This document shows positions 1 through 64,000 of a stretch of 64,000 nucleotides of DNA, one piece after another. This DNA is from Verrucomicrobia bacterium IMCC26134 (GTDB lineage: Bacteria; Verrucomicrobiota; Verrucomicrobiia; Opitutales; Opitutaceae), in contig CP011265.1 in NCBI GenBank assembly GCA_000972765.1, positions 2,973,001-3,037,000 of the forward strand, read 5' to 3'. The notes under the pieces were generated by a model. It saw only the letters and a list, made by a program, of their open reading frames with translations, was not told the origin of the DNA and did not search any database. Position numbers and translations under genes: made by a program. Numbering within the stretch: the first letter of the stretch is position 1; every line of letters begins with the position of its first letter.

Positions 1-2666
<2,666 letters not shown>

Positions 2667-2780
2667 GGGCGTAGGATGGGCGCAGGGTTGGGTTCCACTC
2701 CCCTGCCGAGCAAGCGGAAAGGGGCCGTTTAAGCTTAAAACGAAGAGGATATTCCGCGCGCCACCCTACAAACCGGAGAT

Positions 2781-4040
2781 TTACCCAAGACGACTCACAT
2801 CAACACCCAAAACACCAGCCGCCTGGACCTTGTCTCCACGACAGGCGTGGAGGACTTTCTCGACGTAATGTTTTTCCTGAAGGGCAAGGAAGTCGGCTAG
2901 CTTAAGCCAATCTTTAAGACTCTTGAGGCGCGGAGGCAATTGATCCGCCTGAATCACGCGAAACTCCGTGGTGCTAGCAATTTGGCTGACTACGAGGGAA
3001 AGCTCGGTGATGTTGCCGGGCCATGGGTAGGCCCGAAGTATGGCGAGCGCATCAGGGGAAAATTCGATCAGCTTGGCCTCAAAATTCGGATTCGATGCCG
3101 AAGAGGCGAAATGCTTGAGCAAAACCGGGATATCCTCGGGGCGGTCCCGCAAAGGCGAGATCTGAAGCGGCAAAGTGGCCACGCGATAAAACAATTCCTC
3201 GTCGAACTTACCCTCCTCCATCAAAGCCTCAAGATTAACGCTGCTCGTGCAAATGACACGAAAACCATGAGCGTTACCGCGTAAAACAGCCACCAACTCG
3301 CGCTGCATCGGAGCAACCAGTTTATCGAGGTTATTCAAGAAAAGGGTGCCGCCATTCGCCTGCTTCACCCAAATGCCGCCCGCTCTATTTTCTCCCAGCA
3401 AACCGGCATGAAAATCGCTCTCGTTGCTCAGTGCGCAATTAACCGAAATAAAGGGCGCGCCGACCGGGGTGCTGCAGGCGTGCAACATTTCTGCGATCGA
3501 GGTCTTTCCCGTGCCACTTTCCCCGGAGAGCAGGACTGGATTCCGAAGGGATATTAATTTCTTAACCTGCTGAACCATACGAATATGCAATGCACTTGCC
3601 CCGATCAGATGTGCATCGATATCGCTCTGGGCCGCAGGGGGCAAAGGCTTTCCCTCGGGGTATGCGTCGATGTTATGCTGACGATGCTCGAGCGCTCGCT
3701 TCAGCGTGCTAATCAACTCATCGATTCGGAATGGTTTCTGTAAATAATCAAAAGCTCCAAACTTAAGTGCCTGCACAGCGCTATCGTTGGAGGCATAAGC
3801 GGTCATGATAATGACTACTGCACTGGGATCATACGCCTTGAGCTGACGAAGCAAGGTGATGCCATCCATCGGCTTCATGTCGATGTCAGCTAGAACGAGA
3901 TCATATTTCTCCGCTTTATAACGAACCAAGGCCTTTTCGCCGTCTGTCGCTATCGCGGTAGTGTAGCCAATCGGCTGAATTACCGCCTCCAGCATTTCAT
4001 GGATTGAAACGAGATCATCAACAATGAGAATAGACGGCAT
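2781..4040 (-). CDS. NtrC-like response regulator with degenerate AAA+ domain
   Basis: This 419-residue protein has the layout of sigma-54 activators: an N-terminal receiver (D8, D9, phosphoacceptor D52, T80, K102), a central AAA+ domain with Walker A GESGTGKT (173-180) and an arginine-finger region LRDRPEDIP, and a short C-terminal Fis-like helix-turn-helix. Two hallmarks are missing. The GAFTGA loop that contacts sigma-54 is absent (the region reads LLGENRAGGIWV). The Walker B acids are replaced, giving GGTLFLNNLDKL (N236, N237) instead of the usual FLDE. The HTH also ends early after GVDVSRLG. It lies 63 bp downstream of the pilC-like gene on the same strand, so it may regulate type IV pilus or secretion functions. 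From sequence alone it is unlikely to be a normal sigma-54 activator. Confidence 0.85.
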   Translation of the reverse strand: MPSILIVDDLVSIHEMLEAVIQPIGYTTAIATDGEKALVRYKAEKYDLVLADIDMKPMDGITLLRQLKAYDPSAVVIIMTAYASNDSAVQALKFGAFDYLQKPFRIDELISTLKRALEHRQHNIDAYPEGKPLPPAAQSDIDAHLIGASALHIRMVQQVKKLISLRNPVLLSGESGTGKTSIAEMLHACSTPVGAPFISVNCALSNESDFHAGLLGENRAGGIWVKQANGGTLFLNNLDKLVAPMQRELVAVLRGNAHGFRVICTSSVNLEALMEEGKFDEELFYRVATLPLQISPLRDRPEDIPVLLKHFASSASNPNFEAKLIEFSPDALAILRAYPWPGNITELSLVVSQIASTTEFRVIQADQLPPRLKSLKDWLKLADFLALQEKHYVEKVLHACRGDKVQAAGVLGVDVSRLG

Positions 4041-4103
4041 ATGAAACTAGGTATAGCCTAGGCTGGAGAATAGTTTAGGAAAGAGGGCCTAAAAGACAGT
4101 CCG

Positions 4104-5312
4104 TTATTTTAATCCACCGGCGACGGCACCGAGTTGGAAAATAGGAAGGAACATGGCCATCACAATGCCGCCAACGACAATTCCCAGGAAAACAATCAGG
4201 ATCGGTTCGATCAACGAGGTCAGCGAGGCGACAGTCGCTTCGGCCTCAACGTCATAAAAATCGGCGATTTTGGTCATCATGCCGTCCACATTACCCGTGG
4301 ACTCACCGGCCTTGACCATGTGCTTCATCATTGGAGGAAAATATGGGTTTGAGGATAACACATCAGAAACCTGCCCTCCTTGACTCACGTGCCGGGCAAT
4401 CTCAACACAGGCATCTTCGATTTGAACTTTGTTGGAAGCGGCCGACACGATTTCCAAAGTCCTCAAAATAGGCACACCAGAACGAATCAGCGTCGCGTAA
4501 GTTCGGCAAAAACGAGAGAGCGAGATTTTATGGATCAAGCTGCCAAATATGGGCGCCTTGACCAGAAGGTTGTCCTTAAACCGCCGCCCTTTGGGCGTGG
4601 CGATAATCTTGTTAAGTCCCCAGAAAACGCCGTATGCTCCTGCCGCAAGGTAGAGAAAGTTATGCTTAAGGAAATCGCTCAGATTGATAAGCATCTGAGT
4701 CGGAGCAGGCAGCTTGGCACCGAAGTCCGCGAACATAGCAGCGAACACGGGAATGACAAAAATGAGCAACACATTCACAAGCGCGATCGCCAGACCAATC
4801 ACCGCGATCGGGTAGGTCATTGCAGACTTAACCTTCTTGCTCAACCTGACACTGGCCTCGAAATAACCCGCCACTTTCATTAGAATCTCGGATAGGTTAC
4901 CCGATGCTTCGCCGGCTTCTACCATGGAAATGAAAAGCGTATTAAAGGCGCGAGGGAAGATTTTGACCGCATTAGAGAAAGAACTGCCCTGCGAAATTTC
5001 GATGCGCACATCGCGAATGATAACACGGAACACGGGATCCTCGGTCTGATCTTGCAACGCCTCCAAACACTGCACCAAAGGCAAACCTGCACTCAACAAG
5101 GAGGCCAGCTGCTGGGTAAAGATCGCCAGCTCCCCTAACGGCAACTTGTATTTTTTCGCCTTCTTTTCGAACGATTTCTGCTTGGCCAGATTCTGAGAAG
5201 CGGCGAAGGAGCTCTTCTTGGCTACCTTCGGTGCGGACGATGAGGGTAAAGATACATTGGCTCGGGATGACTGACCTTGGGCGCTGGCGCTGCGTGTCGT
5301 TATGAATGCCAT
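4104..5312 (-). CDS. pilC: Type II secretion/type IV pilus inner-membrane platform protein (PilC/GspF family)
   Basis: This 402-residue polytopic protein forms the inner-membrane platform of type IV pilus or type II secretion machines. Residues 1-58 are a Ser/Lys-rich cytoplasmic tail. Two T2SSF repeats follow: the first starts near ELAIFTQQLASLLSAG (61-76) with VEAGEASGNL (131-140), and the second has FCRTYATLIRSGVPIL and VKAGESTGNVDGMM. Membrane segments are visible at about 167-193, 219-238 and 368-392, the family pattern. No ATPase (PilB/PilT) or pilin lies beside it in the window. Its downstream neighbour is an NtrC-like regulator on the same strand. GspF and PilC cannot be separated by sequence alone, so the gene symbol is a best fit. 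Confidence 0.9.
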   Translation of the reverse strand: MAFITTRSASAQGQSSRANVSLPSSSAPKVAKKSSFAASQNLAKQKSFEKKAKKYKLPLGELAIFTQQLASLLSAGLPLVQCLEALQDQTEDPVFRVIIRDVRIEISQGSSFSNAVKIFPRAFNTLFISMVEAGEASGNLSEILMKVAGYFEASVRLSKKVKSAMTYPIAVIGLAIALVNVLLIFVIPVFAAMFADFGAKLPAPTQMLINLSDFLKHNFLYLAAGAYGVFWGLNKIIATPKGRRFKDNLLVKAPIFGSLIHKISLSRFCRTYATLIRSGVPILRTLEIVSAASNKVQIEDACVEIARHVSQGGQVSDVLSSNPYFPPMMKHMVKAGESTGNVDGMMTKIADFYDVEAEATVASLTSLIEPILIVFLGIVVGGIVMAMFLPIFQLGAVAGGLK

Positions 5313-5482
5313 GGTCGTATCCTTGTGCGGCTACTGACCAAGCCGCAACAATTTCCTACTGGGCTGAAAAACCACCCGATCCTTTGCTCATCCCCATGCC
5401 TGACATTCTGAAATGACCTCCCTCTAATATCAAAGGCGTGCTTGACCCGACGGCCCGCAGTCCAAAAGTCACCCCTGTGTTC

Positions 5483-5556
5483 GCGGCTGTAGTTTAGTGG
5501 TAAAACTCCACTCTTCCAAAGTGGTCTCGAGAGTTCGATTCTCTCCAGCCGCACCA
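5483..5556 (+). tRNA. tRNA-Gly (anticodon UCC)
   Basis: A complete cloverleaf can be folded by hand. The acceptor stem GCGGCTG (5483-5489) pairs with CAGCCGC (5546-5552), followed by discriminator A and an encoded CCA (5554-5556). The anticodon stem CCACT/AGTGG encloses the loop CTTCCAA with anticodon TCC at 5515-5517. The T arm GAGAGTTCGATTCTCTC is also clear. The tRNA is single, and there is no integrase or obvious att duplication next to it. Confidence 0.95.
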
Positions 5557-5625
5557 CTCTAGCACCAAAGGGGTATTCCGAAATACGGAAAACAAACAGG
5601 ATTCCTCACGGCGGCTCCACTTTTC

Positions 5626-6615
5626 ATGCACCTCCCCTCCCCTGCCCGCTACGACAAGCCCTCCATTTACCGCCGCTGCGGTCGCTCCGGGCTTAAGTTA
5701 CCTCTAATCTCGCTAGGCCTCTGGCACAACTTCGGAGGGGTGGACGTATTTGAAAACAGTCGCGCCATCACCCGCCGCGCCTTCGATCTGGGCATCACTC
5801 ATTTCGACCTCGCCAACAACTACGGCCCCCCGCCCGGCTCCGCCGAGGAAAACTTCGGCAAGATCCTCGCCGCCGACTTCGCCGCCCATCGCGACGAACT
5901 CATCATTTCGACCAAGGCCGGCTACCACATGTGGGCCGGCCCCTACGGCGAGTGGGGTTCCCGTAAATACCTCCTCTCCTCCCTCGACCAGTCCCTCCGC
6001 AGGCTTGGCCTCGATTACGTTGATATTTTCTACCACCACCGGCCGGACCCAGACACACCGCTCGAAGAGACCATGGGCGCCCTCGCCCACGCCGTCCGCT
6101 CCGGCAAGGCGCTCTACGCCGGCCTTTCCAACTACAAGCCCGAGGAAACCGCCCGTGCCGCCCGCATCCTCCGCGAAATGGGGGTGCCCGCCCTGATCCA
6201 CCAGCCGGTCTACAATATGTTCAACCGCTGGATTGAGCCTAAGCTCCTTGATGTCCTAGCCGAGGAAGGCATGGGCTGCATCCCCTTCAGCCCGCTCGCG
6301 CAGGGCCTGCTCACCAACCGCTACCTCGCCGGCATCCCCGATGATTCAAGAGCTGCCAAAGCGCACGGTTTTCTCAAGGCCGACCGCATCACCAGCGAGG
6401 TCCTGGTAAAAATACAAGCGCTCAACTCCATCGCCCAGGCCCGCGGACAGTCCCTCGCCCAGATGGCCCTCGCTTGGACCATAAGAGATCCGCGCGTCAC
6501 CACCGCCCTCATCGGCGCCAGCAAAGTCTCCCAGCTCGACGACAACTTCGCCGCGCTCCAGACCCTCGACTTCACCTCCGAGGAACTCGCCAGAATCGAC
6601 GCCATTCTGGGTTAA
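5626..6615 (+). CDS. yghZ: Aldo/keto reductase, YghZ (L-glyceraldehyde 3-phosphate reductase) type
   Basis: This 329-residue NADPH-dependent aldo/keto reductase belongs to the YghZ/AKR14 group, which is linked to detoxification of L-glyceraldehyde 3-phosphate and methylglyoxal. The catalytic set is visible: D61 in THFDLANNYG, Y66, K97 in ISTKAGYHMW and a histidine in DIFYHHRPD. The group-specific opening PSIYRRCGRSGLKLPLISLG and the cofactor-binding tail TTALIGASKVSQLDDN are present. It ends 22 bp before rsmE on the same strand, so the two may be co-transcribed. The exact substrate is inferred from family membership. Confidence 0.9.
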   Translation: MHLPSPARYDKPSIYRRCGRSGLKLPLISLGLWHNFGGVDVFENSRAITRRAFDLGITHFDLANNYGPPPGSAEENFGKILAADFAAHRDELIISTKAGYHMWAGPYGEWGSRKYLLSSLDQSLRRLGLDYVDIFYHHRPDPDTPLEETMGALAHAVRSGKALYAGLSNYKPEETARAARILREMGVPALIHQPVYNMFNRWIEPKLLDVLAEEGMGCIPFSPLAQGLLTNRYLAGIPDDSRAAKAHGFLKADRITSEVLVKIQALNSIAQARGQSLAQMALAWTIRDPRVTTALIGASKVSQLDDNFAALQTLDFTSEELARIDAILG

Positions 6616-6637
6616 TCCCCGCCTTGGCGGCGCACGC

Positions 6638-7360
6638 ATGAATCTCGTCCTCTTTGCTCCCGAAGAGCTGGCTGCGCCCCTGCCAATCCCGGACCCGCGT
6701 GCGCAGCATATTATCAAGGTGCTGCGCCGCGCCCCCGGCGACACTTTCGACGCCGGCCTGATCGACGGCCCGCTTGGCAAGGCCACGCTGCTTAGCACCG
6801 ACAACACCGCCCTTCACCTGGCCTTCACACCTGAGCGAGAGCCTCCGCCCCTCCCTCGCGTCACCCTGCTAATCGGCCTGCCTCGCCCCCAAACCGCCCG
6901 CGATCTACTCCGCGACACCGCCACCTTGGGCGCCGCTCGCATCCACTTTATCGCGACCGAGCGCACCGACCCCAACTACGCATCCAGCTCGCTCTGGACC
7001 TCCGGCGAATGGCGCCGCCACCTCATCGCCGGCGCCGCCCAGGCCTTCGATACCCGGCTGCCCGCCGTCACTTGGACCCACACCCTCTCCTCCGCCTTGG
7101 CCTGCGAAGCTCCGGCGAAGCAGCCCCGTCTCGCCCTCGATAACTACGAGTCAACCGGTTCACTGGCAACCGCCCTCGTCTCTCTTCCGCCTGCCAGTCC
7201 GCTCATTCTCGCCCTTGGACCTGAACGTGGCTGGGGCCCGGCCGACCGCGATCAGCTTCGCGCCGCCGGATTTACCCTCTGTTCGCTTGGCCGGCGCGTG
7301 CTCCGTCTCGAAACGGCCGTCATCGCCGCGCTCGCTCTCGTTCACCACGCCCGCGCCTGA
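6638..7360 (+). CDS. rsmE: 16S rRNA (uracil1498-N3)-methyltransferase RsmE
   Basis: This 240-residue SPOUT-class methyltransferase modifies U1498 of 16S rRNA using S-adenosylmethionine. An N-terminal PUA-like segment with HIIKVLRRAPGDTF (24-37) precedes the knotted catalytic domain. The C-terminal signature reads ALGPERGWGPADRDQL, then SLGRRVLRLETAVIAAL, which matches the family's GPEGG and LRTETA elements; the usual GPEGGF is GPERGW here. The length fits the family. It follows the aldo/keto reductase and converges on rsmD 22 bp downstream, so two unrelated 16S rRNA methylases face each other. Confidence 0.93.
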   Translation: MNLVLFAPEELAAPLPIPDPRAQHIIKVLRRAPGDTFDAGLIDGPLGKATLLSTDNTALHLAFTPEREPPPLPRVTLLIGLPRPQTARDLLRDTATLGAARIHFIATERTDPNYASSSLWTSGEWRRHLIAGAAQAFDTRLPAVTWTHTLSSALACEAPAKQPRLALDNYESTGSLATALVSLPPASPLILALGPERGWGPADRDQLRAAGFTLCSLGRRVLRLETAVIAALALVHHARA

Positions 7361-7382
7361 GTCGACCGCTCTGACGCAGGCT

Positions 7383-7949
7383 TCAGGCTCGGATGAAAAA
7401 CGCCACCGTGGGCTGGCGCACCCCTTTGCCAAGCCGCTTGCGGCATACCCAACCCGCCGGCGCCAGCTCGATCTCGCCCGGCAGCTCGAAAACAATCAGC
7501 GGATCAGCCACCCCCTCCAACGCCTCCGCCAGACCCGCAAATAGGCGCGGCGCGATCTCCTCGATGATCGGATACGGCGGATCCACAAAAACCAGATCCG
7601 GCCGAGCCGCGCCCGCCGCCGGCCGCCACGCCAGCGCGTCTCCCGTCAATAACCCCAGCTCCGCCTCCGCCCGCCCCGCGCTTTTCGCCACCGCCGCGAT
7701 GTTGCGCCGGATGCACACCGCCGCCTTTGCACTTTGCTCCACAAACAACCCGCCCGCCGCTCCACGACTAAAAGCCTCCAGCCCGTAGGCGCCGCTTCCG
7801 GCAAACAGATCCACGAAGCGCGCCCCGTTTACCCTAGCCCCCAGACTCGAAAACACCGCCTGCCGCATCCCGTCCGTGGCCGGCCGCACCGCATCCCCCT
7901 TGGGGACATCCAACGTGACTCCGCGCGCCGCACCTCCGCTGATTCTCAT
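7383..7949 (-). CDS. rsmD: 16S rRNA (guanine966-N2)-methyltransferase RsmD
   Basis: This 188-residue SAM-dependent methylase modifies G966 in 16S rRNA. The start is placed at ATG 7949 because the family begins MRISGGAARGVTLDVP; the frame stays open further upstream to 8147, but that part has no family character. Motif I is FVDLFAGSGAYGLEAFSRGA and the catalytic motif IV is LVFVDPPYP. The C-terminus ELPGEIELAPAGWVCRKRLG is typical. It is convergent with rsmE and divergent from mlaE, with 130 bp of shared upstream sequence. Confidence 0.92.
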   Translation of the reverse strand: MRISGGAARGVTLDVPKGDAVRPATDGMRQAVFSSLGARVNGARFVDLFAGSGAYGLEAFSRGAAGGLFVEQSAKAAVCIRRNIAAVAKSAGRAEAELGLLTGDALAWRPAAGAARPDLVFVDPPYPIIEEIAPRLFAGLAEALEGVADPLIVFELPGEIELAPAGWVCRKRLGKGVRQPTVAFFIRA

Positions 7950-8079
7950 GCCGCCGAACGCACAGGCGAGCCGCGCCGATGGCAATCGCATATCCAGGCC
8001 GCCCTCCATCACCCGCCCCGCTGGCATGCACCCCCACGCTTGCACCCGCCCCTCCCCTGCGCTTCGTTTGTCATTCTCC

Positions 8080-8856
8080 ATGCTTCCCACCACTGGACGC
8101 AGCACCTTGCGCATCGTGGGTGAACTGGGCGACTTCGCCCGTTTCACCGCCCGCGGCTACACCTCCGCCATCGGCTCCCGCCGTCTGGGCCGACGACTCG
8201 CGCGCGCCGTCTACGAACAAGGCGTGCGCTGCCTGCCTGTCATTCTCATCGTCGGCACTTTCACCGGCCTCGTGCTCGGCCTCCAGGGTTACCACACCCT
8301 CAAAGGCTTCGGCTCCGCCTCCCTGCTCGGCCCTCTCGTCGCCAACAGTCTCGTCCGCGAACTCGCCCCCGTGCTCGCCGCGTTGATGATCGTCGGCCAG
8401 GCCGGTTCCGCGCTCACCGCCGAGCTCGGCATCCAGCGCAACAGCGAGCAAATCGACGCCCTCGAAACCATGGGCATCGACCCCCATGGTTTTCTCGTCG
8501 CCCCGCGCCTGCTCGCCGCCCTCATCGTTTACCCTATGATGACCGCTTTCTTCGCCCTCATCGGGCTAGTAGGCGGCTGGATCTCCGGTTCCGTTCTCCT
8601 CCCTCTGCCGGGCAGTGTATACTGGTCCTCCGTTTACAAGGCCATCGACCCCGAGGACGTAGGCCAGTGCATCGTCAAAGCCCTGGTCTTCGGCGGCCTC
8701 ACCATCGCCCTCTGCTGTTACAACGGCTTCACCGCCCACCGCCGCTCCACCACCACCGGCGCCCGAGCCGTCAGCGCCTCCACCACCCGCGCCGTCGTGT
8801 TCTCCAGCATCAGCGTGCTCGCCGCCGACTACCTCATCACTTCCCTTCTCGTATGA
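8080..8856 (+). CDS. mlaE: MlaE-type ABC transporter permease (lipid asymmetry)
   Basis: This 258-residue permease of the MlaE/YrbE family is the inner-membrane subunit of the MCE lipid transporter. ATG 8080 was chosen because the preceding in-frame sequence is antisense to rsmD and lacks family character. Conserved permease features are visible: an amphipathic N-terminus, LPVILIVGTFTGLVLGLQGY, the block LVRELAPVLAALMIVGQAGS, and SEQIDALETMGIDPHGFLV, the coupling helix to the ATPase. Its stop overlaps the start of mlaF by 4 bp (ATGA). It heads the locus mlaE-mlaF-mlaD. Confidence 0.92.
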   Translation: MLPTTGRSTLRIVGELGDFARFTARGYTSAIGSRRLGRRLARAVYEQGVRCLPVILIVGTFTGLVLGLQGYHTLKGFGSASLLGPLVANSLVRELAPVLAALMIVGQAGSALTAELGIQRNSEQIDALETMGIDPHGFLVAPRLLAALIVYPMMTAFFALIGLVGGWISGSVLLPLPGSVYWSSVYKAIDPEDVGQCIVKALVFGGLTIALCCYNGFTAHRRSTTTGARAVSASTTRAVVFSSISVLAADYLITSLLV

Positions 8857-9671
8857 GCAACCCGGATACCACTTCCTCCGCCCCGCTGCTTGAGATCCGC
8901 GGTCTGCGCAAACAGTTCGGCGACCATGTTGTCCTCCATGACTTGAACCTCCTCGTCCCGCGCGGTCGCCTGCTCACCATCCTGGGCAAGTCCGGCACCG
9001 GCAAATCCGTCCTCCTTAAATGCCTAGCCGGCGTGCTTCAGCCCGACGCCGGCGAAGTCCTCTTCGAAGGCCGCCCGCTCGGCACAGCAGACGCCCCCAC
9101 CCTCGCCGCCTTCCGGCGCCGTTGCAGTTACCTTTTCCAGGGCAATGCCCTCCTCGATTCGCTCACTGCCTGGGACAACGTCGCCCTCCCGCTCGAACAG
9201 GCAACGCTCCTGCCCAAGCCCGAGATTCGCGCCCGGGTGCGAGACGCCCTACGCCGCCTCGAACTCGAGTCCGACGCCGCCCGCTACCCCTCGCAGATGT
9301 CCGGCGGCATGCAAAAGCGCCTCGCCCTCGCCCGCGCCCTCGTCACCCGCCCCGAGATCGTGCTCTTCGACGAACCCACCGCCGGCCTCGATCCCATCCG
9401 CCGCAACGCCGTTTTCACCATGATCGCGCATTCCCAGCGCGAGTTCGGCTTCACCGCCGTCGTCGTTACCCACGACCTGCCCGAGGCCCTTGCCGCCAGC
9501 GACCGCGTCGCCCTGCTCGTCGACGGGACGCTCTGTTTCGAAGGCGCGCCCGCCGAGTTTCAGGATTCCGCCGCCCCCGCCGTCGCCGCCTTCCGTGACA
9601 GCGCCAGCCACCTCGCCGGCCAGATCGCCGCCATCCGCCGCGGCGAACCCGTCCCCGCCGACCTAGCCTGA
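8853..9671 (+). CDS. mlaF: MlaF-type ABC transporter ATPase
   Basis: This 272-residue ATPase powers the MCE lipid transporter with MlaE. Walker A is GKSGTGKS, the Q-loop is YLFQGNALLDSL, the signature is MSGGMQKRLALARAL, Walker B is IVLFDEPTAGLDP and the H-loop is VVVTHDL. MSGGMQKRxxxARA is typical of the MlaF/Ttg2A subfamily. The start ATG overlaps the mlaE stop. No mlaB (STAS domain) gene follows, although in Proteobacteria MlaB binds MlaF. Confidence 0.94.
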   Translation: MSNPDTTSSAPLLEIRGLRKQFGDHVVLHDLNLLVPRGRLLTILGKSGTGKSVLLKCLAGVLQPDAGEVLFEGRPLGTADAPTLAAFRRRCSYLFQGNALLDSLTAWDNVALPLEQATLLPKPEIRARVRDALRRLELESDAARYPSQMSGGMQKRLALARALVTRPEIVLFDEPTAGLDPIRRNAVFTMIAHSQREFGFTAVVVTHDLPEALAASDRVALLVDGTLCFEGAPAEFQDSAAPAVAAFRDSASHLAGQIAAIRRGEPVPADLA

Positions 9672-9722
9672 ACCAAAACACCCCTGCAGAGATTCCTCGC
9701 CCATTTTCAAACGCCGCCACCC

Positions 9723-10208
9723 ATGAACGCCTCGCCCACGAAATACACCCGCCTCGATCTCGCCGTCGGCACCTTCGTCCTCGCCGGCCTGTTCGCCCTT
9801 ACCTTCCTCGCCGTGCGCATCGGCGCGGGCAACTCCGTGGGCGGGGCGAGCACCACCTACCGCGCCAGCTTCTCCAACCTCGGCGGCCTCGCTCCCGGCG
9901 CCAGCGTGATGATCTCAGGCGTCATCGTCGGCCGCGTTGACAAGGTCGAGATCGACGACCGCTTCCGCGCCATCGCCACCCTCCGCGTGCGGGCCGACCT
10001 CAAGCTCGCGGAAGACACCGCCGCCGGCATCCGCAGCAGCGGCCTCATCGGGGAAAAATTCATTGCCCTTACCCCTGGCGGCGGCGACGCCCTGCTCAAG
10101 ACCGACGAACTCATCACCGACACCGAATCCGCCGTGGATCTCGAATCCCTCATCAGCCGTTTCGCCTTCGGCGGTGTCAAATCCGGCGACACACCCGATA
10201 AAAAATAG
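9723..10208 (+). CDS. mlaD: MCE-domain substrate-binding protein (MlaD)
   Basis: This 161-residue protein has one N-terminal membrane anchor (about residues 13-33, LAVGTFVLAGLFALTFLAV) and a single MCE domain, the size of classic MlaD. MCE features include YRASFSNLGGLAPGASVMISGVIVGRV, split here as SFSNLGGLAPGASV and GVIVGRVDKV, then GIRSSGLIGEKFIAL. It would form the periplasmic hexameric ring bound to MlaFE. It starts 51 bp after mlaF and is the last gene before the inserted two-component system. Confidence 0.92.
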   Translation: MNASPTKYTRLDLAVGTFVLAGLFALTFLAVRIGAGNSVGGASTTYRASFSNLGGLAPGASVMISGVIVGRVDKVEIDDRFRAIATLRVRADLKLAEDTAAGIRSSGLIGEKFIALTPGGGDALLKTDELITDTESAVDLESLISRFAFGGVKSGDTPDKK

Positions 10209-10255
10209 TTAAGCTCTCGTAAAGAGGCCTGCCTTTCGCCGCGCGCTCCATCACG

Positions 10256-11014
10256 GTGCCGGCCATGGAGGCCATCCTAAATCCAGAAGCACCCGCCGGC
10301 TCGGTCCCGATCCTCATGATCGACGACGACCGCAAGCTCTGCAGGCTCGTCACCGATTATCTCGCCCCGCTCGGCTTCACCGTCACCGCCGAGCACGACG
10401 GCACCACCGGTGCCTCTCTCGCCACCGCCCCCGGCGCCTCGTGGCAGGCCGTCATCCTCGACGTCATGCTCCCGGGCATCGACGGCTTCGAGGTCCTCCG
10501 CCGCATCCGCCGCGCTGGAGACCTGCCCGTGCTCATGCTCACCGCCCGTGGCGACGAGACCGACCGCATCGTCGGCCTCGAGGTCGGCGCCGACGATTAC
10601 CTGCCCAAAACCTTCTCTCCTCGCGAACTGCTCGCCCGCCTGCGCGCCGTGCTCCGCCGCTCCGCCGTTCGCCCCGCTCTCACCGCCGGTCTTCCGCCTG
10701 CCGTCGAGTATGTCGTGGGCCCGCTTCGCGTCCGCCCCGAGGCCAGACTCGCCCTGCTCAACGACCAGCCTCTCGTGCTCACTCCGGTCGAGTTCGATTT
10801 GCTCACCTGCCTCATCCGCGCCGCCGGCCGCGTGCGCACCCGCGAGGCACTGCTCGATGAGATTCGCGACCGCCACTACGATGTCTTCGACCGCTCGATC
10901 GATGTCCACATCTCCGCCTTGAGGAAAAAACTCGGCGACGACGCCCGCCAGCCCCGCTTCATCCGCACCCTGCGCTCTGCCGGCTATATGCTGGTAGATC
11001 CCTCTTCCCCCTGA
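10256..11014 (+). CDS. OmpR/CpxR-family response regulator
   Basis: This is a 252-residue transcriptional regulator with a receiver domain (acidic cluster IDDD near 22-25, phosphoacceptor D69 in VILDVMLPG) and a C-terminal winged helix (LTPVEFDLLTCL, SIDVHISALRKKLGDD, IRTLRSAGYML). The first start is GTG 10256; ATG 10265 is equally possible. The receiver's usual K-P before F is K-T here (YLPKTFSPREL). The sensor kinase gene follows after 18 bp. The pair sits between mlaD and mlaC, so an envelope-stress role is a reasonable inference, as for CpxR, but its targets are unknown. Confidence 0.9.
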   Translation: MPAMEAILNPEAPAGSVPILMIDDDRKLCRLVTDYLAPLGFTVTAEHDGTTGASLATAPGASWQAVILDVMLPGIDGFEVLRRIRRAGDLPVLMLTARGDETDRIVGLEVGADDYLPKTFSPRELLARLRAVLRRSAVRPALTAGLPPAVEYVVGPLRVRPEARLALLNDQPLVLTPVEFDLLTCLIRAAGRVRTREALLDEIRDRHYDVFDRSIDVHISALRKKLGDDARQPRFIRTLRSAGYMLVDPSSP

Positions 11015-11032
11015 GCCGCCAACCATCTCCCC

Positions 11033-12475
11033 ATGCGCTTCCCGCTCGCGCTCAAGGTCAGCCTCTGGCTCCTCCTAAATCTGCTCCTGCTCGCCATCCT
11101 CGGCGGATGCTGGCTGCTCAACAGCGGCGGCCCCGAGGATAAGCTCGCGTGGAGCTCCTTGGTCTCCGGACCTGCGGGGCGCAGTGCGCAAGCCCTGGCC
11201 GACGTCACCGTGAGCGAGCTCCGTGCAACTCCACGCTCAAATTGGGACATAGCCCTCCAACGCGCTTCCGAAAAGCACACCCTGCCATTGGCGCTCTATG
11301 GACAAGACTTCAATCTTCTGGCCGGAAATGTAGGCGAGCTCCCGGATAGCGTCATCTCACGCCTGCAAGCGCCCCGTCGCGATCCGCCCAGGCCGGGCAA
11401 GTTACAGGACGGCCCGCCCGCGCCCCGCCATCTCCCCGTGCCGCAAACCGAACTGCGCGAACCACACCAGCTCTTCCGCACCGGCGAACCCGCCGCTTAT
11501 TGGTTCACCTTCCAACATGGCCCGCCCGGCCGACCGCGAGAGTTCCTGGTCGCTCGTATCCCCAGTCTCTGGAGCCTGATCAAACTCCTCGATCTTGATA
11601 TCCTGCTCTGGCTCGCCCTCGCCGCCATCGTTTGTTCCATTCTGCTCTGGTTGCCCTTCGTCGCGGCCCACGCCCGTGCCCTCCGTCGCTTGGACCGCGC
11701 CACCGAAGCCATCGCCGACGGCCGCTTCGACACCCGCGTGCCCGAAAATCAACTCGATGAACTCGGCGCACTCGGCGGCTCCATCAACCGCATGAGCGGC
11801 CGCCTCGATCGTCTCGTCACCGGGCAAAAACGTTTCCTCGGCGACATCGCCCACGAGCTCGGCTCGCCCCTAGGCCGCATGCAGATGGGCGTCGGCATCC
11901 TCGAAGCCCGCGCGCCCGCCGAGCTTCAGCCCGCGATCAACGACGTGCGCGAAGAGGTCGTGCAAATGGCCGACCTCGTCGCCGAGTTGCTCGCCTTCAC
12001 CCGCGCCGGCCTGCGCCAGCGCGACGCTCTGCGCGTGCGGGTAGAACTTGCCGGTCTCGCCGCCCGTGTGCTCGCCCGCGAGGCAGCCACCGATGCCGTC
12101 ACCGTCGATATCCCAGCCGGTCTCGCCGTGCTGGCGGACGCCGATCTTCTCGCCCGCGCCATGGGCAATCTCGTTCGCAACGCCATCCGCTACGCCGGCC
12201 GGACCGGCCCGATCGCCTTGCGCGCCCTCAGACAGGAGACATTGATCGCTATTACCGTCGAAGACACGGGCCCCGGTGTTCCGCCCGATGCACTCGATCG
12301 TCTCGGCGAACCGTTTTTCCGGCCTGAAACCGCCCGCCTTCGCGAAACCGGCGGCGTAGGCCTTGGGCTCGCCATCGTGCGTGGTTGCGCCGAGTCCTGC
12401 GGCGGCACCGTGCATTTCGCGAATCGGATCCCGAACGGTTTTGTCGCCACGCTGAGGCTGCCTGCCGCCGGCTAG
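11033..12475 (+). CDS. Membrane sensor histidine kinase, CpxA-like
   Basis: This is a 480-residue histidine kinase. There are two membrane segments (about 9-29 and 190-210) around a Pro/Arg-rich periplasmic domain of about 160 residues. Then come a HAMP domain (RATEAIADGRFDTRVPE), a DHp domain with phosphoacceptor H274 in FLGDIAHELGSPLGRM, and an HATPase_c domain with N box NLVRNAIRYA, G1 DTGPGVPP, F box PFFRPE and G2 GGVGLGLAIVRG. The HELGSPLGR box resembles CpxA. It is the cognate partner of the response regulator 18 bp upstream. Downstream are secreted EF-hand and di-haem proteins, which may be its targets. Confidence 0.92.
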   Translation: MRFPLALKVSLWLLLNLLLLAILGGCWLLNSGGPEDKLAWSSLVSGPAGRSAQALADVTVSELRATPRSNWDIALQRASEKHTLPLALYGQDFNLLAGNVGELPDSVISRLQAPRRDPPRPGKLQDGPPAPRHLPVPQTELREPHQLFRTGEPAAYWFTFQHGPPGRPREFLVARIPSLWSLIKLLDLDILLWLALAAIVCSILLWLPFVAAHARALRRLDRATEAIADGRFDTRVPENQLDELGALGGSINRMSGRLDRLVTGQKRFLGDIAHELGSPLGRMQMGVGILEARAPAELQPAINDVREEVVQMADLVAELLAFTRAGLRQRDALRVRVELAGLAARVLAREAATDAVTVDIPAGLAVLADADLLARAMGNLVRNAIRYAGRTGPIALRALRQETLIAITVEDTGPGVPPDALDRLGEPFFRPETARLRETGGVGLGLAIVRGCAESCGGTVHFANRIPNGFVATLRLPAAG

Positions 12476-12517
12476 GCAAGCCCTCGCCCCGACGAGACCG
12501 CCCAGGCCAATCTTTTG

Positions 12518-12534
12518 GGAGGTTTTACACCTCC
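12518..12534. promoter_or_regulatory. Inverted repeat upstream of EF-hand gene
   Basis: GGAGGT (12518-12523) and ACCTCC (12529-12534) are separated by TTTAC and followed by an AT-rich TTAATAATT. It lies between the kinase stop and the EF-hand gene. It could be a weak terminator or a binding site for the adjacent response regulator; the sequence does not decide. Confidence 0.3.
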
Positions 12535-12602
12535 TTAATAATTCCCCCGTCGCGCTTCATGCGCCCCTTACACTCGCATGGTTAAATTGGCCCCAGAATC
12601 CA

Positions 12603-13061
12603 ATGAATACCATCCGGGCCCAAGCCTACTTTCTCCGCCGTTCCTGCGCACACCTTTCCGTTCTTAAGCTTCTGTGCGTCCTGGCCGCCGGCACTATCAG
12701 CCCCGCGCTCCACGCCGCCCCAGTTGAGAATAGCTCCGGCTCCGATCAAGACCACCGCCCCGCCCGGCGCGACAACCTCAAACCCGCTCAACGCCGCCCG
12801 CAGTCCCCTCTGGCCCTGTTTGACGCCGATCACGATGGCCGGCTCTCCTCCGCCGAAATCGCCGCCTCCTCCGCCGTCCTGCGCAAGCTCGACGCCAATG
12901 CAGACGGACAGCTCAGCGGCCGCGAGATGCTGCCACCCCGACCGCCAGGCGCGACAAACCACTCTCCAGGAGAAATGGCGCCGCCCGACTCCCCACCTGA
13001 CGCCCCTCCCGATTCGGCGCCCGACGATCGCGCCCCCCCCGCCCCCACACCCGCGCCTTAA
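12603..13061 (+). CDS. Secreted EF-hand protein
   Basis: This 152-residue exported protein has a basic/hydrophobic leader (about 1-39, ending LHAAP). Two EF-hand calcium loops follow in tandem: DADHDGRLSSAE and DANADGQLSGRE. The C-terminal 45 residues are almost pure Pro/Ala/Asp, a disordered tail. It probably binds calcium in the periplasm, but no enzymatic domain is visible. It lies directly after the histidine kinase and before the di-haem protein. Small secreted EF-hand proteins beside CpxAR-like systems are plausible feedback or target genes; this is inference. Confidence 0.8.
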   Translation: MNTIRAQAYFLRRSCAHLSVLKLLCVLAAGTISPALHAAPVENSSGSDQDHRPARRDNLKPAQRRPQSPLALFDADHDGRLSSAEIAASSAVLRKLDANADGQLSGREMLPPRPPGATNHSPGEMAPPDSPPDAPPDSAPDDRAPPAPTPAP

Positions 13062-13159
13062 CTAACCCTCCCTCCATCCGTCCGTTCTGCATCACCAAGC
13101 CAACCCGACTAGTAAATTATTGATACACTGAGTCCGCATCACTCCACCCCCGCTCCTCC

Positions 13160-14425
13160 ATGAACCCGATCCCAAAAATCACCCGTCCCTCCCAGTCCCT
13201 GCCCTTGGTAAACTTGGCCAAGCTCCGTTCGTCATGCGCTCTGGTTTTGCTCTTCATCGCCCCTTCGCTGCTCCACGCCCAAGCCAACCCGCCGCGCAAC
13301 CCGCCTGCGGCCCCCAACGGTCCCGCTGCCGGTAACCTCGGCGGCCCCTTGATCGGCCTTACCACGGCGCAAACCGCCGATTTCCGCGCCGGCCTGGCCG
13401 CCTTTCGCCAAGCCGAAACCCTGGACAGCGGCCTCGGCCCCATTTTCAACGACATCTCCTGCGTCGCCTGCCACCTCGCGCCGGCCGTAGGCGGAGGCAG
13501 CCGCCGCACCGTCACACGCTTCGGCCGCACCACCAACTTCGTCTTCGATCCACTCACCTCGCAGGGCGGTTCACTCCTCCAAAATCGCGCCATCTCCCCC
13601 GAGTTGCGCGAGGTCATTCCGCCCGAGGCCAACACCGTCGCCCAGCGAATCACCACCCCGCTTTTCGGCGCCGGCCTCATCGAGGCCATCCCTGACGCCA
13701 CTCTGCGCGCCCTCGCTTCCAGTCCTAAATCCGACGGGGTGCGCGGCCACGTTGCTCTCGTCAAAGACGTCACCACCGGCACCGAACGAGTGGGGCGCTT
13801 CGGCTGGAAGGCCCAGCAAGCCACCTTGCTCGCCTTCGCCGCCGACGCCTATTCCAACGAGATGGGGATAACCAATCGCTTTTTCCCCACCGAAAACGCG
13901 CCGAATGGCGACCTCGCCCGCCTCGCCCGCGCCGACCAGATACAGGACCCCGAGGATGAGGTTTCCGCCATCACGCGCCAGTCCGACGTCGATCGCGTCG
14001 CCGCGTTCATGCGCCTGCTCACCCCGCCGCCGCGCGGCCAGTCCAATCCGGCTGTCGTCGCCGGACAGGCCACCTTTGCCACCCTCAACTGCAACGCCTG
14101 CCACACTCCATCACTCCAAACCGGTCCCAGCACGATCGCGGCGCTCGCGAATAAACCCGTTGCCCTCTACTCCGATCTGCTACTCCACGACATGGGCTCG
14201 CTCGGCGATGGCATCGCCCAGGGCAACGCCACACCGCGCGAGATGCGCACCGCCCCGCTCTGGGGACTTTCCGCCCGCCGCGAGTTCCTCCACGACGGTC
14301 GCGCCACCACCCTGGAAGCCGCCATCCGCGCCCACGACGGCGAGGCCGCCCTCATCCGCGACCGCTACCTCCGACTCAACACAAACCAGCGCACCCAGCT
14401 CATCGCCTTCCTCAACTCCCTGTAA
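13160..14425 (+). CDS. Di-haem oxidoreductase/putative peroxidase (DUF1111 family)
   Basis: This 421-residue exported c-type cytochrome has a signal peptide (about 1-40, LLFIAPSLLHAQ). Two haem-binding CxxCH motifs are present: C101-V-A-C104-H105 in the N-terminal half, and C311-N-A-C314-H315 in the C-terminal half. The blocks LGPIFNDISCVACH and TAPLWGLSARREFLHDGRA are typical of the di-haem oxidoreductase family, once called thiol oxidoreductase. It would act in the periplasm in electron transfer or peroxide reduction; the substrate is not known for the family. It sits between the EF-hand gene and mlaC, on the same strand. Confidence 0.88.
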   Translation: MNPIPKITRPSQSLPLVNLAKLRSSCALVLLFIAPSLLHAQANPPRNPPAAPNGPAAGNLGGPLIGLTTAQTADFRAGLAAFRQAETLDSGLGPIFNDISCVACHLAPAVGGGSRRTVTRFGRTTNFVFDPLTSQGGSLLQNRAISPELREVIPPEANTVAQRITTPLFGAGLIEAIPDATLRALASSPKSDGVRGHVALVKDVTTGTERVGRFGWKAQQATLLAFAADAYSNEMGITNRFFPTENAPNGDLARLARADQIQDPEDEVSAITRQSDVDRVAAFMRLLTPPPRGQSNPAVVAGQATFATLNCNACHTPSLQTGPSTIAALANKPVALYSDLLLHDMGSLGDGIAQGNATPREMRTAPLWGLSARREFLHDGRATTLEAAIRAHDGEAALIRDRYLRLNTNQRTQLIAFLNSL

Positions 14426-14742
14426 AACGAGGCCACTCACGCGGTCCCCCGGGCCGCAACCCATCGCAAAACGAATAAAAAAAACGCCATTTTCTGGAAA
14501 CGCCAGTCATGCGGCGGCGTAGCGCTTCCCTCATTCGCGGGATTGAGCCGGATGGCGCTCGCTGAACCCCGAGGCGGACCCAATGGGTGCATTGAGCGGG
14601 TGCCGCGAGCGGCAGGCGGTCAATAGGTTGGGTGAGACGAACCGATCCGACCGCCGTTTTGAGGCATGGATCTCCTTTCATGAGCCGGCTTCATGTTTTC
14701 TTTTTGAACTAGGAGGTTATTGGGTTAACATGACCTATCGTC
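14426..14742. other. Intergenic region, no gene recognised
   Basis: These 317 bp between the di-haem gene and mlaC hold no convincing gene. There is an A-tract followed by a direct repeat AACGCCA, and a short perfect hairpin TGCCGC-GA-GCGGCA (14601-14614). A strong Shine-Dalgarno-like AGGAGG (14711-14716) is followed 13 nt later by an ATG (14730) that is out of frame with mlaC. A promoter for mlaC-mlaA is expected here, but no good -35/-10 pair stands out. Confidence 0.5.
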
Positions 14743-15354
14743 ATGCATACTGCCCGCACCCTGCGCCTCTTAATAGTCATAGGCTTCGCCGCCTTCGCTT
14801 CGCTCCGCGCGGCCCCGGTCGACGAGGCCCGCACCGCTCTGGTGGCCGGCATCGATGAGGTCTCTGCCGCGCTCAACTCCAACCCGGACCGCAAGGACTT
14901 TATCAACGTCCTCGACACTCTCGTCGATAAGCACTTCGCCTTCGCCACGACCACACGCCTTTCCGTGGGCCCCGCTTGGCGCGACCTTACGACGGAGCAG
15001 CAAACCCGCCTCACCACGCTGTTCGGCCAGCTCGTCATCCGCACCTACGCCGACCGTGTCACCGGCCAAACCCGCCCCGAGATCATCTACGGCAAGCCTC
15101 TCGAGCTTAAACCCGGTCGCATCGAGATTCCCACCACTACCAAAACCGGAGGCCAGACCTACTCGGTGGCCTATCGCCTCGAACTTGTTCCCGCCTCGAA
15201 CCCCGCCCGCTGGCGAGTTTACGATGTCATCGGCGAGGGCGTATCCCTCATCGCCAACTACCGCTCCCAGTTTGAGCCCATCCTTGAAAAATCCGGGCCT
15301 CAGGGTCTGATGAAAACCCTGGAAACTAAACTCGCCGACGCCACGGCTCGCTGA
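14743..15354 (+). CDS. mlaC: Periplasmic phospholipid carrier MlaC
   Basis: This 203-residue exported protein has a signal peptide of about 23 residues (LLIVIGFAAFASLRAAP) and the MlaC/Ttg2D fold. Family features include KHFAFATTTRLSVGPAWRDL, corresponding to the fDf.....vLG..Wr.as segment, LTTEQQTRLTTLFGQLVIRTYAD, and the C-terminal WRVYDVIGEGVSLIANYRSQF. It would shuttle phospholipid between MlaA and MlaD. ATG 14743 gives the natural leader, but it has no close Shine-Dalgarno sequence. It is followed 21 bp later by mlaA and is separated from mlaEFD by about 4.5 kb. Confidence 0.9.
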   Translation: MHTARTLRLLIVIGFAAFASLRAAPVDEARTALVAGIDEVSAALNSNPDRKDFINVLDTLVDKHFAFATTTRLSVGPAWRDLTTEQQTRLTTLFGQLVIRTYADRVTGQTRPEIIYGKPLELKPGRIEIPTTTKTGGQTYSVAYRLELVPASNPARWRVYDVIGEGVSLIANYRSQFEPILEKSGPQGLMKTLETKLADATAR

Positions 15355-15375
15355 TCCCTCAGCCGCCGCCCGCCC

Positions 15376-16194
15376 ATGTCCCGCCACCATTCCCGCCTCC
15401 CCGCCCTGCTCTTTGCCGCCTGTCTTCTCGTGGTCGGTTCCCCACTCCTGCGCGCCCAGACCACAGCCACCACCCTCACCCCCGCACCGGCCCCGCAATC
15501 CTCGACCACGCGCGAGCCGATGGCTGATTCAGATTTTGACGAATACGCCCCGCTTAAGATCAGCGATCCGTTCGAACGCTACAATCGCTCCATCTTTAAG
15601 TTCAACGATGTCGTTTACATCAAGATTCTGACCCCCTCGATCAAGGGCTACGAATACGTCGTCCGCCCTCCAGTGAACCGGGCCATCGCCAATTTTTTCA
15701 ACAACCTTCGCTACCCGGTCCGCCTCATCGCTAATCTGGCGCAGTTGAAACTCGAACGCGCCGGCCGCGAGACCGGCAAGTTCACCGTCAACACCGTGGC
15801 TGGCCTCGGCTTTTTCCGCACCGCCGAACACGTCCCGGCCCTCGCCGGCATCCCCCGCGAGGACCTCGGCCAGGCGCTCGGCTACTGGGGAGTCCCCAAC
15901 GGCCCCTACCTCGTGCTCCCGATCCTGGGCGGCAACAGCCTGCGCGACTTCGTCGGCCGGGCTGGTGATACCATCACCTCCCCCACCGGCTGGGATTACA
16001 TCAACCTGGGCAACCGCGACTGGCTCGATTCCTTCGACTGGGAATGGCAGACCTTGGGGACCGTCACCGACATCGCCAGCGGGCTGCCGGACACCTTGAA
16101 ACTCTACGGACAGATGAAAAGCGCCGCCGTGGACCCCTACCTCTCCGTGCGAGACGCCACCATCCGCTATCGCGAACGCGAAACCGCCCGCTGA
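15376..16194 (+). CDS. mlaA: MlaA/VacJ outer-membrane lipid asymmetry protein
   Basis: This 272-residue protein removes mislocalised phospholipids from the outer leaflet and passes them to MlaC. Family motifs are visible: DPFERYNRSIFKFND, RPPVNRAIANFFNNLRYP, GRETGKFTVNTVAGLGFF, EDLGQALGYWGVPNGPYLVL and PILGGNSLRDFVG. The N-terminal leader ends LRAQ without a lipobox cysteine. Classic MlaA is a lipoprotein, so this one seems to be released by ordinary signal peptidase. It is co-linear with mlaC. Confidence 0.93.
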   Translation: MSRHHSRLPALLFAACLLVVGSPLLRAQTTATTLTPAPAPQSSTTREPMADSDFDEYAPLKISDPFERYNRSIFKFNDVVYIKILTPSIKGYEYVVRPPVNRAIANFFNNLRYPVRLIANLAQLKLERAGRETGKFTVNTVAGLGFFRTAEHVPALAGIPREDLGQALGYWGVPNGPYLVLPILGGNSLRDFVGRAGDTITSPTGWDYINLGNRDWLDSFDWEWQTLGTVTDIASGLPDTLKLYGQMKSAAVDPYLSVRDATIRYRERETAR

Positions 16195-16208
16195 GCCGCA
16201 TCACATCG

Positions 16209-16232
16209 GCGCGCAGGAGCGTGCTTGCGCGC
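16209..16232. repeat. REP-like GC hairpin between convergent genes
   Basis: GCGCGCA (16209-16215) pairs with TGCGCGC (16226-16232) around a 10-nt loop and is followed by GATTTCTT. It lies between the convergent mlaA and cvfB-like genes. It may be a terminator or a dispersed repetitive palindrome. Confidence 0.4.
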
Positions 16233-16238
16233 GATTTC

Positions 16239-17084
16239 TTACTTCTTTGTATCCGTCAGCCGGATGCCGTGCTCTTCGATCACGATCCGGCGCGCCTTGA
16301 ACAGCAGCCCGATGGCTTGCTTGAAAGCCTTCTTGCTCACGCCGAAGGCCGCGCGGATCTCCTCCGGCGAGCTGCCGTCATGAAAGGGCATGCGCCCGCC
16401 CGCCGCACGCACCTTTTCCACGATCGTATCCGTGAGCGGCGCGATGCGGTGGTAGCCGGCACGATCCAGCGCGACGTCGATCTTGCCGTCTTCGCGCACC
16501 GTGCGCACGTAGCCCTTGAAGCTCGCGCCGTAGGTCAGCGGGCCCGACAAATCCGTGCGATAGAGCAAGGCGCGGTGGGCGTTTTCCACGATCACGTTGT
16601 AGCCTAGCGGCGTCTCTCCCGTGACCAGCAGCTCCACCGCCTGCCCCTCGGCGTAGGCGGGCGGCGTGAGGTTGAGACGGCGGTTCAACCGCGCGCTGGC
16701 CACGATGCGGTCGCTGCGTTCGTCGAGCATCACCTGCACCACCACGGTCTCGCCCACCCGCAACGGACCCGACTGCTCACGCACCGGCAGCAGCAAATCC
16801 TTATCGAGCCCCCAGTCGAGAAACACCCCGATGCGCGGATTGATACCCACCACGCGCAACGCGGCGAATTCACCGACCTCTGCATAGGGTTTCTGCGTGG
16901 TGGCGACGAGGCGGTCCTCGGAGTCACGGTAGATAAACACCTCGATGTCGCCGCCCGGTGTCGCGCCCGCCGGGATGAGGCTGCCGGGCAGCAAAATTTC
17001 GCCATGCGTGCCGCCATCCAGATAAAAACCGGGAGGTGCGCCGCGCACGATGCGGAGGAGATTTCGTTTACCGAGGAGTGCCAT
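16239..17084 (-). CDS. cvfB: S1-domain RNA-binding protein, CvfB/YitL family
   Basis: This 281-residue protein of the CvfB family has tandem S1-like RNA-binding domains and a C-terminal winged helix. ATG 17084 was chosen (MALLGKRNLLRIVRGAPPGFYLD). The further in-frame ATG at 17129 only adds residues that overlap upstream sequence. Typical segments are the S1 block VVGINPRIGVFLDWGLDKDLLLP, read here as GINPRIGVFLDWG and KDLLLP, then FKGYVRTVREDGKIDVAL and the wHTH SSPEEIRAAFGVSKKAFKQA. Family members influence gene expression, for example virulence factors in Staphylococcus. It is divergent from the dienelactone hydrolase gene. Confidence 0.88.
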   Translation of the reverse strand: MALLGKRNLLRIVRGAPPGFYLDGGTHGEILLPGSLIPAGATPGGDIEVFIYRDSEDRLVATTQKPYAEVGEFAALRVVGINPRIGVFLDWGLDKDLLLPVREQSGPLRVGETVVVQVMLDERSDRIVASARLNRRLNLTPPAYAEGQAVELLVTGETPLGYNVIVENAHRALLYRTDLSGPLTYGASFKGYVRTVREDGKIDVALDRAGYHRIAPLTDTIVEKVRAAGGRMPFHDGSSPEEIRAAFGVSKKAFKQAIGLLFKARRIVIEEHGIRLTDTKK

Positions 17085-17205
17085 GTGCAGACCACCGTGC
17101 CGCGCCGCGCGACGAATGAGGAGCCCCAATTTTCAACACCTCCACTCCGCTACACTCGCCAGCGGGCGATTTCGCCCCAAACCTCCTGGCGACAAACCGC
17201 CCCCC

Positions 17206-17952
17206 ATGACCCTCCGCGAACCCTCCTCCCTCGATCTGCCCACGCCCGCCGGCCCCATGCGCACCCACCTCTACCGCCCCACTGGCGAAGGACGCCACCC
17301 GGGCATCGTGCTCTACTCGGAGATTTTCCAGGTCACCGCGCCGATCGCGCGCACCGCCGCCTGGCTGGCGGGGCACGGCTTCCTCGTCGCCGTGCCCGAG
17401 GTCTACCACGAGTTTCTGCCCGCCGGCACCGTGTTGGCCTACGACCAGGCCGGGGCCGACAAGGGGAACGAACTCAAATACGCCAAGCCCCTCGCCAGTT
17501 ACGATGCCGACGCCCGCGCCGCCGTCGCCTTCCTGCAAAACCACGAGGCCGGCACCGGGCGCGTAGGCGTTATGGGCATCTGCCTCGGCGGCCACCTCGC
17601 CTTCCGGGCCGCGATGAATCCCGCCGTCTCCGCCGCCGTGTGTTTCTACGCGACGGACCTGCACAAACACAGCCTTGGGCTCGGCCAGGCGGACGATTCC
17701 CTCGCCCGCATCCGCGACATCCCCGGCGAGCTGCTGATGATCTGGGGCCGCCAAGACCCGCACGTGCCCGCGGAGGGGCGGGCGACGATCTACACCGCGC
17801 TCGCGACGGCAGGGGCAAACTTCACCTGGCACGAGTTCAACGCCGCGCACGCCTTCCTGCGCGACGAGGGCCTGCGCTACGACCCCGAGCTGGCCCACCT
17901 CACCCTCGGCATGGCCGTGCAACTCTTCTGTCGCCGGCTCGGCGGCGGTTGA
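17206..17952 (+). CDS. Dienelactone hydrolase family protein
   Basis: This 248-residue alpha/beta hydrolase keeps the dienelactone hydrolase cysteine triad: C126 in MGICLGGH, D184 in GRQDPHVP and H215 in NAAHAFLRD. An early acidic residue in LYSEIFQVTAPI matches the family position that activates the cysteine. It would hydrolyse small lactones or esters in the cytoplasm; the natural substrate cannot be inferred. ATG 17206 is the start, since upstream frame extension lies over the cvfB promoter. It is a single-gene unit converging on uxaC. Confidence 0.87.
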   Translation: MTLREPSSLDLPTPAGPMRTHLYRPTGEGRHPGIVLYSEIFQVTAPIARTAAWLAGHGFLVAVPEVYHEFLPAGTVLAYDQAGADKGNELKYAKPLASYDADARAAVAFLQNHEAGTGRVGVMGICLGGHLAFRAAMNPAVSAAVCFYATDLHKHSLGLGQADDSLARIRDIPGELLMIWGRQDPHVPAEGRATIYTALATAGANFTWHEFNAAHAFLRDEGLRYDPELAHLTLGMAVQLFCRRLGGG

Positions 17953-17996
17953 GCTTGCTCCACACGCTTCACGGCTGAACGCAGTTCGGCGGCGGC

Positions 17997-19415
17997 TTAC
18001 CAGTCCTTCGCCACTTCGAGGCCGAAGTAGCCGGCGGCGTTGGCGTAGCTGATGTCGGAAACCAGCTTCGTCAGCTCGGCGTCGTCAGCCGGGATCAGGC
18101 CCGCCTCGACATCCTCCCCGATCAGCTTGCAGAGCAGGCGGCGGAAGTATTCATGTCTGGGATACGAAAGGAAGCTGCGCGAGTCCGTCAGCATGCCGAC
18201 AAACTTCGAGAGCAGGCCGAGCGAACTGAGCGCGTTGAGCTGCCATTCCATGGCCTCTTTCTGATCAAGGAACCACCAGCCGCTGCCGAACTGGATCTTA
18301 CCAGCCGAGGGGCCGTCTTGGAAGTTTCCGATCATCGTCGCGAAGACGTAGTTGTCGGCCGGATTGAGATTGTAGAGCACGACCTTGGGGAGCGCGTTTT
18401 CGCGATCGAGGGTGTCGAGGTAGCGCGAGAGGGCGCGGGCCTGCGGGAAGTCGCCGATCGAGTCCACGCCGGAATCGCCGCCGAGGCGCTTGAGCAGACG
18501 GCTGTTGTTATTGCGCAGGGCACCGAGGTGGAGCTGCTTCGTCCAGCCGCGTTTAGCATCGAGCCGGCCGAGGAAGAGCATGATAAACCACATCCATTTC
18601 GCGGATTGCTCGAGCGTGGCGGCGCGACCGGAACGGGTCTGCGTAAAAATGGCGGCGGCCTCGGCATCGGTGCAGTCGGCCTCGGGCAGGTTCTCCAGGC
18701 CGTGGTCGGAGATGCGACCGCCGATCGAGTGGAAAAAGGCGTGGCGCTTGTCGAGCGCGTCAAGCAGCGCGGGGACGCCGTCTACCGTCACTCCGGCTCG
18801 GGCGGCGAGCTGGTCGCACCAGGTGTTGAACACGGCGGGCGCGGAGACCGCCATTAGCTTGTCGGCGCGGTAAGTGGGATAGACGCGGGTTTTCAAGCCG
18901 CTCTTCGCGATAGCGACGTGGTGTTCAAGGGAGTCCGCGGGATCGTCGGTAGTGCAGACCACGGCGACCTTGCAGGCGGTGAGGATGCCCTGGGTCGTAA
19001 ACGCGGCGGTCGCGAGCTTGGCGTTGGCGAGCTCCCAGATTTTGGGTGCGTTGGCCTCGTTGATCAGGAGGTCGATGCCGAAGTAGCGGCGGAGCTCAAG
19101 GTGCGACCAGTGGTGGAGGGGATTGCGGATCAGCGAAGGCACGACGCGGCAGTAGGCGAGGAACTTGTCGTAATCGGAGGCGGAGCCGGTGATGGAGTCC
19201 TCGTTGACTCCGGCAGTGCGCATGGCGCGCCACTTGTAGTGGTCGCCGCCGAGCCAGATTTCCGCGAGGTTGCGAAACTGTTTGTTCGAAGCGATCTGGT
19301 CGGGCGGCAAGTGACAGTGATAGTCGAAAATCGGCTGATTCTTGGCCACCTCGTGGTAAAGGCGGCGCGCCGTCGCGGTCGTGAGCAGGAAGTCGTCGTT
19401 GAGGAAAGCGGACAT
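17997..19415 (-). CDS. uxaC: Glucuronate isomerase
   Basis: This 472-residue amidohydrolase-fold enzyme converts D-glucuronate to D-fructuronate and galacturonate to tagaturonate, the first step of hexuronate breakdown. The N-terminus has FDYHCHLPPDQIASNKQF with its metal-type H-x-H. Conserved LAEIWLGGDHYKWRAMRTAGV and the C-terminal LTDSRSFLSYPRHEYFRR are present. The length equals the usual 470 residues. It is the last gene of a minus-strand cluster behind a sugar-phosphate isomerase-like gene and a Gfo/Idh oxidoreductase. The other hexuronate genes (uxaB, uxuA) are not in the window. Confidence 0.95.
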   Translation of the reverse strand: MSAFLNDDFLLTTATARRLYHEVAKNQPIFDYHCHLPPDQIASNKQFRNLAEIWLGGDHYKWRAMRTAGVNEDSITGSASDYDKFLAYCRVVPSLIRNPLHHWSHLELRRYFGIDLLINEANAPKIWELANAKLATAAFTTQGILTACKVAVVCTTDDPADSLEHHVAIAKSGLKTRVYPTYRADKLMAVSAPAVFNTWCDQLAARAGVTVDGVPALLDALDKRHAFFHSIGGRISDHGLENLPEADCTDAEAAAIFTQTRSGRAATLEQSAKWMWFIMLFLGRLDAKRGWTKQLHLGALRNNNSRLLKRLGGDSGVDSIGDFPQARALSRYLDTLDRENALPKVVLYNLNPADNYVFATMIGNFQDGPSAGKIQFGSGWWFLDQKEAMEWQLNALSSLGLLSKFVGMLTDSRSFLSYPRHEYFRRLLCKLIGEDVEAGLIPADDAELTKLVSDISYANAAGYFGLEVAKDW

Positions 19416-19476
19416 GAGGGAAGAGGATTGGAGGGGATGAGAGTATCGAAATGCGGGAGGTCTGGTGCCTCAGGCG

Positions 19477-20250
19477 TCAGCCGAGGAGGTTGTCCTTGAT
19501 GTAATCGAGGCTCTGCTTGATCGAGACGAAAGGATCTCCGGGGCAGGTGTCCTGTTCGACGATGAACCACTCGCAACCGCCGGCCTCGGCCTCGGCGATG
19601 ATGCGCTTAAAGGGCAGCGTGCCGGCGCCGATCTCGCAAAAAGACGACTCGCCAGCCGGGTTCACCTTGTAGTCCTTAAGGTGGATGAAGGGAATGCGAC
19701 CTTTCATACGGCGCACCCAATCCACGATGTCACCGCCGCCGCGTTGCACCCAGAACGTGTCGAGCTCGGACACGATGTTTTCCGGCGAGGTCTCGGCATA
19801 GACACGGTCCAAGAAGGTGGATCCGCCGTCGGGACGGTAGAATTCGTTCGCGTGGTTGTGGTATCCGAGCTTGAGACCGGCGGCGCGAAACTTGGCTCCG
19901 GCGGCGTCGAGTTTACGAATGAGGGTCGAGACGTGCTCGGGGTTGTTGAAATCAACACCGGCGGGATACGGATACGCGGTGAGCTTGGTGCCGAGGGCCT
20001 GCAGACGGGCGATCACGGACTCGGTTTCGTCGAGGATTTTTTGGCCATTCTCATGAGTGGCGCAGATGGTAAGGCCCTCGGCTTTGCAGATGGCGACGAG
20101 CTCGGCCTCGGGTATCGGACCCACGCCGCTGATCTGCACGGCGGTGTAGCCGATGGCGCTGACCTTCTTCATCGAGGCGGCGAAGTCTTCGGTTGTCTTG
20201 CAGAAATCGCGAAGGGTGTAGAGTTGGATGGCGACCTGGGAGAGTTTCAT
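19477..20250 (-). CDS. Sugar phosphate isomerase/epimerase (xylose-isomerase-like TIM barrel)
   Basis: This 257-residue TIM-barrel protein of the AP endonuclease 2/xylose isomerase-like family (IolE/YcjR type) isomerises or epimerises sugars. Characteristic pieces are VAIQLYTLRDFCK, TAVQISGVGPIPEAEL, LKLGYHNHANEF, SELDTFWVQRGGGDIVDW, IPFIHLKDY and GCEWFIVEQDTCPGDP, which carry the metal-ligand His/Glu/Asp positions. It lies between a Gfo/Idh/MocA oxidoreductase and uxaC, all on the minus strand. Such a pair often acts on oxidised sugars. The exact substrate is unknown. Confidence 0.88.
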   Translation of the reverse strand: MKLSQVAIQLYTLRDFCKTTEDFAASMKKVSAIGYTAVQISGVGPIPEAELVAICKAEGLTICATHENGQKILDETESVIARLQALGTKLTAYPYPAGVDFNNPEHVSTLIRKLDAAGAKFRAAGLKLGYHNHANEFYRPDGGSTFLDRVYAETSPENIVSELDTFWVQRGGGDIVDWVRRMKGRIPFIHLKDYKVNPAGESSFCEIGAGTLPFKRIIAEAEAGGCEWFIVEQDTCPGDPFVSIKQSLDYIKDNLLG

Positions 20251-20301
20251 GGAGGAGAGGTTATGGATGCGGACGGTTCGAAATCTGGACGTGGCGGCCG
20301 A

Positions 20302-21468
20302 TTACTTGGCGAAAGACTTGGAGAAGTCGACCGGGACGACCGCCACGACCTTCTTCTTTTTTCCCTTTTTGGCGGACTCGGCTATCTTCGCCTTGAGCAG
20401 GCGTTCGTATTTTTTTCCGTCAATAGGGAGCGTGACCGGTTTTGCCGTCCACGCGGAGAGGAGCATGGCGTTGGCAAGGCTGACCGAGTGTATGCCTTCG
20501 GGCGCGGGCGCCACCAGGGGCACTCCGTCGAGAATAGCGTCCGTAAAGTTCTGCAAAACCTCGACATGTTGCCCGCCGTGGCCGGAGGCGGGGATGGTGA
20601 CATCCCAAGTAGGGGGGCAGGCGAAGGAGTGCGGCGTGGTGCGGGAGAAATCGCCCATCGGAATCTCGTTACGGGTGTAGCTGATTTTGTCGTTCTCGTA
20701 GACCACTTTTCCTCGTTCGCCAGTGATCTCGAGCCGGTTGGTGCCCGGGGCTTCGCCCGTGGAGGTGATGAAAACACCGGTCGCTCCGTTGGCAAAGGTC
20801 ATGGTGGCCGTGACGTCATCCTCGACCTCGATGTCATGGTATCGGCCGAAAGCGCAATGAGCCGAAAGCGTGACGGGCAGACCGAACATCCACTGGAAAA
20901 GATCCAGGTTATGCGGACACTGGTTGAGCAGCACGCCGCCGCCCTCCCCTGCCCAGGTGGCGCGCCAGCCGCCGGAAGAATAGTAGGCGTGGGTGCGGAA
21001 CCAATTTGTGATGATCCAGTTTACCCGGCGAATCTCGCCGAGTTCGCCACTGCGGATGAGCTCGCGGATCTTTTTGTAATAATGGTCGGTGCGTTGATTG
21101 AACATCGCGGCGAAAACCTGCTTCTTTTCGCGCCCCTTGTAGGCGGCGATCAAGCGTTCGCAGTCGGCGCGATGCACCGATATGGGTTTCTCGACCATGA
21201 CGTGCAGCCCTGCATTCAACGCGGCGATGCCGATGGTGGTGTGATCGTAGTGCGGAGTGGCGATCAAGATCGCGTCGATCAACCCGGAGGCCATCATCTC
21301 GGAAGCGGAGGTGAAGCTTTTCACCTGAGGAACGCGGGCGCATTTATCCGGACTTTCGTCGGCAACCGCGACGAGTTCCATCCGGCTGACTTTACCGGCC
21401 AGTATTTGCTGGGCGTGCGAGTAACCCATGTTGCCAATGCCGACTATACCGATGCGGACTTTTTTCAT
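20302..21468 (-). CDS. Gfo/Idh/MocA family oxidoreductase
   Basis: This 388-residue NAD(P)-dependent sugar oxidoreductase has an N-terminal Rossmann fold (IGIVGIGNMGYSHAQQIL) and the conserved EKP motif (VMVEKPISVHRADCERL) that carries the catalytic lysine. The C-terminal domain has GGVLLNQCPHNLDLFQWMFG with the histidine of this family. The last 20 residues are Lys/Val-rich. It opens the minus-strand cluster with the TIM-barrel isomerase (51 bp apart) and uxaC, and is divergent from the LacI regulator. It probably works on a hexuronate- or oligosaccharide-derived intermediate. Confidence 0.9.
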   Translation of the reverse strand: MKKVRIGIVGIGNMGYSHAQQILAGKVSRMELVAVADESPDKCARVPQVKSFTSASEMMASGLIDAILIATPHYDHTTIGIAALNAGLHVMVEKPISVHRADCERLIAAYKGREKKQVFAAMFNQRTDHYYKKIRELIRSGELGEIRRVNWIITNWFRTHAYYSSGGWRATWAGEGGGVLLNQCPHNLDLFQWMFGLPVTLSAHCAFGRYHDIEVEDDVTATMTFANGATGVFITSTGEAPGTNRLEITGERGKVVYENDKISYTRNEIPMGDFSRTTPHSFACPPTWDVTIPASGHGGQHVEVLQNFTDAILDGVPLVAPAPEGIHSVSLANAMLLSAWTAKPVTLPIDGKKYERLLKAKIAESAKKGKKKKVVAVVPVDFSKSFAK

Positions 21469-21559
21469 AGAATGAAGGGGATGGTGGAGAGGAGCGAAGG
21501 GTAAGACGCAAAAAACACCATTATTGATGTAAAAAGATACTGCGAAATGCCGCGAAGGT

Positions 21560-21573
21560 GTTTGCCTGCAAAC
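21560..21573. promoter_or_regulatory. Candidate LacI operator
   Basis: GTTTGC (21560-21565) and GCAAAC (21568-21573) form a perfect inverted repeat with a 2-nt centre. It lies 14 bp before the regulator's ATG, in the shared promoter region with the Gfo/Idh gene. The size fits a LacI-family half-site pair, which suggests autoregulation and control of the hexuronate cluster. Confidence 0.4.
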
Positions 21574-21587
21574 TGTTTCACCCTGAC

Positions 21588-22670
21588 ATGTTTTCTCCCC
21601 GTATCACCCTCAAGCAAGTCGCCCAGCAAGCCGACGTGCACATCTCCACCGCTTGGAGAGCGCTCAAGAACGACACATACGTCGAGCCCGCCAAACGGGC
21701 CCGCATACGCGCCATCGCAAAAGAGCTGGGCTATACCCCGGACCCCATGCTCACCGCCCTGAGCAACTATCGCCGCAAGCACCAGCCGCAGGTTTTCCAA
21801 TCCACCCTGGCTTGGATAAATAATTTCCCCGTCCGTCGCGAGGGCCGGGAACTGGGCAACATCCTTGGCTATCACGAAGGCGCGCAACGCTTCGCCACTC
21901 AAATGGGGTTTAAGCTCGAGGAGTTCTGGCTCGCCGAACCGGGCATGACCCCGCGCCGGGCCCGCGAAGTCCTGCTCGCGCGCGGCATACGCGGACTGGT
22001 GTTTCCACCGCAACCGCTGTCCGGCACCGAACTGACCTTCGACGTGGAGCCTTTTGCCGCCGTCACCATAGGCTACTCCCTCACCACGCCGCGCCTGCAC
22101 GTCGTGGGCAACCACCAGCATAACGCCACCCTTCAGGCTTTGCGCGAACTCGCCCAGCTGGGGCACCGCCGCATCGGCATGGTCTCCGCGACCGAGACCA
22201 TGCGCCGGGCCAACCACAGCTTCGAATCACCCTATCACTTTTTCCAGGCCGTGCAGTCCGAGTCGCATCGCGTGCCGCTCTTTGCCGTCCCCGGACGCGA
22301 CGAACCGAAAAATATAGCCGCGGCCCGGGACGCTTTTATCGCCTGGTATAAACTCCACAAACCCACCGCCATCATCAGTCACGTCAGCGAGATTCGCATC
22401 TGGCTGGAGGCGCTCGGCCACAAGGTCCCCGGCGACGTTTCCCTGGCCACCCTTTCACGGGTTTTCGACCCCGATTGGTCGGGCATCGACCAGCAGGAGG
22501 AACAAATCGGAATGCGCGCCGTGGAACTGCTCGTGAGCCTCTTTCAAAACGGTGAACGGGGCGCCCCCGGAACTCCGCTGCGCATGCTCATCGAGGGCCG
22601 CTGGTGCGAGGGCGATACCACCCGCCGCCTCGGACCTCCCGCGACAGATCTGCTGGCCAAAATCTCCTGA
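21588..22670 (+). CDS. LacI-family transcriptional regulator
   Basis: This 360-residue regulator opens with an HTH (ITLKQVAQQADVHISTAWRALKN) and a hinge (KRARIRAIAKELGYTPDPM), followed by a periplasmic-binding-like effector domain. ATG 21588 was preferred to an in-frame GTG at 21558, which would add ten residues of no family character and run through the operator-like palindrome. The protein differs from the usual LacI in the extra Tyr-Arg-Arg-Lys stretch after the hinge. It is divergent from the Gfo/Idh-isomerase-uxaC cluster and is its likely regulator; the ligand is probably a hexuronate or its derivative (inference). Confidence 0.9.
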   Translation: MFSPRITLKQVAQQADVHISTAWRALKNDTYVEPAKRARIRAIAKELGYTPDPMLTALSNYRRKHQPQVFQSTLAWINNFPVRREGRELGNILGYHEGAQRFATQMGFKLEEFWLAEPGMTPRRAREVLLARGIRGLVFPPQPLSGTELTFDVEPFAAVTIGYSLTTPRLHVVGNHQHNATLQALRELAQLGHRRIGMVSATETMRRANHSFESPYHFFQAVQSESHRVPLFAVPGRDEPKNIAAARDAFIAWYKLHKPTAIISHVSEIRIWLEALGHKVPGDVSLATLSRVFDPDWSGIDQQEEQIGMRAVELLVSLFQNGERGAPGTPLRMLIEGRWCEGDTTRRLGPPATDLLAKIS

Positions 22671-22700
22671 TCATGCGGCGTTGTAAGCTCCCGATTTAAC

Positions 22701-25300
<2,600 letters not shown>

Positions 25301-25321
25301 GCACTCCGCAATCCCCCGCGA

Positions 25322-26074
25322 CTAGCCCAGCGCCGCCTCGAACTTCACCGCGTCCTCCGGCGTATCCACGCCAATACCGGGGTCGTTGGTCACGTCGCAG
25401 GCGATGTCGTAACCGTTTTCCAAAACACGCAACTGCTCCAGTTTTTCGATGCGCTCGTAACGACCGGGCGGCAGGGATGCGAATTTCTCCAGCAGCTCCG
25501 CCTTGTAGGCATAGAGCCCGAGGTGCTTGTAGCACGGATTCGCCGCCACCCAGGCGTCGTCCACCTTGCCGCCGAGGTCGCGGGCGTAGGGCATCGGCGA
25601 ACGCGAGAAATAGAGCGAGCGCCAGCCGCCTCCGGGCGCGAACACCACCTTCACCTGATTCGGATTGGCGAAATCCTCCGCGCGACGGAAGGGCGTCGCC
25701 AGCGTGGCCATCGCCGCCGGCCCTGCGATCAACTCCGCCAAACGGCGGATCTGCGCGCCCGTCACGAGCGGTTCGTCCGCCTGCACATTGATCACCCGTG
25801 CCGCCCGCACCGTGCGGTTCGCCTCGGCAATCCGGTCCGTGCCGCTCTGATGAGCGACCGAGGTCAGTATGGTCTGAAACCCGGCCGCCTGCAGCGGCGC
25901 CGCCAGCAGCGCGTCATCCACCGCGAACCAGAGAGGGAACTCCGGCGCCTCCGCACGGATACGTTCCGCCACCCAGAGCACCAGGGGTTTACCCATGATA
26001 ACATGTAATAACTTGCGCGGGAAACGGGTGGATTCGAGACGGCAGGGCACGATGATGACAGTGGTGTCGGACAT
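25322..26074 (-). CDS. kdsB: 3-deoxy-manno-octulosonate cytidylyltransferase
   Basis: This 250-residue enzyme makes CMP-KDO for lipopolysaccharide core synthesis, so the cell should carry a KDO-containing outer membrane. The nucleotide-binding N-terminus reads [17 protein letters not shown] and is followed by [12 protein letters not shown]. Later motifs are [39 protein letters not shown] and [20 protein letters not shown]. The gene is convergent with ligA (22 bp gap) and divergent from the HPr gene (68 bp gap). Confidence 0.94.
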
Positions 26075-26142
26075 AGTCCCGGCACCTTGCCCGCCCTGAA
26101 TTTGGGTTGCAAGACAGGCCTCTGCGTCAAACGTAACCGCAC

Positions 26143-26442
26143 ATGGACGACACCGCCAGCGCAGCCACCTCCACCCAACTCAGCCGTGAGTTGGTCGTGC
26201 AAAACAAGATGGGCATTCACGCACGTCCCGCCGCCATGATCGTGCGCATCACGAACAAGTTCAAAGCCGACGTCATGGTGGAAAAAGACGATGAACAGGT
26301 GAACGGTAAGTCCATCATGGGGTTGATGATGCTCGCCGCCGGCAAGGGTTCCAGGGTCAAATTCCTCGCCACCGGAGGCGACTCCAGCGCCATGCTCGAC
26401 GAGCTCGAGGCCCTGTTCGCCCGCAAGTTCGACGAGGCCTGA
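26143..26442 (+). CDS. ptsH: HPr-family phosphocarrier protein
   Basis: This 99-residue HPr carries the active-site histidine H26 in [14 protein letters not shown], and the regulatory serine S57 in [11 protein letters not shown], the site used by HPr kinase in many bacteria. A 15-residue N-terminal tail precedes the standard fold. Enzyme I and PTS permeases are not in the window, so the role may be regulatory (for example with HPr kinase) rather than sugar uptake. It stands alone between the divergent kdsB and convergent tatD genes. Confidence 0.92.
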
Positions 26443-26461
26443 GGCGTTTCGCGTCCGCCGG

Positions 26462-27271
26462 CTAGATGCCGAAAAACGCCCGCGCCGTGCGCGTAGTTGT
26501 CTCCGCAAGTTCCGCGTAACTCACTCCGAGCACCGTCGCGGCATACTCCGCCGTCAACCGCAGATAGGCGGGCTCGTTTGGTTTACCGCGATGAGGCACC
26601 GGTGTCAGATACGGCGCATCCGTCTCGATCATGAGCCGGGCCAATCCCTGCCCCCGCATCGCATCACGGGCGCTCTCCGCGTTCTTGTAAGTGACAACGC
26701 CGGTAAAAGACCCGTAGGCGCCGCGCCGGACCAGCTCGCCCATCTCCGCCGCGCCCTCAGAAAAGCAGTGTAACACCACCCGGCTCCAATCCACCCCGCT
26801 CGCGTCGATCATCGCCACACACTCCGCGAATGCCGCCCGCGAATGAATCACCAGCGGACACCCTGCACGCTTCGCGATTTCCAACTGCGCCGCGAACGCG
26901 CCCCGTTGCCACGCTTTCAACTCCTCACGCGCCGGCTCCTCCTTCGGCAGGTGAAAGTGATCCAGTCCGCACTCGCCCAGCGCCACCGGCCTCGCGCCCG
27001 CGCCGCCCCAAAACCCTTCGATCTGCGCCACCTCCTCCGCCCAGTTTGCCTGCACCGAGCAAGGATGCAGACCGACGGTATAAAACACCTCTCCTGGATA
27101 TCGCTCCGCGAGGCCGCGATAGATAGTCCAGTCGTCACTGCCCGTGCCGATGGTGATCATCGCCTCCACGCCCGCCGCCCGCGCGCGCGCCAGAGCCGCC
27201 TCAGTTTCGCCGCGCGCCTCAAACCCGTCCAGATGGGTGTGCGTGTCGATCAGTGTCGTTACGTAGCTCAT
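26462..27271 (-). CDS. tatD: TatD-family metal-dependent hydrolase
   Basis: This 269-residue TIM-barrel hydrolase belongs to the TatD DNase family. Metal-ligand motifs are clear: LIDTHTHLDGF near the N-terminus, ALGECGLDHFH, PLVIHSRAAF, VVLHCFSEGA and the C-terminal LMIETDAPYLTPVPHRGK. The start ATG 27271 adds four residues before the fold, as usual. It lies 18 bp downstream of the M32 carboxypeptidase on the same strand, so the two may be co-transcribed. Confidence 0.92.
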   Translation of the reverse strand: MSYVTTLIDTHTHLDGFEARGETEAALARARAAGVEAMITIGTGSDDWTIYRGLAERYPGEVFYTVGLHPCSVQANWAEEVAQIEGFWGGAGARPVALGECGLDHFHLPKEEPAREELKAWQRGAFAAQLEIAKRAGCPLVIHSRAAFAECVAMIDASGVDWSRVVLHCFSEGAAEMGELVRRGAYGSFTGVVTYKNAESARDAMRGQGLARLMIETDAPYLTPVPHRGKPNEPAYLRLTAEYAATVLGVSYAELAETTTRTARAFFGI

Positions 27272-27289
27272 AATCCGATTTTATAAAAC

Positions 27290-28816
27290 TCAGTTCCCGT
27301 ATCGTTCTTCCAGATACGCCAGCAGCGCCTTTGGGCCCAGTGTCTCGCCCGTCACCCGTTTCGTAAGCTCGAACGCATCCTCGCGACGGCCGTGCGCATG
27401 CACCTCCGTCCGCAGCCAGCCGAGCAAACCGCCAAACTCGCCGCGCGCAAACTCCCCCTCGAGCCCGGGAAGCGCCCGCCGCGCTGCCGTCCAGAGCTGG
27501 GCCGCGATCATGTTGCCCAGCGTATAGCTCGGGAAATACCCGAAAGCCCCGCCGCTCCAATGCACGTCCTGCAAAACGCCTTCGCCCGCGTGCGCCGGCC
27601 GGCGGCCCAGCATTTCCTCGCTCAACTCGTCCCACGCCCCCGGCAGGTCCGCCACCTTGAGGGTCCCGGCAAACAAACGCCGCTCCAGCTCGAAGCGCAG
27701 GAGGATGTGCAGGTTGTAGTGCACCTCGTCGGCATCCACGCGGATGAGCCCGCCGGGCTCGACTGCGTTCGCCGCCGCGTGAAGCGCAACGCCGCTCACT
27801 CCGGAAAGCTCGTTGGGAAACTCCGCTCGCATCATCGGCTCCAGCCAGCTCCAGAAGGCCTGCGAGCGCGCCACCTGATTTTCCCAAAGCCGGCTTTGCG
27901 ACTCGTGCACCGCCATGCCCGCCGCCAGCCCGAGCGCCGTGCCCGCATGGGCCAAGGGCAGACCTTGCTCGTAGAGGCCATGCCCCGCCTCGTGGATAGA
28001 ACTGTAGAGCGCGTCGAGCGGATCGTCGGCGTTGAAGCGCGTGGTCAGACGCACATCATCGCCCGAGCCTTCGCAGAAGGGATGCAGCGAGACGTCGAGA
28101 CGTCCGCGCTTGTAATCAAACCCCAACCGCGCCGTCACCGCCCTCACCACGCGTTGCTGCGCAGTGACATCGAAACCGCGCATCGCCACCGGCCCCTCAC
28201 CGCGGGCCTTCGCCGCCGCCACCCGCACCCCAATCCGCCGCGCCAGCGGCACGAGTCCAGCGCGCAACTCCACGAAAAGCCCGCCGATCTGCGCGGCCGT
28301 CAGACCGGGGTCGTGCCGGTCGATGGCGAGGTCATAGGGCCGGTCGCCGAAGCCAAGAAGCGCGGCCTCGCGGCGCGCCAGTGCGAGGTGTTTTTCAAGA
28401 ACCGGGGCAAAGGCCGAAAAATCCCGCGCCTTTCGCGCCGCCGCCCACACATGATAGCCTTCGCTGGAGAGTCGCGCCTTCTCCGCGACCAGTTCCGAGG
28501 GCAGCTTGGTCACCCGGTCAAAATCCCGCCGCGCCGCCAGCACCACCACCCGCGCGTCCGCATCGAGTCCACCCGCCGCCAGAGCCTGCTCGCACCCGGT
28601 GATCGCCGCGCCCAGTCCCGCGTCCGTCGCCGCCGCGTGTTGCAGTTCGGCCAGCAACTCCGCCTGGGCCGCACGCTGCTCCCCCGCGCCTTCGGGTAGA
28701 TTGACCTGCTCGTCCCAACCCAGCAATCCCGACACGGAGCCCAGCACCTGGAGCCGACGCAATCGCTCCCTCAGTGCTTCATACCCTTTTTCGTTCACGG
28801 ATGCTTCGTTCGGCAT
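27290..28816 (-). CDS. M32-family metallocarboxypeptidase (thermostable carboxypeptidase Taq)
   Basis: This 508-residue zinc carboxypeptidase has the M32 HExxH motif as H275-E276-A-G-H279 (SSIHEAGHGLYEQG). Downstream AVHESQSRLWENQVARS supplies the third zinc ligand. Other M32 blocks are LRFNADD-like TRFNADDPLDAL and the conserved VDADEVHYNLHILLRFELE. The length is the usual 500 residues. It would trim C-terminal residues of peptides in the cytoplasm. Upstream on the same strand is a 93-residue hypothetical gene; downstream is tatD. Confidence 0.94.
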   Translation of the reverse strand: MPNEASVNEKGYEALRERLRRLQVLGSVSGLLGWDEQVNLPEGAGEQRAAQAELLAELQHAAATDAGLGAAITGCEQALAAGGLDADARVVVLAARRDFDRVTKLPSELVAEKARLSSEGYHVWAAARKARDFSAFAPVLEKHLALARREAALLGFGDRPYDLAIDRHDPGLTAAQIGGLFVELRAGLVPLARRIGVRVAAAKARGEGPVAMRGFDVTAQQRVVRAVTARLGFDYKRGRLDVSLHPFCEGSGDDVRLTTRFNADDPLDALYSSIHEAGHGLYEQGLPLAHAGTALGLAAGMAVHESQSRLWENQVARSQAFWSWLEPMMRAEFPNELSGVSGVALHAAANAVEPGGLIRVDADEVHYNLHILLRFELERRLFAGTLKVADLPGAWDELSEEMLGRRPAHAGEGVLQDVHWSGGAFGYFPSYTLGNMIAAQLWTAARRALPGLEGEFARGEFGGLLGWLRTEVHAHGRREDAFELTKRVTGETLGPKALLAYLEERYGN

Positions 28817-28864
28817 AAGAAGCCAAGGTTGCCCGCTGACCGTGCCCCCGGCAAGCCCGACGCC

Positions 28865-29146
28865 TCAAACCTTCGCGCCGTTGTCGCACTTAAAATGAAC
28901 GCGTTTGCGCAACTCCGACATCGTGCGCATCGCCGCCCGTTGGGCATTTTCATTCGCCCCGGCCGGCGCGCCCGGGATCTGCAGCGTGCCCGACTCCGAG
29001 GTCGCGGGCAGGTTCTCCGCCTCGATTAAACGGCCGATCAACAGCAACTGCTCTGCCCGCGCATCCAGACGGCTGCCGGGAAACCCGGCATGGCGTGAAA
29101 ACCATGCCAACACTGTGACGGACTGGATCTGTGCTTCGGCGGACAT
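28865..29146 (-). CDS. Small hypothetical protein
   Basis: This 93-residue open frame encodes a protein I do not recognise. The central part is helical and charged (AEQLLLIGRLIEAE, RAAMRTMSELRKRVHFKCDNG). It starts at ATG 29146, ends 48 bp before the M32 carboxypeptidase start and points the same way, which supports a real gene. An overlapping plus-strand frame is equally long but less protein-like. Confidence is limited because no motif is visible. Confidence 0.45.
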   Translation of the reverse strand: MSAEAQIQSVTVLAWFSRHAGFPGSRLDARAEQLLLIGRLIEAENLPATSESGTLQIPGAPAGANENAQRAAMRTMSELRKRVHFKCDNGAKV

Positions 29147-29325
29147 TCCCGCAGGTTGCTAGCAAGCCCGCCCCCCCGTCAACCGCCATGAAGCCCCACC
29201 TCGTCACCCGCGCGACGACTCTCCCTTGGGGCTCAACCTGCTCCCGAGGCGTTAATTTTAAAAACACCAAGAAAAACGTAATCCTTACCAAGTCATTTTT
29301 TAGTATAGGCTTTTAAAATTTCACC

Positions 29326-29335
29326 GAAACGTTTC
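29326..29335. promoter_or_regulatory. LacI-type operator palindrome upstream of TonB receptor
   Basis: GAAACGTTTC is a perfect 10-bp palindrome with a central CG, the classic core of LacI/GalR-family operators. It lies 42 bp before the TonB-dependent receptor's ATG, in an AT-rich promoter-like region, and there is no other gene between them. Confidence 0.45.
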
Positions 29336-29377
29336 ATAGTTATTACGGTTTCGCTTAACCCCAATCCACTAACACCC

Positions 29378-32131
29378 ATGAAAAACAAACGTATCTTGTT
29401 CGCCTCGTGTGTCGCCCTCGCAGCCAGCTGCAATAGCCTGCCGCTGTTGGCCCAATCCCAGCAAACCCCCGCCGCAGTCGCCCCTGAGCAAACAAAAACC
29501 TCCACCGAAAGTGAGGTCGTCACGTTGGAAAGCATGGAAGTGACCGGCTCCTACCTGCCGTCGGCCGCCGACGCCATCGCCACCCCTGTCATCGGCGTGA
29601 GCTCGGCCGCAATCGAACAGTCTGCGACCCGTTCCAACATTCTCGACACTTTAAAAAAATCCGTCCCGCAATTCAGCGGCAACGGGAACCTCGGCACCAA
29701 TAACGCCAACATAGGCGGCGGCAGCACCAACGGCGGTTCGGCTATCGCGCTGCGCAACGCCTCCACCCTCGTGCTCATCAATGGTCGCCGTATGGCGGTC
29801 TCCCCGGTATCGGCCAGTGGTGGAGGGAACTTCGTCGATGTTAACCTCATCCCCTTCGCCGCCATCGACCGTATCGAAATCCTCCCCGACGGCGCATCAG
29901 CCATCTATGGCACCGACGCCGTCTCCGGTGTGGTCAATGTCCTCCTGCGCGACAAATACGACGGCTTCGAGGTCGGCGGTCGCTATGGCTTTACCGACAA
30001 TCCAGGCCGCGCCACCGAGAGCTCCGGCTACGTAATCGGTGGCATCACTCGAGATGCCACCTCGATCGCCATCGCCGCCGAATACGCCCGGCAGGACCCC
30101 CTTTTCAACTACCAGCGCCCCTACTCCGCGGAGACTTTCGGCACTGGCAGTTTTCCCGGCTCCGTCAGCATAGGCCCTGACTTCTACCTCCTGAATCCCG
30201 CTATCAACGCACCGACCGTGGTCGGCGCCGGCCAGCCTGCCGGCACCTTGGTCGGCCTTGGTGATTACTCCGGACCCAACTCTTTCGGAACCCAGTCACA
30301 AAACTTTAATCTTTCGCGGTTTGTCACTCAAAGCATAGAGAACGAACGCTCCTCCTTCGTCGCCTCCGGTGAGCACAAGATCAATGACCGCCTCACCTTT
30401 TTTGCCGACACCCTCCTGACCAAGACCGCCACCTACAGTCAGATCAACGGCCAGCCCATCGTCCTCGACGCCCTCGCTGGTTCCATCAACAACCCCTTCG
30501 ATGAGGATGTCACCGTCCGCAACCGCTTTCTGGATCATCCACGCGCCTACGCGGTCGATACCGACGCCATCCTGTTAACCGGTGGTTTCAAAGGCCGCTT
30601 GAGCGAGAATTGGACGTGGGAAGCCGCCTTCACCCACAGCGTCAATCAGCAGGATTACGCCAACCCCGGTGTCGTTGACGGCGCAAAGCTCGATGCCGCC
30701 GTCGCTTCCGGACTCATCAATCTCTTCGCCCACGATCAAGCCCCGGGCGCCATCGCTGCATCCGGTGCCATCGGCACCGCCAGCAGCTCCTACAAGAGCA
30801 CGCTTACCGGTGGCGACTTCCGCACCGTCGGCCACCTCGCCGACCTTGCCGCCGGCTCGCTCGACCTTGCCCTCGGCGGCGAATATCGCGAGGAATCCCT
30901 CTCCGGCAACGCCGACCCGCTCAGCATCCCCGATGCCTTCGGCGAAATCGGTTGGACCGGCGGCAGCAGCCTCAGCCCCTTCAGCGCCCGCCGCAACATT
31001 AGCGCCGGCTTCGCCGAAATCCGCGTTCCCCTCCTGAAGGACAAATCCTTCGCCCACTACTTGGAGGTCAGCGGTGCCGTGCGCCACGAGCGTTACAGCG
31101 ATACCGAAGACCCCACGGTGCCTAAGATCACCTTCCGCTACCTGCCCTTTGACGACCAGTTCGCGCTCCGCGGCACCTACTCCCAGTCCTTCAGCGCCCC
31201 CACGCTGTTTGATCTCTTCGGCCCCTCCGGCGTAGGCTACACCGACGATATCATTCTCGATCCGATCGGCCCCGGGGTAGCCGACCCGGACGCCCCCACC
31301 CAGACCAACCGCATGGATGTGGGCAACCCGAACCTCGCCCCTTCCGACTCGGATAGCTACACCTTCGGCTTTGTCTTCTCACCCAAAGCCATACGCGGCC
31401 TCTCCTTCTCCGCCGACTACTTCCGCATCAAGCAGAATGGTCTCGTTAGCCGTATCGAGGACACCGTCGTCCTCCAAAGTGTCGAGGACCTCGGCGCCGC
31501 CTCCCCTTACGCTGACCGGGTCAGCCTGGGTGGCTTCGGCTCCGCCGGCACCCCCATCACCGCCCCCGGTGAGATCAGCGGCAACGCGGGCGACGACATC
31601 TACCTGACCACTCCCTTGGTGAACCTCGCCTCCACTGAGATCGAGGGCATCGACGTCCAGACCAAATACGACTTCGACGTCGATTCCGTGGGCAACTTCA
31701 GCGTCAGCAACGTCATGGGCATCTACCTCAAATACGAGACGGTGCGCGCCCCTGGCGAAAAAGCCCAGGATGACGCCGGTCGCTCCTCCATCCTTAACGG
31801 CACCCTGCCTCGCTGGCAGAGCTTCACCACCCTCGACTACACCCGCGGTCCCATCGGAGGCTACCTCGCCTATCGCTATATCCCGTCGCTCAAGCACAAC
31901 GACGGCGGCGCCAGACTCGGTCGCTTCTACACCCTGGACGCTGCCGTGTCCTATACGCTCAAGGGCAAGTGGTTCGCCGCCAACGAAGCCAAGTTCACCC
32001 TGGGCATTGAGAACATCACCAACCAGTTCGGACCCGATGACCCCACCTCCTTCGGTGATTCCAACGTGGATACCGGCACCTACGGCGCGATGGGCCGCTT
32101 CTACTACGCAGACGTGAAGTTCAAGTTCTAG
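29378..32131 (+). CDS. TonB-dependent outer-membrane receptor
   Basis: This 917-residue receptor has a signal peptide (about 1-26, ending LLAQ). The TonB box region is around ESMEVTGSYLP. The plug domain has RNASTLVLINGRRM, VDVNLIPFAAIDRIEILPDGASAIYGTDAVSGVVN (in pieces NLIPFAAIDRIEILPDGASA and YGTDAVSGVVNVLL) and then a 22-strand barrel ending in an aromatic residue (YYADVKFKF). The plug wording is that of receptors for carbohydrates or other large substrates. The ligand is not decided by sequence. A LacI-type palindrome upstream and a long hairpin terminator downstream make it a single-gene unit. Confidence 0.94.
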   Translation: MKNKRILFASCVALAASCNSLPLLAQSQQTPAAVAPEQTKTSTESEVVTLESMEVTGSYLPSAADAIATPVIGVSSAAIEQSATRSNILDTLKKSVPQFSGNGNLGTNNANIGGGSTNGGSAIALRNASTLVLINGRRMAVSPVSASGGGNFVDVNLIPFAAIDRIEILPDGASAIYGTDAVSGVVNVLLRDKYDGFEVGGRYGFTDNPGRATESSGYVIGGITRDATSIAIAAEYARQDPLFNYQRPYSAETFGTGSFPGSVSIGPDFYLLNPAINAPTVVGAGQPAGTLVGLGDYSGPNSFGTQSQNFNLSRFVTQSIENERSSFVASGEHKINDRLTFFADTLLTKTATYSQINGQPIVLDALAGSINNPFDEDVTVRNRFLDHPRAYAVDTDAILLTGGFKGRLSENWTWEAAFTHSVNQQDYANPGVVDGAKLDAAVASGLINLFAHDQAPGAIAASGAIGTASSSYKSTLTGGDFRTVGHLADLAAGSLDLALGGEYREESLSGNADPLSIPDAFGEIGWTGGSSLSPFSARRNISAGFAEIRVPLLKDKSFAHYLEVSGAVRHERYSDTEDPTVPKITFRYLPFDDQFALRGTYSQSFSAPTLFDLFGPSGVGYTDDIILDPIGPGVADPDAPTQTNRMDVGNPNLAPSDSDSYTFGFVFSPKAIRGLSFSADYFRIKQNGLVSRIEDTVVLQSVEDLGAASPYADRVSLGGFGSAGTPITAPGEISGNAGDDIYLTTPLVNLASTEIEGIDVQTKYDFDVDSVGNFSVSNVMGIYLKYETVRAPGEKAQDDAGRSSILNGTLPRWQSFTTLDYTRGPIGGYLAYRYIPSLKHNDGGARLGRFYTLDAAVSYTLKGKWFAANEAKFTLGIENITNQFGPDDPTSFGDSNVDTGTYGAMGRFYYADVKFKF

Positions 32132-32163
32132 TCCCCGGTTCACCCAACCCGAAGCGTCCCTCC

Positions 32164-32202
32164 AAAGGCAGCCAGTCAATCATTGATTGACTGGCTGCCT
32201 TT
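32164..32202 (+). terminator. Long hairpin terminator after TonB receptor
   Basis: An 18-bp perfect stem (AAAGGCAGCCAGTCAATC at 32164-32181, paired with its complement at 32185-32202) encloses a 3-nt loop ATT. The 3' arm ends in TTT. It starts 33 bp after the receptor stop. Confidence 0.85.
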
Positions 32203-32295
32203 CCGCTTTCCCTGCTCCGTTGAAGCGTGCAAACTAAGTGGATTCGAGAGCCGGTTTTTCGGCCGACTCGCCACTTTCGTTAAGCCTCCCTCCGC

Positions 32296-32748
32296 ATGTC
32301 TTCCGCCACCGCCATCGCCGCCGATCCCGTTCGACAGTTTTCCGTTTTCACCGAAAACCGCGTCGGCCGTCTCTACGATCTCACAAAACTGCTCAAGGAC
32401 AACGAGGTCCACATCATGGCCCTCACCGTGCTCGACACCACCGACACCACTATCCTGCGACTCGTGGTGGACGACACCGACAGGGCCCGTTCACTCATGG
32501 TGAACAACGATTTCCCCTACGTGGAGTGCCCCGTCATCGCCGTGGAAATCAACGACGAGGCCGACCTCAAGGAGGTGCTCGCTGCCCTGTTCGAGGCCGA
32601 GATCAACATCCACTACATTTACAGCTTCATCAAACGCCCTGAGGGACGCTCCGCGCTCGTGCTCAACATCGAGGACCATGATGTCGCGGCCCAGTCCCTG
32701 AATAATCACGGCTTCAAGGTGCTCACCCAGGGCGACATCGCTCGCTGA
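32296..32748 (+). CDS. Tandem ACT-domain protein
   Basis: This 150-residue protein contains two ACT-type ligand-binding repeats: QFSVFTENRVGRLYDLTKLL (17-36) and, after about 70 residues, DEADLKEVLAALFEAEINIHYIY (split as DEADLKEVLAALFEAE and INIHYIYSF). ACT pairs bind amino acids or other small ligands, and stand-alone proteins of this size are widespread but mostly of unknown role. No enzymatic or DNA-binding domain is present. It lies between two hairpin terminators, so it forms its own transcription unit. Confidence 0.85.
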   Translation: MSSATAIAADPVRQFSVFTENRVGRLYDLTKLLKDNEVHIMALTVLDTTDTTILRLVVDDTDRARSLMVNNDFPYVECPVIAVEINDEADLKEVLAALFEAEINIHYIYSFIKRPEGRSALVLNIEDHDVAAQSLNNHGFKVLTQGDIAR

Positions 32749-32781
32749 AGCCGAAAAAAAGCGCCGAAGGCACGCGGCACA

Positions 32782-32811
32782 AAAAAGCCGGGGCACATGC
32801 CCCGGCTTTTT
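32782..32811. terminator. Bidirectional intrinsic terminator
   Basis: GCCGGGGC (32787-32794) pairs with GCCCCGGC (32799-32806), flanked by an A run on one side and a T run on the other. It lies between the convergent ACT gene and the 588-residue protein gene, so it can stop transcription from both sides. Confidence 0.9.
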
Positions 32812-32831
32812 GCGGTTCACGATTACGCGCA

Positions 32832-34598
32832 TCACTCATCCGCGCCCGCCGGTTCCTCGGCGGGAGCAGCGGCATCGCCGGTCGAGCTCACGCGCTTTTT
32901 CGTGCGCGGCTTGGCCGAGTCGGCCGCTGCCTTCGGTTTGCGCGCCCGCACCGGCTTGGCCGGCTTGTCCGCGCCCGCTTCAGCTTCGCCAACGACCGGC
33001 GCCGAAGCAGGAACCACCGCGGCAGGTGTCTCGCCAACCGGTGTTTCGATAACAGACTCCGCGTTTGTGGCCGGCTCGGTTGCCGGTGCCACGACCGGCG
33101 GCAGCATGCGCGGCACCGCCTTGAAGATCGCCCCACCCGCGTCGGCTTCCTCAGTCGCTGCCGAGGCCTCGCCCGCGGGCTTATCGGTCGTCTGCGGAAC
33201 CGCTCCACCGATTGCGGCCAGCTCCTTGGCGGAGGCCTGACGACCGTTGATCCAAGTCACCCCGCGACCGTCCTTGGTCACCCAATAGACATAGACCCCG
33301 ATCGTCACCAGGCGCGGTTTCTCACCCTGCGCCGGGGGAACGAGATCGAGCGCGGCAAAGGCCGCGTCAAACGCCGCTTCGGTCTGCTTGAACGCCTTGG
33401 CCAGATACGTGGTCGAACCCGAGTAGCCGGGGCCGTTGCGATTGCGCCGCATCTGGGGCCGGATCGCATCAAGCAAGGCCTCGCCCTGCGGCAGGACAGC
33501 CTGATCCGAGGCCGATACGTCGACCACACCAGCAGCTTGGACAAAGCCGCCCTCGCCTTCACTCGGCGCAGTCGCAGCGGCGGGGATGGCCTCACCACCC
33601 GCAGGTGCGTTCGCCGCGTTCGCCGCCGCCGCCGCCCGGGCAGCCTCGCGGGCTGCCTCACGCGCCGCCTGCGCGGCAGCCTGTTGCTCGCGGCGGGCCG
33701 TCTCGGCCGCGAGGCGCTGGGCCTCGCGTTCCGCCCGACGCGCCGCCGCCTCGGCCTCGCGCTCGGCCTGCTCGGCGGCTCGCTTCGCCTTCTCCGCCAA
33801 CTCCGCTGCATGCTCTTCAGCCAGCGCGGCATGGACAGGATCACCCGCACCCAGCGTCGTGCCCGTCACGATGCGGAACTTAGGGCGCGGTTTCTCACGC
33901 GTGTTGAGGAAATACTGTCCGCGGTTGTTGCGGTTCACCCAGTAGAGATCGCCCTCGTATTCGAGAAACACCGGGGCGGCCTCCTCGGTCTCCGGAAGGT
34001 CAAAACCGCACTCTTTCATCGCGCCCATGAGGTCGGCCTCGGGCTGCTCCCAACGCTTGGAAAGGTAGTTGAGCGCGACGGACTGGCCGGGGGCGTTCTG
34101 GTTCTTGCGCAGATGCGGCTTCAGCGCGTCAAAGAAGGTGGGCAGGTCGTCCTCGAAGTTCTCGAGGTTCGCCCATTCATCCGCGCCGTGCGAGGCTTCG
34201 TCAGCCAGGGCCTCGGGATCGCCGTCGCGGTCGGTGTCGCGCAGGCTGCGCAGACTGTCCGGCGATGCGGCGGCAGACGGACCGCCTGCGGGATTCGAGC
34301 CGTGGGAAGCGTCGGCCGAGGCTCCCGCATCTCCCGCATGCTGTTTATTCATCAACTCGGCACGGAGTTTGTCAGCCTCCGCCTTGGCGGCGGCGGCGAT
34401 GGCCGCTTCAAGCGTCCAATCGCGCAAGGTCGGGCGCCGGGCGAGTCCGTTGAAGACCAACGAATTCACCGCGTCCGTCCGAAAATCGACAATCTCCCAC
34501 TCGTCTTTGCCGAGTTGATTGAGGTAGGTTTCCAGCATGGTCGCAGAGGCGAATCCGCCTTTGCCGCTGGTGATCACTTTATATTCCCAAAGAGCCAT
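32832..34598 (-). CDS. DUF4177-like protein with a duplicated unknown domain and coiled coil
   Basis: This 588-residue protein has no assigned function. ATG 34598 is chosen because MALWEYKVITSGKGGF begins a DUF4177-like module (about 1-60, with LNQLGKDEWEIVDF). An uncharacterised domain occurs twice, at about 151-236 (FFDALKPHLRKNQNAPGQS ... YLSKRW ... DLYWVNRNNRGQYFLN) and 372-453 (LLDAIRPQMRRNRNGPGYS ... YLAKAF ... VYVYWVTKDGRGVTWIN). Between them is an Ala/Glu/Arg coiled coil (about 255-330). The last 130 residues are Lys/Pro/Ala-rich and probably disordered, possibly nucleic-acid binding. The in-frame extension up to 34637 is less likely. It is transcribed alone, away from the 129-residue protein gene. 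Confidence 0.75.
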   Translation of the reverse strand: MALWEYKVITSGKGGFASATMLETYLNQLGKDEWEIVDFRTDAVNSLVFNGLARRPTLRDWTLEAAIAAAAKAEADKLRAELMNKQHAGDAGASADASHGSNPAGGPSAAASPDSLRSLRDTDRDGDPEALADEASHGADEWANLENFEDDLPTFFDALKPHLRKNQNAPGQSVALNYLSKRWEQPEADLMGAMKECGFDLPETEEAAPVFLEYEGDLYWVNRNNRGQYFLNTREKPRPKFRIVTGTTLGAGDPVHAALAEEHAAELAEKAKRAAEQAEREAEAAARRAEREAQRLAAETARREQQAAAQAAREAAREAARAAAAANAANAPAGGEAIPAAATAPSEGEGGFVQAAGVVDVSASDQAVLPQGEALLDAIRPQMRRNRNGPGYSGSTTYLAKAFKQTEAAFDAAFAALDLVPPAQGEKPRLVTIGVYVYWVTKDGRGVTWINGRQASAKELAAIGGAVPQTTDKPAGEASAATEEADAGGAIFKAVPRMLPPVVAPATEPATNAESVIETPVGETPAAVVPASAPVVGEAEAGADKPAKPVRARKPKAAADSAKPRTKKRVSSTGDAAAPAEEPAGADE

Positions 34599-34756
34599 AA
34601 TTACTTGGTTTGCGTAAAAGCCTGCAACGCATCCCACATGCCCCCTCGATTGCCCAGCCCAATCTTGCGAAGAACTCCGGACCGGTCTCGACCAGAGCCT
34701 TTTCAGCCTTGCTCCAACCGCCTTGCCCGTTCATTGCTGCGAACGGTTTTTCCCGC

Positions 34757-35146
34757 ATGCGTCTCCGCTTCGCCCACCTTCTGGCCTTGTTTGCCTGGCT
34801 TCTCGCCACCGGCAGCCATTGGTACTTGGTTCAGGGCTTGGGCTGGGGCCGCATGATCGCCACCTACAGCCGGACCATGCCGCTGGCCGAAGCCGTCCGC
34901 CTCACCTTCACGCCGGATAACATGTGCGGCGTTTGCGAAGCCGTCGCGACCGCGAAAAAAGCCTCCGACGACGCCGGCACGCCCTCCGCCATCCCTGCCG
35001 GCGCGCAAAAAATCTTTCTCGCCCTCGCTCCTGCCGGGGTCGTCATCTTCGCCGCGTTGCCCGCCCCGCGCTGGTCCGCTGAAGATAGGCTGCCGGACGC
35101 CTGCGCGCGTCCCGCCCCGCCCGTCGAGCCGCCACGCGCGGCCTGA
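34757..35146 (+). CDS. Small membrane protein with a CxxC pair, unknown function
   Basis: This 129-residue protein starts with a signal/membrane segment (about 5-25, FAHLLALFAWLLATGSHWY). A soluble loop with two cysteines follows (C57, C60 in DNMCGVCEAVA), then a second hydrophobic segment (about 82-102). I do not recognise the family. ATG 34757 was chosen because it starts the hydrophobic leader; the frame stays open to 34610 but that part reads like antisense sequence. It is divergent from the 588-residue gene and upstream of a PEP-CTERM gene. Cys pairs in small membrane proteins of this kind may bind metal or be redox-active (inference). Confidence 0.65.
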   Translation: MRLRFAHLLALFAWLLATGSHWYLVQGLGWGRMIATYSRTMPLAEAVRLTFTPDNMCGVCEAVATAKKASDDAGTPSAIPAGAQKIFLALAPAGVVIFAALPAPRWSAEDRLPDACARPAPPVEPPRAA

Positions 35147-35225
35147 TTCCTCCAAGCCCATCGTCGCCGCCGCGCCTGCATCGCAAGATAAGGTCCGCCG
35201 CGTTTGTCAGTAAGCTTAAAAGCCG

Positions 35226-35280
35226 CCCGCCTTTGCGCGGTCCGTCGCGCTCGCTTCGCCGAGCACGGTCGCGCGGCGGG
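35226..35280. repeat. Multi-stem GC-rich hairpin, REP-like
   Basis: Nested complementary blocks fold into one long imperfect hairpin: CCCGCC/GGCGGG outside, then GCGCG/CGCGC, CCGT/ACGG and GCTCG/CGAGC around loop CTTCGC. It lies in the 173-bp gap before the PEP-CTERM gene. It could be a dispersed REP/BIME-type element or a strong terminator for the upstream gene. It is not followed by a T tract. Confidence 0.5.
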
Positions 35281-35319
35281 TTCACCTAGAATCAGTCCAC
35301 GTCTGACAGCTCACCCATC

Positions 35320-36162
35320 ATGAAAGTTTCCCGTCTCGTTCTCACCGCCGCCCTCGCGGCTCTCGTCAACGGCTCAAGCGCCTTCGCCCACCTCACCTAC
35401 GGAGGCCGTGATTTCGGCACCCTCGTCGAGGGCGCCCCCGCCACCACCATCGCCACCCAAACCCTCAGCTCCAGCTTCGGCTGGGCCGATGCCACCGACT
35501 CCGATTGGGGCGACAGCCATCGCGGACGTTTTTTCCGCTTCACCCTCACCGGCACCACATCCGTCTCCATCACCGCCCAGCGCAACACCAACGCCGCCGC
35601 CACCGGAGCCACCGGCGTTCTGCTTCCGGGTATCTCGCTCTTCTCAGGCCTCGGCACCGTCGCCCCCGAGCAACCCGGTCACGACGGCTCCGACCTCTCC
35701 ATCGCCTCCCGCCCCGGCACCACCGAAGGCTCTTTTCGCGCCCTCAGCGGCTGGTCGCTCGGCAACGACCCCACCTACAACACCGCGGGGGATCCACTCA
35801 GCGGCATCCTCTACGCCGCCCGTCTGGCCATCTTCACCTTCGTCGGCTACGCCGTTGACGGCACCTCCGCCAACTTCGGTTCCGAACCCGGCATCGTCGG
35901 TGACGGCGTGGCCGACGGTTACGTGAACGGCTACTTCGCCGACCTTCCCGCCGGGAACTACTCCGTGTTCGTGGGCGGAGCAAACTACGACACCCAGCTC
36001 ACCGAAACAGCGACCCACGGGTCCCTCTCCAACGCTTACGACACCTACGGCGTGACCGTCTCCGTAGCCGCCATTCCCGAGCCCGGCACCTACGCGCTCG
36101 GCATGGGAGCCACCGCCCTCGGTGCGATGCTTGTGCGCCGCCGCCGCAGCGCCCAGCGCTGA
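35320..36162 (+). CDS. PEP-CTERM sorting-domain secreted protein
   Basis: This 280-residue exported protein has a signal peptide (about 1-23, ending SAFAH). The body is Gly/Thr/Ser-rich and beta-like, with RFFRFTLTGTTSVSITA and similar repeats. The C-terminus shows a PEP-CTERM signal: the PEP box AAIPEPGTYALG, a hydrophobic helix and a basic end RRRRSAQR. Such proteins are cut and anchored by an exosortase. The target may be the surface or the exopolysaccharide matrix. The following two genes also encode exported proteins. No exosortase is in the window. Confidence 0.88.
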   Translation: MKVSRLVLTAALAALVNGSSAFAHLTYGGRDFGTLVEGAPATTIATQTLSSSFGWADATDSDWGDSHRGRFFRFTLTGTTSVSITAQRNTNAAATGATGVLLPGISLFSGLGTVAPEQPGHDGSDLSIASRPGTTEGSFRALSGWSLGNDPTYNTAGDPLSGILYAARLAIFTFVGYAVDGTSANFGSEPGIVGDGVADGYVNGYFADLPAGNYSVFVGGANYDTQLTETATHGSLSNAYDTYGVTVSVAAIPEPGTYALGMGATALGAMLVRRRRSAQR

Positions 36163-36194
36163 GTCACGCGCCCAGACCACAGTGCCACCTCAAG

Positions 36195-36222
36195 GCCCGG
36201 CCTGATCCATGTCAGGCCGGGC
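36195..36222 (+). terminator. Hairpin after PEP-CTERM gene
   Basis: GCCCGGCCTGA (36195-36205) and TCAGGCCGGGC (36212-36222) form an 11-bp perfect stem with a 6-nt loop. There is no T tract. It sits in the 71-bp gap before the pseudopilin gene, so it may only partly end transcription. Confidence 0.6.
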
Positions 36223-36233
36223 AACCTCCGCCG

Positions 36234-36887
36234 ATGCCTTTGCCCTTTTTCCCCAGCACTAACCGCAGCCGATCGCACGCATTCACGCTCATCGAGCTTC
36301 TCGTCGCCATCGCCATCGTCGGCGTGTTGACGACCTTGCTGTTCACCGTCGGCGGCCTAGCCCGCGAGAAAGGCAAATCCCTCACCTGCCTGAGCAACCT
36401 GCGCCAGATGGGCGTCGCCCTGCGCCTCTACGAATCGGACCACAAGGGCCGCCTTCCTTCCAGCAGCCACCTACGCGCGGCCGACGGCTCATCCCTTTCG
36501 TGGATCAACACCCTCGTCCCCTACCTTGGCCCCGACTTTCTCGGCCGCTGCCCGTCCGTGCCCGACCACCCCGCCAAAATCACCTACGCTCTCAACGACC
36601 TGCTCACCGACGCCTCCGGCGAGGGCATGACCCTCACTTCCCTCCGCAACCCGTCCGCCACCTTCGTCATCGGCGAGATCGCTCTGGAACAGTCGTCGGA
36701 ACACTTTCACTTCGCCGGCGCCGCACGCGGCCGGGTCACCGCCGCCTTGTTCAAATCCTTCGTCAACGTCGAGTGCCACGGAACCCGAGCGAATTACCTC
36801 TTCGTGGACGCCCACGTCGAACCGCTCGCTTGGACCGAAATCCAACGCCGCCTCGCCGACGCCAACATCCCCTTCCTCAAGCCATGA
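36234..36887 (+). CDS. Type II secretion-type pseudopilin (prepilin N-terminal cleavage/methylation)
   Basis: This 217-residue protein has a class III signal: a short basic leader, then HAFTLIELLVAIAIVGVLTT, where cleavage is before F and the glutamate at +5 is present. The C-terminal region carries a GTRANYLFVDAHVEPL block, resembling the H-x9-DG motif of the secreted pseudopilin-like proteins common in Planctomycetes and Verrucomicrobia. Such proteins use pilin export but are probably not structural pilus subunits. The stop overlaps the next gene (ATGA), so they are translated together. Confidence 0.88.
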   Translation: MPLPFFPSTNRSRSHAFTLIELLVAIAIVGVLTTLLFTVGGLAREKGKSLTCLSNLRQMGVALRLYESDHKGRLPSSSHLRAADGSSLSWINTLVPYLGPDFLGRCPSVPDHPAKITYALNDLLTDASGEGMTLTSLRNPSATFVIGEIALEQSSEHFHFAGAARGRVTAALFKSFVNVECHGTRANYLFVDAHVEPLAWTEIQRRLADANIPFLKP

Positions 36888-37660
36888 AAGCCTTCCTCCG
36901 CCTCGCCCTCCTCTTTCTCGTGAGCGCCGCCTTCGCGTTCCGTCTCGCCGCCCACGACCACATCGAGGTCGGCGTCGATCCCGCAGACGCCACCCGTCTC
37001 GGCTTCGACGGCCCCGGCTATCAACTCGCCCTCTACGTTCCGCTCGGCGAACCCTTCAGCGCTTACCTGCCACACTTCCCGGGCGGCGCGTATCCGGCCG
37101 AGTTGACCTTCGCCGCCGAGGGCAACGTCCTCGACATCGCCGCCGGCTCCCTGCCCAAGATAGAGGTCATCTCGGTCACCGGCCCCGCCGGTGCCCAGTT
37201 TTCATTCTGGGAGGTCGCCGCCACCACGCCCACCTGGACCCGCCCCACCGGCTGGACGTCCTCCGCCGCCGATCGTCCCGCCATCATCGTTTACGAAAAT
37301 CTCTCCGGCTACGGCCACATCCACGGCCGAGCCTTCAGCGTCGATCAACCCGGCACCTATCAAGTCGTTTTCCGCGCCATGGACGCCGCCGGCCTCTACG
37401 CCACCAGCCTGCCTAAAACAGTCACCTTCAACGCCCTCGCCACCCCGCAGCTCGCGCTCCGCATCGAGAGCGGCAACGCCGTCCTCTCCTTCCCCAGCCG
37501 CGCCGGACTCACCTACGACCTGCAACTCTCCACCGACCTCCAGACGTGGACCAACATCGAGGCCCACCGCTTTATCGACGGCACCGGCGCGACCCTCGAG
37601 CTGACCGACCCGCTCGCCGACCGCCCCCGCGTCTTCTACCGCCTGGTCGAATACTACTGA
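36884..37660 (+). CDS. Exported surface-associated beta-rich protein
   Basis: This 258-residue exported protein has a signal peptide (about 1-23, ending RLAAHD). The beta-rich body has GYGHIHGRAFSVDQPGTYQV, which resembles the actinobacterial surface-anchored repeat domain (TIGR03769 type: GH.H..W.F..PGTY). A C-terminal module, SFPSRAGLTYDLQLSTDLQT, is typical of secreted Verrucomicrobia proteins. The ATG at 36884 overlaps the pseudopilin stop, so the genes are co-expressed. Function is unknown; the histidines could bind metal. It ends without an anchor. Confidence 0.75.
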   Translation: MKAFLRLALLFLVSAAFAFRLAAHDHIEVGVDPADATRLGFDGPGYQLALYVPLGEPFSAYLPHFPGGAYPAELTFAAEGNVLDIAAGSLPKIEVISVTGPAGAQFSFWEVAATTPTWTRPTGWTSSAADRPAIIVYENLSGYGHIHGRAFSVDQPGTYQVVFRAMDAAGLYATSLPKTVTFNALATPQLALRIESGNAVLSFPSRAGLTYDLQLSTDLQTWTNIEAHRFIDGTGATLELTDPLADRPRVFYRLVEYY

Positions 37661-37764
37661 GCCCCCCCCGCTACCCCGACTGCGATCCGATTTGCCTGAT
37701 CATGCCTTCAATTGCCAAAGTCACCGCCACGCTCCGCACCCAAGCCGTCTTAAATACTCCGCCC

Positions 37765-38118
37765 ATGCGCACCCTGCTCACTCTCGCCCTGCTCGCCGCC
37801 ACCCTCCCCCGCGCCTCCGCCGCCTGTGCCTGCTGCGATGCCCCGGCGCCGACCGCCGCCACCACGACGACTTCCGCAGCGCCTGCCCCCGTCGGCCACC
37901 CGCTCAAAGGCGTCATCGTGGAGATCCTCGCCGCCAAATCCGCCCTGCTCGTCGAGCACGAAGCCATTCCGGGAGTCATGCGAGCCATGACCATGCTTCT
38001 TAAAGTGGACGCCACTACCCTCGCCGCCGCCAAAAAAGATCAGGCCATCACCGCTACCCTCATCAAAAAAGCCGACGTCTGGTGGCTGGAATCCGTGACT
38101 CCGGTTAAAGCGCCTTAA
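37765..38118 (+). CDS. CusF-like copper-binding periplasmic protein
   Basis: This 117-residue protein has a signal peptide (MRTLLTLALLAATLPRASAA) and then a cysteine pair (ACACCDAP). The C-terminal domain matches the CusF/copper-binding family: HPLKGVIVEIL, LLVEHEAIPGVMRAMTMLLKV and DVWWLESVTP. In this family the AMTM methionines and a histidine bind Cu(I). ATG 37765 is preferred because it begins a clean signal peptide; an in-frame ATG at 37702 is also possible. It probably buffers periplasmic copper. A copper transporter gene is not in the window. Confidence 0.8.
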   Translation: MRTLLTLALLAATLPRASAACACCDAPAPTAATTTTSAAPAPVGHPLKGVIVEILAAKSALLVEHEAIPGVMRAMTMLLKVDATTLAAAKKDQAITATLIKKADVWWLESVTPVKAP

Positions 38119-38190
38119 CTCCCCCAAAAAAACGCCTCGCTCCCTCGCCTCAACGGCAGCTCACCCGCCTCGAGGGGAACGCCGACCAGA

Positions 38191-38895
38191 TCAGGGCTTC
38201 ACGAGCACCACCGAACCGGCGCCGCTGATCGTGCCCTTGTAGGCTTTGCCGGCAGCATCCTTGCCCGTGTAGCTGCCCGAGACGGTCACTGCGACGGGCC
38301 AGGAACGAGCGGCTAGGTCGTAGGTGCCGAAGACCAGCTTGTATGTTTTCTTAGTCGTCTCCGTTTCTTTGCCTTTGCCGGTCCACACGCTTGTTGCGGT
38401 GAGCACGCCGGCGGTCAAATTGGAGCGTTTGTAAACATAAGTGATCTTGCTGGCCGGATCATTGGCGTCGGTGATGGTTTTGGCCGCGAAATCGAGGTCG
38501 ATGATATCGGTGGAGGCACCGGCGAGGCTGTCTGACCAGGTGACGGGGCCGGTGAGCGTGCCGCCGACCGGGAGGATGGCGGGGGCGTTGTAAACGGTGA
38601 TGGAAACAGGTTTGGACGTAACGCTCCCGTAAAAATTGGCGAGCGTGACCGTGTATCTACCCGCATCGGCGCTACTGCCGAAGGGGATGGCGTAAAAATC
38701 GAGATTCGCGCCGGGGATTGCCAGGTTATTGAGGCTCCACTGGTAGCTGACCCCGAAGACGGACTTGGGCACGACATTGAGGACGAGCGGCGAACCGGCA
38801 TCCAAGACTCCTTTGGATGGAGCGACGGGGGCCTTGCTGATGGCGGGAGCCAGGGACTTGGTGGTGGCGCCGGCCATAGAGTTATACGCCCCCAT
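38191..38895 (-). CDS. Ig-fold secreted protein (start uncertain)
   Basis: This 234-residue protein carries an Ig-like domain of the kind common in Verrucomicrobia (YQWSLNNLAIPGANLDFYAIP followed by SADAGRYTVTLANFYGSVTS, split as YQWSLNNLAIPGAN and ADAGRYTVTLANFYGS). It is followed by an about 120-residue Thr/Lys-rich C-terminal module (FDLDFAAKTITDANDP-like). The frame is open upstream to 39180 without good signal peptide or ribosome-binding site. ATG 38895 is used because upstream sequence lacks domain character. The gene may be a shortened copy of a longer surface protein. Confidence 0.6.
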   Translation of the reverse strand: MGAYNSMAGATTKSLAPAISKAPVAPSKGVLDAGSPLVLNVVPKSVFGVSYQWSLNNLAIPGANLDFYAIPFGSSADAGRYTVTLANFYGSVTSKPVSITVYNAPAILPVGGTLTGPVTWSDSLAGASTDIIDLDFAAKTITDANDPASKITYVYKRSNLTAGVLTATSVWTGKGKETETTKKTYKLVFGTYDLAARSWPVAVTVSGSYTGKDAAGKAYKGTISGAGSVVLVKP

Positions 38896-39191
38896 GGCCG
38901 AGAGCGTAAGGGAGGATCGCAGGAGCAGGCTGGAACCGAGTCCGAAGGAGTTCTCGCCGGAGATGTTGCATCGACCGGAGGTGCTTCTTGTTGGATAAAA
39001 TGAACTTCGGGCCCGACCTAGGCGCGTATAGGGCGGTGTGGCGCCTTTGCGGGAATTGCGCCGAGGATACTGCATGCCAGTCCTGCTGCACCCCGACATG
39101 AAGGAGACGGACAAGGGCCGGTTTGGTCCAAGAATCAGCCTTACAAAGGGGGAGTCGCCCCCCCCTCTGAAGGCTTGCATGAGATGCGAGT

Positions 39192-39210
39192 GCGCCGGTT
39201 TTTCCGGCGC
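39192..39210 (-). terminator. Hairpin after hsp20
   Basis: GCGCCGG (39192-39198) and CCGGCGC (39204-39210) flank a 5-nt loop, just downstream of the hsp20 stop on the minus strand. There is no T tract after it. Confidence 0.5.
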
Positions 39211-39214
39211 GGGA

Positions 39215-39676
39215 TCAGGCTACTTTGATTTCCACGGATTTCGCCGCAGTCTTTGCATCCTTTGGCAGGTGCACATTTAGAATGCCGTCTTTGAAATCGG
39301 CAGACACCTTGTCTCCCACTGTTCCGAGCGGAAGGGTGAACGAGCGAAGAAAACTGCCATAGGAACTTTCGATGCGATGGTAGTGTTTGTTGTTTTCCTC
39401 TTTTTCACGGCGGCGCTCTCCGGAAATGGTCAGAACGCCATTCTCGACGACGACTTTCACATCTTCTCGCTTCATGTCCGGCAACCCGGCTTTCACGAGA
39501 AACTCTTTTTCGTCTTCGATGATATCAACGTCAGGACTCCACTCGGCGAGGGTGAGAACCTCTTCTTTACCATTCGTGCGAAATGGATCCCAAACCCATA
39601 ACGATTCCAGTCGCTTTTGCAGATGGTCCATTTCCTTCAGCGGATTCCGCTGGGTGATTTGCGGGTTCATATTCAT
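39215..39676 (-). CDS. Small heat-shock protein, Hsp20/alpha-crystallin family
   Basis: This 153-residue chaperone prevents aggregation of unfolded proteins. The alpha-crystallin domain is complete: WSPDVDIIEDEKEFLVKAGLPDMKREDVKV (in pieces DVDIIEDEKEFLVKAGLPDM and KREDVKVVVENGVLTISGER), then SYGSFLRSFTLPLGT, and DFKDGILNVHLPK, followed by a short C-terminal tail. The start ATG 39676 or 39670 (MN repeated) cannot be separated. It stands alone; the upstream 370 bp of lower GC may hold its promoter. Heat control is expected but no CIRCE or sigma-32 box is evident. Confidence 0.94.
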   Translation of the reverse strand: MNMNPQITQRNPLKEMDHLQKRLESLWVWDPFRTNGKEEVLTLAEWSPDVDIIEDEKEFLVKAGLPDMKREDVKVVVENGVLTISGERRREKEENNKHYHRIESSYGSFLRSFTLPLGTVGDKVSADFKDGILNVHLPKDAKTAAKSVEIKVA

Positions 39677-40046
39677 ATGACTTGTGAGTTGATGGTTAAT
39701 ATTTCACTGCGCTGAGACTGTTCGTCCCAATCAGACGAGGTGGATAATACGCCCAGAACCCCCTCCTTTCTCTGCATATATTGTCACGCTTTTAGATTAG
39801 TAGGCGGACTTATCCTTTTGCCCCAGTGGCTCGATGCGCGGTGCCGCTATCGTGATAAATCGATCCGGCGAACGCGCGGTCATTACGACGAAACTGTATC
39901 AAATCTTAATGACGCACGCATGGCCAATCGGATGTTTTATGATAAACACCGCGCTTCGATTCACCCACCCCACGGTTTTCCAACAATGTTCACGCCCTGA
40001 TTTCCTCCTAAAAGGCCTCAGACGACTCAAAAGAAAAACGGGCCCG
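39677..40046. other. Intergenic region, no gene recognised
   Basis: About 370 bp between the hsp20 start and the end of fdhD. It is less GC-rich than its neighbours and holds two short overlapping open frames on the plus strand, both without recognisable motifs. It probably contains the hsp20 promoter and the fdhD terminator. Confidence 0.5.
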
Positions 40047-40913
40047 TTATTTCCCCGGACGCCTCAGCCGCTCCACCCCCGCGTAAACATTCGCCCGGTC
40101 CGCCCGTAAAAAGCCCACCAGCGTCATGCCCGCCGCCTGCGCGGTCTCCACCGCGAGGCTCGACGGCGCGCCGATGCCGGCCAGCAGGGTCACCCCCGCC
40201 GCCCAGCACTTTTGCACCAACTCAAAACTCAGCCGCCCGCTCACCAGCACCGCGTCGCCCGCCAGCGGTGTCTCGCCTGCCCACAGCGCCGCGCCGATCA
40301 GCTTGTCGAGGGCGTTGTGCCGGCCCACATCCTCGCGCACCGCGAGCAAGTCGCCCCGCGCCGAAAACCTCGCCGCGGCGTGCAGCCCTCCCGTCGCGCC
40401 AAAACCCGGCTGCGCCGCACGCAACCGCTCCGGCCAAGCCGCGATCTCCGCGTCGGAGAATCTCCCGCTCTCGCCCGCCTCCGCCGCCCCGCGCAGCGGG
40501 CGCAGCACGCTGGCCAGCGCAGCGATCGTGGCCTTGCCGCACAGCCCGCAACTCGACGCCGTGAACACATGGCGCGTCAGCCGCTCCGGATCGAAGCGCG
40601 CCCGCGCCCCCTTTGAAAGAACCGCCTCCACCACGTTGCCCTCCTGCCCGAGCGGCAGGTCGCGACACGCAAACACGTCGAGTAAATCCTCCGCCGCACC
40701 CACCACGCCTTCGGTCAGTAAAAAACCCGCCACCAGCTCCCGGTCGTGTCCGGGAGTGCGCATCGTCACCGCGATGCCGCGCCCGGCCACGCGGATCTCC
40801 AGCGGCTCCTCGACCGCGACCAAATCCTCGCGCTCCGCACCACCGTTTCCGGCCGCACCATCGCGAGAGGCGAGGCCGCGCACTTTGACCGTTTTCGCAG
40901 CGCCCGCGCTCAC
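40047..40913 (-). CDS. fdhD: Formate dehydrogenase accessory sulfurtransferase FdhD
   Basis: This 288-residue protein passes sulfur from a cysteine desulfurase to the molybdenum cofactor of formate dehydrogenase, which needs it for activity. The catalytic cysteine pair is C122 and C125 in FTASSCGLCGKATI. Other family features are EEPLEIRVAGRGIAVTMRTP, FLLTEGVV, DVGRHNALDKLIG and SGRLSFELVQK. The start is GTG 40913; it overlaps the stop of the molybdopterin oxidoreductase gene (GTGA). The frame remains open upstream to 41615, but that is antisense-like sequence over the previous gene. Confidence 0.93.
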   Translation of the reverse strand: MSAGAAKTVKVRGLASRDGAAGNGGAEREDLVAVEEPLEIRVAGRGIAVTMRTPGHDRELVAGFLLTEGVVGAAEDLLDVFACRDLPLGQEGNVVEAVLSKGARARFDPERLTRHVFTASSCGLCGKATIAALASVLRPLRGAAEAGESGRFSDAEIAAWPERLRAAQPGFGATGGLHAAARFSARGDLLAVREDVGRHNALDKLIGAALWAGETPLAGDAVLVSGRLSFELVQKCWAAGVTLLAGIGAPSSLAVETAQAAGMTLVGFLRADRANVYAGVERLRRPGK

Positions 40914-43201
40914 GTCGAAATCTTTTCCAGCGTCACGCGCGCGTTGTAGTCCGGGGTGTCGCTCCAGGCATCGCGCGCATCGCGGTCGAGCAGGTGGTTG
41001 CCCTCCGGCCAGTGCACTTGCAAGTCGCCGCGCGTGAGAGGGGCGAGGTGAACGCGTCCCGCGAAGACGCCGCGTTTGTTTTTCAAAACCACATTGTCGC
41101 CATCCAGCAGACCGCGCGCGGCGGCGTCCTCCTCGTTCATCAGCACCGCGTCGCGGGGTGCGCCGTTGAGCGGGTCGACCTCGGCGTAGATGAGCGTGTT
41201 GAACTGTTTTCCGCGCCGAGTGCTCACGAAAAACGTGCCGTCCTCCGGCCGCGCCGCGGGCAGTCGCGGCGCGGTCATGCGCCCCCGTCCTCCGGGCAGT
41301 GGAAAGTTCCCGTCCGCGCAGAGATGCGCTCCGCCATAGACGAACGAGTCGCCGGTAGCAGCGAGCTTTTCGATGCCCGCGTAGAAGGGCACTACCCGCG
41401 CGATTTCCTCGCGGATCGCCTGCCCGCTTTCGCAGCCAAGCTGCGCCGCGCGCTCCGGCCAGGCCGCCGCCGCGAGGTCGCGCAGGATGCGCCACTCGGC
41501 CCGCGCCTCGCCCACCGTGCGGGGAATCTGCGGGGAGAACATCACGCGGCGCTCGGTGCTCGTCTCCACTCCGCCGCCGTCCTGCTCGTAACGGGTCTGC
41601 GCCGGCAGCAACCAAACCTCGCCGCCGGCCGGCGGATCAATGAACATCTGGTCCACCAGAATAATGTCTTGGTGGATACGCACCGGCGTGCGCGCCAGCG
41701 CCTCGCGCACATGATCGGGATCAGGCATGGTGCGCAGAAAATTTCCGCCCAGCGCGTAGAGCACATCGAGTTGTCCGCGATGCGCCGCCTCCAGCATCTG
41801 CGGCGTGGTAAACCCTTTCTCGGACGGAATCGGGAAACCATACTTTGCCTCCAGCTTGGCGATGTTTTCCGGCGTGACTGGCACACCGCCTGGTAGCGCC
41901 GTGGAGTAGCATCCCATCTCGCCGCCTCCTTGAACCGACGAATGCCCGCGGATCGGCACTACACCCGTGCCTTCACGACCGATCCAACCGCGCGCCAGCG
42001 CGAGGTTCAGCACCATGCGCACGCCGTCCGCACCGGTCGGTGATTGCGTGAGGCCCATGCTCCACACCACCACGCCGCGCTTCGCCCCGCCCACGAGTTC
42101 GGCGAAGGCTTCGAGGGCGTCCGGCTTTACGCCCGCGCGTTTGGCGAACTCCACGAGGGTCTCCGACGCGCAGGCCGCGCGCAGGGCCTCCACCGAGGCG
42201 GCGTCCACGTGTTCGCGGATAAATTCCTCCTCGGTGTGTCCACGTTCAAAAAGCAGTTTCAAGACGCCGTAGAAAAACGGCACGTCGCCACCCTGAGTCA
42301 CCGGGAACCAGTAATCCGCAAGATCGCTGCCGAAGACGGCGCTCAGCGGCGTGCTGGGTATCCAGTAGCGCTTCAGGCCGGGCTCCAGATATGGATTGAC
42401 CACCACGATCTTCGCGCCGCGTTGTTTCGCCAGCAGAAGGTATTTGGTCGAGACCGGCTGATCATTGGCGGGGTTGGAACCGACGAGAATGATGAGCTCG
42501 GTCTTAAACCAGTCCGGGTAGGTGCAGGTCGAGGCGGCGACACCCGTCATCTCCTTCATCGCCGAGGTCGAGGGCGCGTGGCAGAGGCGCGCGGCATTAT
42601 CGATATGCGGCGTGCCGAGAAAACGCGCCGCTTTTTGGGCCACGTAATATACCTCGTTGGTCACACCTCGCGCGGTGACGAATACGGCCAGCCGCGGGGG
42701 CGGGGTCGCCCGCAGGCGCGCGCCGAGCCGCGTTTTCGCTTCGTCCCAGGGCACCCGCACGAACCCTTTCTCCCCGTGCCGCCGCACCATCGGATAGGCC
42801 AGCCGGCCGAGCGCGCGCAGCTCGGCGTTGTCCTTCTTCGCCAGCTCGGAAACGTCCGCAAGCAACGAGGGATCGAACTCGGCCACGGTGTTGAGCCGGA
42901 GCAGATTCAAACGCGTCAGACACAGGTGCGGGCCGGAGATCGTCCAGTCGTGCAGCCCCGCTACACCGAGCGCGCAACCATCGCACACCCCCTTGGTCAG
43001 GACGCGCCAGGCGTGCGGGAGGTTGTCACGGTTGATCCACACCACCTTCAGCATATCGCGGATATGCTTGGGCTTCGTATGCCCCAGACCGAAGGGCGAA
43101 AGCCGCGCCAGTTTTTCGCCAAAGGATTTGCGCGGGCGGTAATGTTCCAAACGAGCGGGGACCGGGGTGCCGTTCATAAAATGGTCATTCGCTTTTACCA
43201 T
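40910..43201 (-). CDS. FdhF/YdeP-family molybdopterin oxidoreductase (formate dehydrogenase-like)
   Basis: This 763-residue molybdopterin enzyme is of the YdeP (FdhF-like) type. It has a reduced N-terminal cluster region with C73 and C76 in GVCDGCALG and C94 in PHLCLTR. The molybdenum ligand position is cysteine, C207 in RLCHAPSTSA, where some formate dehydrogenases use selenocysteine. Cofactor-binding blocks are LVGSNPANDQPVSTKYLL, GHSSVQGGGEMG and the C-terminal PLTRGDLQVHWPEGNHLLDR. Its exact substrate is uncertain; formate is likely because fdhD overlaps its 3' end and sufE abuts its 5' end. No partner electron-transfer subunit is nearby. Confidence 0.88.
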   Translation of the reverse strand: MVKANDHFMNGTPVPARLEHYRPRKSFGEKLARLSPFGLGHTKPKHIRDMLKVVWINRDNLPHAWRVLTKGVCDGCALGVAGLHDWTISGPHLCLTRLNLLRLNTVAEFDPSLLADVSELAKKDNAELRALGRLAYPMVRRHGEKGFVRVPWDEAKTRLGARLRATPPPRLAVFVTARGVTNEVYYVAQKAARFLGTPHIDNAARLCHAPSTSAMKEMTGVAASTCTYPDWFKTELIILVGSNPANDQPVSTKYLLLAKQRGAKIVVVNPYLEPGLKRYWIPSTPLSAVFGSDLADYWFPVTQGGDVPFFYGVLKLLFERGHTEEEFIREHVDAASVEALRAACASETLVEFAKRAGVKPDALEAFAELVGGAKRGVVVWSMGLTQSPTGADGVRMVLNLALARGWIGREGTGVVPIRGHSSVQGGGEMGCYSTALPGGVPVTPENIAKLEAKYGFPIPSEKGFTTPQMLEAAHRGQLDVLYALGGNFLRTMPDPDHVREALARTPVRIHQDIILVDQMFIDPPAGGEVWLLPAQTRYEQDGGGVETSTERRVMFSPQIPRTVGEARAEWRILRDLAAAAWPERAAQLGCESGQAIREEIARVVPFYAGIEKLAATGDSFVYGGAHLCADGNFPLPGGRGRMTAPRLPAARPEDGTFFVSTRRGKQFNTLIYAEVDPLNGAPRDAVLMNEEDAAARGLLDGDNVVLKNKRGVFAGRVHLAPLTRGDLQVHWPEGNHLLDRDARDAWSDTPDYNARVTLEKIST

Positions 43202-43633
43202 TCAGTTCGCCGTCATCTCGCCTGCGATACAAGCCTCGGCGAAGGCCTTGATGCGCCGGCGCAGGCTGGCGAGGGCGTTGCTGCGATTGGCCGACAGCAC
43301 CTGCGTGAGCCCGGCCTCGGCGAGGAAGTCCGGCTCCACCGCGAGGATATCCGCCGGCGTTTCACCTTGGTAAAAGCCGCACACCACCGCCGCGATGCCC
43401 TTCGAGATCAGCGCGTCCGCATCCATCTGAAACCAGCAGCGCCCGTCGCGGAACTCCGGTTGCAGCCAGAGTTGCGAAACGCAACCGGGCAGCAGACGCC
43501 CGGGCGTTTTCAGCCCCGGGTCCATAGGCGGATATTTACGCGCCTTTTGCAGCAAGAAGGTAAAGCGCTCCTCCGCATCGGGCAGCACCATTAGGTCATC
43601 CAGCAAGGACTGGCGTTTATCTTGCAAACTCAT
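43202..43633 (-). CDS. sufE: SufE-family sulfur acceptor protein
   Basis: This 143-residue SufE-like protein accepts sulfur from a cysteine desulfurase (SufS type) at a conserved cysteine. The active cysteine is C51 in LLPGCVSQLW, the same number as in E. coli SufE. Other family motifs are DAEERFTFLLQKAR and DALISKGIAAVVCGFYQGETPADI (split as DALISKGIAAVVCGFYQG and ETPADI). The ATG of the next gene follows the stop directly, so the two are co-translated. Position before a formate dehydrogenase-like gene and fdhD suggests that this copy serves molybdenum-cofactor sulfuration rather than Fe-S assembly; this is inference. Confidence 0.92.
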   Translation of the reverse strand: MSLQDKRQSLLDDLMVLPDAEERFTFLLQKARKYPPMDPGLKTPGRLLPGCVSQLWLQPEFRDGRCWFQMDADALISKGIAAVVCGFYQGETPADILAVEPDFLAEAGLTQVLSANRSNALASLRRRIKAFAEACIAGEMTAN

Positions 43634-43745
43634 GCTCCCACAAAACCCGTCTGCGCCCGCCGCGCCACTTATCTTTCACAATGCAGCACGCTTTTCTTTT
43701 GCCCCTTTCGTGCCTTATTGAGCCTATCTAATCCCTCTTTCCACC

Positions 43746-45215
43746 ATGTCCGCCACTCCTGCTGCTGCCGCTCCCTCACTCGCTCCCATCCCCGTCACTG
43801 TGCTCACCGGGTTCCTCGGCGCGGGAAAGACCACCCTGCTCAACCGCATCCTCACTGAACAGCACGGCAAAAAACTCGCCGTCATCGAAAACGAGTTCGG
43901 CGAGGTCGGCGTGGACAACCAGCTCGTCATCCAGTCCGACGAGGAACTTTTCGAGATGAACAACGGCTGCATCTGCTGCACCGTCCGCGGCGACCTCATC
44001 CGCGTCCTCGGCCGACTCATGAAGCGCAAGGACCGCCTCGACGGTATCCTCATCGAGACCACCGGCCTCGCCGACCCCGGCCCCGTCGCCCAGACCTTCT
44101 TCACCGACGACGAGATGAAGACCGCCTTCCGCCTCGACAGCATCGTCACCGTCGTGGACGCCAAACACGTCCTCCTCCACATCGACTCCTCTCCCGAGGT
44201 GAAAAAACAGATCGGTTTCGCCGACGTCATCATCCTTAACAAGACGGACCTCGTCTCCCCCGCCGACCTCGACGCCCTTGAGTCCCGCATCCACAAAATG
44301 AATGGCGCCGCCAAGCTCCATCGCACGCAAAACGCCGCCATCGACCTCAAACACGTGCTCAACGTCGGCGGCTTCAACCTCTCCCGCGCCACCGAACTCG
44401 ACCCGCAGTTTATGGAACCCACCTACCCCTTCGAGTGGGCCGGTGTCTATGCCCTCCCTGCCGGCGCCCACCAACTCGTCATCGGCCACGCCCACGATGG
44501 CTGCTGCGGCCACGATCATGACCACGCGGAGCACGACCACGCGCACGGAGAGAACGACCACGGCGGCGACGGCCACGAACACCACCACCACCATGGCCCC
44601 GAGGGCACGCTGGACATCGTCGTCATGCCCGTAAAATCCCTCGCCGAGGCCGACCTCATCGCCGCCCGCGACGCCGCGGTGCTCGTGTTCTCCGACTGGG
44701 AAAACAAAGTCGCGCCCGGCGACGCCATCGTCGCCGGCGGCACGCTCCAGCGCCTGCAAATCGGCGCGCACGCCCACGCCCACTTCGGCCTCACCATCGC
44801 CGCGCCCGGCTACTACATGGTCTTCGAAGCCTGCGGACACCACCCGCTGCACATCCACGTCATGGGCGACACCGCTCGCCCCGGTTGGCAACAAGACTAC
44901 GCCCACACCCACTCGCACGACGACGACGTCACCAGCGTCGGCATCACCACCCCCGGTGACCTTGACGGCAAAAAACTCAACGACTGGATCGGCGAGCTCC
45001 TCAAAGTGAAGGGCGGCGACATCTACCGCTGCAAAGGCGTGCTCACGGTGAAAGGCGCCCCCAACCGCCTCGTATTCCAGGGCGTGCACATGCTCTTCGA
45101 CGCGAAGTTTGACACCCCCTGGGGCGCGACCCCGCGCCATAATACCCTCGTCTTCATCGGCAAAAACCTCGACCGCGAAGCGTTGACCGAAGGCTTCAAA
45201 GCCTGCCTCGCCTGA
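43746..45215 (+). CDS. COG0523 (CobW-family) GTPase with His-rich insertion
   Basis: This 489-residue G3E GTPase of the CobW/ZNG-type metallochaperone family has Walker A GFLGAGKT (22-29), the metal-binding CICC motif (C75, C77, C78 in [13 protein letters not shown]) and the nucleotide specificity loop NKTD (165-168). A His/Asp-rich stretch at about 248-283 has over a dozen histidines and likely binds Zn or a similar metal. The C-terminal CobW_C domain begins near [13 protein letters not shown]. It probably inserts or moves zinc (or cobalt) when that metal is scarce. It is divergent from sufE; a small HTH regulator lies downstream on the other strand. Confidence 0.92.
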
Positions 45216-45230
45216 CCCGCTCACCCCCAA

Positions 45231-45259
45231 GACAAAGTAACCTTATAGGTTACTTTGTC
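45231..45259. promoter_or_regulatory. Palindrome (copy 3), overlaps HTH gene stop
   Basis: A perfect 13-bp inverted repeat, GACAAAGTAACCT / AGGTTACTTTGTC with centre TAT, contains the 17-bp core GTAACCTTATAGGTTAC (45237-45253), one base different from the two upstream copies. It lies between the convergent GTPase and HTH genes. It may be both a terminator and a binding site. Confidence 0.6.
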
Positions 45260-45630
45260 TTCGTCCTGGCCCCACCGACCGCGCTAAGCGACAGGTCCAC
45301 GCCCGCCCGTTTTTGCGCGAGCCACTCCATAATTTGCAGCATCGTCTCCGCATCCGGCATGCGACGCCCACTCTTGAGGAAATCGGTCAGTCGCTGTTTC
45401 GGGATGCCGAGGTAGCGCGCCAGCCGGACCTTCGATCCATACGACCCCAACTCCGCGCCGATTAATTTCGCGCACACGTTCCACAACGGCGTATCCACCC
45501 CCGGTCTGCGCGTAGTGTAGCTTCCGCGCCGGCGCGGTTTTAGCCTCGTCTGCAAATCCAGCGCGCCCGCCTCCGCCGCATCCGCCAGCAAGCCACCCAG
45601 CTCCATCCACATCAAAATCCTTGGGTGCAT
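45250..45630 (-). CDS. Small helix-turn-helix regulator
   Basis: This 126-residue protein has an XRE-type HTH in its C-terminal half (KVRLARYLGIPKQRLTDFLKSGRR, in pieces VRLARYLGIPKQRL and TDFLKSGRRM). The start is set at ATG 45630, since the frame upstream to 45693 would run through a 17-bp palindrome that is far more likely an operator. Palindrome copy 1 is 16 bp before the start and covers the -10 region of a plausible promoter (TTGACA on the minus strand at 45670-45675). This points to tight autorepression. Its wider targets are unknown; the genes flanking it handle metals. Confidence 0.75.
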   Translation of the reverse strand: MHPRILMWMELGGLLADAAEAGALDLQTRLKPRRRGSYTTRRPGVDTPLWNVCAKLIGAELGSYGSKVRLARYLGIPKQRLTDFLKSGRRMPDAETMLQIMEWLAQKRAGVDLSLSAVGGARTKTK

Positions 45631-45645
45631 CGGTTCCACAAAAAA

Positions 45646-45662
45646 GTAACCTAATAGGTTAC
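45646..45662. promoter_or_regulatory. Palindromic operator (copy 1)
   Basis: GTAACCTAATAGGTTAC is a perfect 8+1+8 palindrome. It sits 16 bp before the HTH gene's ATG and lies over the likely -10 element of a minus-strand promoter whose -35 is TTGACA at 45670-45675. Confidence 0.7.
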
Positions 45663-45701
45663 ACTTTTCTGTCAATCCAAGTCTTATGCCCAAGGTAAAG
45701 A

Positions 45702-45718
45702 GTAACCTAATAGGTTAC
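45702..45718. promoter_or_regulatory. Palindromic operator (copy 2)
   Basis: An identical GTAACCTAATAGGTTAC copy, 56 bp from copy 1. It is in the region between the HTH gene and the FGE gene, so it may strengthen autorepression by looping or act on the plus-strand gene. Confidence 0.7.
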
Positions 45719-45890
45719 CTTGTATTATTGATCGACTGTCGGATGTGGTCTCGATTTTTGAGCACGAATGCATGGCGGCAAGTCGGGGCGATCCGATGAA
45801 TGCCGGCACCGAGCGCCGCTTGCCCGGCCCATTTCCCGACGCTTGCCCACGCGCTTGACTGCGCAAAGCATGCCGTTGCTTTCCTGATCC

Positions 45891-46874
45891 ATGGACTCGT
45901 GCTGCTCACCTTTCCGCCCGGCACCGGCAGCCTTATCGGCAACCGAAGCCCCGTCCGACCCCGCAGCGCCCGCATTCGTCCGTATCCGCTCTAGCGATAC
46001 CGGGGGCATGGTCTTCCTCGACGGGGGCGAGTTTCTCATGGGCAACGAGGGAGCCTACGGTTTTCAGGCGGATGGCGAGGGTCCCGTCCACCCCGTTCGT
46101 CTGGCGCCTTTCTGGATGGACGCCACCACGGTCACCAACGATCAGTTCAACGCCTTCATAAACGCGACCGGATATCGCACAGAGTCGGAGCGCTTCGGCT
46201 GGTCCTTCGTTTTTTTCGGCCACCTTACCCCCGCCAGACAGAACGGCACCGAGCGGGTCCGTGTCGTCGGCAGCGAGTGGTGGTGCCGCGTCGATGGAGC
46301 CTCCTGGCGCCGCCCCGAGGGCCCGGGCTCCCACCTCAAAAATCGCCGCCACCACCCCGTCGTCCACGTTTCATGGAGCGATGCCCTCGCCTACTGTGCC
46401 TGGGCCGGAAAACGCCTCCCCACCGAGGCCGAATGGGAATACGCCGCCCGCGGTGGTCTGGGCCAAAAGCGTTATCCTTGGGGCGAAGATCTCGAGCCCG
46501 AAGGCAAACACCGCATGAACGTCTGGCAGGGCGTCTTCCCCACTCAAAACACCCTCGCCGACGGCCACTTCGGCCCCGCCCCCGCCAAAAGCTACCGCGC
46601 CAACGCCTACGGTCTCTACCAGATGACCGGTAACGTCTGGGAATGGTGTTGGGATCTTTTCTCACCCCATACCTATCCGAGCCAGACAGCCTTGCGTATC
46701 GACCCCACCGGACCCGACCACTCCGACTCATTACAACCGCGCCGCGTCATGCGTGGCGGTAGCTATCTTTGCCACGCCAGCTACTGCAACCGCTACCGCG
46801 TGGATGGCCGCAGCAGCAACACGCCCGACAGCGCCACCACCAACCTCGGCTTTCGCTGCGTGCGCGATGCGTGA
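45891..46874 (+). CDS. Formylglycine-generating enzyme (SUMF1/FGE family)
   Basis: This 327-residue protein is an FGE that oxidises a cysteine in sulfatases to formylglycine, using a copper centre. The two active-site cysteines are present: C294 and C299 in GGSYLCHASYCNRYR, followed by SSNTPDSATTNLGFRC, as in characterised FGEs. The fold marks are MVFLDGGEFLMGNE, WMDATTVTNDQFNAF, NHPVVHVSW-like HHPVVHVSWSDALAYCAWAGKRLPTEAEWEYAARGG (pieces PVVHVSWSDALAYC and RLPTEAEWEYAARGG) and GNVWEWCWDLFSP. ATG 45891 adds a Pro/Ala leader with two cysteines; a start at 46009 is possible. No sulfatase gene is within the window. Confidence 0.92.
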   Translation: MDSCCSPFRPAPAALSATEAPSDPAAPAFVRIRSSDTGGMVFLDGGEFLMGNEGAYGFQADGEGPVHPVRLAPFWMDATTVTNDQFNAFINATGYRTESERFGWSFVFFGHLTPARQNGTERVRVVGSEWWCRVDGASWRRPEGPGSHLKNRRHHPVVHVSWSDALAYCAWAGKRLPTEAEWEYAARGGLGQKRYPWGEDLEPEGKHRMNVWQGVFPTQNTLADGHFGPAPAKSYRANAYGLYQMTGNVWEWCWDLFSPHTYPSQTALRIDPTGPDHSDSLQPRRVMRGGSYLCHASYCNRYRVDGRSSNTPDSATTNLGFRCVRDA

Positions 46875-46967
46875 AGCCTCCCTCGTGTTCGCCGGCGACC
46901 ACGAATTCTCCCGACCTTTGACTCCCGCCTTGCGCACCCGCCGCGCCGCGCTCTCTTGAAGGGCCGC

Positions 46968-47972
46968 ATGAACCTCACCAAGCTCTGGGCCGCCCCCATC
47001 GACGACTACGTCATCGACCTCGCCTGGTCGTCCGACGGTGCGCTCCTCGCCGCCGCTTCCGCCGCTGGCCCCATCCATCTCCTCGACGGCCCCACCGGCG
47101 AAAACCGCCGCGCCCTCCCCGGCCACGACGACGGCGCCAACTGCCTCGCCTGGCACCCCTCACAGAGCCTGCTCGCCACCGGCGGCCAGGACGGCAAGGT
47201 GAAGTTCTGGGACGCCGCCACCGCCCAGCACACCGCCACCGCCGACCTTGGCGGCGCCTGGGTCGAGCACCTCGCCTGGCGCCCCGACGGCACCCAGCTC
47301 GCCGCCGCCGCCGGCCGCCGCCTCGCCTTCCTCCGCGCCGACGGCTCCACCCTCTACGCCTTCAAGCCCGCCCCCAAAACCATCAGCGCCATCGCCTGGC
47401 ACCCGCAGGGCGGTGCCCTTGCCTCTGCCTACTTCGGCGGCGTCTGCCTCTGGGACGCCGACGACTTCATCGCGCAAAAGGAATTCCCCTACGCCAACGG
47501 CATCCACACCCTCGCCTGGTCGCCCGACCGCCGCTGGCTAGTCTCCGGCAACGCCGACCCCAGCGTCCACCTCTGGCTCCCCGAGGACGATCAGGAGTTC
47601 CAGATGAGCGGCTACGAGACCAAGGTCAAACAGATCACCTTCGACCATACTTCCAGCCACCTCGCCACCACCGGCGGTCGCGATGTTTGCGTATGGGATT
47701 GCTCCGGCGCCGGCCCCGAAGGCCGCGAGCCTCTGATGTTCCCGCACGATGCCCCGCTCTGCGCCGTCACCTTTCAACACACCCACGGCCTGCTCGCATC
47801 CGCCAGCACCGACGGCGTCGTGCAACTCTGGAGCCCGGAACGCCAGCAGCCCTTGCGCGCCACGGTCAAGATGCCCGCCCCCGCAACCAAACTCGTCTGG
47901 TCGCCCGACGACCGTCTCCTCGCCGTCGGCAGCGAAAAAGGCATCCTCTACATCCTCAAGGTCGAGGCCTGA
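46968..47972 (+). CDS. WD40-repeat beta-propeller protein
   Basis: This 334-residue protein is a run of about seven WD40 repeats (for example WSSDGALLAAASAAGPIHLLDG, CLAWHPSQSLLATGGQDGKVKFWD and LASASTDGVVQLWSPER). ATG 46968 follows a good AAGGG site; an in-frame TTG upstream is less likely. There is no signal peptide, so it is a cytoplasmic scaffold. Downstream are a small Cys protein and a convergent COG0523 GTPase; this neighbourhood suggests a role in metal handling, but function is inferred only from context. Confidence 0.88.
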   Translation: MNLTKLWAAPIDDYVIDLAWSSDGALLAAASAAGPIHLLDGPTGENRRALPGHDDGANCLAWHPSQSLLATGGQDGKVKFWDAATAQHTATADLGGAWVEHLAWRPDGTQLAAAAGRRLAFLRADGSTLYAFKPAPKTISAIAWHPQGGALASAYFGGVCLWDADDFIAQKEFPYANGIHTLAWSPDRRWLVSGNADPSVHLWLPEDDQEFQMSGYETKVKQITFDHTSSHLATTGGRDVCVWDCSGAGPEGREPLMFPHDAPLCAVTFQHTHGLLASASTDGVVQLWSPERQQPLRATVKMPAPATKLVWSPDDRLLAVGSEKGILYILKVEA

Positions 47973-47985
47973 GCCTCCGCCTGCC

Positions 47986-48282
47986 ATGCACCGCTTCATC
48001 CCCGACCCCGCCGCGCCAGCGCAGCCGGACTACCTCGAAGCGGACCAACTCCTCGCCCTCAAAAAGATCGTCCGCGACCTTCTGCTCCTGCCGGACGACA
48101 CGCCCGTGGTCCTTTCCGAGGTCCCCTGCGCCGATGCCGGTTGTCCGCTTCTGGAGACGACGCTCGCCGTCTTCCCCGACCACGAGCCGCCCCGTCGCTG
48201 GAAATTCACCCGCCCCCGCGCCGCGCTCACCAAACTCATGCTCGCGCAGACCCTTGCCAGCCCGCCAAAGCCCTCCGCGTAG
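47986..48282 (+). CDS. Small protein with a CxxxxC motif, unknown
   Basis: This 98-residue protein has the motif EVPCADAGCPLLET with C48 and C53. The N-terminal half is helical (ADQLLALKKIVRDLLLL). I believe that small proteins with a C-x4-C-P-x-x-E-T segment recur near COG0523 genes, but I cannot name a family with confidence. ATG 47986 starts 13 bp after the WD40 stop, so both genes are probably co-transcribed. The two cysteines could bind the metal delivered by the GTPase encoded downstream (inference). Confidence 0.65.
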   Translation: MHRFIPDPAAPAQPDYLEADQLLALKKIVRDLLLLPDDTPVVLSEVPCADAGCPLLETTLAVFPDHEPPRRWKFTRPRAALTKLMLAQTLASPPKPSA

Positions 48283-48332
48283 CAACGGCGCTTGCACGCT
48301 ATACCTCTTCCGGACACGCCCCTCACCCGCCC

Positions 48333-49595
48333 TCAGATTTCCAGGCACCCATCCAACTGCGCCCGCAACTCCGCCTCCCGCGCCGCCACGCCGACACCGA
48401 TCAACACGATCTCCTGCCGCCGGTCGCCCCAAGGCTCCTCCCAAAGCTTCGCCACTGTCGGCGGCACATCGCCCCTCCGCGCCCGCCCCGTCTCCACCCG
48501 CGCCGCCCACCAGGTGCTCAAGGTCTCCCAGCGCACCACTCCTCCCGCCAGCGACACATAGCCCATCTCGTCCGGCTGCGCTCGCGTCCAAAAAAAACCC
48601 TTCGCCCTCAGCAAGCCCGGCAACCCGTCCGCAAACGCCGTCCGCAATCGCTCCTCGTTAAAAGGCACCCGCGCGCGGTAAATGCAACTCGTGATCCCGT
48701 ATTTGCTCTCATGATACGCAGCCGCTTTTGGCCGGGCCGCGAAGCCCGCCGCAGGCTCATTGGCCACCCGGTTCAGCTCCCGAATCCACCTTGCCGCCCC
48801 ACCCGTCGCCGCCGCATCGAAACGCACCCGCCCGGTAAAAAACTCCGCCGCCACCTGCCCGCGTTCGGTGCTCACGATCTCGGCCCGCGCGTTCAATCCC
48901 GCCACCAGCGCCTCTGCCCGCGCCACCTCGTCCCCCGCCTCCGTCGCACGGTCGCACTGGTTTAAAATCACCACGTCGGCGCACTCCACCTGCTCCAGCA
49001 TCAGCTCAAACACCGGTCTCGCCCCGCTTGCCGGCACCAAGCGCCCGGCCTTGGCTTCCGAAGCCCTGGCGAAGGAGGCCGCTTCATTCGCGAACGCCAC
49101 CACGTCGATTACCGTCACCATCGCCGCCGGCACCACCAGATCGGCCAGCGACTTTCCGAAAGGATTCTTGCGCGTAAACAACCCCATCACTCCGCGGGGC
49201 TCCGCCACTCCGCTCGTCTCCACAAAAATATGTTCGTAGCGCCCGCTCGCCGCCAACCGCGCGATCGCCTCGCCCAGCTCGTCCGAGCCCGAGCAACACA
49301 CGCAGCCATTACCCAGCTCCACGATCGCCTCCGCCCCCGCCAGTCCCGCCGCCGTATCGGCCTCGCTCGCCGCCCGCACCACCGCCCCATCGATATTCAC
49401 CGCCGCCACGTCATTCACAATCGCCGCCCAGCGCGCACCGCCACCACCCGCTCCCGCCGTGCCCGCCTGCGCCAGCAACTGCCGCAACAGCGTCGTTTTT
49501 CCCGCCCCCAAAAAACCGCAAAACACCGTCACCCAGGGCCGTTGCTGATCAGGATTAATCACCAGACCACTCAGCCCCACCCGCCATCTCCGCAC
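48333..49595 (-). CDS. Second COG0523 (CobW-family) GTPase
   Basis: This 420-residue G3E GTPase has Walker [10 protein letters not shown] (27-35), the metal-binding NGCVCC motif (C98, C100, C101), switch region FVETSGVAEP and the C-terminal CobW_C domain (KGFFWTRAQPDEMGYVSLAG). The specificity loop reads NQCD rather than NKxD. Unlike the first COG0523 protein it has no His-rich insertion. It is transcribed toward the WD40-small protein pair. It is a metallochaperone-type GTPase; the metal cannot be read from the sequence. Confidence 0.9.
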   Translation of the reverse strand: MRRWRVGLSGLVINPDQQRPWVTVFCGFLGAGKTTLLRQLLAQAGTAGAGGGGARWAAIVNDVAAVNIDGAVVRAASEADTAAGLAGAEAIVELGNGCVCCSGSDELGEAIARLAASGRYEHIFVETSGVAEPRGVMGLFTRKNPFGKSLADLVVPAAMVTVIDVVAFANEAASFARASEAKAGRLVPASGARPVFELMLEQVECADVVILNQCDRATEAGDEVARAEALVAGLNARAEIVSTERGQVAAEFFTGRVRFDAAATGGAARWIRELNRVANEPAAGFAARPKAAAYHESKYGITSCIYRARVPFNEERLRTAFADGLPGLLRAKGFFWTRAQPDEMGYVSLAGGVVRWETLSTWWAARVETGRARRGDVPPTVAKLWEEPWGDRRQEIVLIGVGVAAREAELRAQLDGCLEI

Positions 49596-49932
49596 AAGTC
49601 GCGTTGTTCATCATTCAAAAATGAGACCGCCACGGGCGCGAACGCAAAGCTCGCGTCCCACCCACGATCACCTTGCGTGGCGACTACAACTTCACACCAG
49701 CGGTTGCCTGCTCAGACTGCAAACACACCGAATACTGCCCGCTTCGAGGCAGAGTATAAGCATATAACGTGCTTCGGAGAACAGAGCTTCCAACTTAAAA
49801 GTCCGGAGCCAGGCGTTTTCACCGCCGCGTTTTACCGGTATTTCTTACTCCCATTTGAAACCCGCCCTACTCAAACCGCGTCGAATTGAAAGTGACGTTC
49901 CGTGATCACTCCAGACTGAAACCCCTCCAACC
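49596..49932. other. Intergenic region, no gene recognised
   Basis: About 337 bp upstream of the GTPase gene and the small secreted protein gene. It holds a near-perfect hairpin, GGGCGCGA/TCGCGTCCC (49634-49659), resembling a dispersed REP element. The rest is AT-richer than the surroundings with no motif recognised; it probably contains both divergent promoters. Confidence 0.5.
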
Positions 49933-50343
49933 ATGAAACTCCGCCCCATCGCCTGCCTCACCATTATCCTCGCCCTGACCGCTTTTTCACAAGCAGAAGA
50001 ACTCCCGAAGGGAGCGAAGAAGGAAATCCATGCAGCCGTAAAAGAACAGAATGGCGCAGACATCCCTCCGGCCCTTCGCACGCCACGCGTAGATGCCCGG
50101 ACGGAAAAAATGCGACTGCTCATCGTTCAGGGCATCAAAGACGGCCAGCTCAGCGGCGGAGAAGCGAGCACACTCGAACGCGAACTCAGCCGTATCGAAC
50201 GCGACGAGAAAAGCGCCAAGAAGGACGGCAAGGCCGACCGCGGCGAGCGCATCAGGCTCAACCGCGACATCAACGAGCTCCATGAGCGCATTTGGGCGAA
50301 AACCCATAATGGCACCAAGCCCGCCGAACCGCTCGAGAAATAA
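49933..50343 (+). CDS. Small exported helical protein
   Basis: This 136-residue protein has a signal peptide (about 1-21, ILALTAFSQAEE). The mature part is highly charged and helical (SGGEASTLERELSRIERDEKSAKKDG, in pieces SGGEASTLERELSRIERDEK and SAKKDGKADRG), likely a coiled coil. DGKADRGERIRLNRDINELH resembles an EF-hand-like loop (KDGKADRGE). No family was recognised. It stands alone between a hairpin region and a gene-poor stretch. It probably acts in the periplasm; the role is unknown. Confidence 0.6.
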   Translation: MKLRPIACLTIILALTAFSQAEELPKGAKKEIHAAVKEQNGADIPPALRTPRVDARTEKMRLLIVQGIKDGQLSGGEASTLERELSRIERDEKSAKKDGKADRGERIRLNRDINELHERIWAKTHNGTKPAEPLEK

Positions 50344-50690
50344 CTCGGCGGTTTTGGATACGACGAATTGGCTTTTTTAAAACTAGGGCCTTATCGAAAC
50401 CGCCTCAACCTTTACCACCAAAGCCAGAGCAGAGGATTAGGATGTTCGCAAGGCACGGGGACGACGACTTAATACCCTAAAAAACCGGCGCCACGCCGTT
50501 ATATTGTCCTATTCGATATTTTAGAGGGAAAACGCCCCAGCGCGCTGGGCTTAGTCGGGGTTCTAGGCAAAAGCAGTCAGGCATGCACCCGGTTGATACC
50601 GGACGGCAGATAAAACTCCCTTCGCGCTCCATAAACTCGTGTGACCACCATTGCGCCGCCCCACCCCGTGCGTTTGCTTTTAAAACTTCC
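50344..50690. other. Intergenic region, no gene recognised
   Basis: About 347 bp without a supported gene. A perfect 14-bp palindrome CCCAGCGCGCTGGG lies at 50536-50549, with AT-rich sequence on its left. The promoter of the following EamA transporter is expected here. Confidence 0.5.
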
Positions 50691-51617
50691 ATGCCCGACA
50701 CCCGACCGCCGCTTCGAGCCTATGTGCTCGCCTTCACCACGATTTACCTCGTCTGGGGCAGCACCTATCTGGCTATCCGCGTCAGCGTGGAGTCGATGCC
50801 TCCCTTCGCCATGGCGGCCCTGCGCTTCGCAATCGCCGGGGTAATGCTCATGACCTTGCTCAAACTTCGCGGAGCCGTCTGGCCGACGGGCCGCCAGTGG
50901 CGCGACGCCTTTATCTCCGGTTTTTTTCTTCTGCTGGGCGGCAATGGACTCGTCTCCTGGGCTGAGCAAAGCGTGCCCTCCGGCATCACCGCGCTCATCA
51001 TCGGGGCAAGCCCGCTCTTCATCGTGCTGGCGGACTGGGCCTGGCCGGGCGGGCGGCGGCCGGGAGCGGTGACCTTGGCCGCCATGTTGCTGGGCTTTGC
51101 CGGCGTCGCCTGGCTCGCCGCGCCCTGGGAACACGCCGCACCGGATCACCTCAACCCGGCGGGGGTCGCCGTTATCCTGCTGTCCTGCCTGTCGTGGTCC
51201 ATCGGCGCAATCTTCGGCCGGAACGTGCGCGCCCCGGCACCGCCCTTCGTGGCCGCCGCCGCGCAGATGCTCGCCGGCAGCGTGTGGCTCGCGCTCGCCG
51301 CCTGGGCGCATGGCGACCTCGCGGCGTGGAATTCCACGATGATCACGAACCGCTCCTGGCTGGCCTTCGCTTATCTGGTGATCGCGGGCTGCCTCGGTGG
51401 CTATACGGCCTTCGTGTGGCTGCTCAAACACTCCACCCCCGCCCGCACCGCCACTTACGCCTATGTAAACCCGGTGGTCGCCGTGTTCCTCGGGTGGCTG
51501 CTGCTGGCCGAGCCGGTAAACGCCCGCACCTTGTCCGCGTCGGTGATCATCCTGACGGCCGTGGTCATCATCTCCACGCAAGGAAAGCGAGGCGCGAAAA
51601 AGAGCGCGGCCACCTGA
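50691..51617 (+). CDS. EamA-type DMT superfamily transporter
   Basis: This 308-residue protein has about ten membrane helices in two EamA repeats. The first includes IYLVWGSTYLAIRVSVE and ADWAWPGGRRP; the second repeats LVIAGCLGGYTAFVWLL and PVVAVFLGWLLLAEPVNARTL. It is similar to YedA-type exporters of small metabolites. ATG 50691 was chosen because the upstream extension lacks membrane character. The gene is a single unit convergent with the TPR gene. The substrate is unknown. Confidence 0.88.
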   Translation: MPDTRPPLRAYVLAFTTIYLVWGSTYLAIRVSVESMPPFAMAALRFAIAGVMLMTLLKLRGAVWPTGRQWRDAFISGFFLLLGGNGLVSWAEQSVPSGITALIIGASPLFIVLADWAWPGGRRPGAVTLAAMLLGFAGVAWLAAPWEHAAPDHLNPAGVAVILLSCLSWSIGAIFGRNVRAPAPPFVAAAAQMLAGSVWLALAAWAHGDLAAWNSTMITNRSWLAFAYLVIAGCLGGYTAFVWLLKHSTPARTATYAYVNPVVAVFLGWLLLAEPVNARTLSASVIILTAVVIISTQGKRGAKKSAAT

Positions 51618-51686
51618 GCGGGCCGCCGCGCGGGGAGACGTCAGTGCGGATAGCCGCCTCAGGTGAAAAGCCGGAAGCAGACGGAA

Positions 51687-53090
51687 TTAACCCGCGACCC
51701 GCGCCGTGGTGCCGACCCCAAGCCGTGTTTCGAGGGCGCGCAGTCCCTCAATGAGGGCCTGTGTGCGGGAAATCTCCGCCGATGTGAGATTGGGCAAGGG
51801 CCGCTGCAAAATTTCCTGCTTCGCTTGAGCGAGAACCTGGGCCGCCACCTGCGCCCGCGGTCCGGGCACCTCGCCGAGATGCTCGCCGATGAACTCCGCC
51901 AAAAACTGCGGCTGTTGCGTGCGATAAAGCCATGCTCCAAATTCAAACAAGCGGAGGCCGAGCCCGGGACCGCCGATCAGCTCCTCTTCGCCGCGCTCTT
52001 TCCAAACCGCGGCCAGCGCCAGGCCGTCCTCGGCCAGATCTCCCACCTCGGCGCGCAGTTCACCCGCATCCTTGGCCGCCACCGTGAGCTGGGCGCCCAG
52101 GATAACGCAGATCGCATGGCGAGCGCGCAGGCCCAGGATTCCGGCGGGCACTTCATCGCGCTCATCCGCCGCGATCAGCGCGAGCACCACACGCAACTCG
52201 CGCAGCGCGCCCTCGGTGTCGTCCGCCTGGGCGAGTGCCTGACCGAGTTGAAAATTGATATCGGCATAGTCCCAGGGCTCCAGCTGCTGCCCGGTTTTTT
52301 CCGAGAAAGCCCGCAGCGTGGCCAGGGCCTGGCTGTGCGAACGTGCCGCCTCGGCGGGCTCACCCAGAGCCATCTTTGCCTCGGCACGGCCGCCCCAGGC
52401 AGCGACGACATTCGGGGTCAAAGCAGGGTTGGCCGCCGCCAGTTGCTGGAAGAGCCCGAGGGATTGCTCGAAGGATTTCAGGGCGTCGTCCCACTGCTCG
52501 ATTTTGTTAAAACGACGTAGAGCCGAGCCGCGATTCATCCAGGCGGCCCCGAGCATGCCCGCCAACTCGGCGTCCACCTTGCCTTGGTCGGAAAGAGTGC
52601 CCAGCCACCCGACCGTCTGGTCGTAACAACGCACCGCCTCGAGCCAGGCTTTTTCATCACGATACCGTTGCAGGACGTTGCCACGATTCATCCACGCGAC
52701 CGCCCGCCCCACCGTTGGTCCGGGACCGGTCAATCCGTCGATCGAGGCGATGGCGCGTCCGTAGCATTCGAGCGCTTGCGCGGCGGCCTCGGCGGTGCCG
52801 GCTGCTTCGCAGAGGTGTCCACGCTTCAACCACAGGGTTGAGCGTGCGGCCGCAAGGTTCGGCGCGGGCTTGTGAGCCCCTGCATCGGCGCTCGCGCCCT
52901 CGGGGGTGGGCGCAGCGGCAGCCTGCGCCTTTGCAGTCGCATCAGCCTGGTCGATCAAGGCCAGCACCCGGTCGCAGGCCTGCAAACCCGCCATCCATTT
53001 CCCGGGTTCAGCGGAGCGCCGGGCCTCATCGAGCAGCGCGACCACCGACTCGATTTCTTGATGCAAGGCCATGTCCAGGGAGGGGTTCAT
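51687..53090 (-). CDS. Tetratricopeptide-repeat protein
   Basis: This 467-residue alpha-helical protein is built of TPR-like repeats (for example AWMNRGNVLQRYRDEKAWLEAVRCY and AWMNRGSALRRFNKIEQWDDALKSF). ATG 53090 is chosen; the frame runs on to 53171 but the extra part looks non-coding. There is no signal peptide, so it likely forms a protein-interaction scaffold in the cytoplasm. An Ala-rich insertion sits near residues 70-90. It is divergent from the small membrane protein. I did not assign a specific function. Confidence 0.8.
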   Translation of the reverse strand: MNPSLDMALHQEIESVVALLDEARRSAEPGKWMAGLQACDRVLALIDQADATAKAQAAAAPTPEGASADAGAHKPAPNLAAARSTLWLKRGHLCEAAGTAEAAAQALECYGRAIASIDGLTGPGPTVGRAVAWMNRGNVLQRYRDEKAWLEAVRCYDQTVGWLGTLSDQGKVDAELAGMLGAAWMNRGSALRRFNKIEQWDDALKSFEQSLGLFQQLAAANPALTPNVVAAWGGRAEAKMALGEPAEAARSHSQALATLRAFSEKTGQQLEPWDYADINFQLGQALAQADDTEGALRELRVVLALIAADERDEVPAGILGLRARHAICVILGAQLTVAAKDAGELRAEVGDLAEDGLALAAVWKERGEEELIGGPGLGLRLFEFGAWLYRTQQPQFLAEFIGEHLGEVPGPRAQVAAQVLAQAKQEILQRPLPNLTSAEISRTQALIEGLRALETRLGVGTTARVAG

Positions 53091-53259
53091 ATGCGTTAAA
53101 GGCGAAGACGATAAACGGGACCATCCAAGAAAGACACGTCCCGAATCAGAGCGAGCCGGCAAATTCGCCAACTAGGGATATACCCATAAACATCATGAAA
53201 TAACTGAAATGGCTCCTTGAATCTCGCGTCCTGCGTCTGCTTGGTGTGAGTTTATTCGT

Positions 53260-53895
53260 ATGCTTGTCCCTTGGCAACTTATCCTGATCGGCCTAGCGCT
53301 GGGGCTGATTCCGCCTCGATTATTTTACGGTTCCGGTTACCGCCATGGCACCCTGATGGACGCGACCAACCCCGAATATCTGCGCACCAGCAGCGATTCG
53401 GGCAGCGGCCGTAAACGTCGGCTGTGGTGGAAAGTGCCGCTCTTCTGGATCGACCCCATACGCGGCTACTTCAGCGCGCATTTTGTGGCGCTAGGGCTCT
53501 ATCAAATGCCGATGGATTACACCGAGCAGATAGTGACTATTTTAGGCATACAATGCATCGCAACCTTTGTGATTTTAGTAGTCCAAATGGAATTTGGGCG
53601 GCAAAGATCCCGGAAACTCCTCGCCCCCGTAGCGTTTTTGGTGGGCTACTTGATCGGAGGCAGAATAGGCCTCGAACTCCTGGGTGCGGCTGTTGCGTTT
53701 TTGGGCCTGAGCACAGCGATAACCTCCCGAAATATAAAAACCGGTCTCTGCGCTACCAGTGCAGCCGCTATTGGACTTGGCTGGATATTTCTGGGAGCAA
53801 CAGCGAACCTAGGAATATTCGCCGTCACGGCCTTGGCCCCAATTCCCTACGCCTTTTTTCGCAAAGCCAGCCTGGTGATTCCGATGCGGAGTTGA
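53260..53895 (+). CDS. Membrane protein of unknown function
   Basis: This 211-residue protein has hydrophobic segments at about 5-22, 92-110, 123-136, 140-153, 165-180 and 183-198. A charged loop (SSDSGSGRKRRLWWKVP) follows the first helix. ATG 53260 starts the first hydrophobic segment. No family is recognised. The codon use is less GC-biased than neighbours (many A/T third positions), so it may have a separate history. It precedes the yceH gene by 69 bp. Confidence 0.6.
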   Translation: MLVPWQLILIGLALGLIPPRLFYGSGYRHGTLMDATNPEYLRTSSDSGSGRKRRLWWKVPLFWIDPIRGYFSAHFVALGLYQMPMDYTEQIVTILGIQCIATFVILVVQMEFGRQRSRKLLAPVAFLVGYLIGGRIGLELLGAAVAFLGLSTAITSRNIKTGLCATSAAAIGLGWIFLGATANLGIFAVTALAPIPYAFFRKASLVIPMRS

Positions 53896-53964
53896 TTCAA
53901 GCGCAACGCGATTACCTGCCCGACCTATGCGTCCGCAGCATTTTTCCGTCCCTACACCCCAAGA

Positions 53965-54672
53965 ATGAGCGAGGCCGAGTCATCCGCCCCTGCCGGCAAC
54001 AACGATGTCCCTGCCCGGGAGCCGCTTTCACTGCTGGCCGCCCGGGTCCTGGGCTGTCTGCTAGAAAAGGAACTGAGCACCCCGGACGTATACCCGCTTT
54101 CCCTCAACAGTCTGGTCAATGCCTGCAATCAAAAGAGCAACCGCGCCCCCGTCATGGAAGCCAGTGCCAGAGAGGTCGAGGCCGCCATCGAGACGCTCCG
54201 CTCGCATCGGCTCGCATCGGTCGTTTCCGAGGCCGACGCACGGGTGACCAAATACCGGCACACCGTGACGACTCTGTATCCGATCCTAGATACCCAGTAT
54301 CGGGCCATTCTGGCTGAACTGCTGCTGCGTGGTCCGCAAACGACCGCCGAACTCCGGATGCGGGCCGAGCGCATGGCTCCCCTCCCGGATATGGAGGGCA
54401 CGGATACGATGCTCGCCGCATTGTCTGATACGGCCTCCGGTTCCTTGGTGCGAAAACTCCCGCGACAGGCCGGCAAGAAAGAAGCGCGCTGGTCACAGTT
54501 ATTGACCGGCGAGCCTGATACCGAAGAGACCTCACTTGGAAGCGCAAGGGAGCCCATGAAGGTTTACCTCACTGTCCCGCCCGAGATCACCAACCGACTG
54601 GCCTCCCTAGAGGCCGAGGTCTCCACCCTGCGCGAAGAACTCAAGGCACTGCGCGCCGAACTTGGCGCCTGA
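53965..54672 (+). CDS. yceH: YceH-family (DUF480) protein
   Basis: This 235-residue protein has the DUF480 double winged-helix fold: LSLLAARVLGCLLEKELSTPDVYPLSLNSLVNACNQKSNR (pieces RVLGCLLEKELSTPDVYPLS and LNSLVNACNQKSNR), then AILAELLLRGPQTTAELRMRAERM. A C-terminal coiled coil (ASLEAEVSTLREELKALRAEL) extends it. Family members are widespread but of unclear function, possibly DNA-binding. A small perfect hairpin follows the stop. No operon partner is seen; the nuo operon begins 187 bp later. Confidence 0.9.
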   Translation: MSEAESSAPAGNNDVPAREPLSLLAARVLGCLLEKELSTPDVYPLSLNSLVNACNQKSNRAPVMEASAREVEAAIETLRSHRLASVVSEADARVTKYRHTVTTLYPILDTQYRAILAELLLRGPQTTAELRMRAERMAPLPDMEGTDTMLAALSDTASGSLVRKLPRQAGKKEARWSQLLTGEPDTEETSLGSAREPMKVYLTVPPEITNRLASLEAEVSTLREELKALRAELGA

Positions 54673-54684
54673 GCAAAGCTCAGG
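54668..54684 (+). terminator. Small hairpin at yceH end
   Basis: CCTGAGC and GCTCAGG form a perfect 7-bp stem with loop AAA, spanning the yceH stop. A second hairpin, TGCAGCA/TGCTGCA (54699-54718), follows. No T tract is present, so it may be a weak terminator. Confidence 0.4.
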
Positions 54685-54859
54685 TCTCGCGCTGACTGTG
54701 CAGCATAAGCCTGCTGCATGGGGAAACACAGCACGCACCGCCAAATAACGCGGCAGGTTGAGAGCAAAGAGTGCCCAGCATCAGCCAAGAAACACACCGG
54801 CTTGCCCGTTGAGCCCATGTAATCCCGATCCCAGAGTGGGAGCCTCAACCGCTGCTCCC

Positions 54860-55231
54860 ATGTCCGACCACCCCTATGCCTTCCTCGCCCTGTTCCTCGG
54901 GGTGGCGATTGCATTCCCCCTCATCATGCTCGGGGTCGCTCAACTCTGGGTTCACTTCTTCCAGGCGGCCAAACCGGGTGCGCTGAAAAACAGCACCTAT
55001 GAGTGCGGCCTCGCCGCCACCGGAGACTCGTGGATCCAGTTCAAGGCCCACTACTACCTCTACGCCATCCTGTTCCTCGTTTTCGACGTCGAGATCCTCT
55101 TCCTCCTGCCTTTCGCCGTCGCCTTCACCAGCCTCCCCGCTGGCGCCTTGTTCGCCATGCTCGCCTTTATCTTCCTCCTTGCCGAGGGCCTCGTCTGGGC
55201 CTGGGCACGCGGCCACCTCGCTTGGAAATGA
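54860..55231 (+). CDS. nuoA: NADH-quinone oxidoreductase subunit A
   Basis: This 123-residue membrane subunit of complex I has three helices. Conserved elements are [44 protein letters not shown], seen here as [32 protein letters not shown] and [10 protein letters not shown]. It heads the operon. ATG 54860 is the natural start, since the upstream frame is antisense sequence. The stop overlaps the nuoB ATG. Confidence 0.95.
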
Positions 55232-55914
55232 GCACCCCCGCCTCCACTCCCGTCTACGTGCCCTTTCCCGCCGCCGGCGAACTCTCCGACGCCGACCGCG
55301 AGGACCTGCGCCGCAACGGCATCCTCCTCACCAGTCTTGAAGAACTTTACAACTGGGGACGCAGTAACTCCATCTGGCCTCTCCAATTCGGCCTCGCTTG
55401 CTGCGCCATCGAGATGATCGCCGCCGCCACCGCCCGCTTCGACATCGCCCGCTTCGGCGCCGAGATCTTCCGCCCGTCCCCCCGCCAGGCCGACCTGATG
55501 ATCGTCTCGGGCACCGTTACCAAAAAGATGGCCCCGCTCGTCGTCCGCCTCTGGAACCAGATGCCCGAGCCCAAATACTGCATCGCCATGGGCGCCTGCG
55601 CCATCTCCGGAGGCCCCTTCAAACAGGGCTACAACGTCCTCAAGGGCATCGACCGCTTCCTCCCGGTTGACATCTACATCCCCGGTTGCCCCCCGCGCCC
55701 CGAAGCCCTGCTCAACGGACTGATTAAGCTCCAGGAGCAGATCAAGGGCGAGCACCTCAACGGCCCCCGCTCCGCCCGCCATCTACGCGACGACGCTCCC
55801 AGCGAGTATCCCATTCCCGAATACGGAACCCACGACCTAACCCCCGCCCAAAATCCAGCCCTCTGGTCCGCGCCCGCTCCACCACGCTACCCGCCCGTCG
55901 ACCCGACCGCCTGA
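55228..55914 (+). CDS. nuoB: NADH-quinone oxidoreductase subunit B
   Basis: This 228-residue subunit carries the N2 [4Fe-4S] cluster next to the quinone site. Its four ligands are visible: C58 and C59 (LACCAIEM), C124 (MGACAISGG) and C154 (IPGCPPRPE). The C-terminus extends beyond the usual end with a Pro-rich tail. It overlaps nuoA by 4 bp and is followed immediately by nuoC. Confidence 0.96.
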
Positions 55915-55916
55915 CC

Positions 55917-56582
55917 ATGGATACCCTTGAACAGCTCCGTGATCGTCTCGCCACCCGCTTTCCCGAGGCGCAGGTCGTGTTCGTAACCAATCCAGGCGCC
56001 TCCGCCGAACACTCGCTGTTGCTCGACGCCGCCCACGCCCGCGACATCGCCTTTTTCCTGCGCGACGACCCCGCTCTCCGCCTCGACTACTGCTCCAACG
56101 CCACCGGCATCGACTGGCCCGAAAAGGAGATCACCGACGTCGTAAAAACCTCCGTCCCCGATCCCGCCGGCGGCCCCGCCAAGATCGTCGAGACTAAGTC
56201 CGTCCGCGTGCAGCCCGGCTACCTCGAAGCCGTTTACCACCTCTTCTCCGTCGCCCTTAAGCACGGGCCCGTCGTCATCCGTCTACGCACCGCCAACCGC
56301 TCCGACGCCGTCACCCTGCCCTCGCTCACCCCGGTCTGGCGCTCGTGCGATTTCCAGGAGCGCGAGATCTTCGACCTCTTCGGCATCGTCTTCGCCGGCC
56401 ACCCCGACCTGCGCCGCATCCTCATGTGGGACGAGTTCAAGGATCACCCCATGCGCAAAGACTACGTCGAGCCAGCCGACTATGAGTGGGAACCCACCGC
56501 CCACGACGAGGTTCTCGACAAAGCCAAAGCCTTCCGCGCGAGCGTCCCCTCCGTGGCCGCGAGAAAGGAGACCGCATCATGA
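55917..56582 (+). CDS. nuoC: NADH-quinone oxidoreductase subunit C
   Basis: This 221-residue peripheral-arm subunit has the 30-kDa subunit signature ERE(I/M)[32 protein letters not shown], seen as [20 protein letters not shown] and [17 protein letters not shown] short loop insertion ([14 protein letters not shown]) is present near residues 80-93. It is a separate gene, not the NuoCD fusion of E. coli. It overlaps nuoD by 4 bp (ATGA). Confidence 0.95.
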
Positions 56583-57769
56583 ACAGCCCCGCCCCCGCTT
56601 TCGCCTCCGTTCCGTCGCCCTTCGGCGCCCCGTCCGGCCCCACTGTCCGCGCCGTCCACGACCAGTTTCACGGAGACTTGCTTGAGGTCTCGATGGGGCC
56701 GCAACACCCCTCCACCCACGGCGTTTTCCGCATGATCGCCTCCCTCGACGGCGAGCAGATCGTCAAGCTCAAGCCCGTCTTCGGCTACCTCCATCGCAAC
56801 CACGAGAAGATCGCGGAGAACACCAGCTACCTGGCGTCGATGCCCTACACCGACCGCCTCGACTACCTCTGCTCCATGTCCACCAACTGGGCCTACGCCC
56901 TCGCGGTGGAAAAGCTCCTCGGCCAGTCCGTCCCCGACCGCGCCCAGTATCTCCGTGTCATCCTCGCCGAGATGACGCGTATTGTGAACCACTCCTGCCT
57001 CGTCGGCTTCCTCTTCAACGACCTCGGCACCTCGTTCACCCCGCTGCTCTACGCCTTCCGCGAACGCGAAAAGTTCATCGACCTCTTCGAGTCCCTCAGC
57101 GGCTCGCGCATGATGTGCAACTACCAGCGTTTCGGTGGCTGCCGCGTGGACCCCACACCCGAGTGGCTCGCCGCCGCCCGCACCCTGATCGAAAACTTCC
57201 CGCGCTTCCTCGATGAGTATGAGCGCCTGTTGACCGGCAACGAGATCATGCTCGCCCGCACCCAGGGCATCGGCCGCCTCGACCCCGCCCGGGCAGTCAA
57301 CGCCGGCATCACCGGACCCGTCCTTCGCGCCAGCGGCGTCGATTACGATATCCGCAAGGTGGACGCCTACGGCTTCTACTCGCGGTTCGATTTCCGCGTG
57401 CCGCTCGGTGACCACGGCGACACCTACGATCGCTACATGCTCCGGATTCTCGAAATGCGCGAGTCGGTCAAAATCCTCTCCCAGGCCTTCCGCGACATCC
57501 CCGCCGGACCCATCATGGACCCAAAGGCCAAACAGCGCGGCCACCGACCCAAGGCCGGTGAGGCCTACGCCCGCATCGAAGGCCCCAAGGGCGAACTCGG
57601 CTTCTACCTTCTCAGCGACGGCGGCCCCAATCCCTACCGCTACCGCGTCCGCCCCCCTTCCCTCATCAACCTCACCCTCCTCGAAGAAATGTGCTTGGGG
57701 CACACGATTGCCGACTCCGTCGTCATCCTCGGCAGCATCGATATCGTCCTCGGCGAGGTAGACCGCTAA
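56579..57769 (+). CDS. nuoD: NADH-quinone oxidoreductase subunit D
   Basis: This 396-residue 49-kDa-type subunit lines the quinone pocket. Typical blocks are [46 protein letters not shown], the region LNDLGTS-like [27 protein letters not shown] and the C-terminal [18 protein letters not shown]. The start ATG 56579 overlaps nuoC's stop. Upstream frame extension is not coding. Confidence 0.95.
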
Positions 57770-57775
57770 ACCAAC

Positions 57776-58426
57776 ATGCTCGGCTCCGGCATCATCAAAG
57801 GTCTCGCGGTCACCGCGAAAAACTTCCTCGGAAGCTATCACGACCCCGCGCGGATGGTGACAGTCGAGTATCCCGAGCAGCCCACCGTCCTGCCCGAGGC
57901 CTACCGCAACTTCCCCTTCCTCATCAGCGAAGACGCCGCCGACCCCATGGGCACGCTGCGCTGCGTCTCCTGCCAGATTTGCGAAAAGGAGTGTCCGCCC
58001 CAGTGCATCGTTATCGAGAAGAGCAAAGACAAGAAGCCCGACGCCACCGGCAAACCTCAGCTCTACCCGCTCACGTTTAACATCGATATCTCCGTCTGCA
58101 TGAGCTGCCAGATCTGCGTCGAGGTCTGCCCCTTCGACGCGATCAAAATGGACAAGGTCTTCGAGGTCGCCGTCACCAACCGCTTCGACGGCCTGCTCCT
58201 CACCCGCGACCAGCTCGCCAAGCCCAACTCCTACTACCACGATATTCACCCGGCCGAAGCCGCCGAGGTGGACGAACGCCTCGCCGCCGAGCGCAAGGCC
58301 GCCGAGGAAAAGGCCAAGGCCGCCGCAGCCGCGAAAGCCGCCGCAGCCGCCGCCAAAGCCACGCCCACTCCGAAGCCGTCGGACGGCCCCACCGAAGCTT
58401 CAGCAAAGGGGGGCACCGCCGCATGA
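57776..58426 (+). CDS. nuoI: NADH-quinone oxidoreductase subunit I
   Basis: This 216-residue ferredoxin-like subunit carries two [4Fe-4S] clusters: CVSCQICEKECPPQCI and CMSCQICVEVCPFDAI. The last 60 residues are Ala/Lys/Pro-rich and make it longer than usual. It is placed between nuoD and nuoH; the canonical order puts nuoI after nuoH. In this operon it would accept electrons from an input module that is not encoded here. The stop overlaps nuoH. Confidence 0.94.
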   Translation: MLGSGIIKGLAVTAKNFLGSYHDPARMVTVEYPEQPTVLPEAYRNFPFLISEDAADPMGTLRCVSCQICEKECPPQCIVIEKSKDKKPDATGKPQLYPLTFNIDISVCMSCQICVEVCPFDAIKMDKVFEVAVTNRFDGLLLTRDQLAKPNSYYHDIHPAEAAEVDERLAAERKAAEEKAKAAAAAKAAAAAAKATPTPKPSDGPTEASAKGGTAA

Positions 58427-59664
58427 GCGCCGCCGCCGATTCCTTCCTGGAACGCGCCCCCCTTGAGTTGCGCGACTGGGCCGTCCAGCTGCTGCCCGCG
58501 CCGCTGCAATGGATTTCCCACCATCTCATCACGATCGTGGCCGTGCTCGCCGTCTTCGGCCTGTTCTTCGCCTTCACCACCGTCGCCGAGCGCAAACTCC
58601 TCGGCCGCCTGCAAAACCGCCTCGGCCCCAACCGCGCCGGCCTGCCCAAGTTCTCCATCCTGCCCTGGCACATCCGCCACAAGCTCTTCGGCCTCTCGCA
58701 ACCGTTCGCCGACGCCGTAAAGGCCCTCACCAAGGAGGACATCGTCCCCGCCGCCGCCGACAAGGTCCTGCACTTCCTCGCGCCCGTCGTCGTGGTCGGT
58801 TTCTCGCTGATGACCTTCGCCGTCCTGCCCTTCGGCCGGAATCTCATCCCGGTCGAGCTCGACGCCGCCCTGCTCTACTTCTTCGCCGCCGGTTCCGCCT
58901 CTGAGCTCGCCATCTTCATGGCCGGCTGGTCCAGCCGTAACAAATACTCGCTGCTCGCCGCCATGCGCGCCCTCGCCCAGCTCATCAGCTACGAGCTGCC
59001 GCTGATCCTCTCGGTCGTGCCCGTCGTGCTCGTCGCCAGCACGCTCTCCACCTCCGCCATCGTGCAGGCCCAGGGCGCGTGGACCTTTGGCGTGCTGCCG
59101 CACTGGTTTGTCTTCACCCCTTGGGGCTTCGCCGGCTTCATCATCTTTCTCATCTCCGCGCTGGCCGAGTCCAACCGCTCGCCCTTCGATTTGCCCGAGG
59201 CCGAGAGCGAACTGGTGGCTGGCCACCTCACCGAATATTCCGGTTTCAAATACGCCCTCTTCTTCATGGCCGAGTATTTCGGCCTCACCGCCCTCAGCGG
59301 CCTCGGCGTGACCGTGTTCCTGGGCGGTTGGCAGGCTCCGTGCGAGCTCCTCTATTGGGTTCCATCCTACCTTTGGTTCATGGGGAAGCTCATCTTGATG
59401 ATCATGCTTTTCATCTGGGTGCGCGGCACCTTGCTCCGCCTGCGCATAGACCAGCTCACCCGCCTTTCCTGGCAGTTCCTAGTGCCGCTGGCATTGCTCA
59501 ATGTCGGCAACGCCGCGTTCTGGGCGCTCACCGCCCAGTGGTCCGGCCCTCTTCAACTCGTTCGCTGGGCCGTCTCCGCCGCCATCGTGATCGTGCCGTT
59601 CCTCGTCATCGGCCGCTCCCTCTCCGCCGGCTACGCGCCTCGCACCTACCGTTACGCGCCATGA
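58423..59664 (+). CDS. nuoH: NADH-quinone oxidoreductase subunit H
   Basis: This 413-residue membrane subunit connects the peripheral and membrane arms. Conserved segments are AERKLLGRLQNRLGPNRAGL, the quinone-site region and LISALAESNRSPFDLPEAESELVAGHLTEYSG (pieces SALAESNRSPFDLPEAESEL and VAGHLTEYSGFKYALFFMAEY). About eight helices are visible. It overlaps nuoI (ATGA) at its start and nuoJ at its end. Confidence 0.95.
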   Translation: MSAAADSFLERAPLELRDWAVQLLPAPLQWISHHLITIVAVLAVFGLFFAFTTVAERKLLGRLQNRLGPNRAGLPKFSILPWHIRHKLFGLSQPFADAVKALTKEDIVPAAADKVLHFLAPVVVVGFSLMTFAVLPFGRNLIPVELDAALLYFFAAGSASELAIFMAGWSSRNKYSLLAAMRALAQLISYELPLILSVVPVVLVASTLSTSAIVQAQGAWTFGVLPHWFVFTPWGFAGFIIFLISALAESNRSPFDLPEAESELVAGHLTEYSGFKYALFFMAEYFGLTALSGLGVTVFLGGWQAPCELLYWVPSYLWFMGKLILMIMLFIWVRGTLLRLRIDQLTRLSWQFLVPLALLNVGNAAFWALTAQWSGPLQLVRWAVSAAIVIVPFLVIGRSLSAGYAPRTYRYAP

Positions 59665-60179
59665 CCGCCGCCCTTCTTCTCATCGCCGTTCTGATGCTCG
59701 GCTCCGCCGCCGCCGCCATGCTGCGGCGCAATCTGATCCACAGCGCCTTGCTGCTCGTCGCCAGCTGGACCGGCGTAGCCGCCTTCTACCTCTGGGCCGG
59801 CGCCGAGTTCGTGGCTTTCGCCCAGATCCTCGTTTACGCCGGCGCCGTCTCGATGGTCGTGCTCTTCGCCGTGTTACTCACTCGCCAGAGCCGCGAAGCT
59901 GATCTGCCGATCGAGCCCGCCACCGTGACGCGCACCGCCTCCGCCTTCGCCGTCGCCGCCAGCCTCGCCGCCGTGATTGGCTCGGCCGTGGCCACCGCCC
60001 GTTTCCCCGCCGCCTCCGCCGAAGCCCCCGCCGCGAGCGTGAAGCAGATCGGCCTCGAGCTCATGGCGGAACACGGCGCCGCCCTCCTCATTGTCGGCAT
60101 CGTTCTCACCGTGGCCCTGATCGGCGCCACCGTCATCGCCTCGAACGACAAAAAACGCGACCCGGAGGACGCCCCATGA
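59661..60179 (+). CDS. nuoJ: NADH-quinone oxidoreductase subunit J
   Basis: This 172-residue membrane subunit contains the conserved HSALLLVASWTGVAAFYLWAGAEFVAFAQILVYAGAVSMVVLFAVLL, visible as LLVASWTGVAAFYLWAGAEF and FAQILVYAGAVSMVVLFAVL. A long periplasmic loop with Ala/Glu precedes the last helix. ATG 59661 overlaps the nuoH stop, and its own stop overlaps nuoK. Confidence 0.93.
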   Translation: MTAALLLIAVLMLGSAAAAMLRRNLIHSALLLVASWTGVAAFYLWAGAEFVAFAQILVYAGAVSMVVLFAVLLTRQSREADLPIEPATVTRTASAFAVAASLAAVIGSAVATARFPAASAEAPAASVKQIGLELMAEHGAALLIVGIVLTVALIGATVIASNDKKRDPEDAP

Positions 60180-60487
60180 CGCCCCTGCATCTCTGTCTCC
60201 TGATCTCGACCGCGCTCTTCTGCATCGGCCTCTTCGGCGCGCTAGCCCGTAGCAACACCATCCTCGTGCTGCTCGGCATCGAACTGATGCTGAACGCCGC
60301 CAACATAAATTTCATCGCCTTCTGGCGCTACGGTCCCAACCCCGCCGCTGCCAACGGCATGATCTTTGTGCTTTTTTCCATCGCCGTTGCCGCCGCCGAG
60401 GCCGCCGTCGGTCTCGCCCTCATCATCGCGGTTTACCGCCATCAGAAGAACATCCGGCTGCAAGAGGCCACCGTGCTTAAAGGCTGA
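60176..60487 (+). CDS. nuoK: NADH-quinone oxidoreductase subunit K
   Basis: This 103-residue three-helix subunit has the motif GIELMLNAANINFIAF and GLALIIAVYRHQKN typical of NuoK, including the buried glutamates that belong to the proton pathway. It overlaps nuoJ and is followed by nuoL after 3 bp. Confidence 0.95.
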   Translation: MTPLHLCLLISTALFCIGLFGALARSNTILVLLGIELMLNAANINFIAFWRYGPNPAAANGMIFVLFSIAVAAAEAAVGLALIIAVYRHQKNIRLQEATVLKG

Positions 60488-60490
60488 GCC

Positions 60491-62497
60491 ATGACCCTCC
60501 CCGTCCAACTCCTCTGGCTCATTCCCGCCCTGCCCCTGCTCGTCGCCGGCATCGGGGCACTGACCCGCCATCGCGGCGTCGCGCTCGCCGCCATCTTCGC
60601 CATGGCCGGGTCCTTCGTGCTTTCGTGCCTCGCCCTCGCCGGCGCGTTGCAAGACCCCGCCGTCCACGCGACCTACAACTTCGCCTGGTTTGACCTCGGG
60701 CACGGCACGCTGCGGCTCGGATTCCTGCTCGATCCGCTAACCGCACTCATGACCACCATGGTCACTTTCGTAGGCACACTGATTTTCATCTTCAGCCTGG
60801 GCTACATGAAAAAGGACGAGAACTTCTCCCGCTTCTTCTGTTTCCTGTGTCTCTTTGCCGCCGCCATGCTCGGCCTGCTCGTGGCCAACAGTCTCCTGCT
60901 GCTCTTCATCTGCTGGGAACTCGTCGGTCTCGCCTCCTACCTGCTCATCGGTTTCTGGTTCCACAAACCGTCCGCCGCCGCCGCCGCCAAAAAGGCTTTC
61001 ATCACCACTCGTATCGGCGATCTAGGCTTCCTTCTTGGCTTGCTCTGGCTCGCTGACTCCACCGGCTCGCTCCTTTTCTTCGACAACGGCCACGGCGTGC
61101 TCGAAGCCGCCACCCTCGCCTCGCTCTCCGGCCAGACGCTAGCCTGCGGTCTCGCTCTCTCCACCGCCATCGGCCTGCTCATCTTCTGCGGCGCGATCGG
61201 TAAGTCCGGCCAGTTCCCGCTTCACGTCTGGCTGCCGGACGCGATGGAAGGCCCCACGCCTGTCAGCGCGCTCATCCACGCCGCCACCATGGTCGCCGCC
61301 GGCGTCTTCCTCATCGCCCGCGTCTACCCGCTTATGTCGGCCGACGCCTTGCTCACCGCCGTCCCTGTCCACGCGCTCACCGTCGTCGCCTTCATCGGTG
61401 CGATCACCGCGCTTCTGGGCGCGCTCATCGCCTGCGCGCAAAACGACATCAAGCGCGTGCTCGCCTTCTCCACCGTCTCCCAACTCGGCTACATGATGCT
61501 GGCCCTCGGCGTAGGTGCCTGGAGCGCCGCCATCTTCCACCTGCTTACCCACGCCTTTTTCAAGGCTCTGCTCTTTCTCGGCGCGGGCTCCGTTATCCAC
61601 GCCGCCCACCACGAGCAGGACATCCGACGGCTCGGCGGCCTGCGCACCAAGATGAAGTTCACATTTGCCTCTTTCGCCATCGGCATGATGGCCCTCTCCG
61701 GCGTGCCGTTCCTCTTCTCCGGTTTCTGGAGCAAGGAGGCCATCCTCCACGCCGCCCACGAGTGGAACGTCTCCCACCTCCCGCTCTACGCCGGCCTATG
61801 CGCCGTCGTGCTCACCGCCTTCTACATGACGCGCCTCGTCGCCGAGACTTTCTTTGGGCAACCTCGATCACACGGCGCCGACCACGCTCACGAAAACACA
61901 GCCGCCATGACTGCGCCACTCGTCATCCTCGCCGCCTGCGCCGTCCTCCTCGGCTTCCTGGGCACGCCCTACTGGCCGTGGCTTCAGAAAACCCTCGATC
62001 CCCACTACGAAGCCACCCAAGGCGGCCTCGGCCTGATGCTCCTCTCCATCGGCCTCGTCGGCGCCGGCCTCGGTCTCGGTTGGTGGCTCTACGGCAGGAA
62101 ACTCCGCGCCACCGCCGCCGACCGCGACCCCCTCGCCACCGCCGCCCCCTTCGTCATGGCCGCCCTGGCCAACCGCCTCGGCTTCGACGAACTCTACGCC
62201 GCCACCGTCGGCCGCCTGAACACCGCCACCGCCGCCCTCGCCGCATTCCTCGACCGTTATGTGATCGGCGGCCTCGTCACTTTCCTCGCCCAGCTCGGCA
62301 TCTTCTCCGGCTCGGTCAACCGCCAGATGGACGAAGCCAACCTCAACGGTGGCTTCGACGCCGTCAGCGAGAGCGTTCGCGAAACCGGTTTATTCTACTC
62401 GCGCAAACAAACCGGCGAGACGCACGGCTACCTGCGGGTCGTGGCGGTGGCGTTTGTCCTGCTATTCCTCGTCCTGGCGCTGGGAGGTGTCCGGTGA
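60491..62497 (+). CDS. nuoL: NADH-quinone oxidoreductase subunit L
   Basis: This 668-residue antiporter-like subunit pumps protons. It has about 16 helices. Conserved segments include LLFICWELVGLASYLLIGFW, SAAAAAKKAFITTRIGDLGF, GAIGKSGQFPLHVWLPDAMEGPTPVSALIHAATMVAAGVF (pieces GKSGQFPLHVWLPDAMEGP and TPVSALIHAATMVAAGVFL) and LTHAFFKALLFLGAGSVIHA. The lateral helix at the C-terminus is present. The stop overlaps nuoM. Confidence 0.95.
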   Translation: MTLPVQLLWLIPALPLLVAGIGALTRHRGVALAAIFAMAGSFVLSCLALAGALQDPAVHATYNFAWFDLGHGTLRLGFLLDPLTALMTTMVTFVGTLIFIFSLGYMKKDENFSRFFCFLCLFAAAMLGLLVANSLLLLFICWELVGLASYLLIGFWFHKPSAAAAAKKAFITTRIGDLGFLLGLLWLADSTGSLLFFDNGHGVLEAATLASLSGQTLACGLALSTAIGLLIFCGAIGKSGQFPLHVWLPDAMEGPTPVSALIHAATMVAAGVFLIARVYPLMSADALLTAVPVHALTVVAFIGAITALLGALIACAQNDIKRVLAFSTVSQLGYMMLALGVGAWSAAIFHLLTHAFFKALLFLGAGSVIHAAHHEQDIRRLGGLRTKMKFTFASFAIGMMALSGVPFLFSGFWSKEAILHAAHEWNVSHLPLYAGLCAVVLTAFYMTRLVAETFFGQPRSHGADHAHENTAAMTAPLVILAACAVLLGFLGTPYWPWLQKTLDPHYEATQGGLGLMLLSIGLVGAGLGLGWWLYGRKLRATAADRDPLATAAPFVMAALANRLGFDELYAATVGRLNTATAALAAFLDRYVIGGLVTFLAQLGIFSGSVNRQMDEANLNGGFDAVSESVRETGLFYSRKQTGETHGYLRVVAVAFVLLFLVLALGGVR

Positions 62498-64000
62498 AGT
62501 GCCTGCTTTCCACCCTCATCCTGACGCCTTGGGTCGGCGCGCTCCTGCTCGCCTTCACCCCGCGCCTTAGTCCCAGGGTCACACGCACCCTTGCGTTGCT
62601 CTTCAGTCTCTCGACCTTGGGCTTAGTCGCCTTCGCCTGGTCCGGCTTCGACCCCGCCGCGCCCGGCTACCAATTCGTCGAACAACACGCTTGGATAAAG
62701 TTCCTCAACGTCTCCTACCACCTCGGCCTAGACGGCATGAGCCTCGGATTGGTCGCGCTCACCGGCCTCATCGCGCCGACCGCCCTGCTCGCCTCCTGGA
62801 AAATCGAGCGTGATCCGCGTCTCTTTAACCTGCTCTTCCTCTTTCTCCAAGGCGCTGCGATTGGTGTTTTCCTCGCGCTCAATTTTTTCCCTTGGTTCAT
62901 CTGCTGGGAGCTCAGCCTCGTGCCAGCCTTCTTCTTGATCAAACTCTGGGGCGGCCCCTGTGCCTCTCGCGCCGCCTACCAGTTCGTCGTCTATACCATC
63001 GGCGGCAGCGCCTTCATGTTGCTCGCCTTCGCCGCCCTTTTCGCCGCCACCGGCACTTTTGACTTCGTCGAGCTCGCCGCCCTCGCCCGCGACGGCGGCC
63101 TCGCCACCGTCATTCCCTCCCCTGCCCTCGGCACAATTTTCATCGGCGTGCTGCTCGGACTCGCGGTCAAGGTTCCGCTCTTCCCCTTCCACACCTGGCT
63201 ACCCTCGGCCTACTCCGAGGCCCCCACCGCCGCATCGATGTTTCTCACCGGCATCATGTCGAAGATGGGCGTTTACGGCTTCCTCCGCATCCTCTGGCCG
63301 CTCTTTCCCTCCCAACTCCACGCCGCCGCCCCCTTGCTGCTCGGGCTCGCGCTCGCCGGCGTCGTGTTCGGCGCCTTCGCCGCCCTGGCACAGACTGACC
63401 TCAAACGCATGGTCGCATATTCATCCATCAACCACGTCAGCTACTGCCTGCTCGCCCTCTTCGCCGTAGCGGGATCCAGCAGCTTCAACCCCGACGCCTC
63501 CACCGCGGCCCTTAGCGGCGCACTGCTGCAAATGTTCAACCACGGCCTCTCCGCCTCCGCCTTGTTCTTCTGTGTCGGCATTCTTGAAAACCGCTCCGGC
63601 GGAAAACGCGGCCTGCTCGACTTCGGCGGCGTGCGCACCGCCGCCCCGGTCTTCGCCGGTTTTTGCGGTATCGCCCTGTTCTCTTCCCTCGGACTGCCGG
63701 GGCTCAACGGCTTCGTCGGCGAGTTCCTCGTTTTCCGCGGCGTCTTCGGCCTAGCGCCTTGGACCGCCGCCATCGGCTGCCTCGGCCTCTTCGCCACCGC
63801 CTTCTTCCTGCTGACGTTCTGGCAACGCGTCTTCCACGGCCCGCAAAGCCCCGCCGTCGCCAGCCGTTTCCGTGACCTCTCCATGCTGGAAACCATCACC
63901 CTGGTCCCGGCTGTTACGCTGATGGTTGTCCTCGGCGTCTGCCCGCAACTTCTCGTGAGTCTCTTCAACCCTCTGGTCACTGCCTGGGTCGTTCACCTGC
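62494..64000 (+). CDS. nuoM: NADH-quinone oxidoreductase subunit M (3' end outside window)
   Basis: This antiporter-like subunit starts at GTG 62494, overlapping the nuoL stop (GTGA); about 502 residues are in the window. Conserved segments are LGLDGMSLGLVALTGLI, FFPWFICWELSLVPAFFLIKLWGG (split as FFPWFICWELSLVPAFFLIK and LWGG), PLFPFHTWLPSAYSEAPTAA and FNHGLSASALFFCVGILENR. The gene is cut by the right edge, so nuoN is probably beyond it. The usual length is about 490-530 residues. Confidence 0.94.
   Translation, partial: MKCLLSTLILTPWVGALLLAFTPRLSPRVTRTLALLFSLSTLGLVAFAWSGFDPAAPGYQFVEQHAWIKFLNVSYHLGLDGMSLGLVALTGLIAPTALLASWKIERDPRLFNLLFLFLQGAAIGVFLALNFFPWFICWELSLVPAFFLIKLWGGPCASRAAYQFVVYTIGGSAFMLLAFAALFAATGTFDFVELAALARDGGLATVIPSPALGTIFIGVLLGLAVKVPLFPFHTWLPSAYSEAPTAASMFLTGIMSKMGVYGFLRILWPLFPSQLHAAAPLLLGLALAGVVFGAFAALAQTDLKRMVAYSSINHVSYCLLALFAVAGSSSFNPDASTAALSGALLQMFNHGLSASALFFCVGILENRSGGKRGLLDFGGVRTAAPVFAGFCGIALFSSLGLPGLNGFVGEFLVFRGVFGLAPWTAAIGCLGLFATAFFLLTFWQRVFHGPQSPAVASRFRDLSMLETITLVPAVTLMVVLGVCPQLLVSLFNPLVTAWVVHL

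Follow-up and report, generated by a model that had tools for sequence, protein, structure and literature searches.

The window locus

The locus described here lies in a window of 64,000 nucleotides (the whole stretch of DNA that was analysed). It is composed of a small HTH gene, three copies of a 17-bp palindrome and an adjacent GTPase gene, as follows.

43746-45215: COG0523-type (CobW) GTPase gene, its terminus 13 bp short of the copy-3 hairpin
45229-45261: palindrome copy 3 (hairpin; core 45237-45253), with centre TAT instead of AAT, including the HTH stop codon
45250-45630, minus strand: gene call for the 126-aa HTH protein P0001
45370-45399, minus strand: codons of residues 78-87, the predicted recognition helix (coordinates derived from the start codon)
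45646-45662: palindrome copy 1, GTAACCTAATAGGTTAC, 0 mismatches, 15 bp ahead of the HTH start codon
45702-45718: palindrome copy 2, GTAACCTAATAGGTTAC, 0 mismatches, 56 bp from copy 1 (start-to-start)

An earlier note on this DNA had claimed two perfect 17-bp copies and one single-base variant. Their positions are confirmed and they exceed chance, as GTAACCTAATAGGTTAC with up to three mismatches yields six matches counting both strands (i.e., three places) when shuffles of the window average 0.01. The 126-residue HTH gene was also correctly recognized. The inverted repeat proposed at its stop codon is present, with arms of 15 bp (45229-45243 and 45247-45261, perfectly paired around a 3-nt loop) instead of 13 bp, and copy 1 does lie just upstream of the start, at 15 bp and not 16 bp. 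The proposed overlap of copy 1 with a -10 region finds no support in a sigma-70 consensus scan of positions 45150-45900, which returns no promoter-like site, the consensus saying little for this phylum. Six neighbors were scanned, i.e., two COG0523-type GTPases, SufE, a molybdopterin oxidoreductase, an FGE-sulfatase, and a WD40 protein. The two COG0523-type (CobW) GTPase genes (43746-45215 and 48333-49595) are located on opposite strands within less than 6 kb, near SufE and the molybdopterin oxidoreductase.

Control of the COG0523 neighbor through the third copy, also suggested earlier, is not borne out in relatives. In 13 other genomes of the genus (loci L317-L329), for which 670-1501 bp past the COG0523 gene are covered and the two main palindrome types were sought, both the HTH gene and a palindrome of these types are absent downstream of it. 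Two of these genomes, G003 and G014, possess a close homologue on other contigs, and the cassette thus occupies non-orthologous places. Metal control of the Zur, Fur, or CsoR type seems unlikely, the cassette showing no linkage to COG0523 in the 13 relatives. In G013, a palindrome-like stretch (G013:C114:2495-2531) precedes the FGE-sulfatase gene with no HTH gene between; it is found 175 bp from the anchor, copy 2 of the window being at 177 bp (short matches of 45.5 and 42.8 bits, compared by coordinates alone). No palindrome-like stretch occurs in G009, the only other FGE-sulfatase upstream region compared. Judging from these sequences, the palindrome of G013 may predate the cassette; alternatively, G013 may have lost it.

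The HTH protein and its family

Structurally, P0001 is predicted to possess a long N-terminal helix (residues 3-29), a linker, and a C-terminal lambda-repressor-like helical domain. Its AlphaFold model, computed with 28 sequences, has a mean pLDDT of 82, and residues 78-87 form a helix in the recognition-helix position of the lambda-repressor-like domain, according to this model, whose structural matches are weak. Foldseek returns a best E of 0.41 with the model. VIA aligns it with lambda repressor entries at Z scores of 5.5-6.0 (64-70 residues, rmsd 2.7-3.5), which may mean a common arrangement only; the VIA list is headed by HNF-1 and HNF-6 domains, likewise attributed to a shared arrangement of helices. 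Every Pfam and NCBIfam model stays below its cut-off for P0001: HTH_3 reaches 16.7 bits, under a cut-off of 23, and YdaS_toxin (PF15943) 17.6 bits, under a curated cut-off of 30. The 28 aligned members give weak profile matches only (E of 1e-5 or worse). The YdaS profile covers the HTH weakly in 20 of them at E <= 0.01, PADLOC finds a weak RmrA match in two, and NCBIfam a weak HigA match in one and a weak invertase-model match in another. The Y1/HUH profile does not match P0001.

Homologues are present in 73 of 150 Opitutaceae genomes, belonging to 33 of 49 genera. A scan of the phylum matches 20 of 387 genomes, 17 of them in Opitutaceae and three, weak, elsewhere. Among 84,980 named species genomes, queried with the GTAACC subgroup, 34 loci were retrieved: 33 are titled Opitutaceae genera or Opitutae, Opitutia, or Verrucomicrobia at large, and one Akkermansia muciniphila. 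No relative was found in plasmids, phages, or viral contigs (for the latter, one scan with one peptide pattern). The HTH gene is a member of an unnamed HTH family. A remote paralogue occurs in the window's genome (79907-80215, 27% identity), with a different upstream palindrome, GTCAATCATTGATTGAC. Three more genomes within the genus (loci L267, L268, and L274) have this palindrome type together with a near-identical recognition helix, and the paralogue may therefore be a vertically kept relative.

The palindrome bracket

The homologue set comprises 141 distinct proteins: 145 loci were reduced to 131 by dropping identical proteins, and 17 further loci added 10. Among the family-scan matches lacking a locus, 80 were taken in list order and the weakest omitted. 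The bracket was counted at the 134 loci having at least 300 bp on each side, with 192 windows of the same loci, shifted by 700-2200 bp, as controls. An AT-centered palindrome is found upstream of the gene at 97 loci, downstream at 90, and on both sides at 75; the corresponding control figures are 21, 32, and 0. The two sides carry an identical 6-bp half-site at 74 of the 134 loci, versus none of the 192 control windows. Orthologous genes lacking the motif would have refuted the reading of the earlier note; homologous genes do carry it. By the bracket test, 23 of the 141 homologue loci have no palindrome. The sites lie close to the gene: the nearest palindrome is no more than 30 bp from the stop codon in 64 of 88 loci. 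Upstream, it is equally near to the start codon in 61 of the 96 loci that have one, in support of the autorepression proposed earlier. The inner pair of the bracket is inverted in 49 of 75 cases (p = 0.011), and neighboring sites on the same side are inverted in 28 cases and direct in 18.

The 116 typed loci display 26 seven-base half-site types, among them GTAACCT, GTCACGT, GTCAACT, GTAACGT, GTCACTT, and TTAACCA; base 2 is T and base 4 is A in nearly all cases. Paralogues within a genome mostly differ: of the 22 genomes in which two or three genes were typed, only one repeats a 6-bp half-site, for 3.9 expected (P = 0.053), so that avoidance of repeated specificities inside one genome is marginal. 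A second repeat type, consisting of paired palindromes (e.g., GGACATTCTTGTCC, GGACAGGAATGTCC, and GACATTCTTGTC), is observed downstream of the HTH gene at L186 and L182, two HTH genes of G049.

Co-variation of residues and bases

Co-variation was analysed in 116 of the 141 proteins, leaving out the 23 without a palindrome and two with an unlike one. Residues 78, 80, 82, and 83 of the predicted recognition helix, and residue 90 just past it, co-vary with bases of the palindrome. The strictest association links residue 78 to base 1 in all 116 cases, K or R occurring with G (105/105) and P with T, C, or A (11/11). Residue 90 is associated with base 6: R is found with C in 69 of 69 proteins, and 42 of the 47 proteins with another residue have G, T, or A. 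Base 5 follows residues 80 and 83, being C in 89 of the 91 proteins with R80 and D, E, or N83, A in 14 of the 15 in which residue 80 is A, Q, S, or T, and T in the six in which residue 83 is L or V. The link of residue 82 to base 3 is looser (H or D with C in 39 of 45).

A tree from which these columns were excluded requires seven changes each for residue 78 and base 1, eight for residue 90, and twelve for base 6. Well-supported branches offer only two to four independent pairs per test, too few for a sign test, and these almost never run against the predicted direction. Columns 38, 40, and 96, outside the helix, co-vary too, and ancestry therefore contributes to the signal. Given this co-variation in 116 homologues, binding of the palindrome by the HTH protein is very probable.

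Dispersed copies

The palindrome is not confined to the bracket. The window genome (a single contig of 4.001 Mb) contains 14 perfect copies of GTAACCTN3AGGTTAC, the reversed control giving none, and one further near-perfect copy with one mismatch at 470564. With up to three mismatches, 87 matches are found in total versus 80 for the reversed control; past the 15 near-perfect copies, matches are at chance level. The copies are thus bimodal, with no excess of decayed ones. The hundreds of dispersed copies genome-wide that the earlier note had set against its own reading are not found. The 15 sites are not restricted to one chromosomal region; several overlap or adjoin gene ends and two lie within called ORFs. 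These two (L021:6963 and L021:8859) fall within the ORFs of allophanate hydrolase and urea carboxylase, in the same frame, and encode QSNL(L/I)GYF in a variable linker of each enzyme. An in-frame insertion was considered there and set aside, the few extra residues in the allophanate hydrolase alignment being insufficient proof. Other neighbors of the sites resemble queC, hemN, lipB, and thymidine phosphorylase.

Among the 15 genomes of the genus, the 21-bp form is present in 9, 23, and 37 copies in three, in three copies and one copy in two, and is absent from ten. The three rich genomes carry a close homologue (profile scores of 164-172 bits); the next homologues, in G002 (149 bits) and G011 (141 bits), belong to genomes without 21-bp sites. 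At the family level, the general pattern GTMACBTN3AVGTKAC has 1519 matches in 150 genomes, the reversed pattern 22. The mean is 19.8 in the 73 gene-bearing genomes versus 1.0 in the 77 without the gene (p = 3e-17). No match occurs in 11 of the 73, at least seven of which have a gene type whose palindrome this pattern cannot match, and 5-9 matches occur in seven of the 77 genomes in which no gene was detected.

Counts by type, made in the 68 genomes with examined loci and including bracket copies, follow the gene carried. GTAACCT sites have a median of 8 in the 19 genomes with that gene type and 0 in the other 49 (p = 1.5e-6). For GTCACGT sites, the median is 24 in the 11 genomes with that gene type and 0 in the remaining 57 (p = 1.5e-8). 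A genome tends to be rich in the palindrome of its own gene type and not in that of another. Seven of the 19 GTAACCT-type genomes have 0 or 1 perfect copy of the exact pattern, and G036 and G099 harbor 17 and 22 GTCACGT sites, none of their examined loci containing a gene of the GTCACGT type.

Spacing and symmetry of the sites

Neighboring sites are phased. Among 50 non-redundant neighboring pairs with spacings of 26-130 bp, 42 fall in four classes, 44-48 (10 pairs), 53-57 (17), 65-67 (10), and 76-81 bp (5), the remaining eight being 36, 87, 89, 98, 101, 110, 112, and 124. These spacings have a period of 11.1 bp (R = 0.72, a value matched by none of 20,000 jittered sets), and the spacer sequences look unrelated. 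Such phasing at ~11 bp is the pattern expected when dimers meet on the same DNA face. The 56 bp between copies 1 and 2 of the window fall in the 53-57 bp class. Site triplets at L290:2863-2999 and L292:2674-2810 have spacings of 66 and 54 bp, both in phase. Palindromy reaches past the 17 bp: in the outer arms of 229 sites flanking genes, the bases co-vary in Watson-Crick fashion and G-U pairs are not above expectation, and the symmetry therefore seems to be kept at the DNA level.

Proposed mechanism and alternatives

The bracket, the dispersal, the co-occurrence by type, the recognition-helix co-variation, and the phased spacing are features of the sequences themselves. They are probably best explained by a symmetric dimer with two sets of targets, its own bracket and tens of dispersed sites; phased pairs would be bound cooperatively. 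We infer binding, autorepression, and cooperativity along the following lines. The HTH protein would dimerize on the palindrome, with one recognition helix per half-site. Sites right before its own start codon would allow self-repression, and those right after the stop would close the bracket. The same protein would occupy tens of identical, mostly intergenic chromosomal sites. Bound dimers at nearby sites would probably touch, since the spacing keeps them on one DNA face, and the DNA between would be looped or stiffened. Homologue specificities would have diverged jointly with their palindromes, leaving one or a few such pairs per genome, and the gene with its bracket could sit at unrelated places in related genomes. 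Neither the dispersed copies nor the existence of a whole family of matching protein-palindrome pairs figured in the earlier reading.

An appreciable, though minority, chance is left to a conventional local autorepressor that also controls a small regulon of promoters, the dispersed copies being operators of target genes. The sites at the gene's own start fit such a regulon, as do the differing half-sites of same-genome paralogues (21 of 22 genomes). Site context was recorded for 149 sites of seven genomes, a number that includes bracket copies and, for G054, G127, G087, and G034, covers the first-listed part of the sites only. Divergent genes flank 29 of them, also as a regulon would have it, tandem genes 67, and convergent genes 23; three are at edges and 27 inside called ORFs, these last calls being uncertain with a home-made caller and ORFs that can run through sites in GC-rich DNA. 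The 119 sites called intergenic by this caller are however distributed in proportions similar to those of 392 control gaps (261 tandem, 74 divergent, 57 convergent), so that a promoter regulon and a 3'-end element alike are not favored. A gene-3'-end repeat, suggested by the window genome, is not upheld by the 149 sites. Against a regulon also stand the sites downstream of the gene, about as frequent as those upstream, and the sites of the window genome at gene ends or inside two ORFs, whose neighbors have no obvious theme, an assessment in which the urea carboxylase and the allophanate hydrolase are the only identities checked.

A bolder proposal is held tentatively. Together, the non-catalytic HTH protein and its palindrome would be a self-bracketed unit able to pass from genome to genome, to multiply its sites without a transposase of its own, and to evade older copies by shifting its recognition code. 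If so, it would be a genomic parasite or an architecture system of a new class, and several orthogonal systems would coexist in one cell through these shifts.

Doubtful, too, are REP/REPIN-like mobile palindromes, i.e., tiny non-autonomous elements moved by the HTH protein (RAYT-like) or, in trans, by a Y1 transposase. They would account for the patchy occurrence within the genus, where five of 15 genomes have between 1 and 37 copies, for the repeats bracketing the gene with the inner pair often inverted, and for the palindrome-like stretch without HTH gene in G013, at the copy-2 distance. Y1 transposases are moreover present in 14 of the 15 genus genomes; yet the 20 Y1 loci examined, out of 35 matches, all lack a palindrome of this type. 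Beyond the site itself, most of the seven genomes share a short flank, and the copies of the sister genomes G003 and G014 have in common a 12-base asymmetric tail outside the 17 bp, TTGATGCTGGGG, as expected of copied units, which hints at copying in that lineage. G087, on the other hand, conserves almost nothing outside the 17 bp, and decayed copies are not in excess in the window genome. In three regions aligned between G003 and G014, the intergenic DNA is too diverged for clean insertion boundaries at empty sites, and the perfect conservation of shared sites is biased, the sample consisting of perfect sites only. GTAG lies within 14 bp of five of the 149 sites and CGTC of 16, not above chance by our own estimate of the expectation, and no such consensus appears in the seven genomes. 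Mobility, finally, does not predict the helical phasing observed across unrelated-looking spacers. As a separate observation, three tandem Y1 transposase genes with identical scores, 836 bp apart, are found at G000:C1:723729-725730 (L127 and L139).

MatP, Noc, and SlmA are nucleoid-organizing proteins of a comparable kind, and dispersed sites shaping the chromosome would agree with tens of mostly intergenic copies in many genomes and with phased pairs suggestive of bridging or looping. Such a role is nevertheless improbable here: the gene is undetected in 77 of the 150 family genomes, its specificity is variable, and several paralogues may share a genome, all unlike a conserved cell-cycle role, and the 15 sites of the window genome are not limited to one region. 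Palindromes acting as RNA hairpins or terminators are highly improbable, since the perfect 15-bp hairpin of copy 3 at convergent gene ends and the four matches resembling terminators in this region (for 0.7 expected) are set against outer arms that co-vary without a G-U excess, sites not concentrated at 3' ends, and an Rfam search giving no family above its gathering score.

Comparison with known systems

The dimer proposed above and its phased pairs predict a concrete higher-order complex. The family offers more than 100 natural protein-operator pairs with, if the co-variation is read as contacts, an almost readable base-by-residue code on one HTH scaffold, useful for specificity prediction and design. 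A literature search returned no description of this HTH-palindrome pairing; the 17-mer GTAACCTAATAGGTTAC was not found in the literature text, nor GTCACGTAATACGTGAC among the matches listed. The family of paired proteins and binding sites is apparently undescribed.

XRE/Cro-C1 autoregulators, such as R-M controller (C) proteins and the HigA and HipB antitoxins, are similar in the palindromic operator at their own start (here a palindrome within 30 bp in 61 of 96 loci) and, if the prediction for the C-terminal domain holds, in a lambda-repressor-like fold. They differ in that the putative operators described here are also located after the gene and dispersed in the genome; furthermore, no toxin, restriction, or methylase partner is found among the six window neighbors. 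YdaS (PF15943) shares a weak profile match over the HTH, although P0001 scores 17.6 bits for a cut-off of 30.

Among known arrangements, REP/RAYT systems (TnpA-REP, REPtrons) and REPINs come closest (PMC3116915, PMC3733652, PMC8266576). REP/RAYT systems have dispersed extragenic palindromes, with a GTAG or CGTC tetranucleotide at one end, and a cognate Y1 gene flanked by the repeats; in REPINs, inverted doublets are the replicating unit. According to PMC3733652, GTAG repeats are highly enriched in Opitutus terrae. Several traits are shared: short extragenic palindromes are dispersed and patchy between relatives, the same repeat flanks the cognate gene, gene and repeat specificity co-evolve, and doublets occur. 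The present system differs by its cognate protein, an HTH DNA-binding protein without a Y1/HUH match, by its lack of a GTAG/CGTC tag, and by its unrelated-looking, helically phased spacers. It is set apart because a Y1 transposase as cognate gene and the GTAG/CGTC tag, both defining for REP/RAYT, were looked for and not found, and it appears by analogy to work somewhat like REP/RAYT without being one. The cognate gene of this REP-like repeat seems to encode an ordinary DNA-binding protein, and whether dispersed palindromes need a dedicated transposase thus becomes directly testable.
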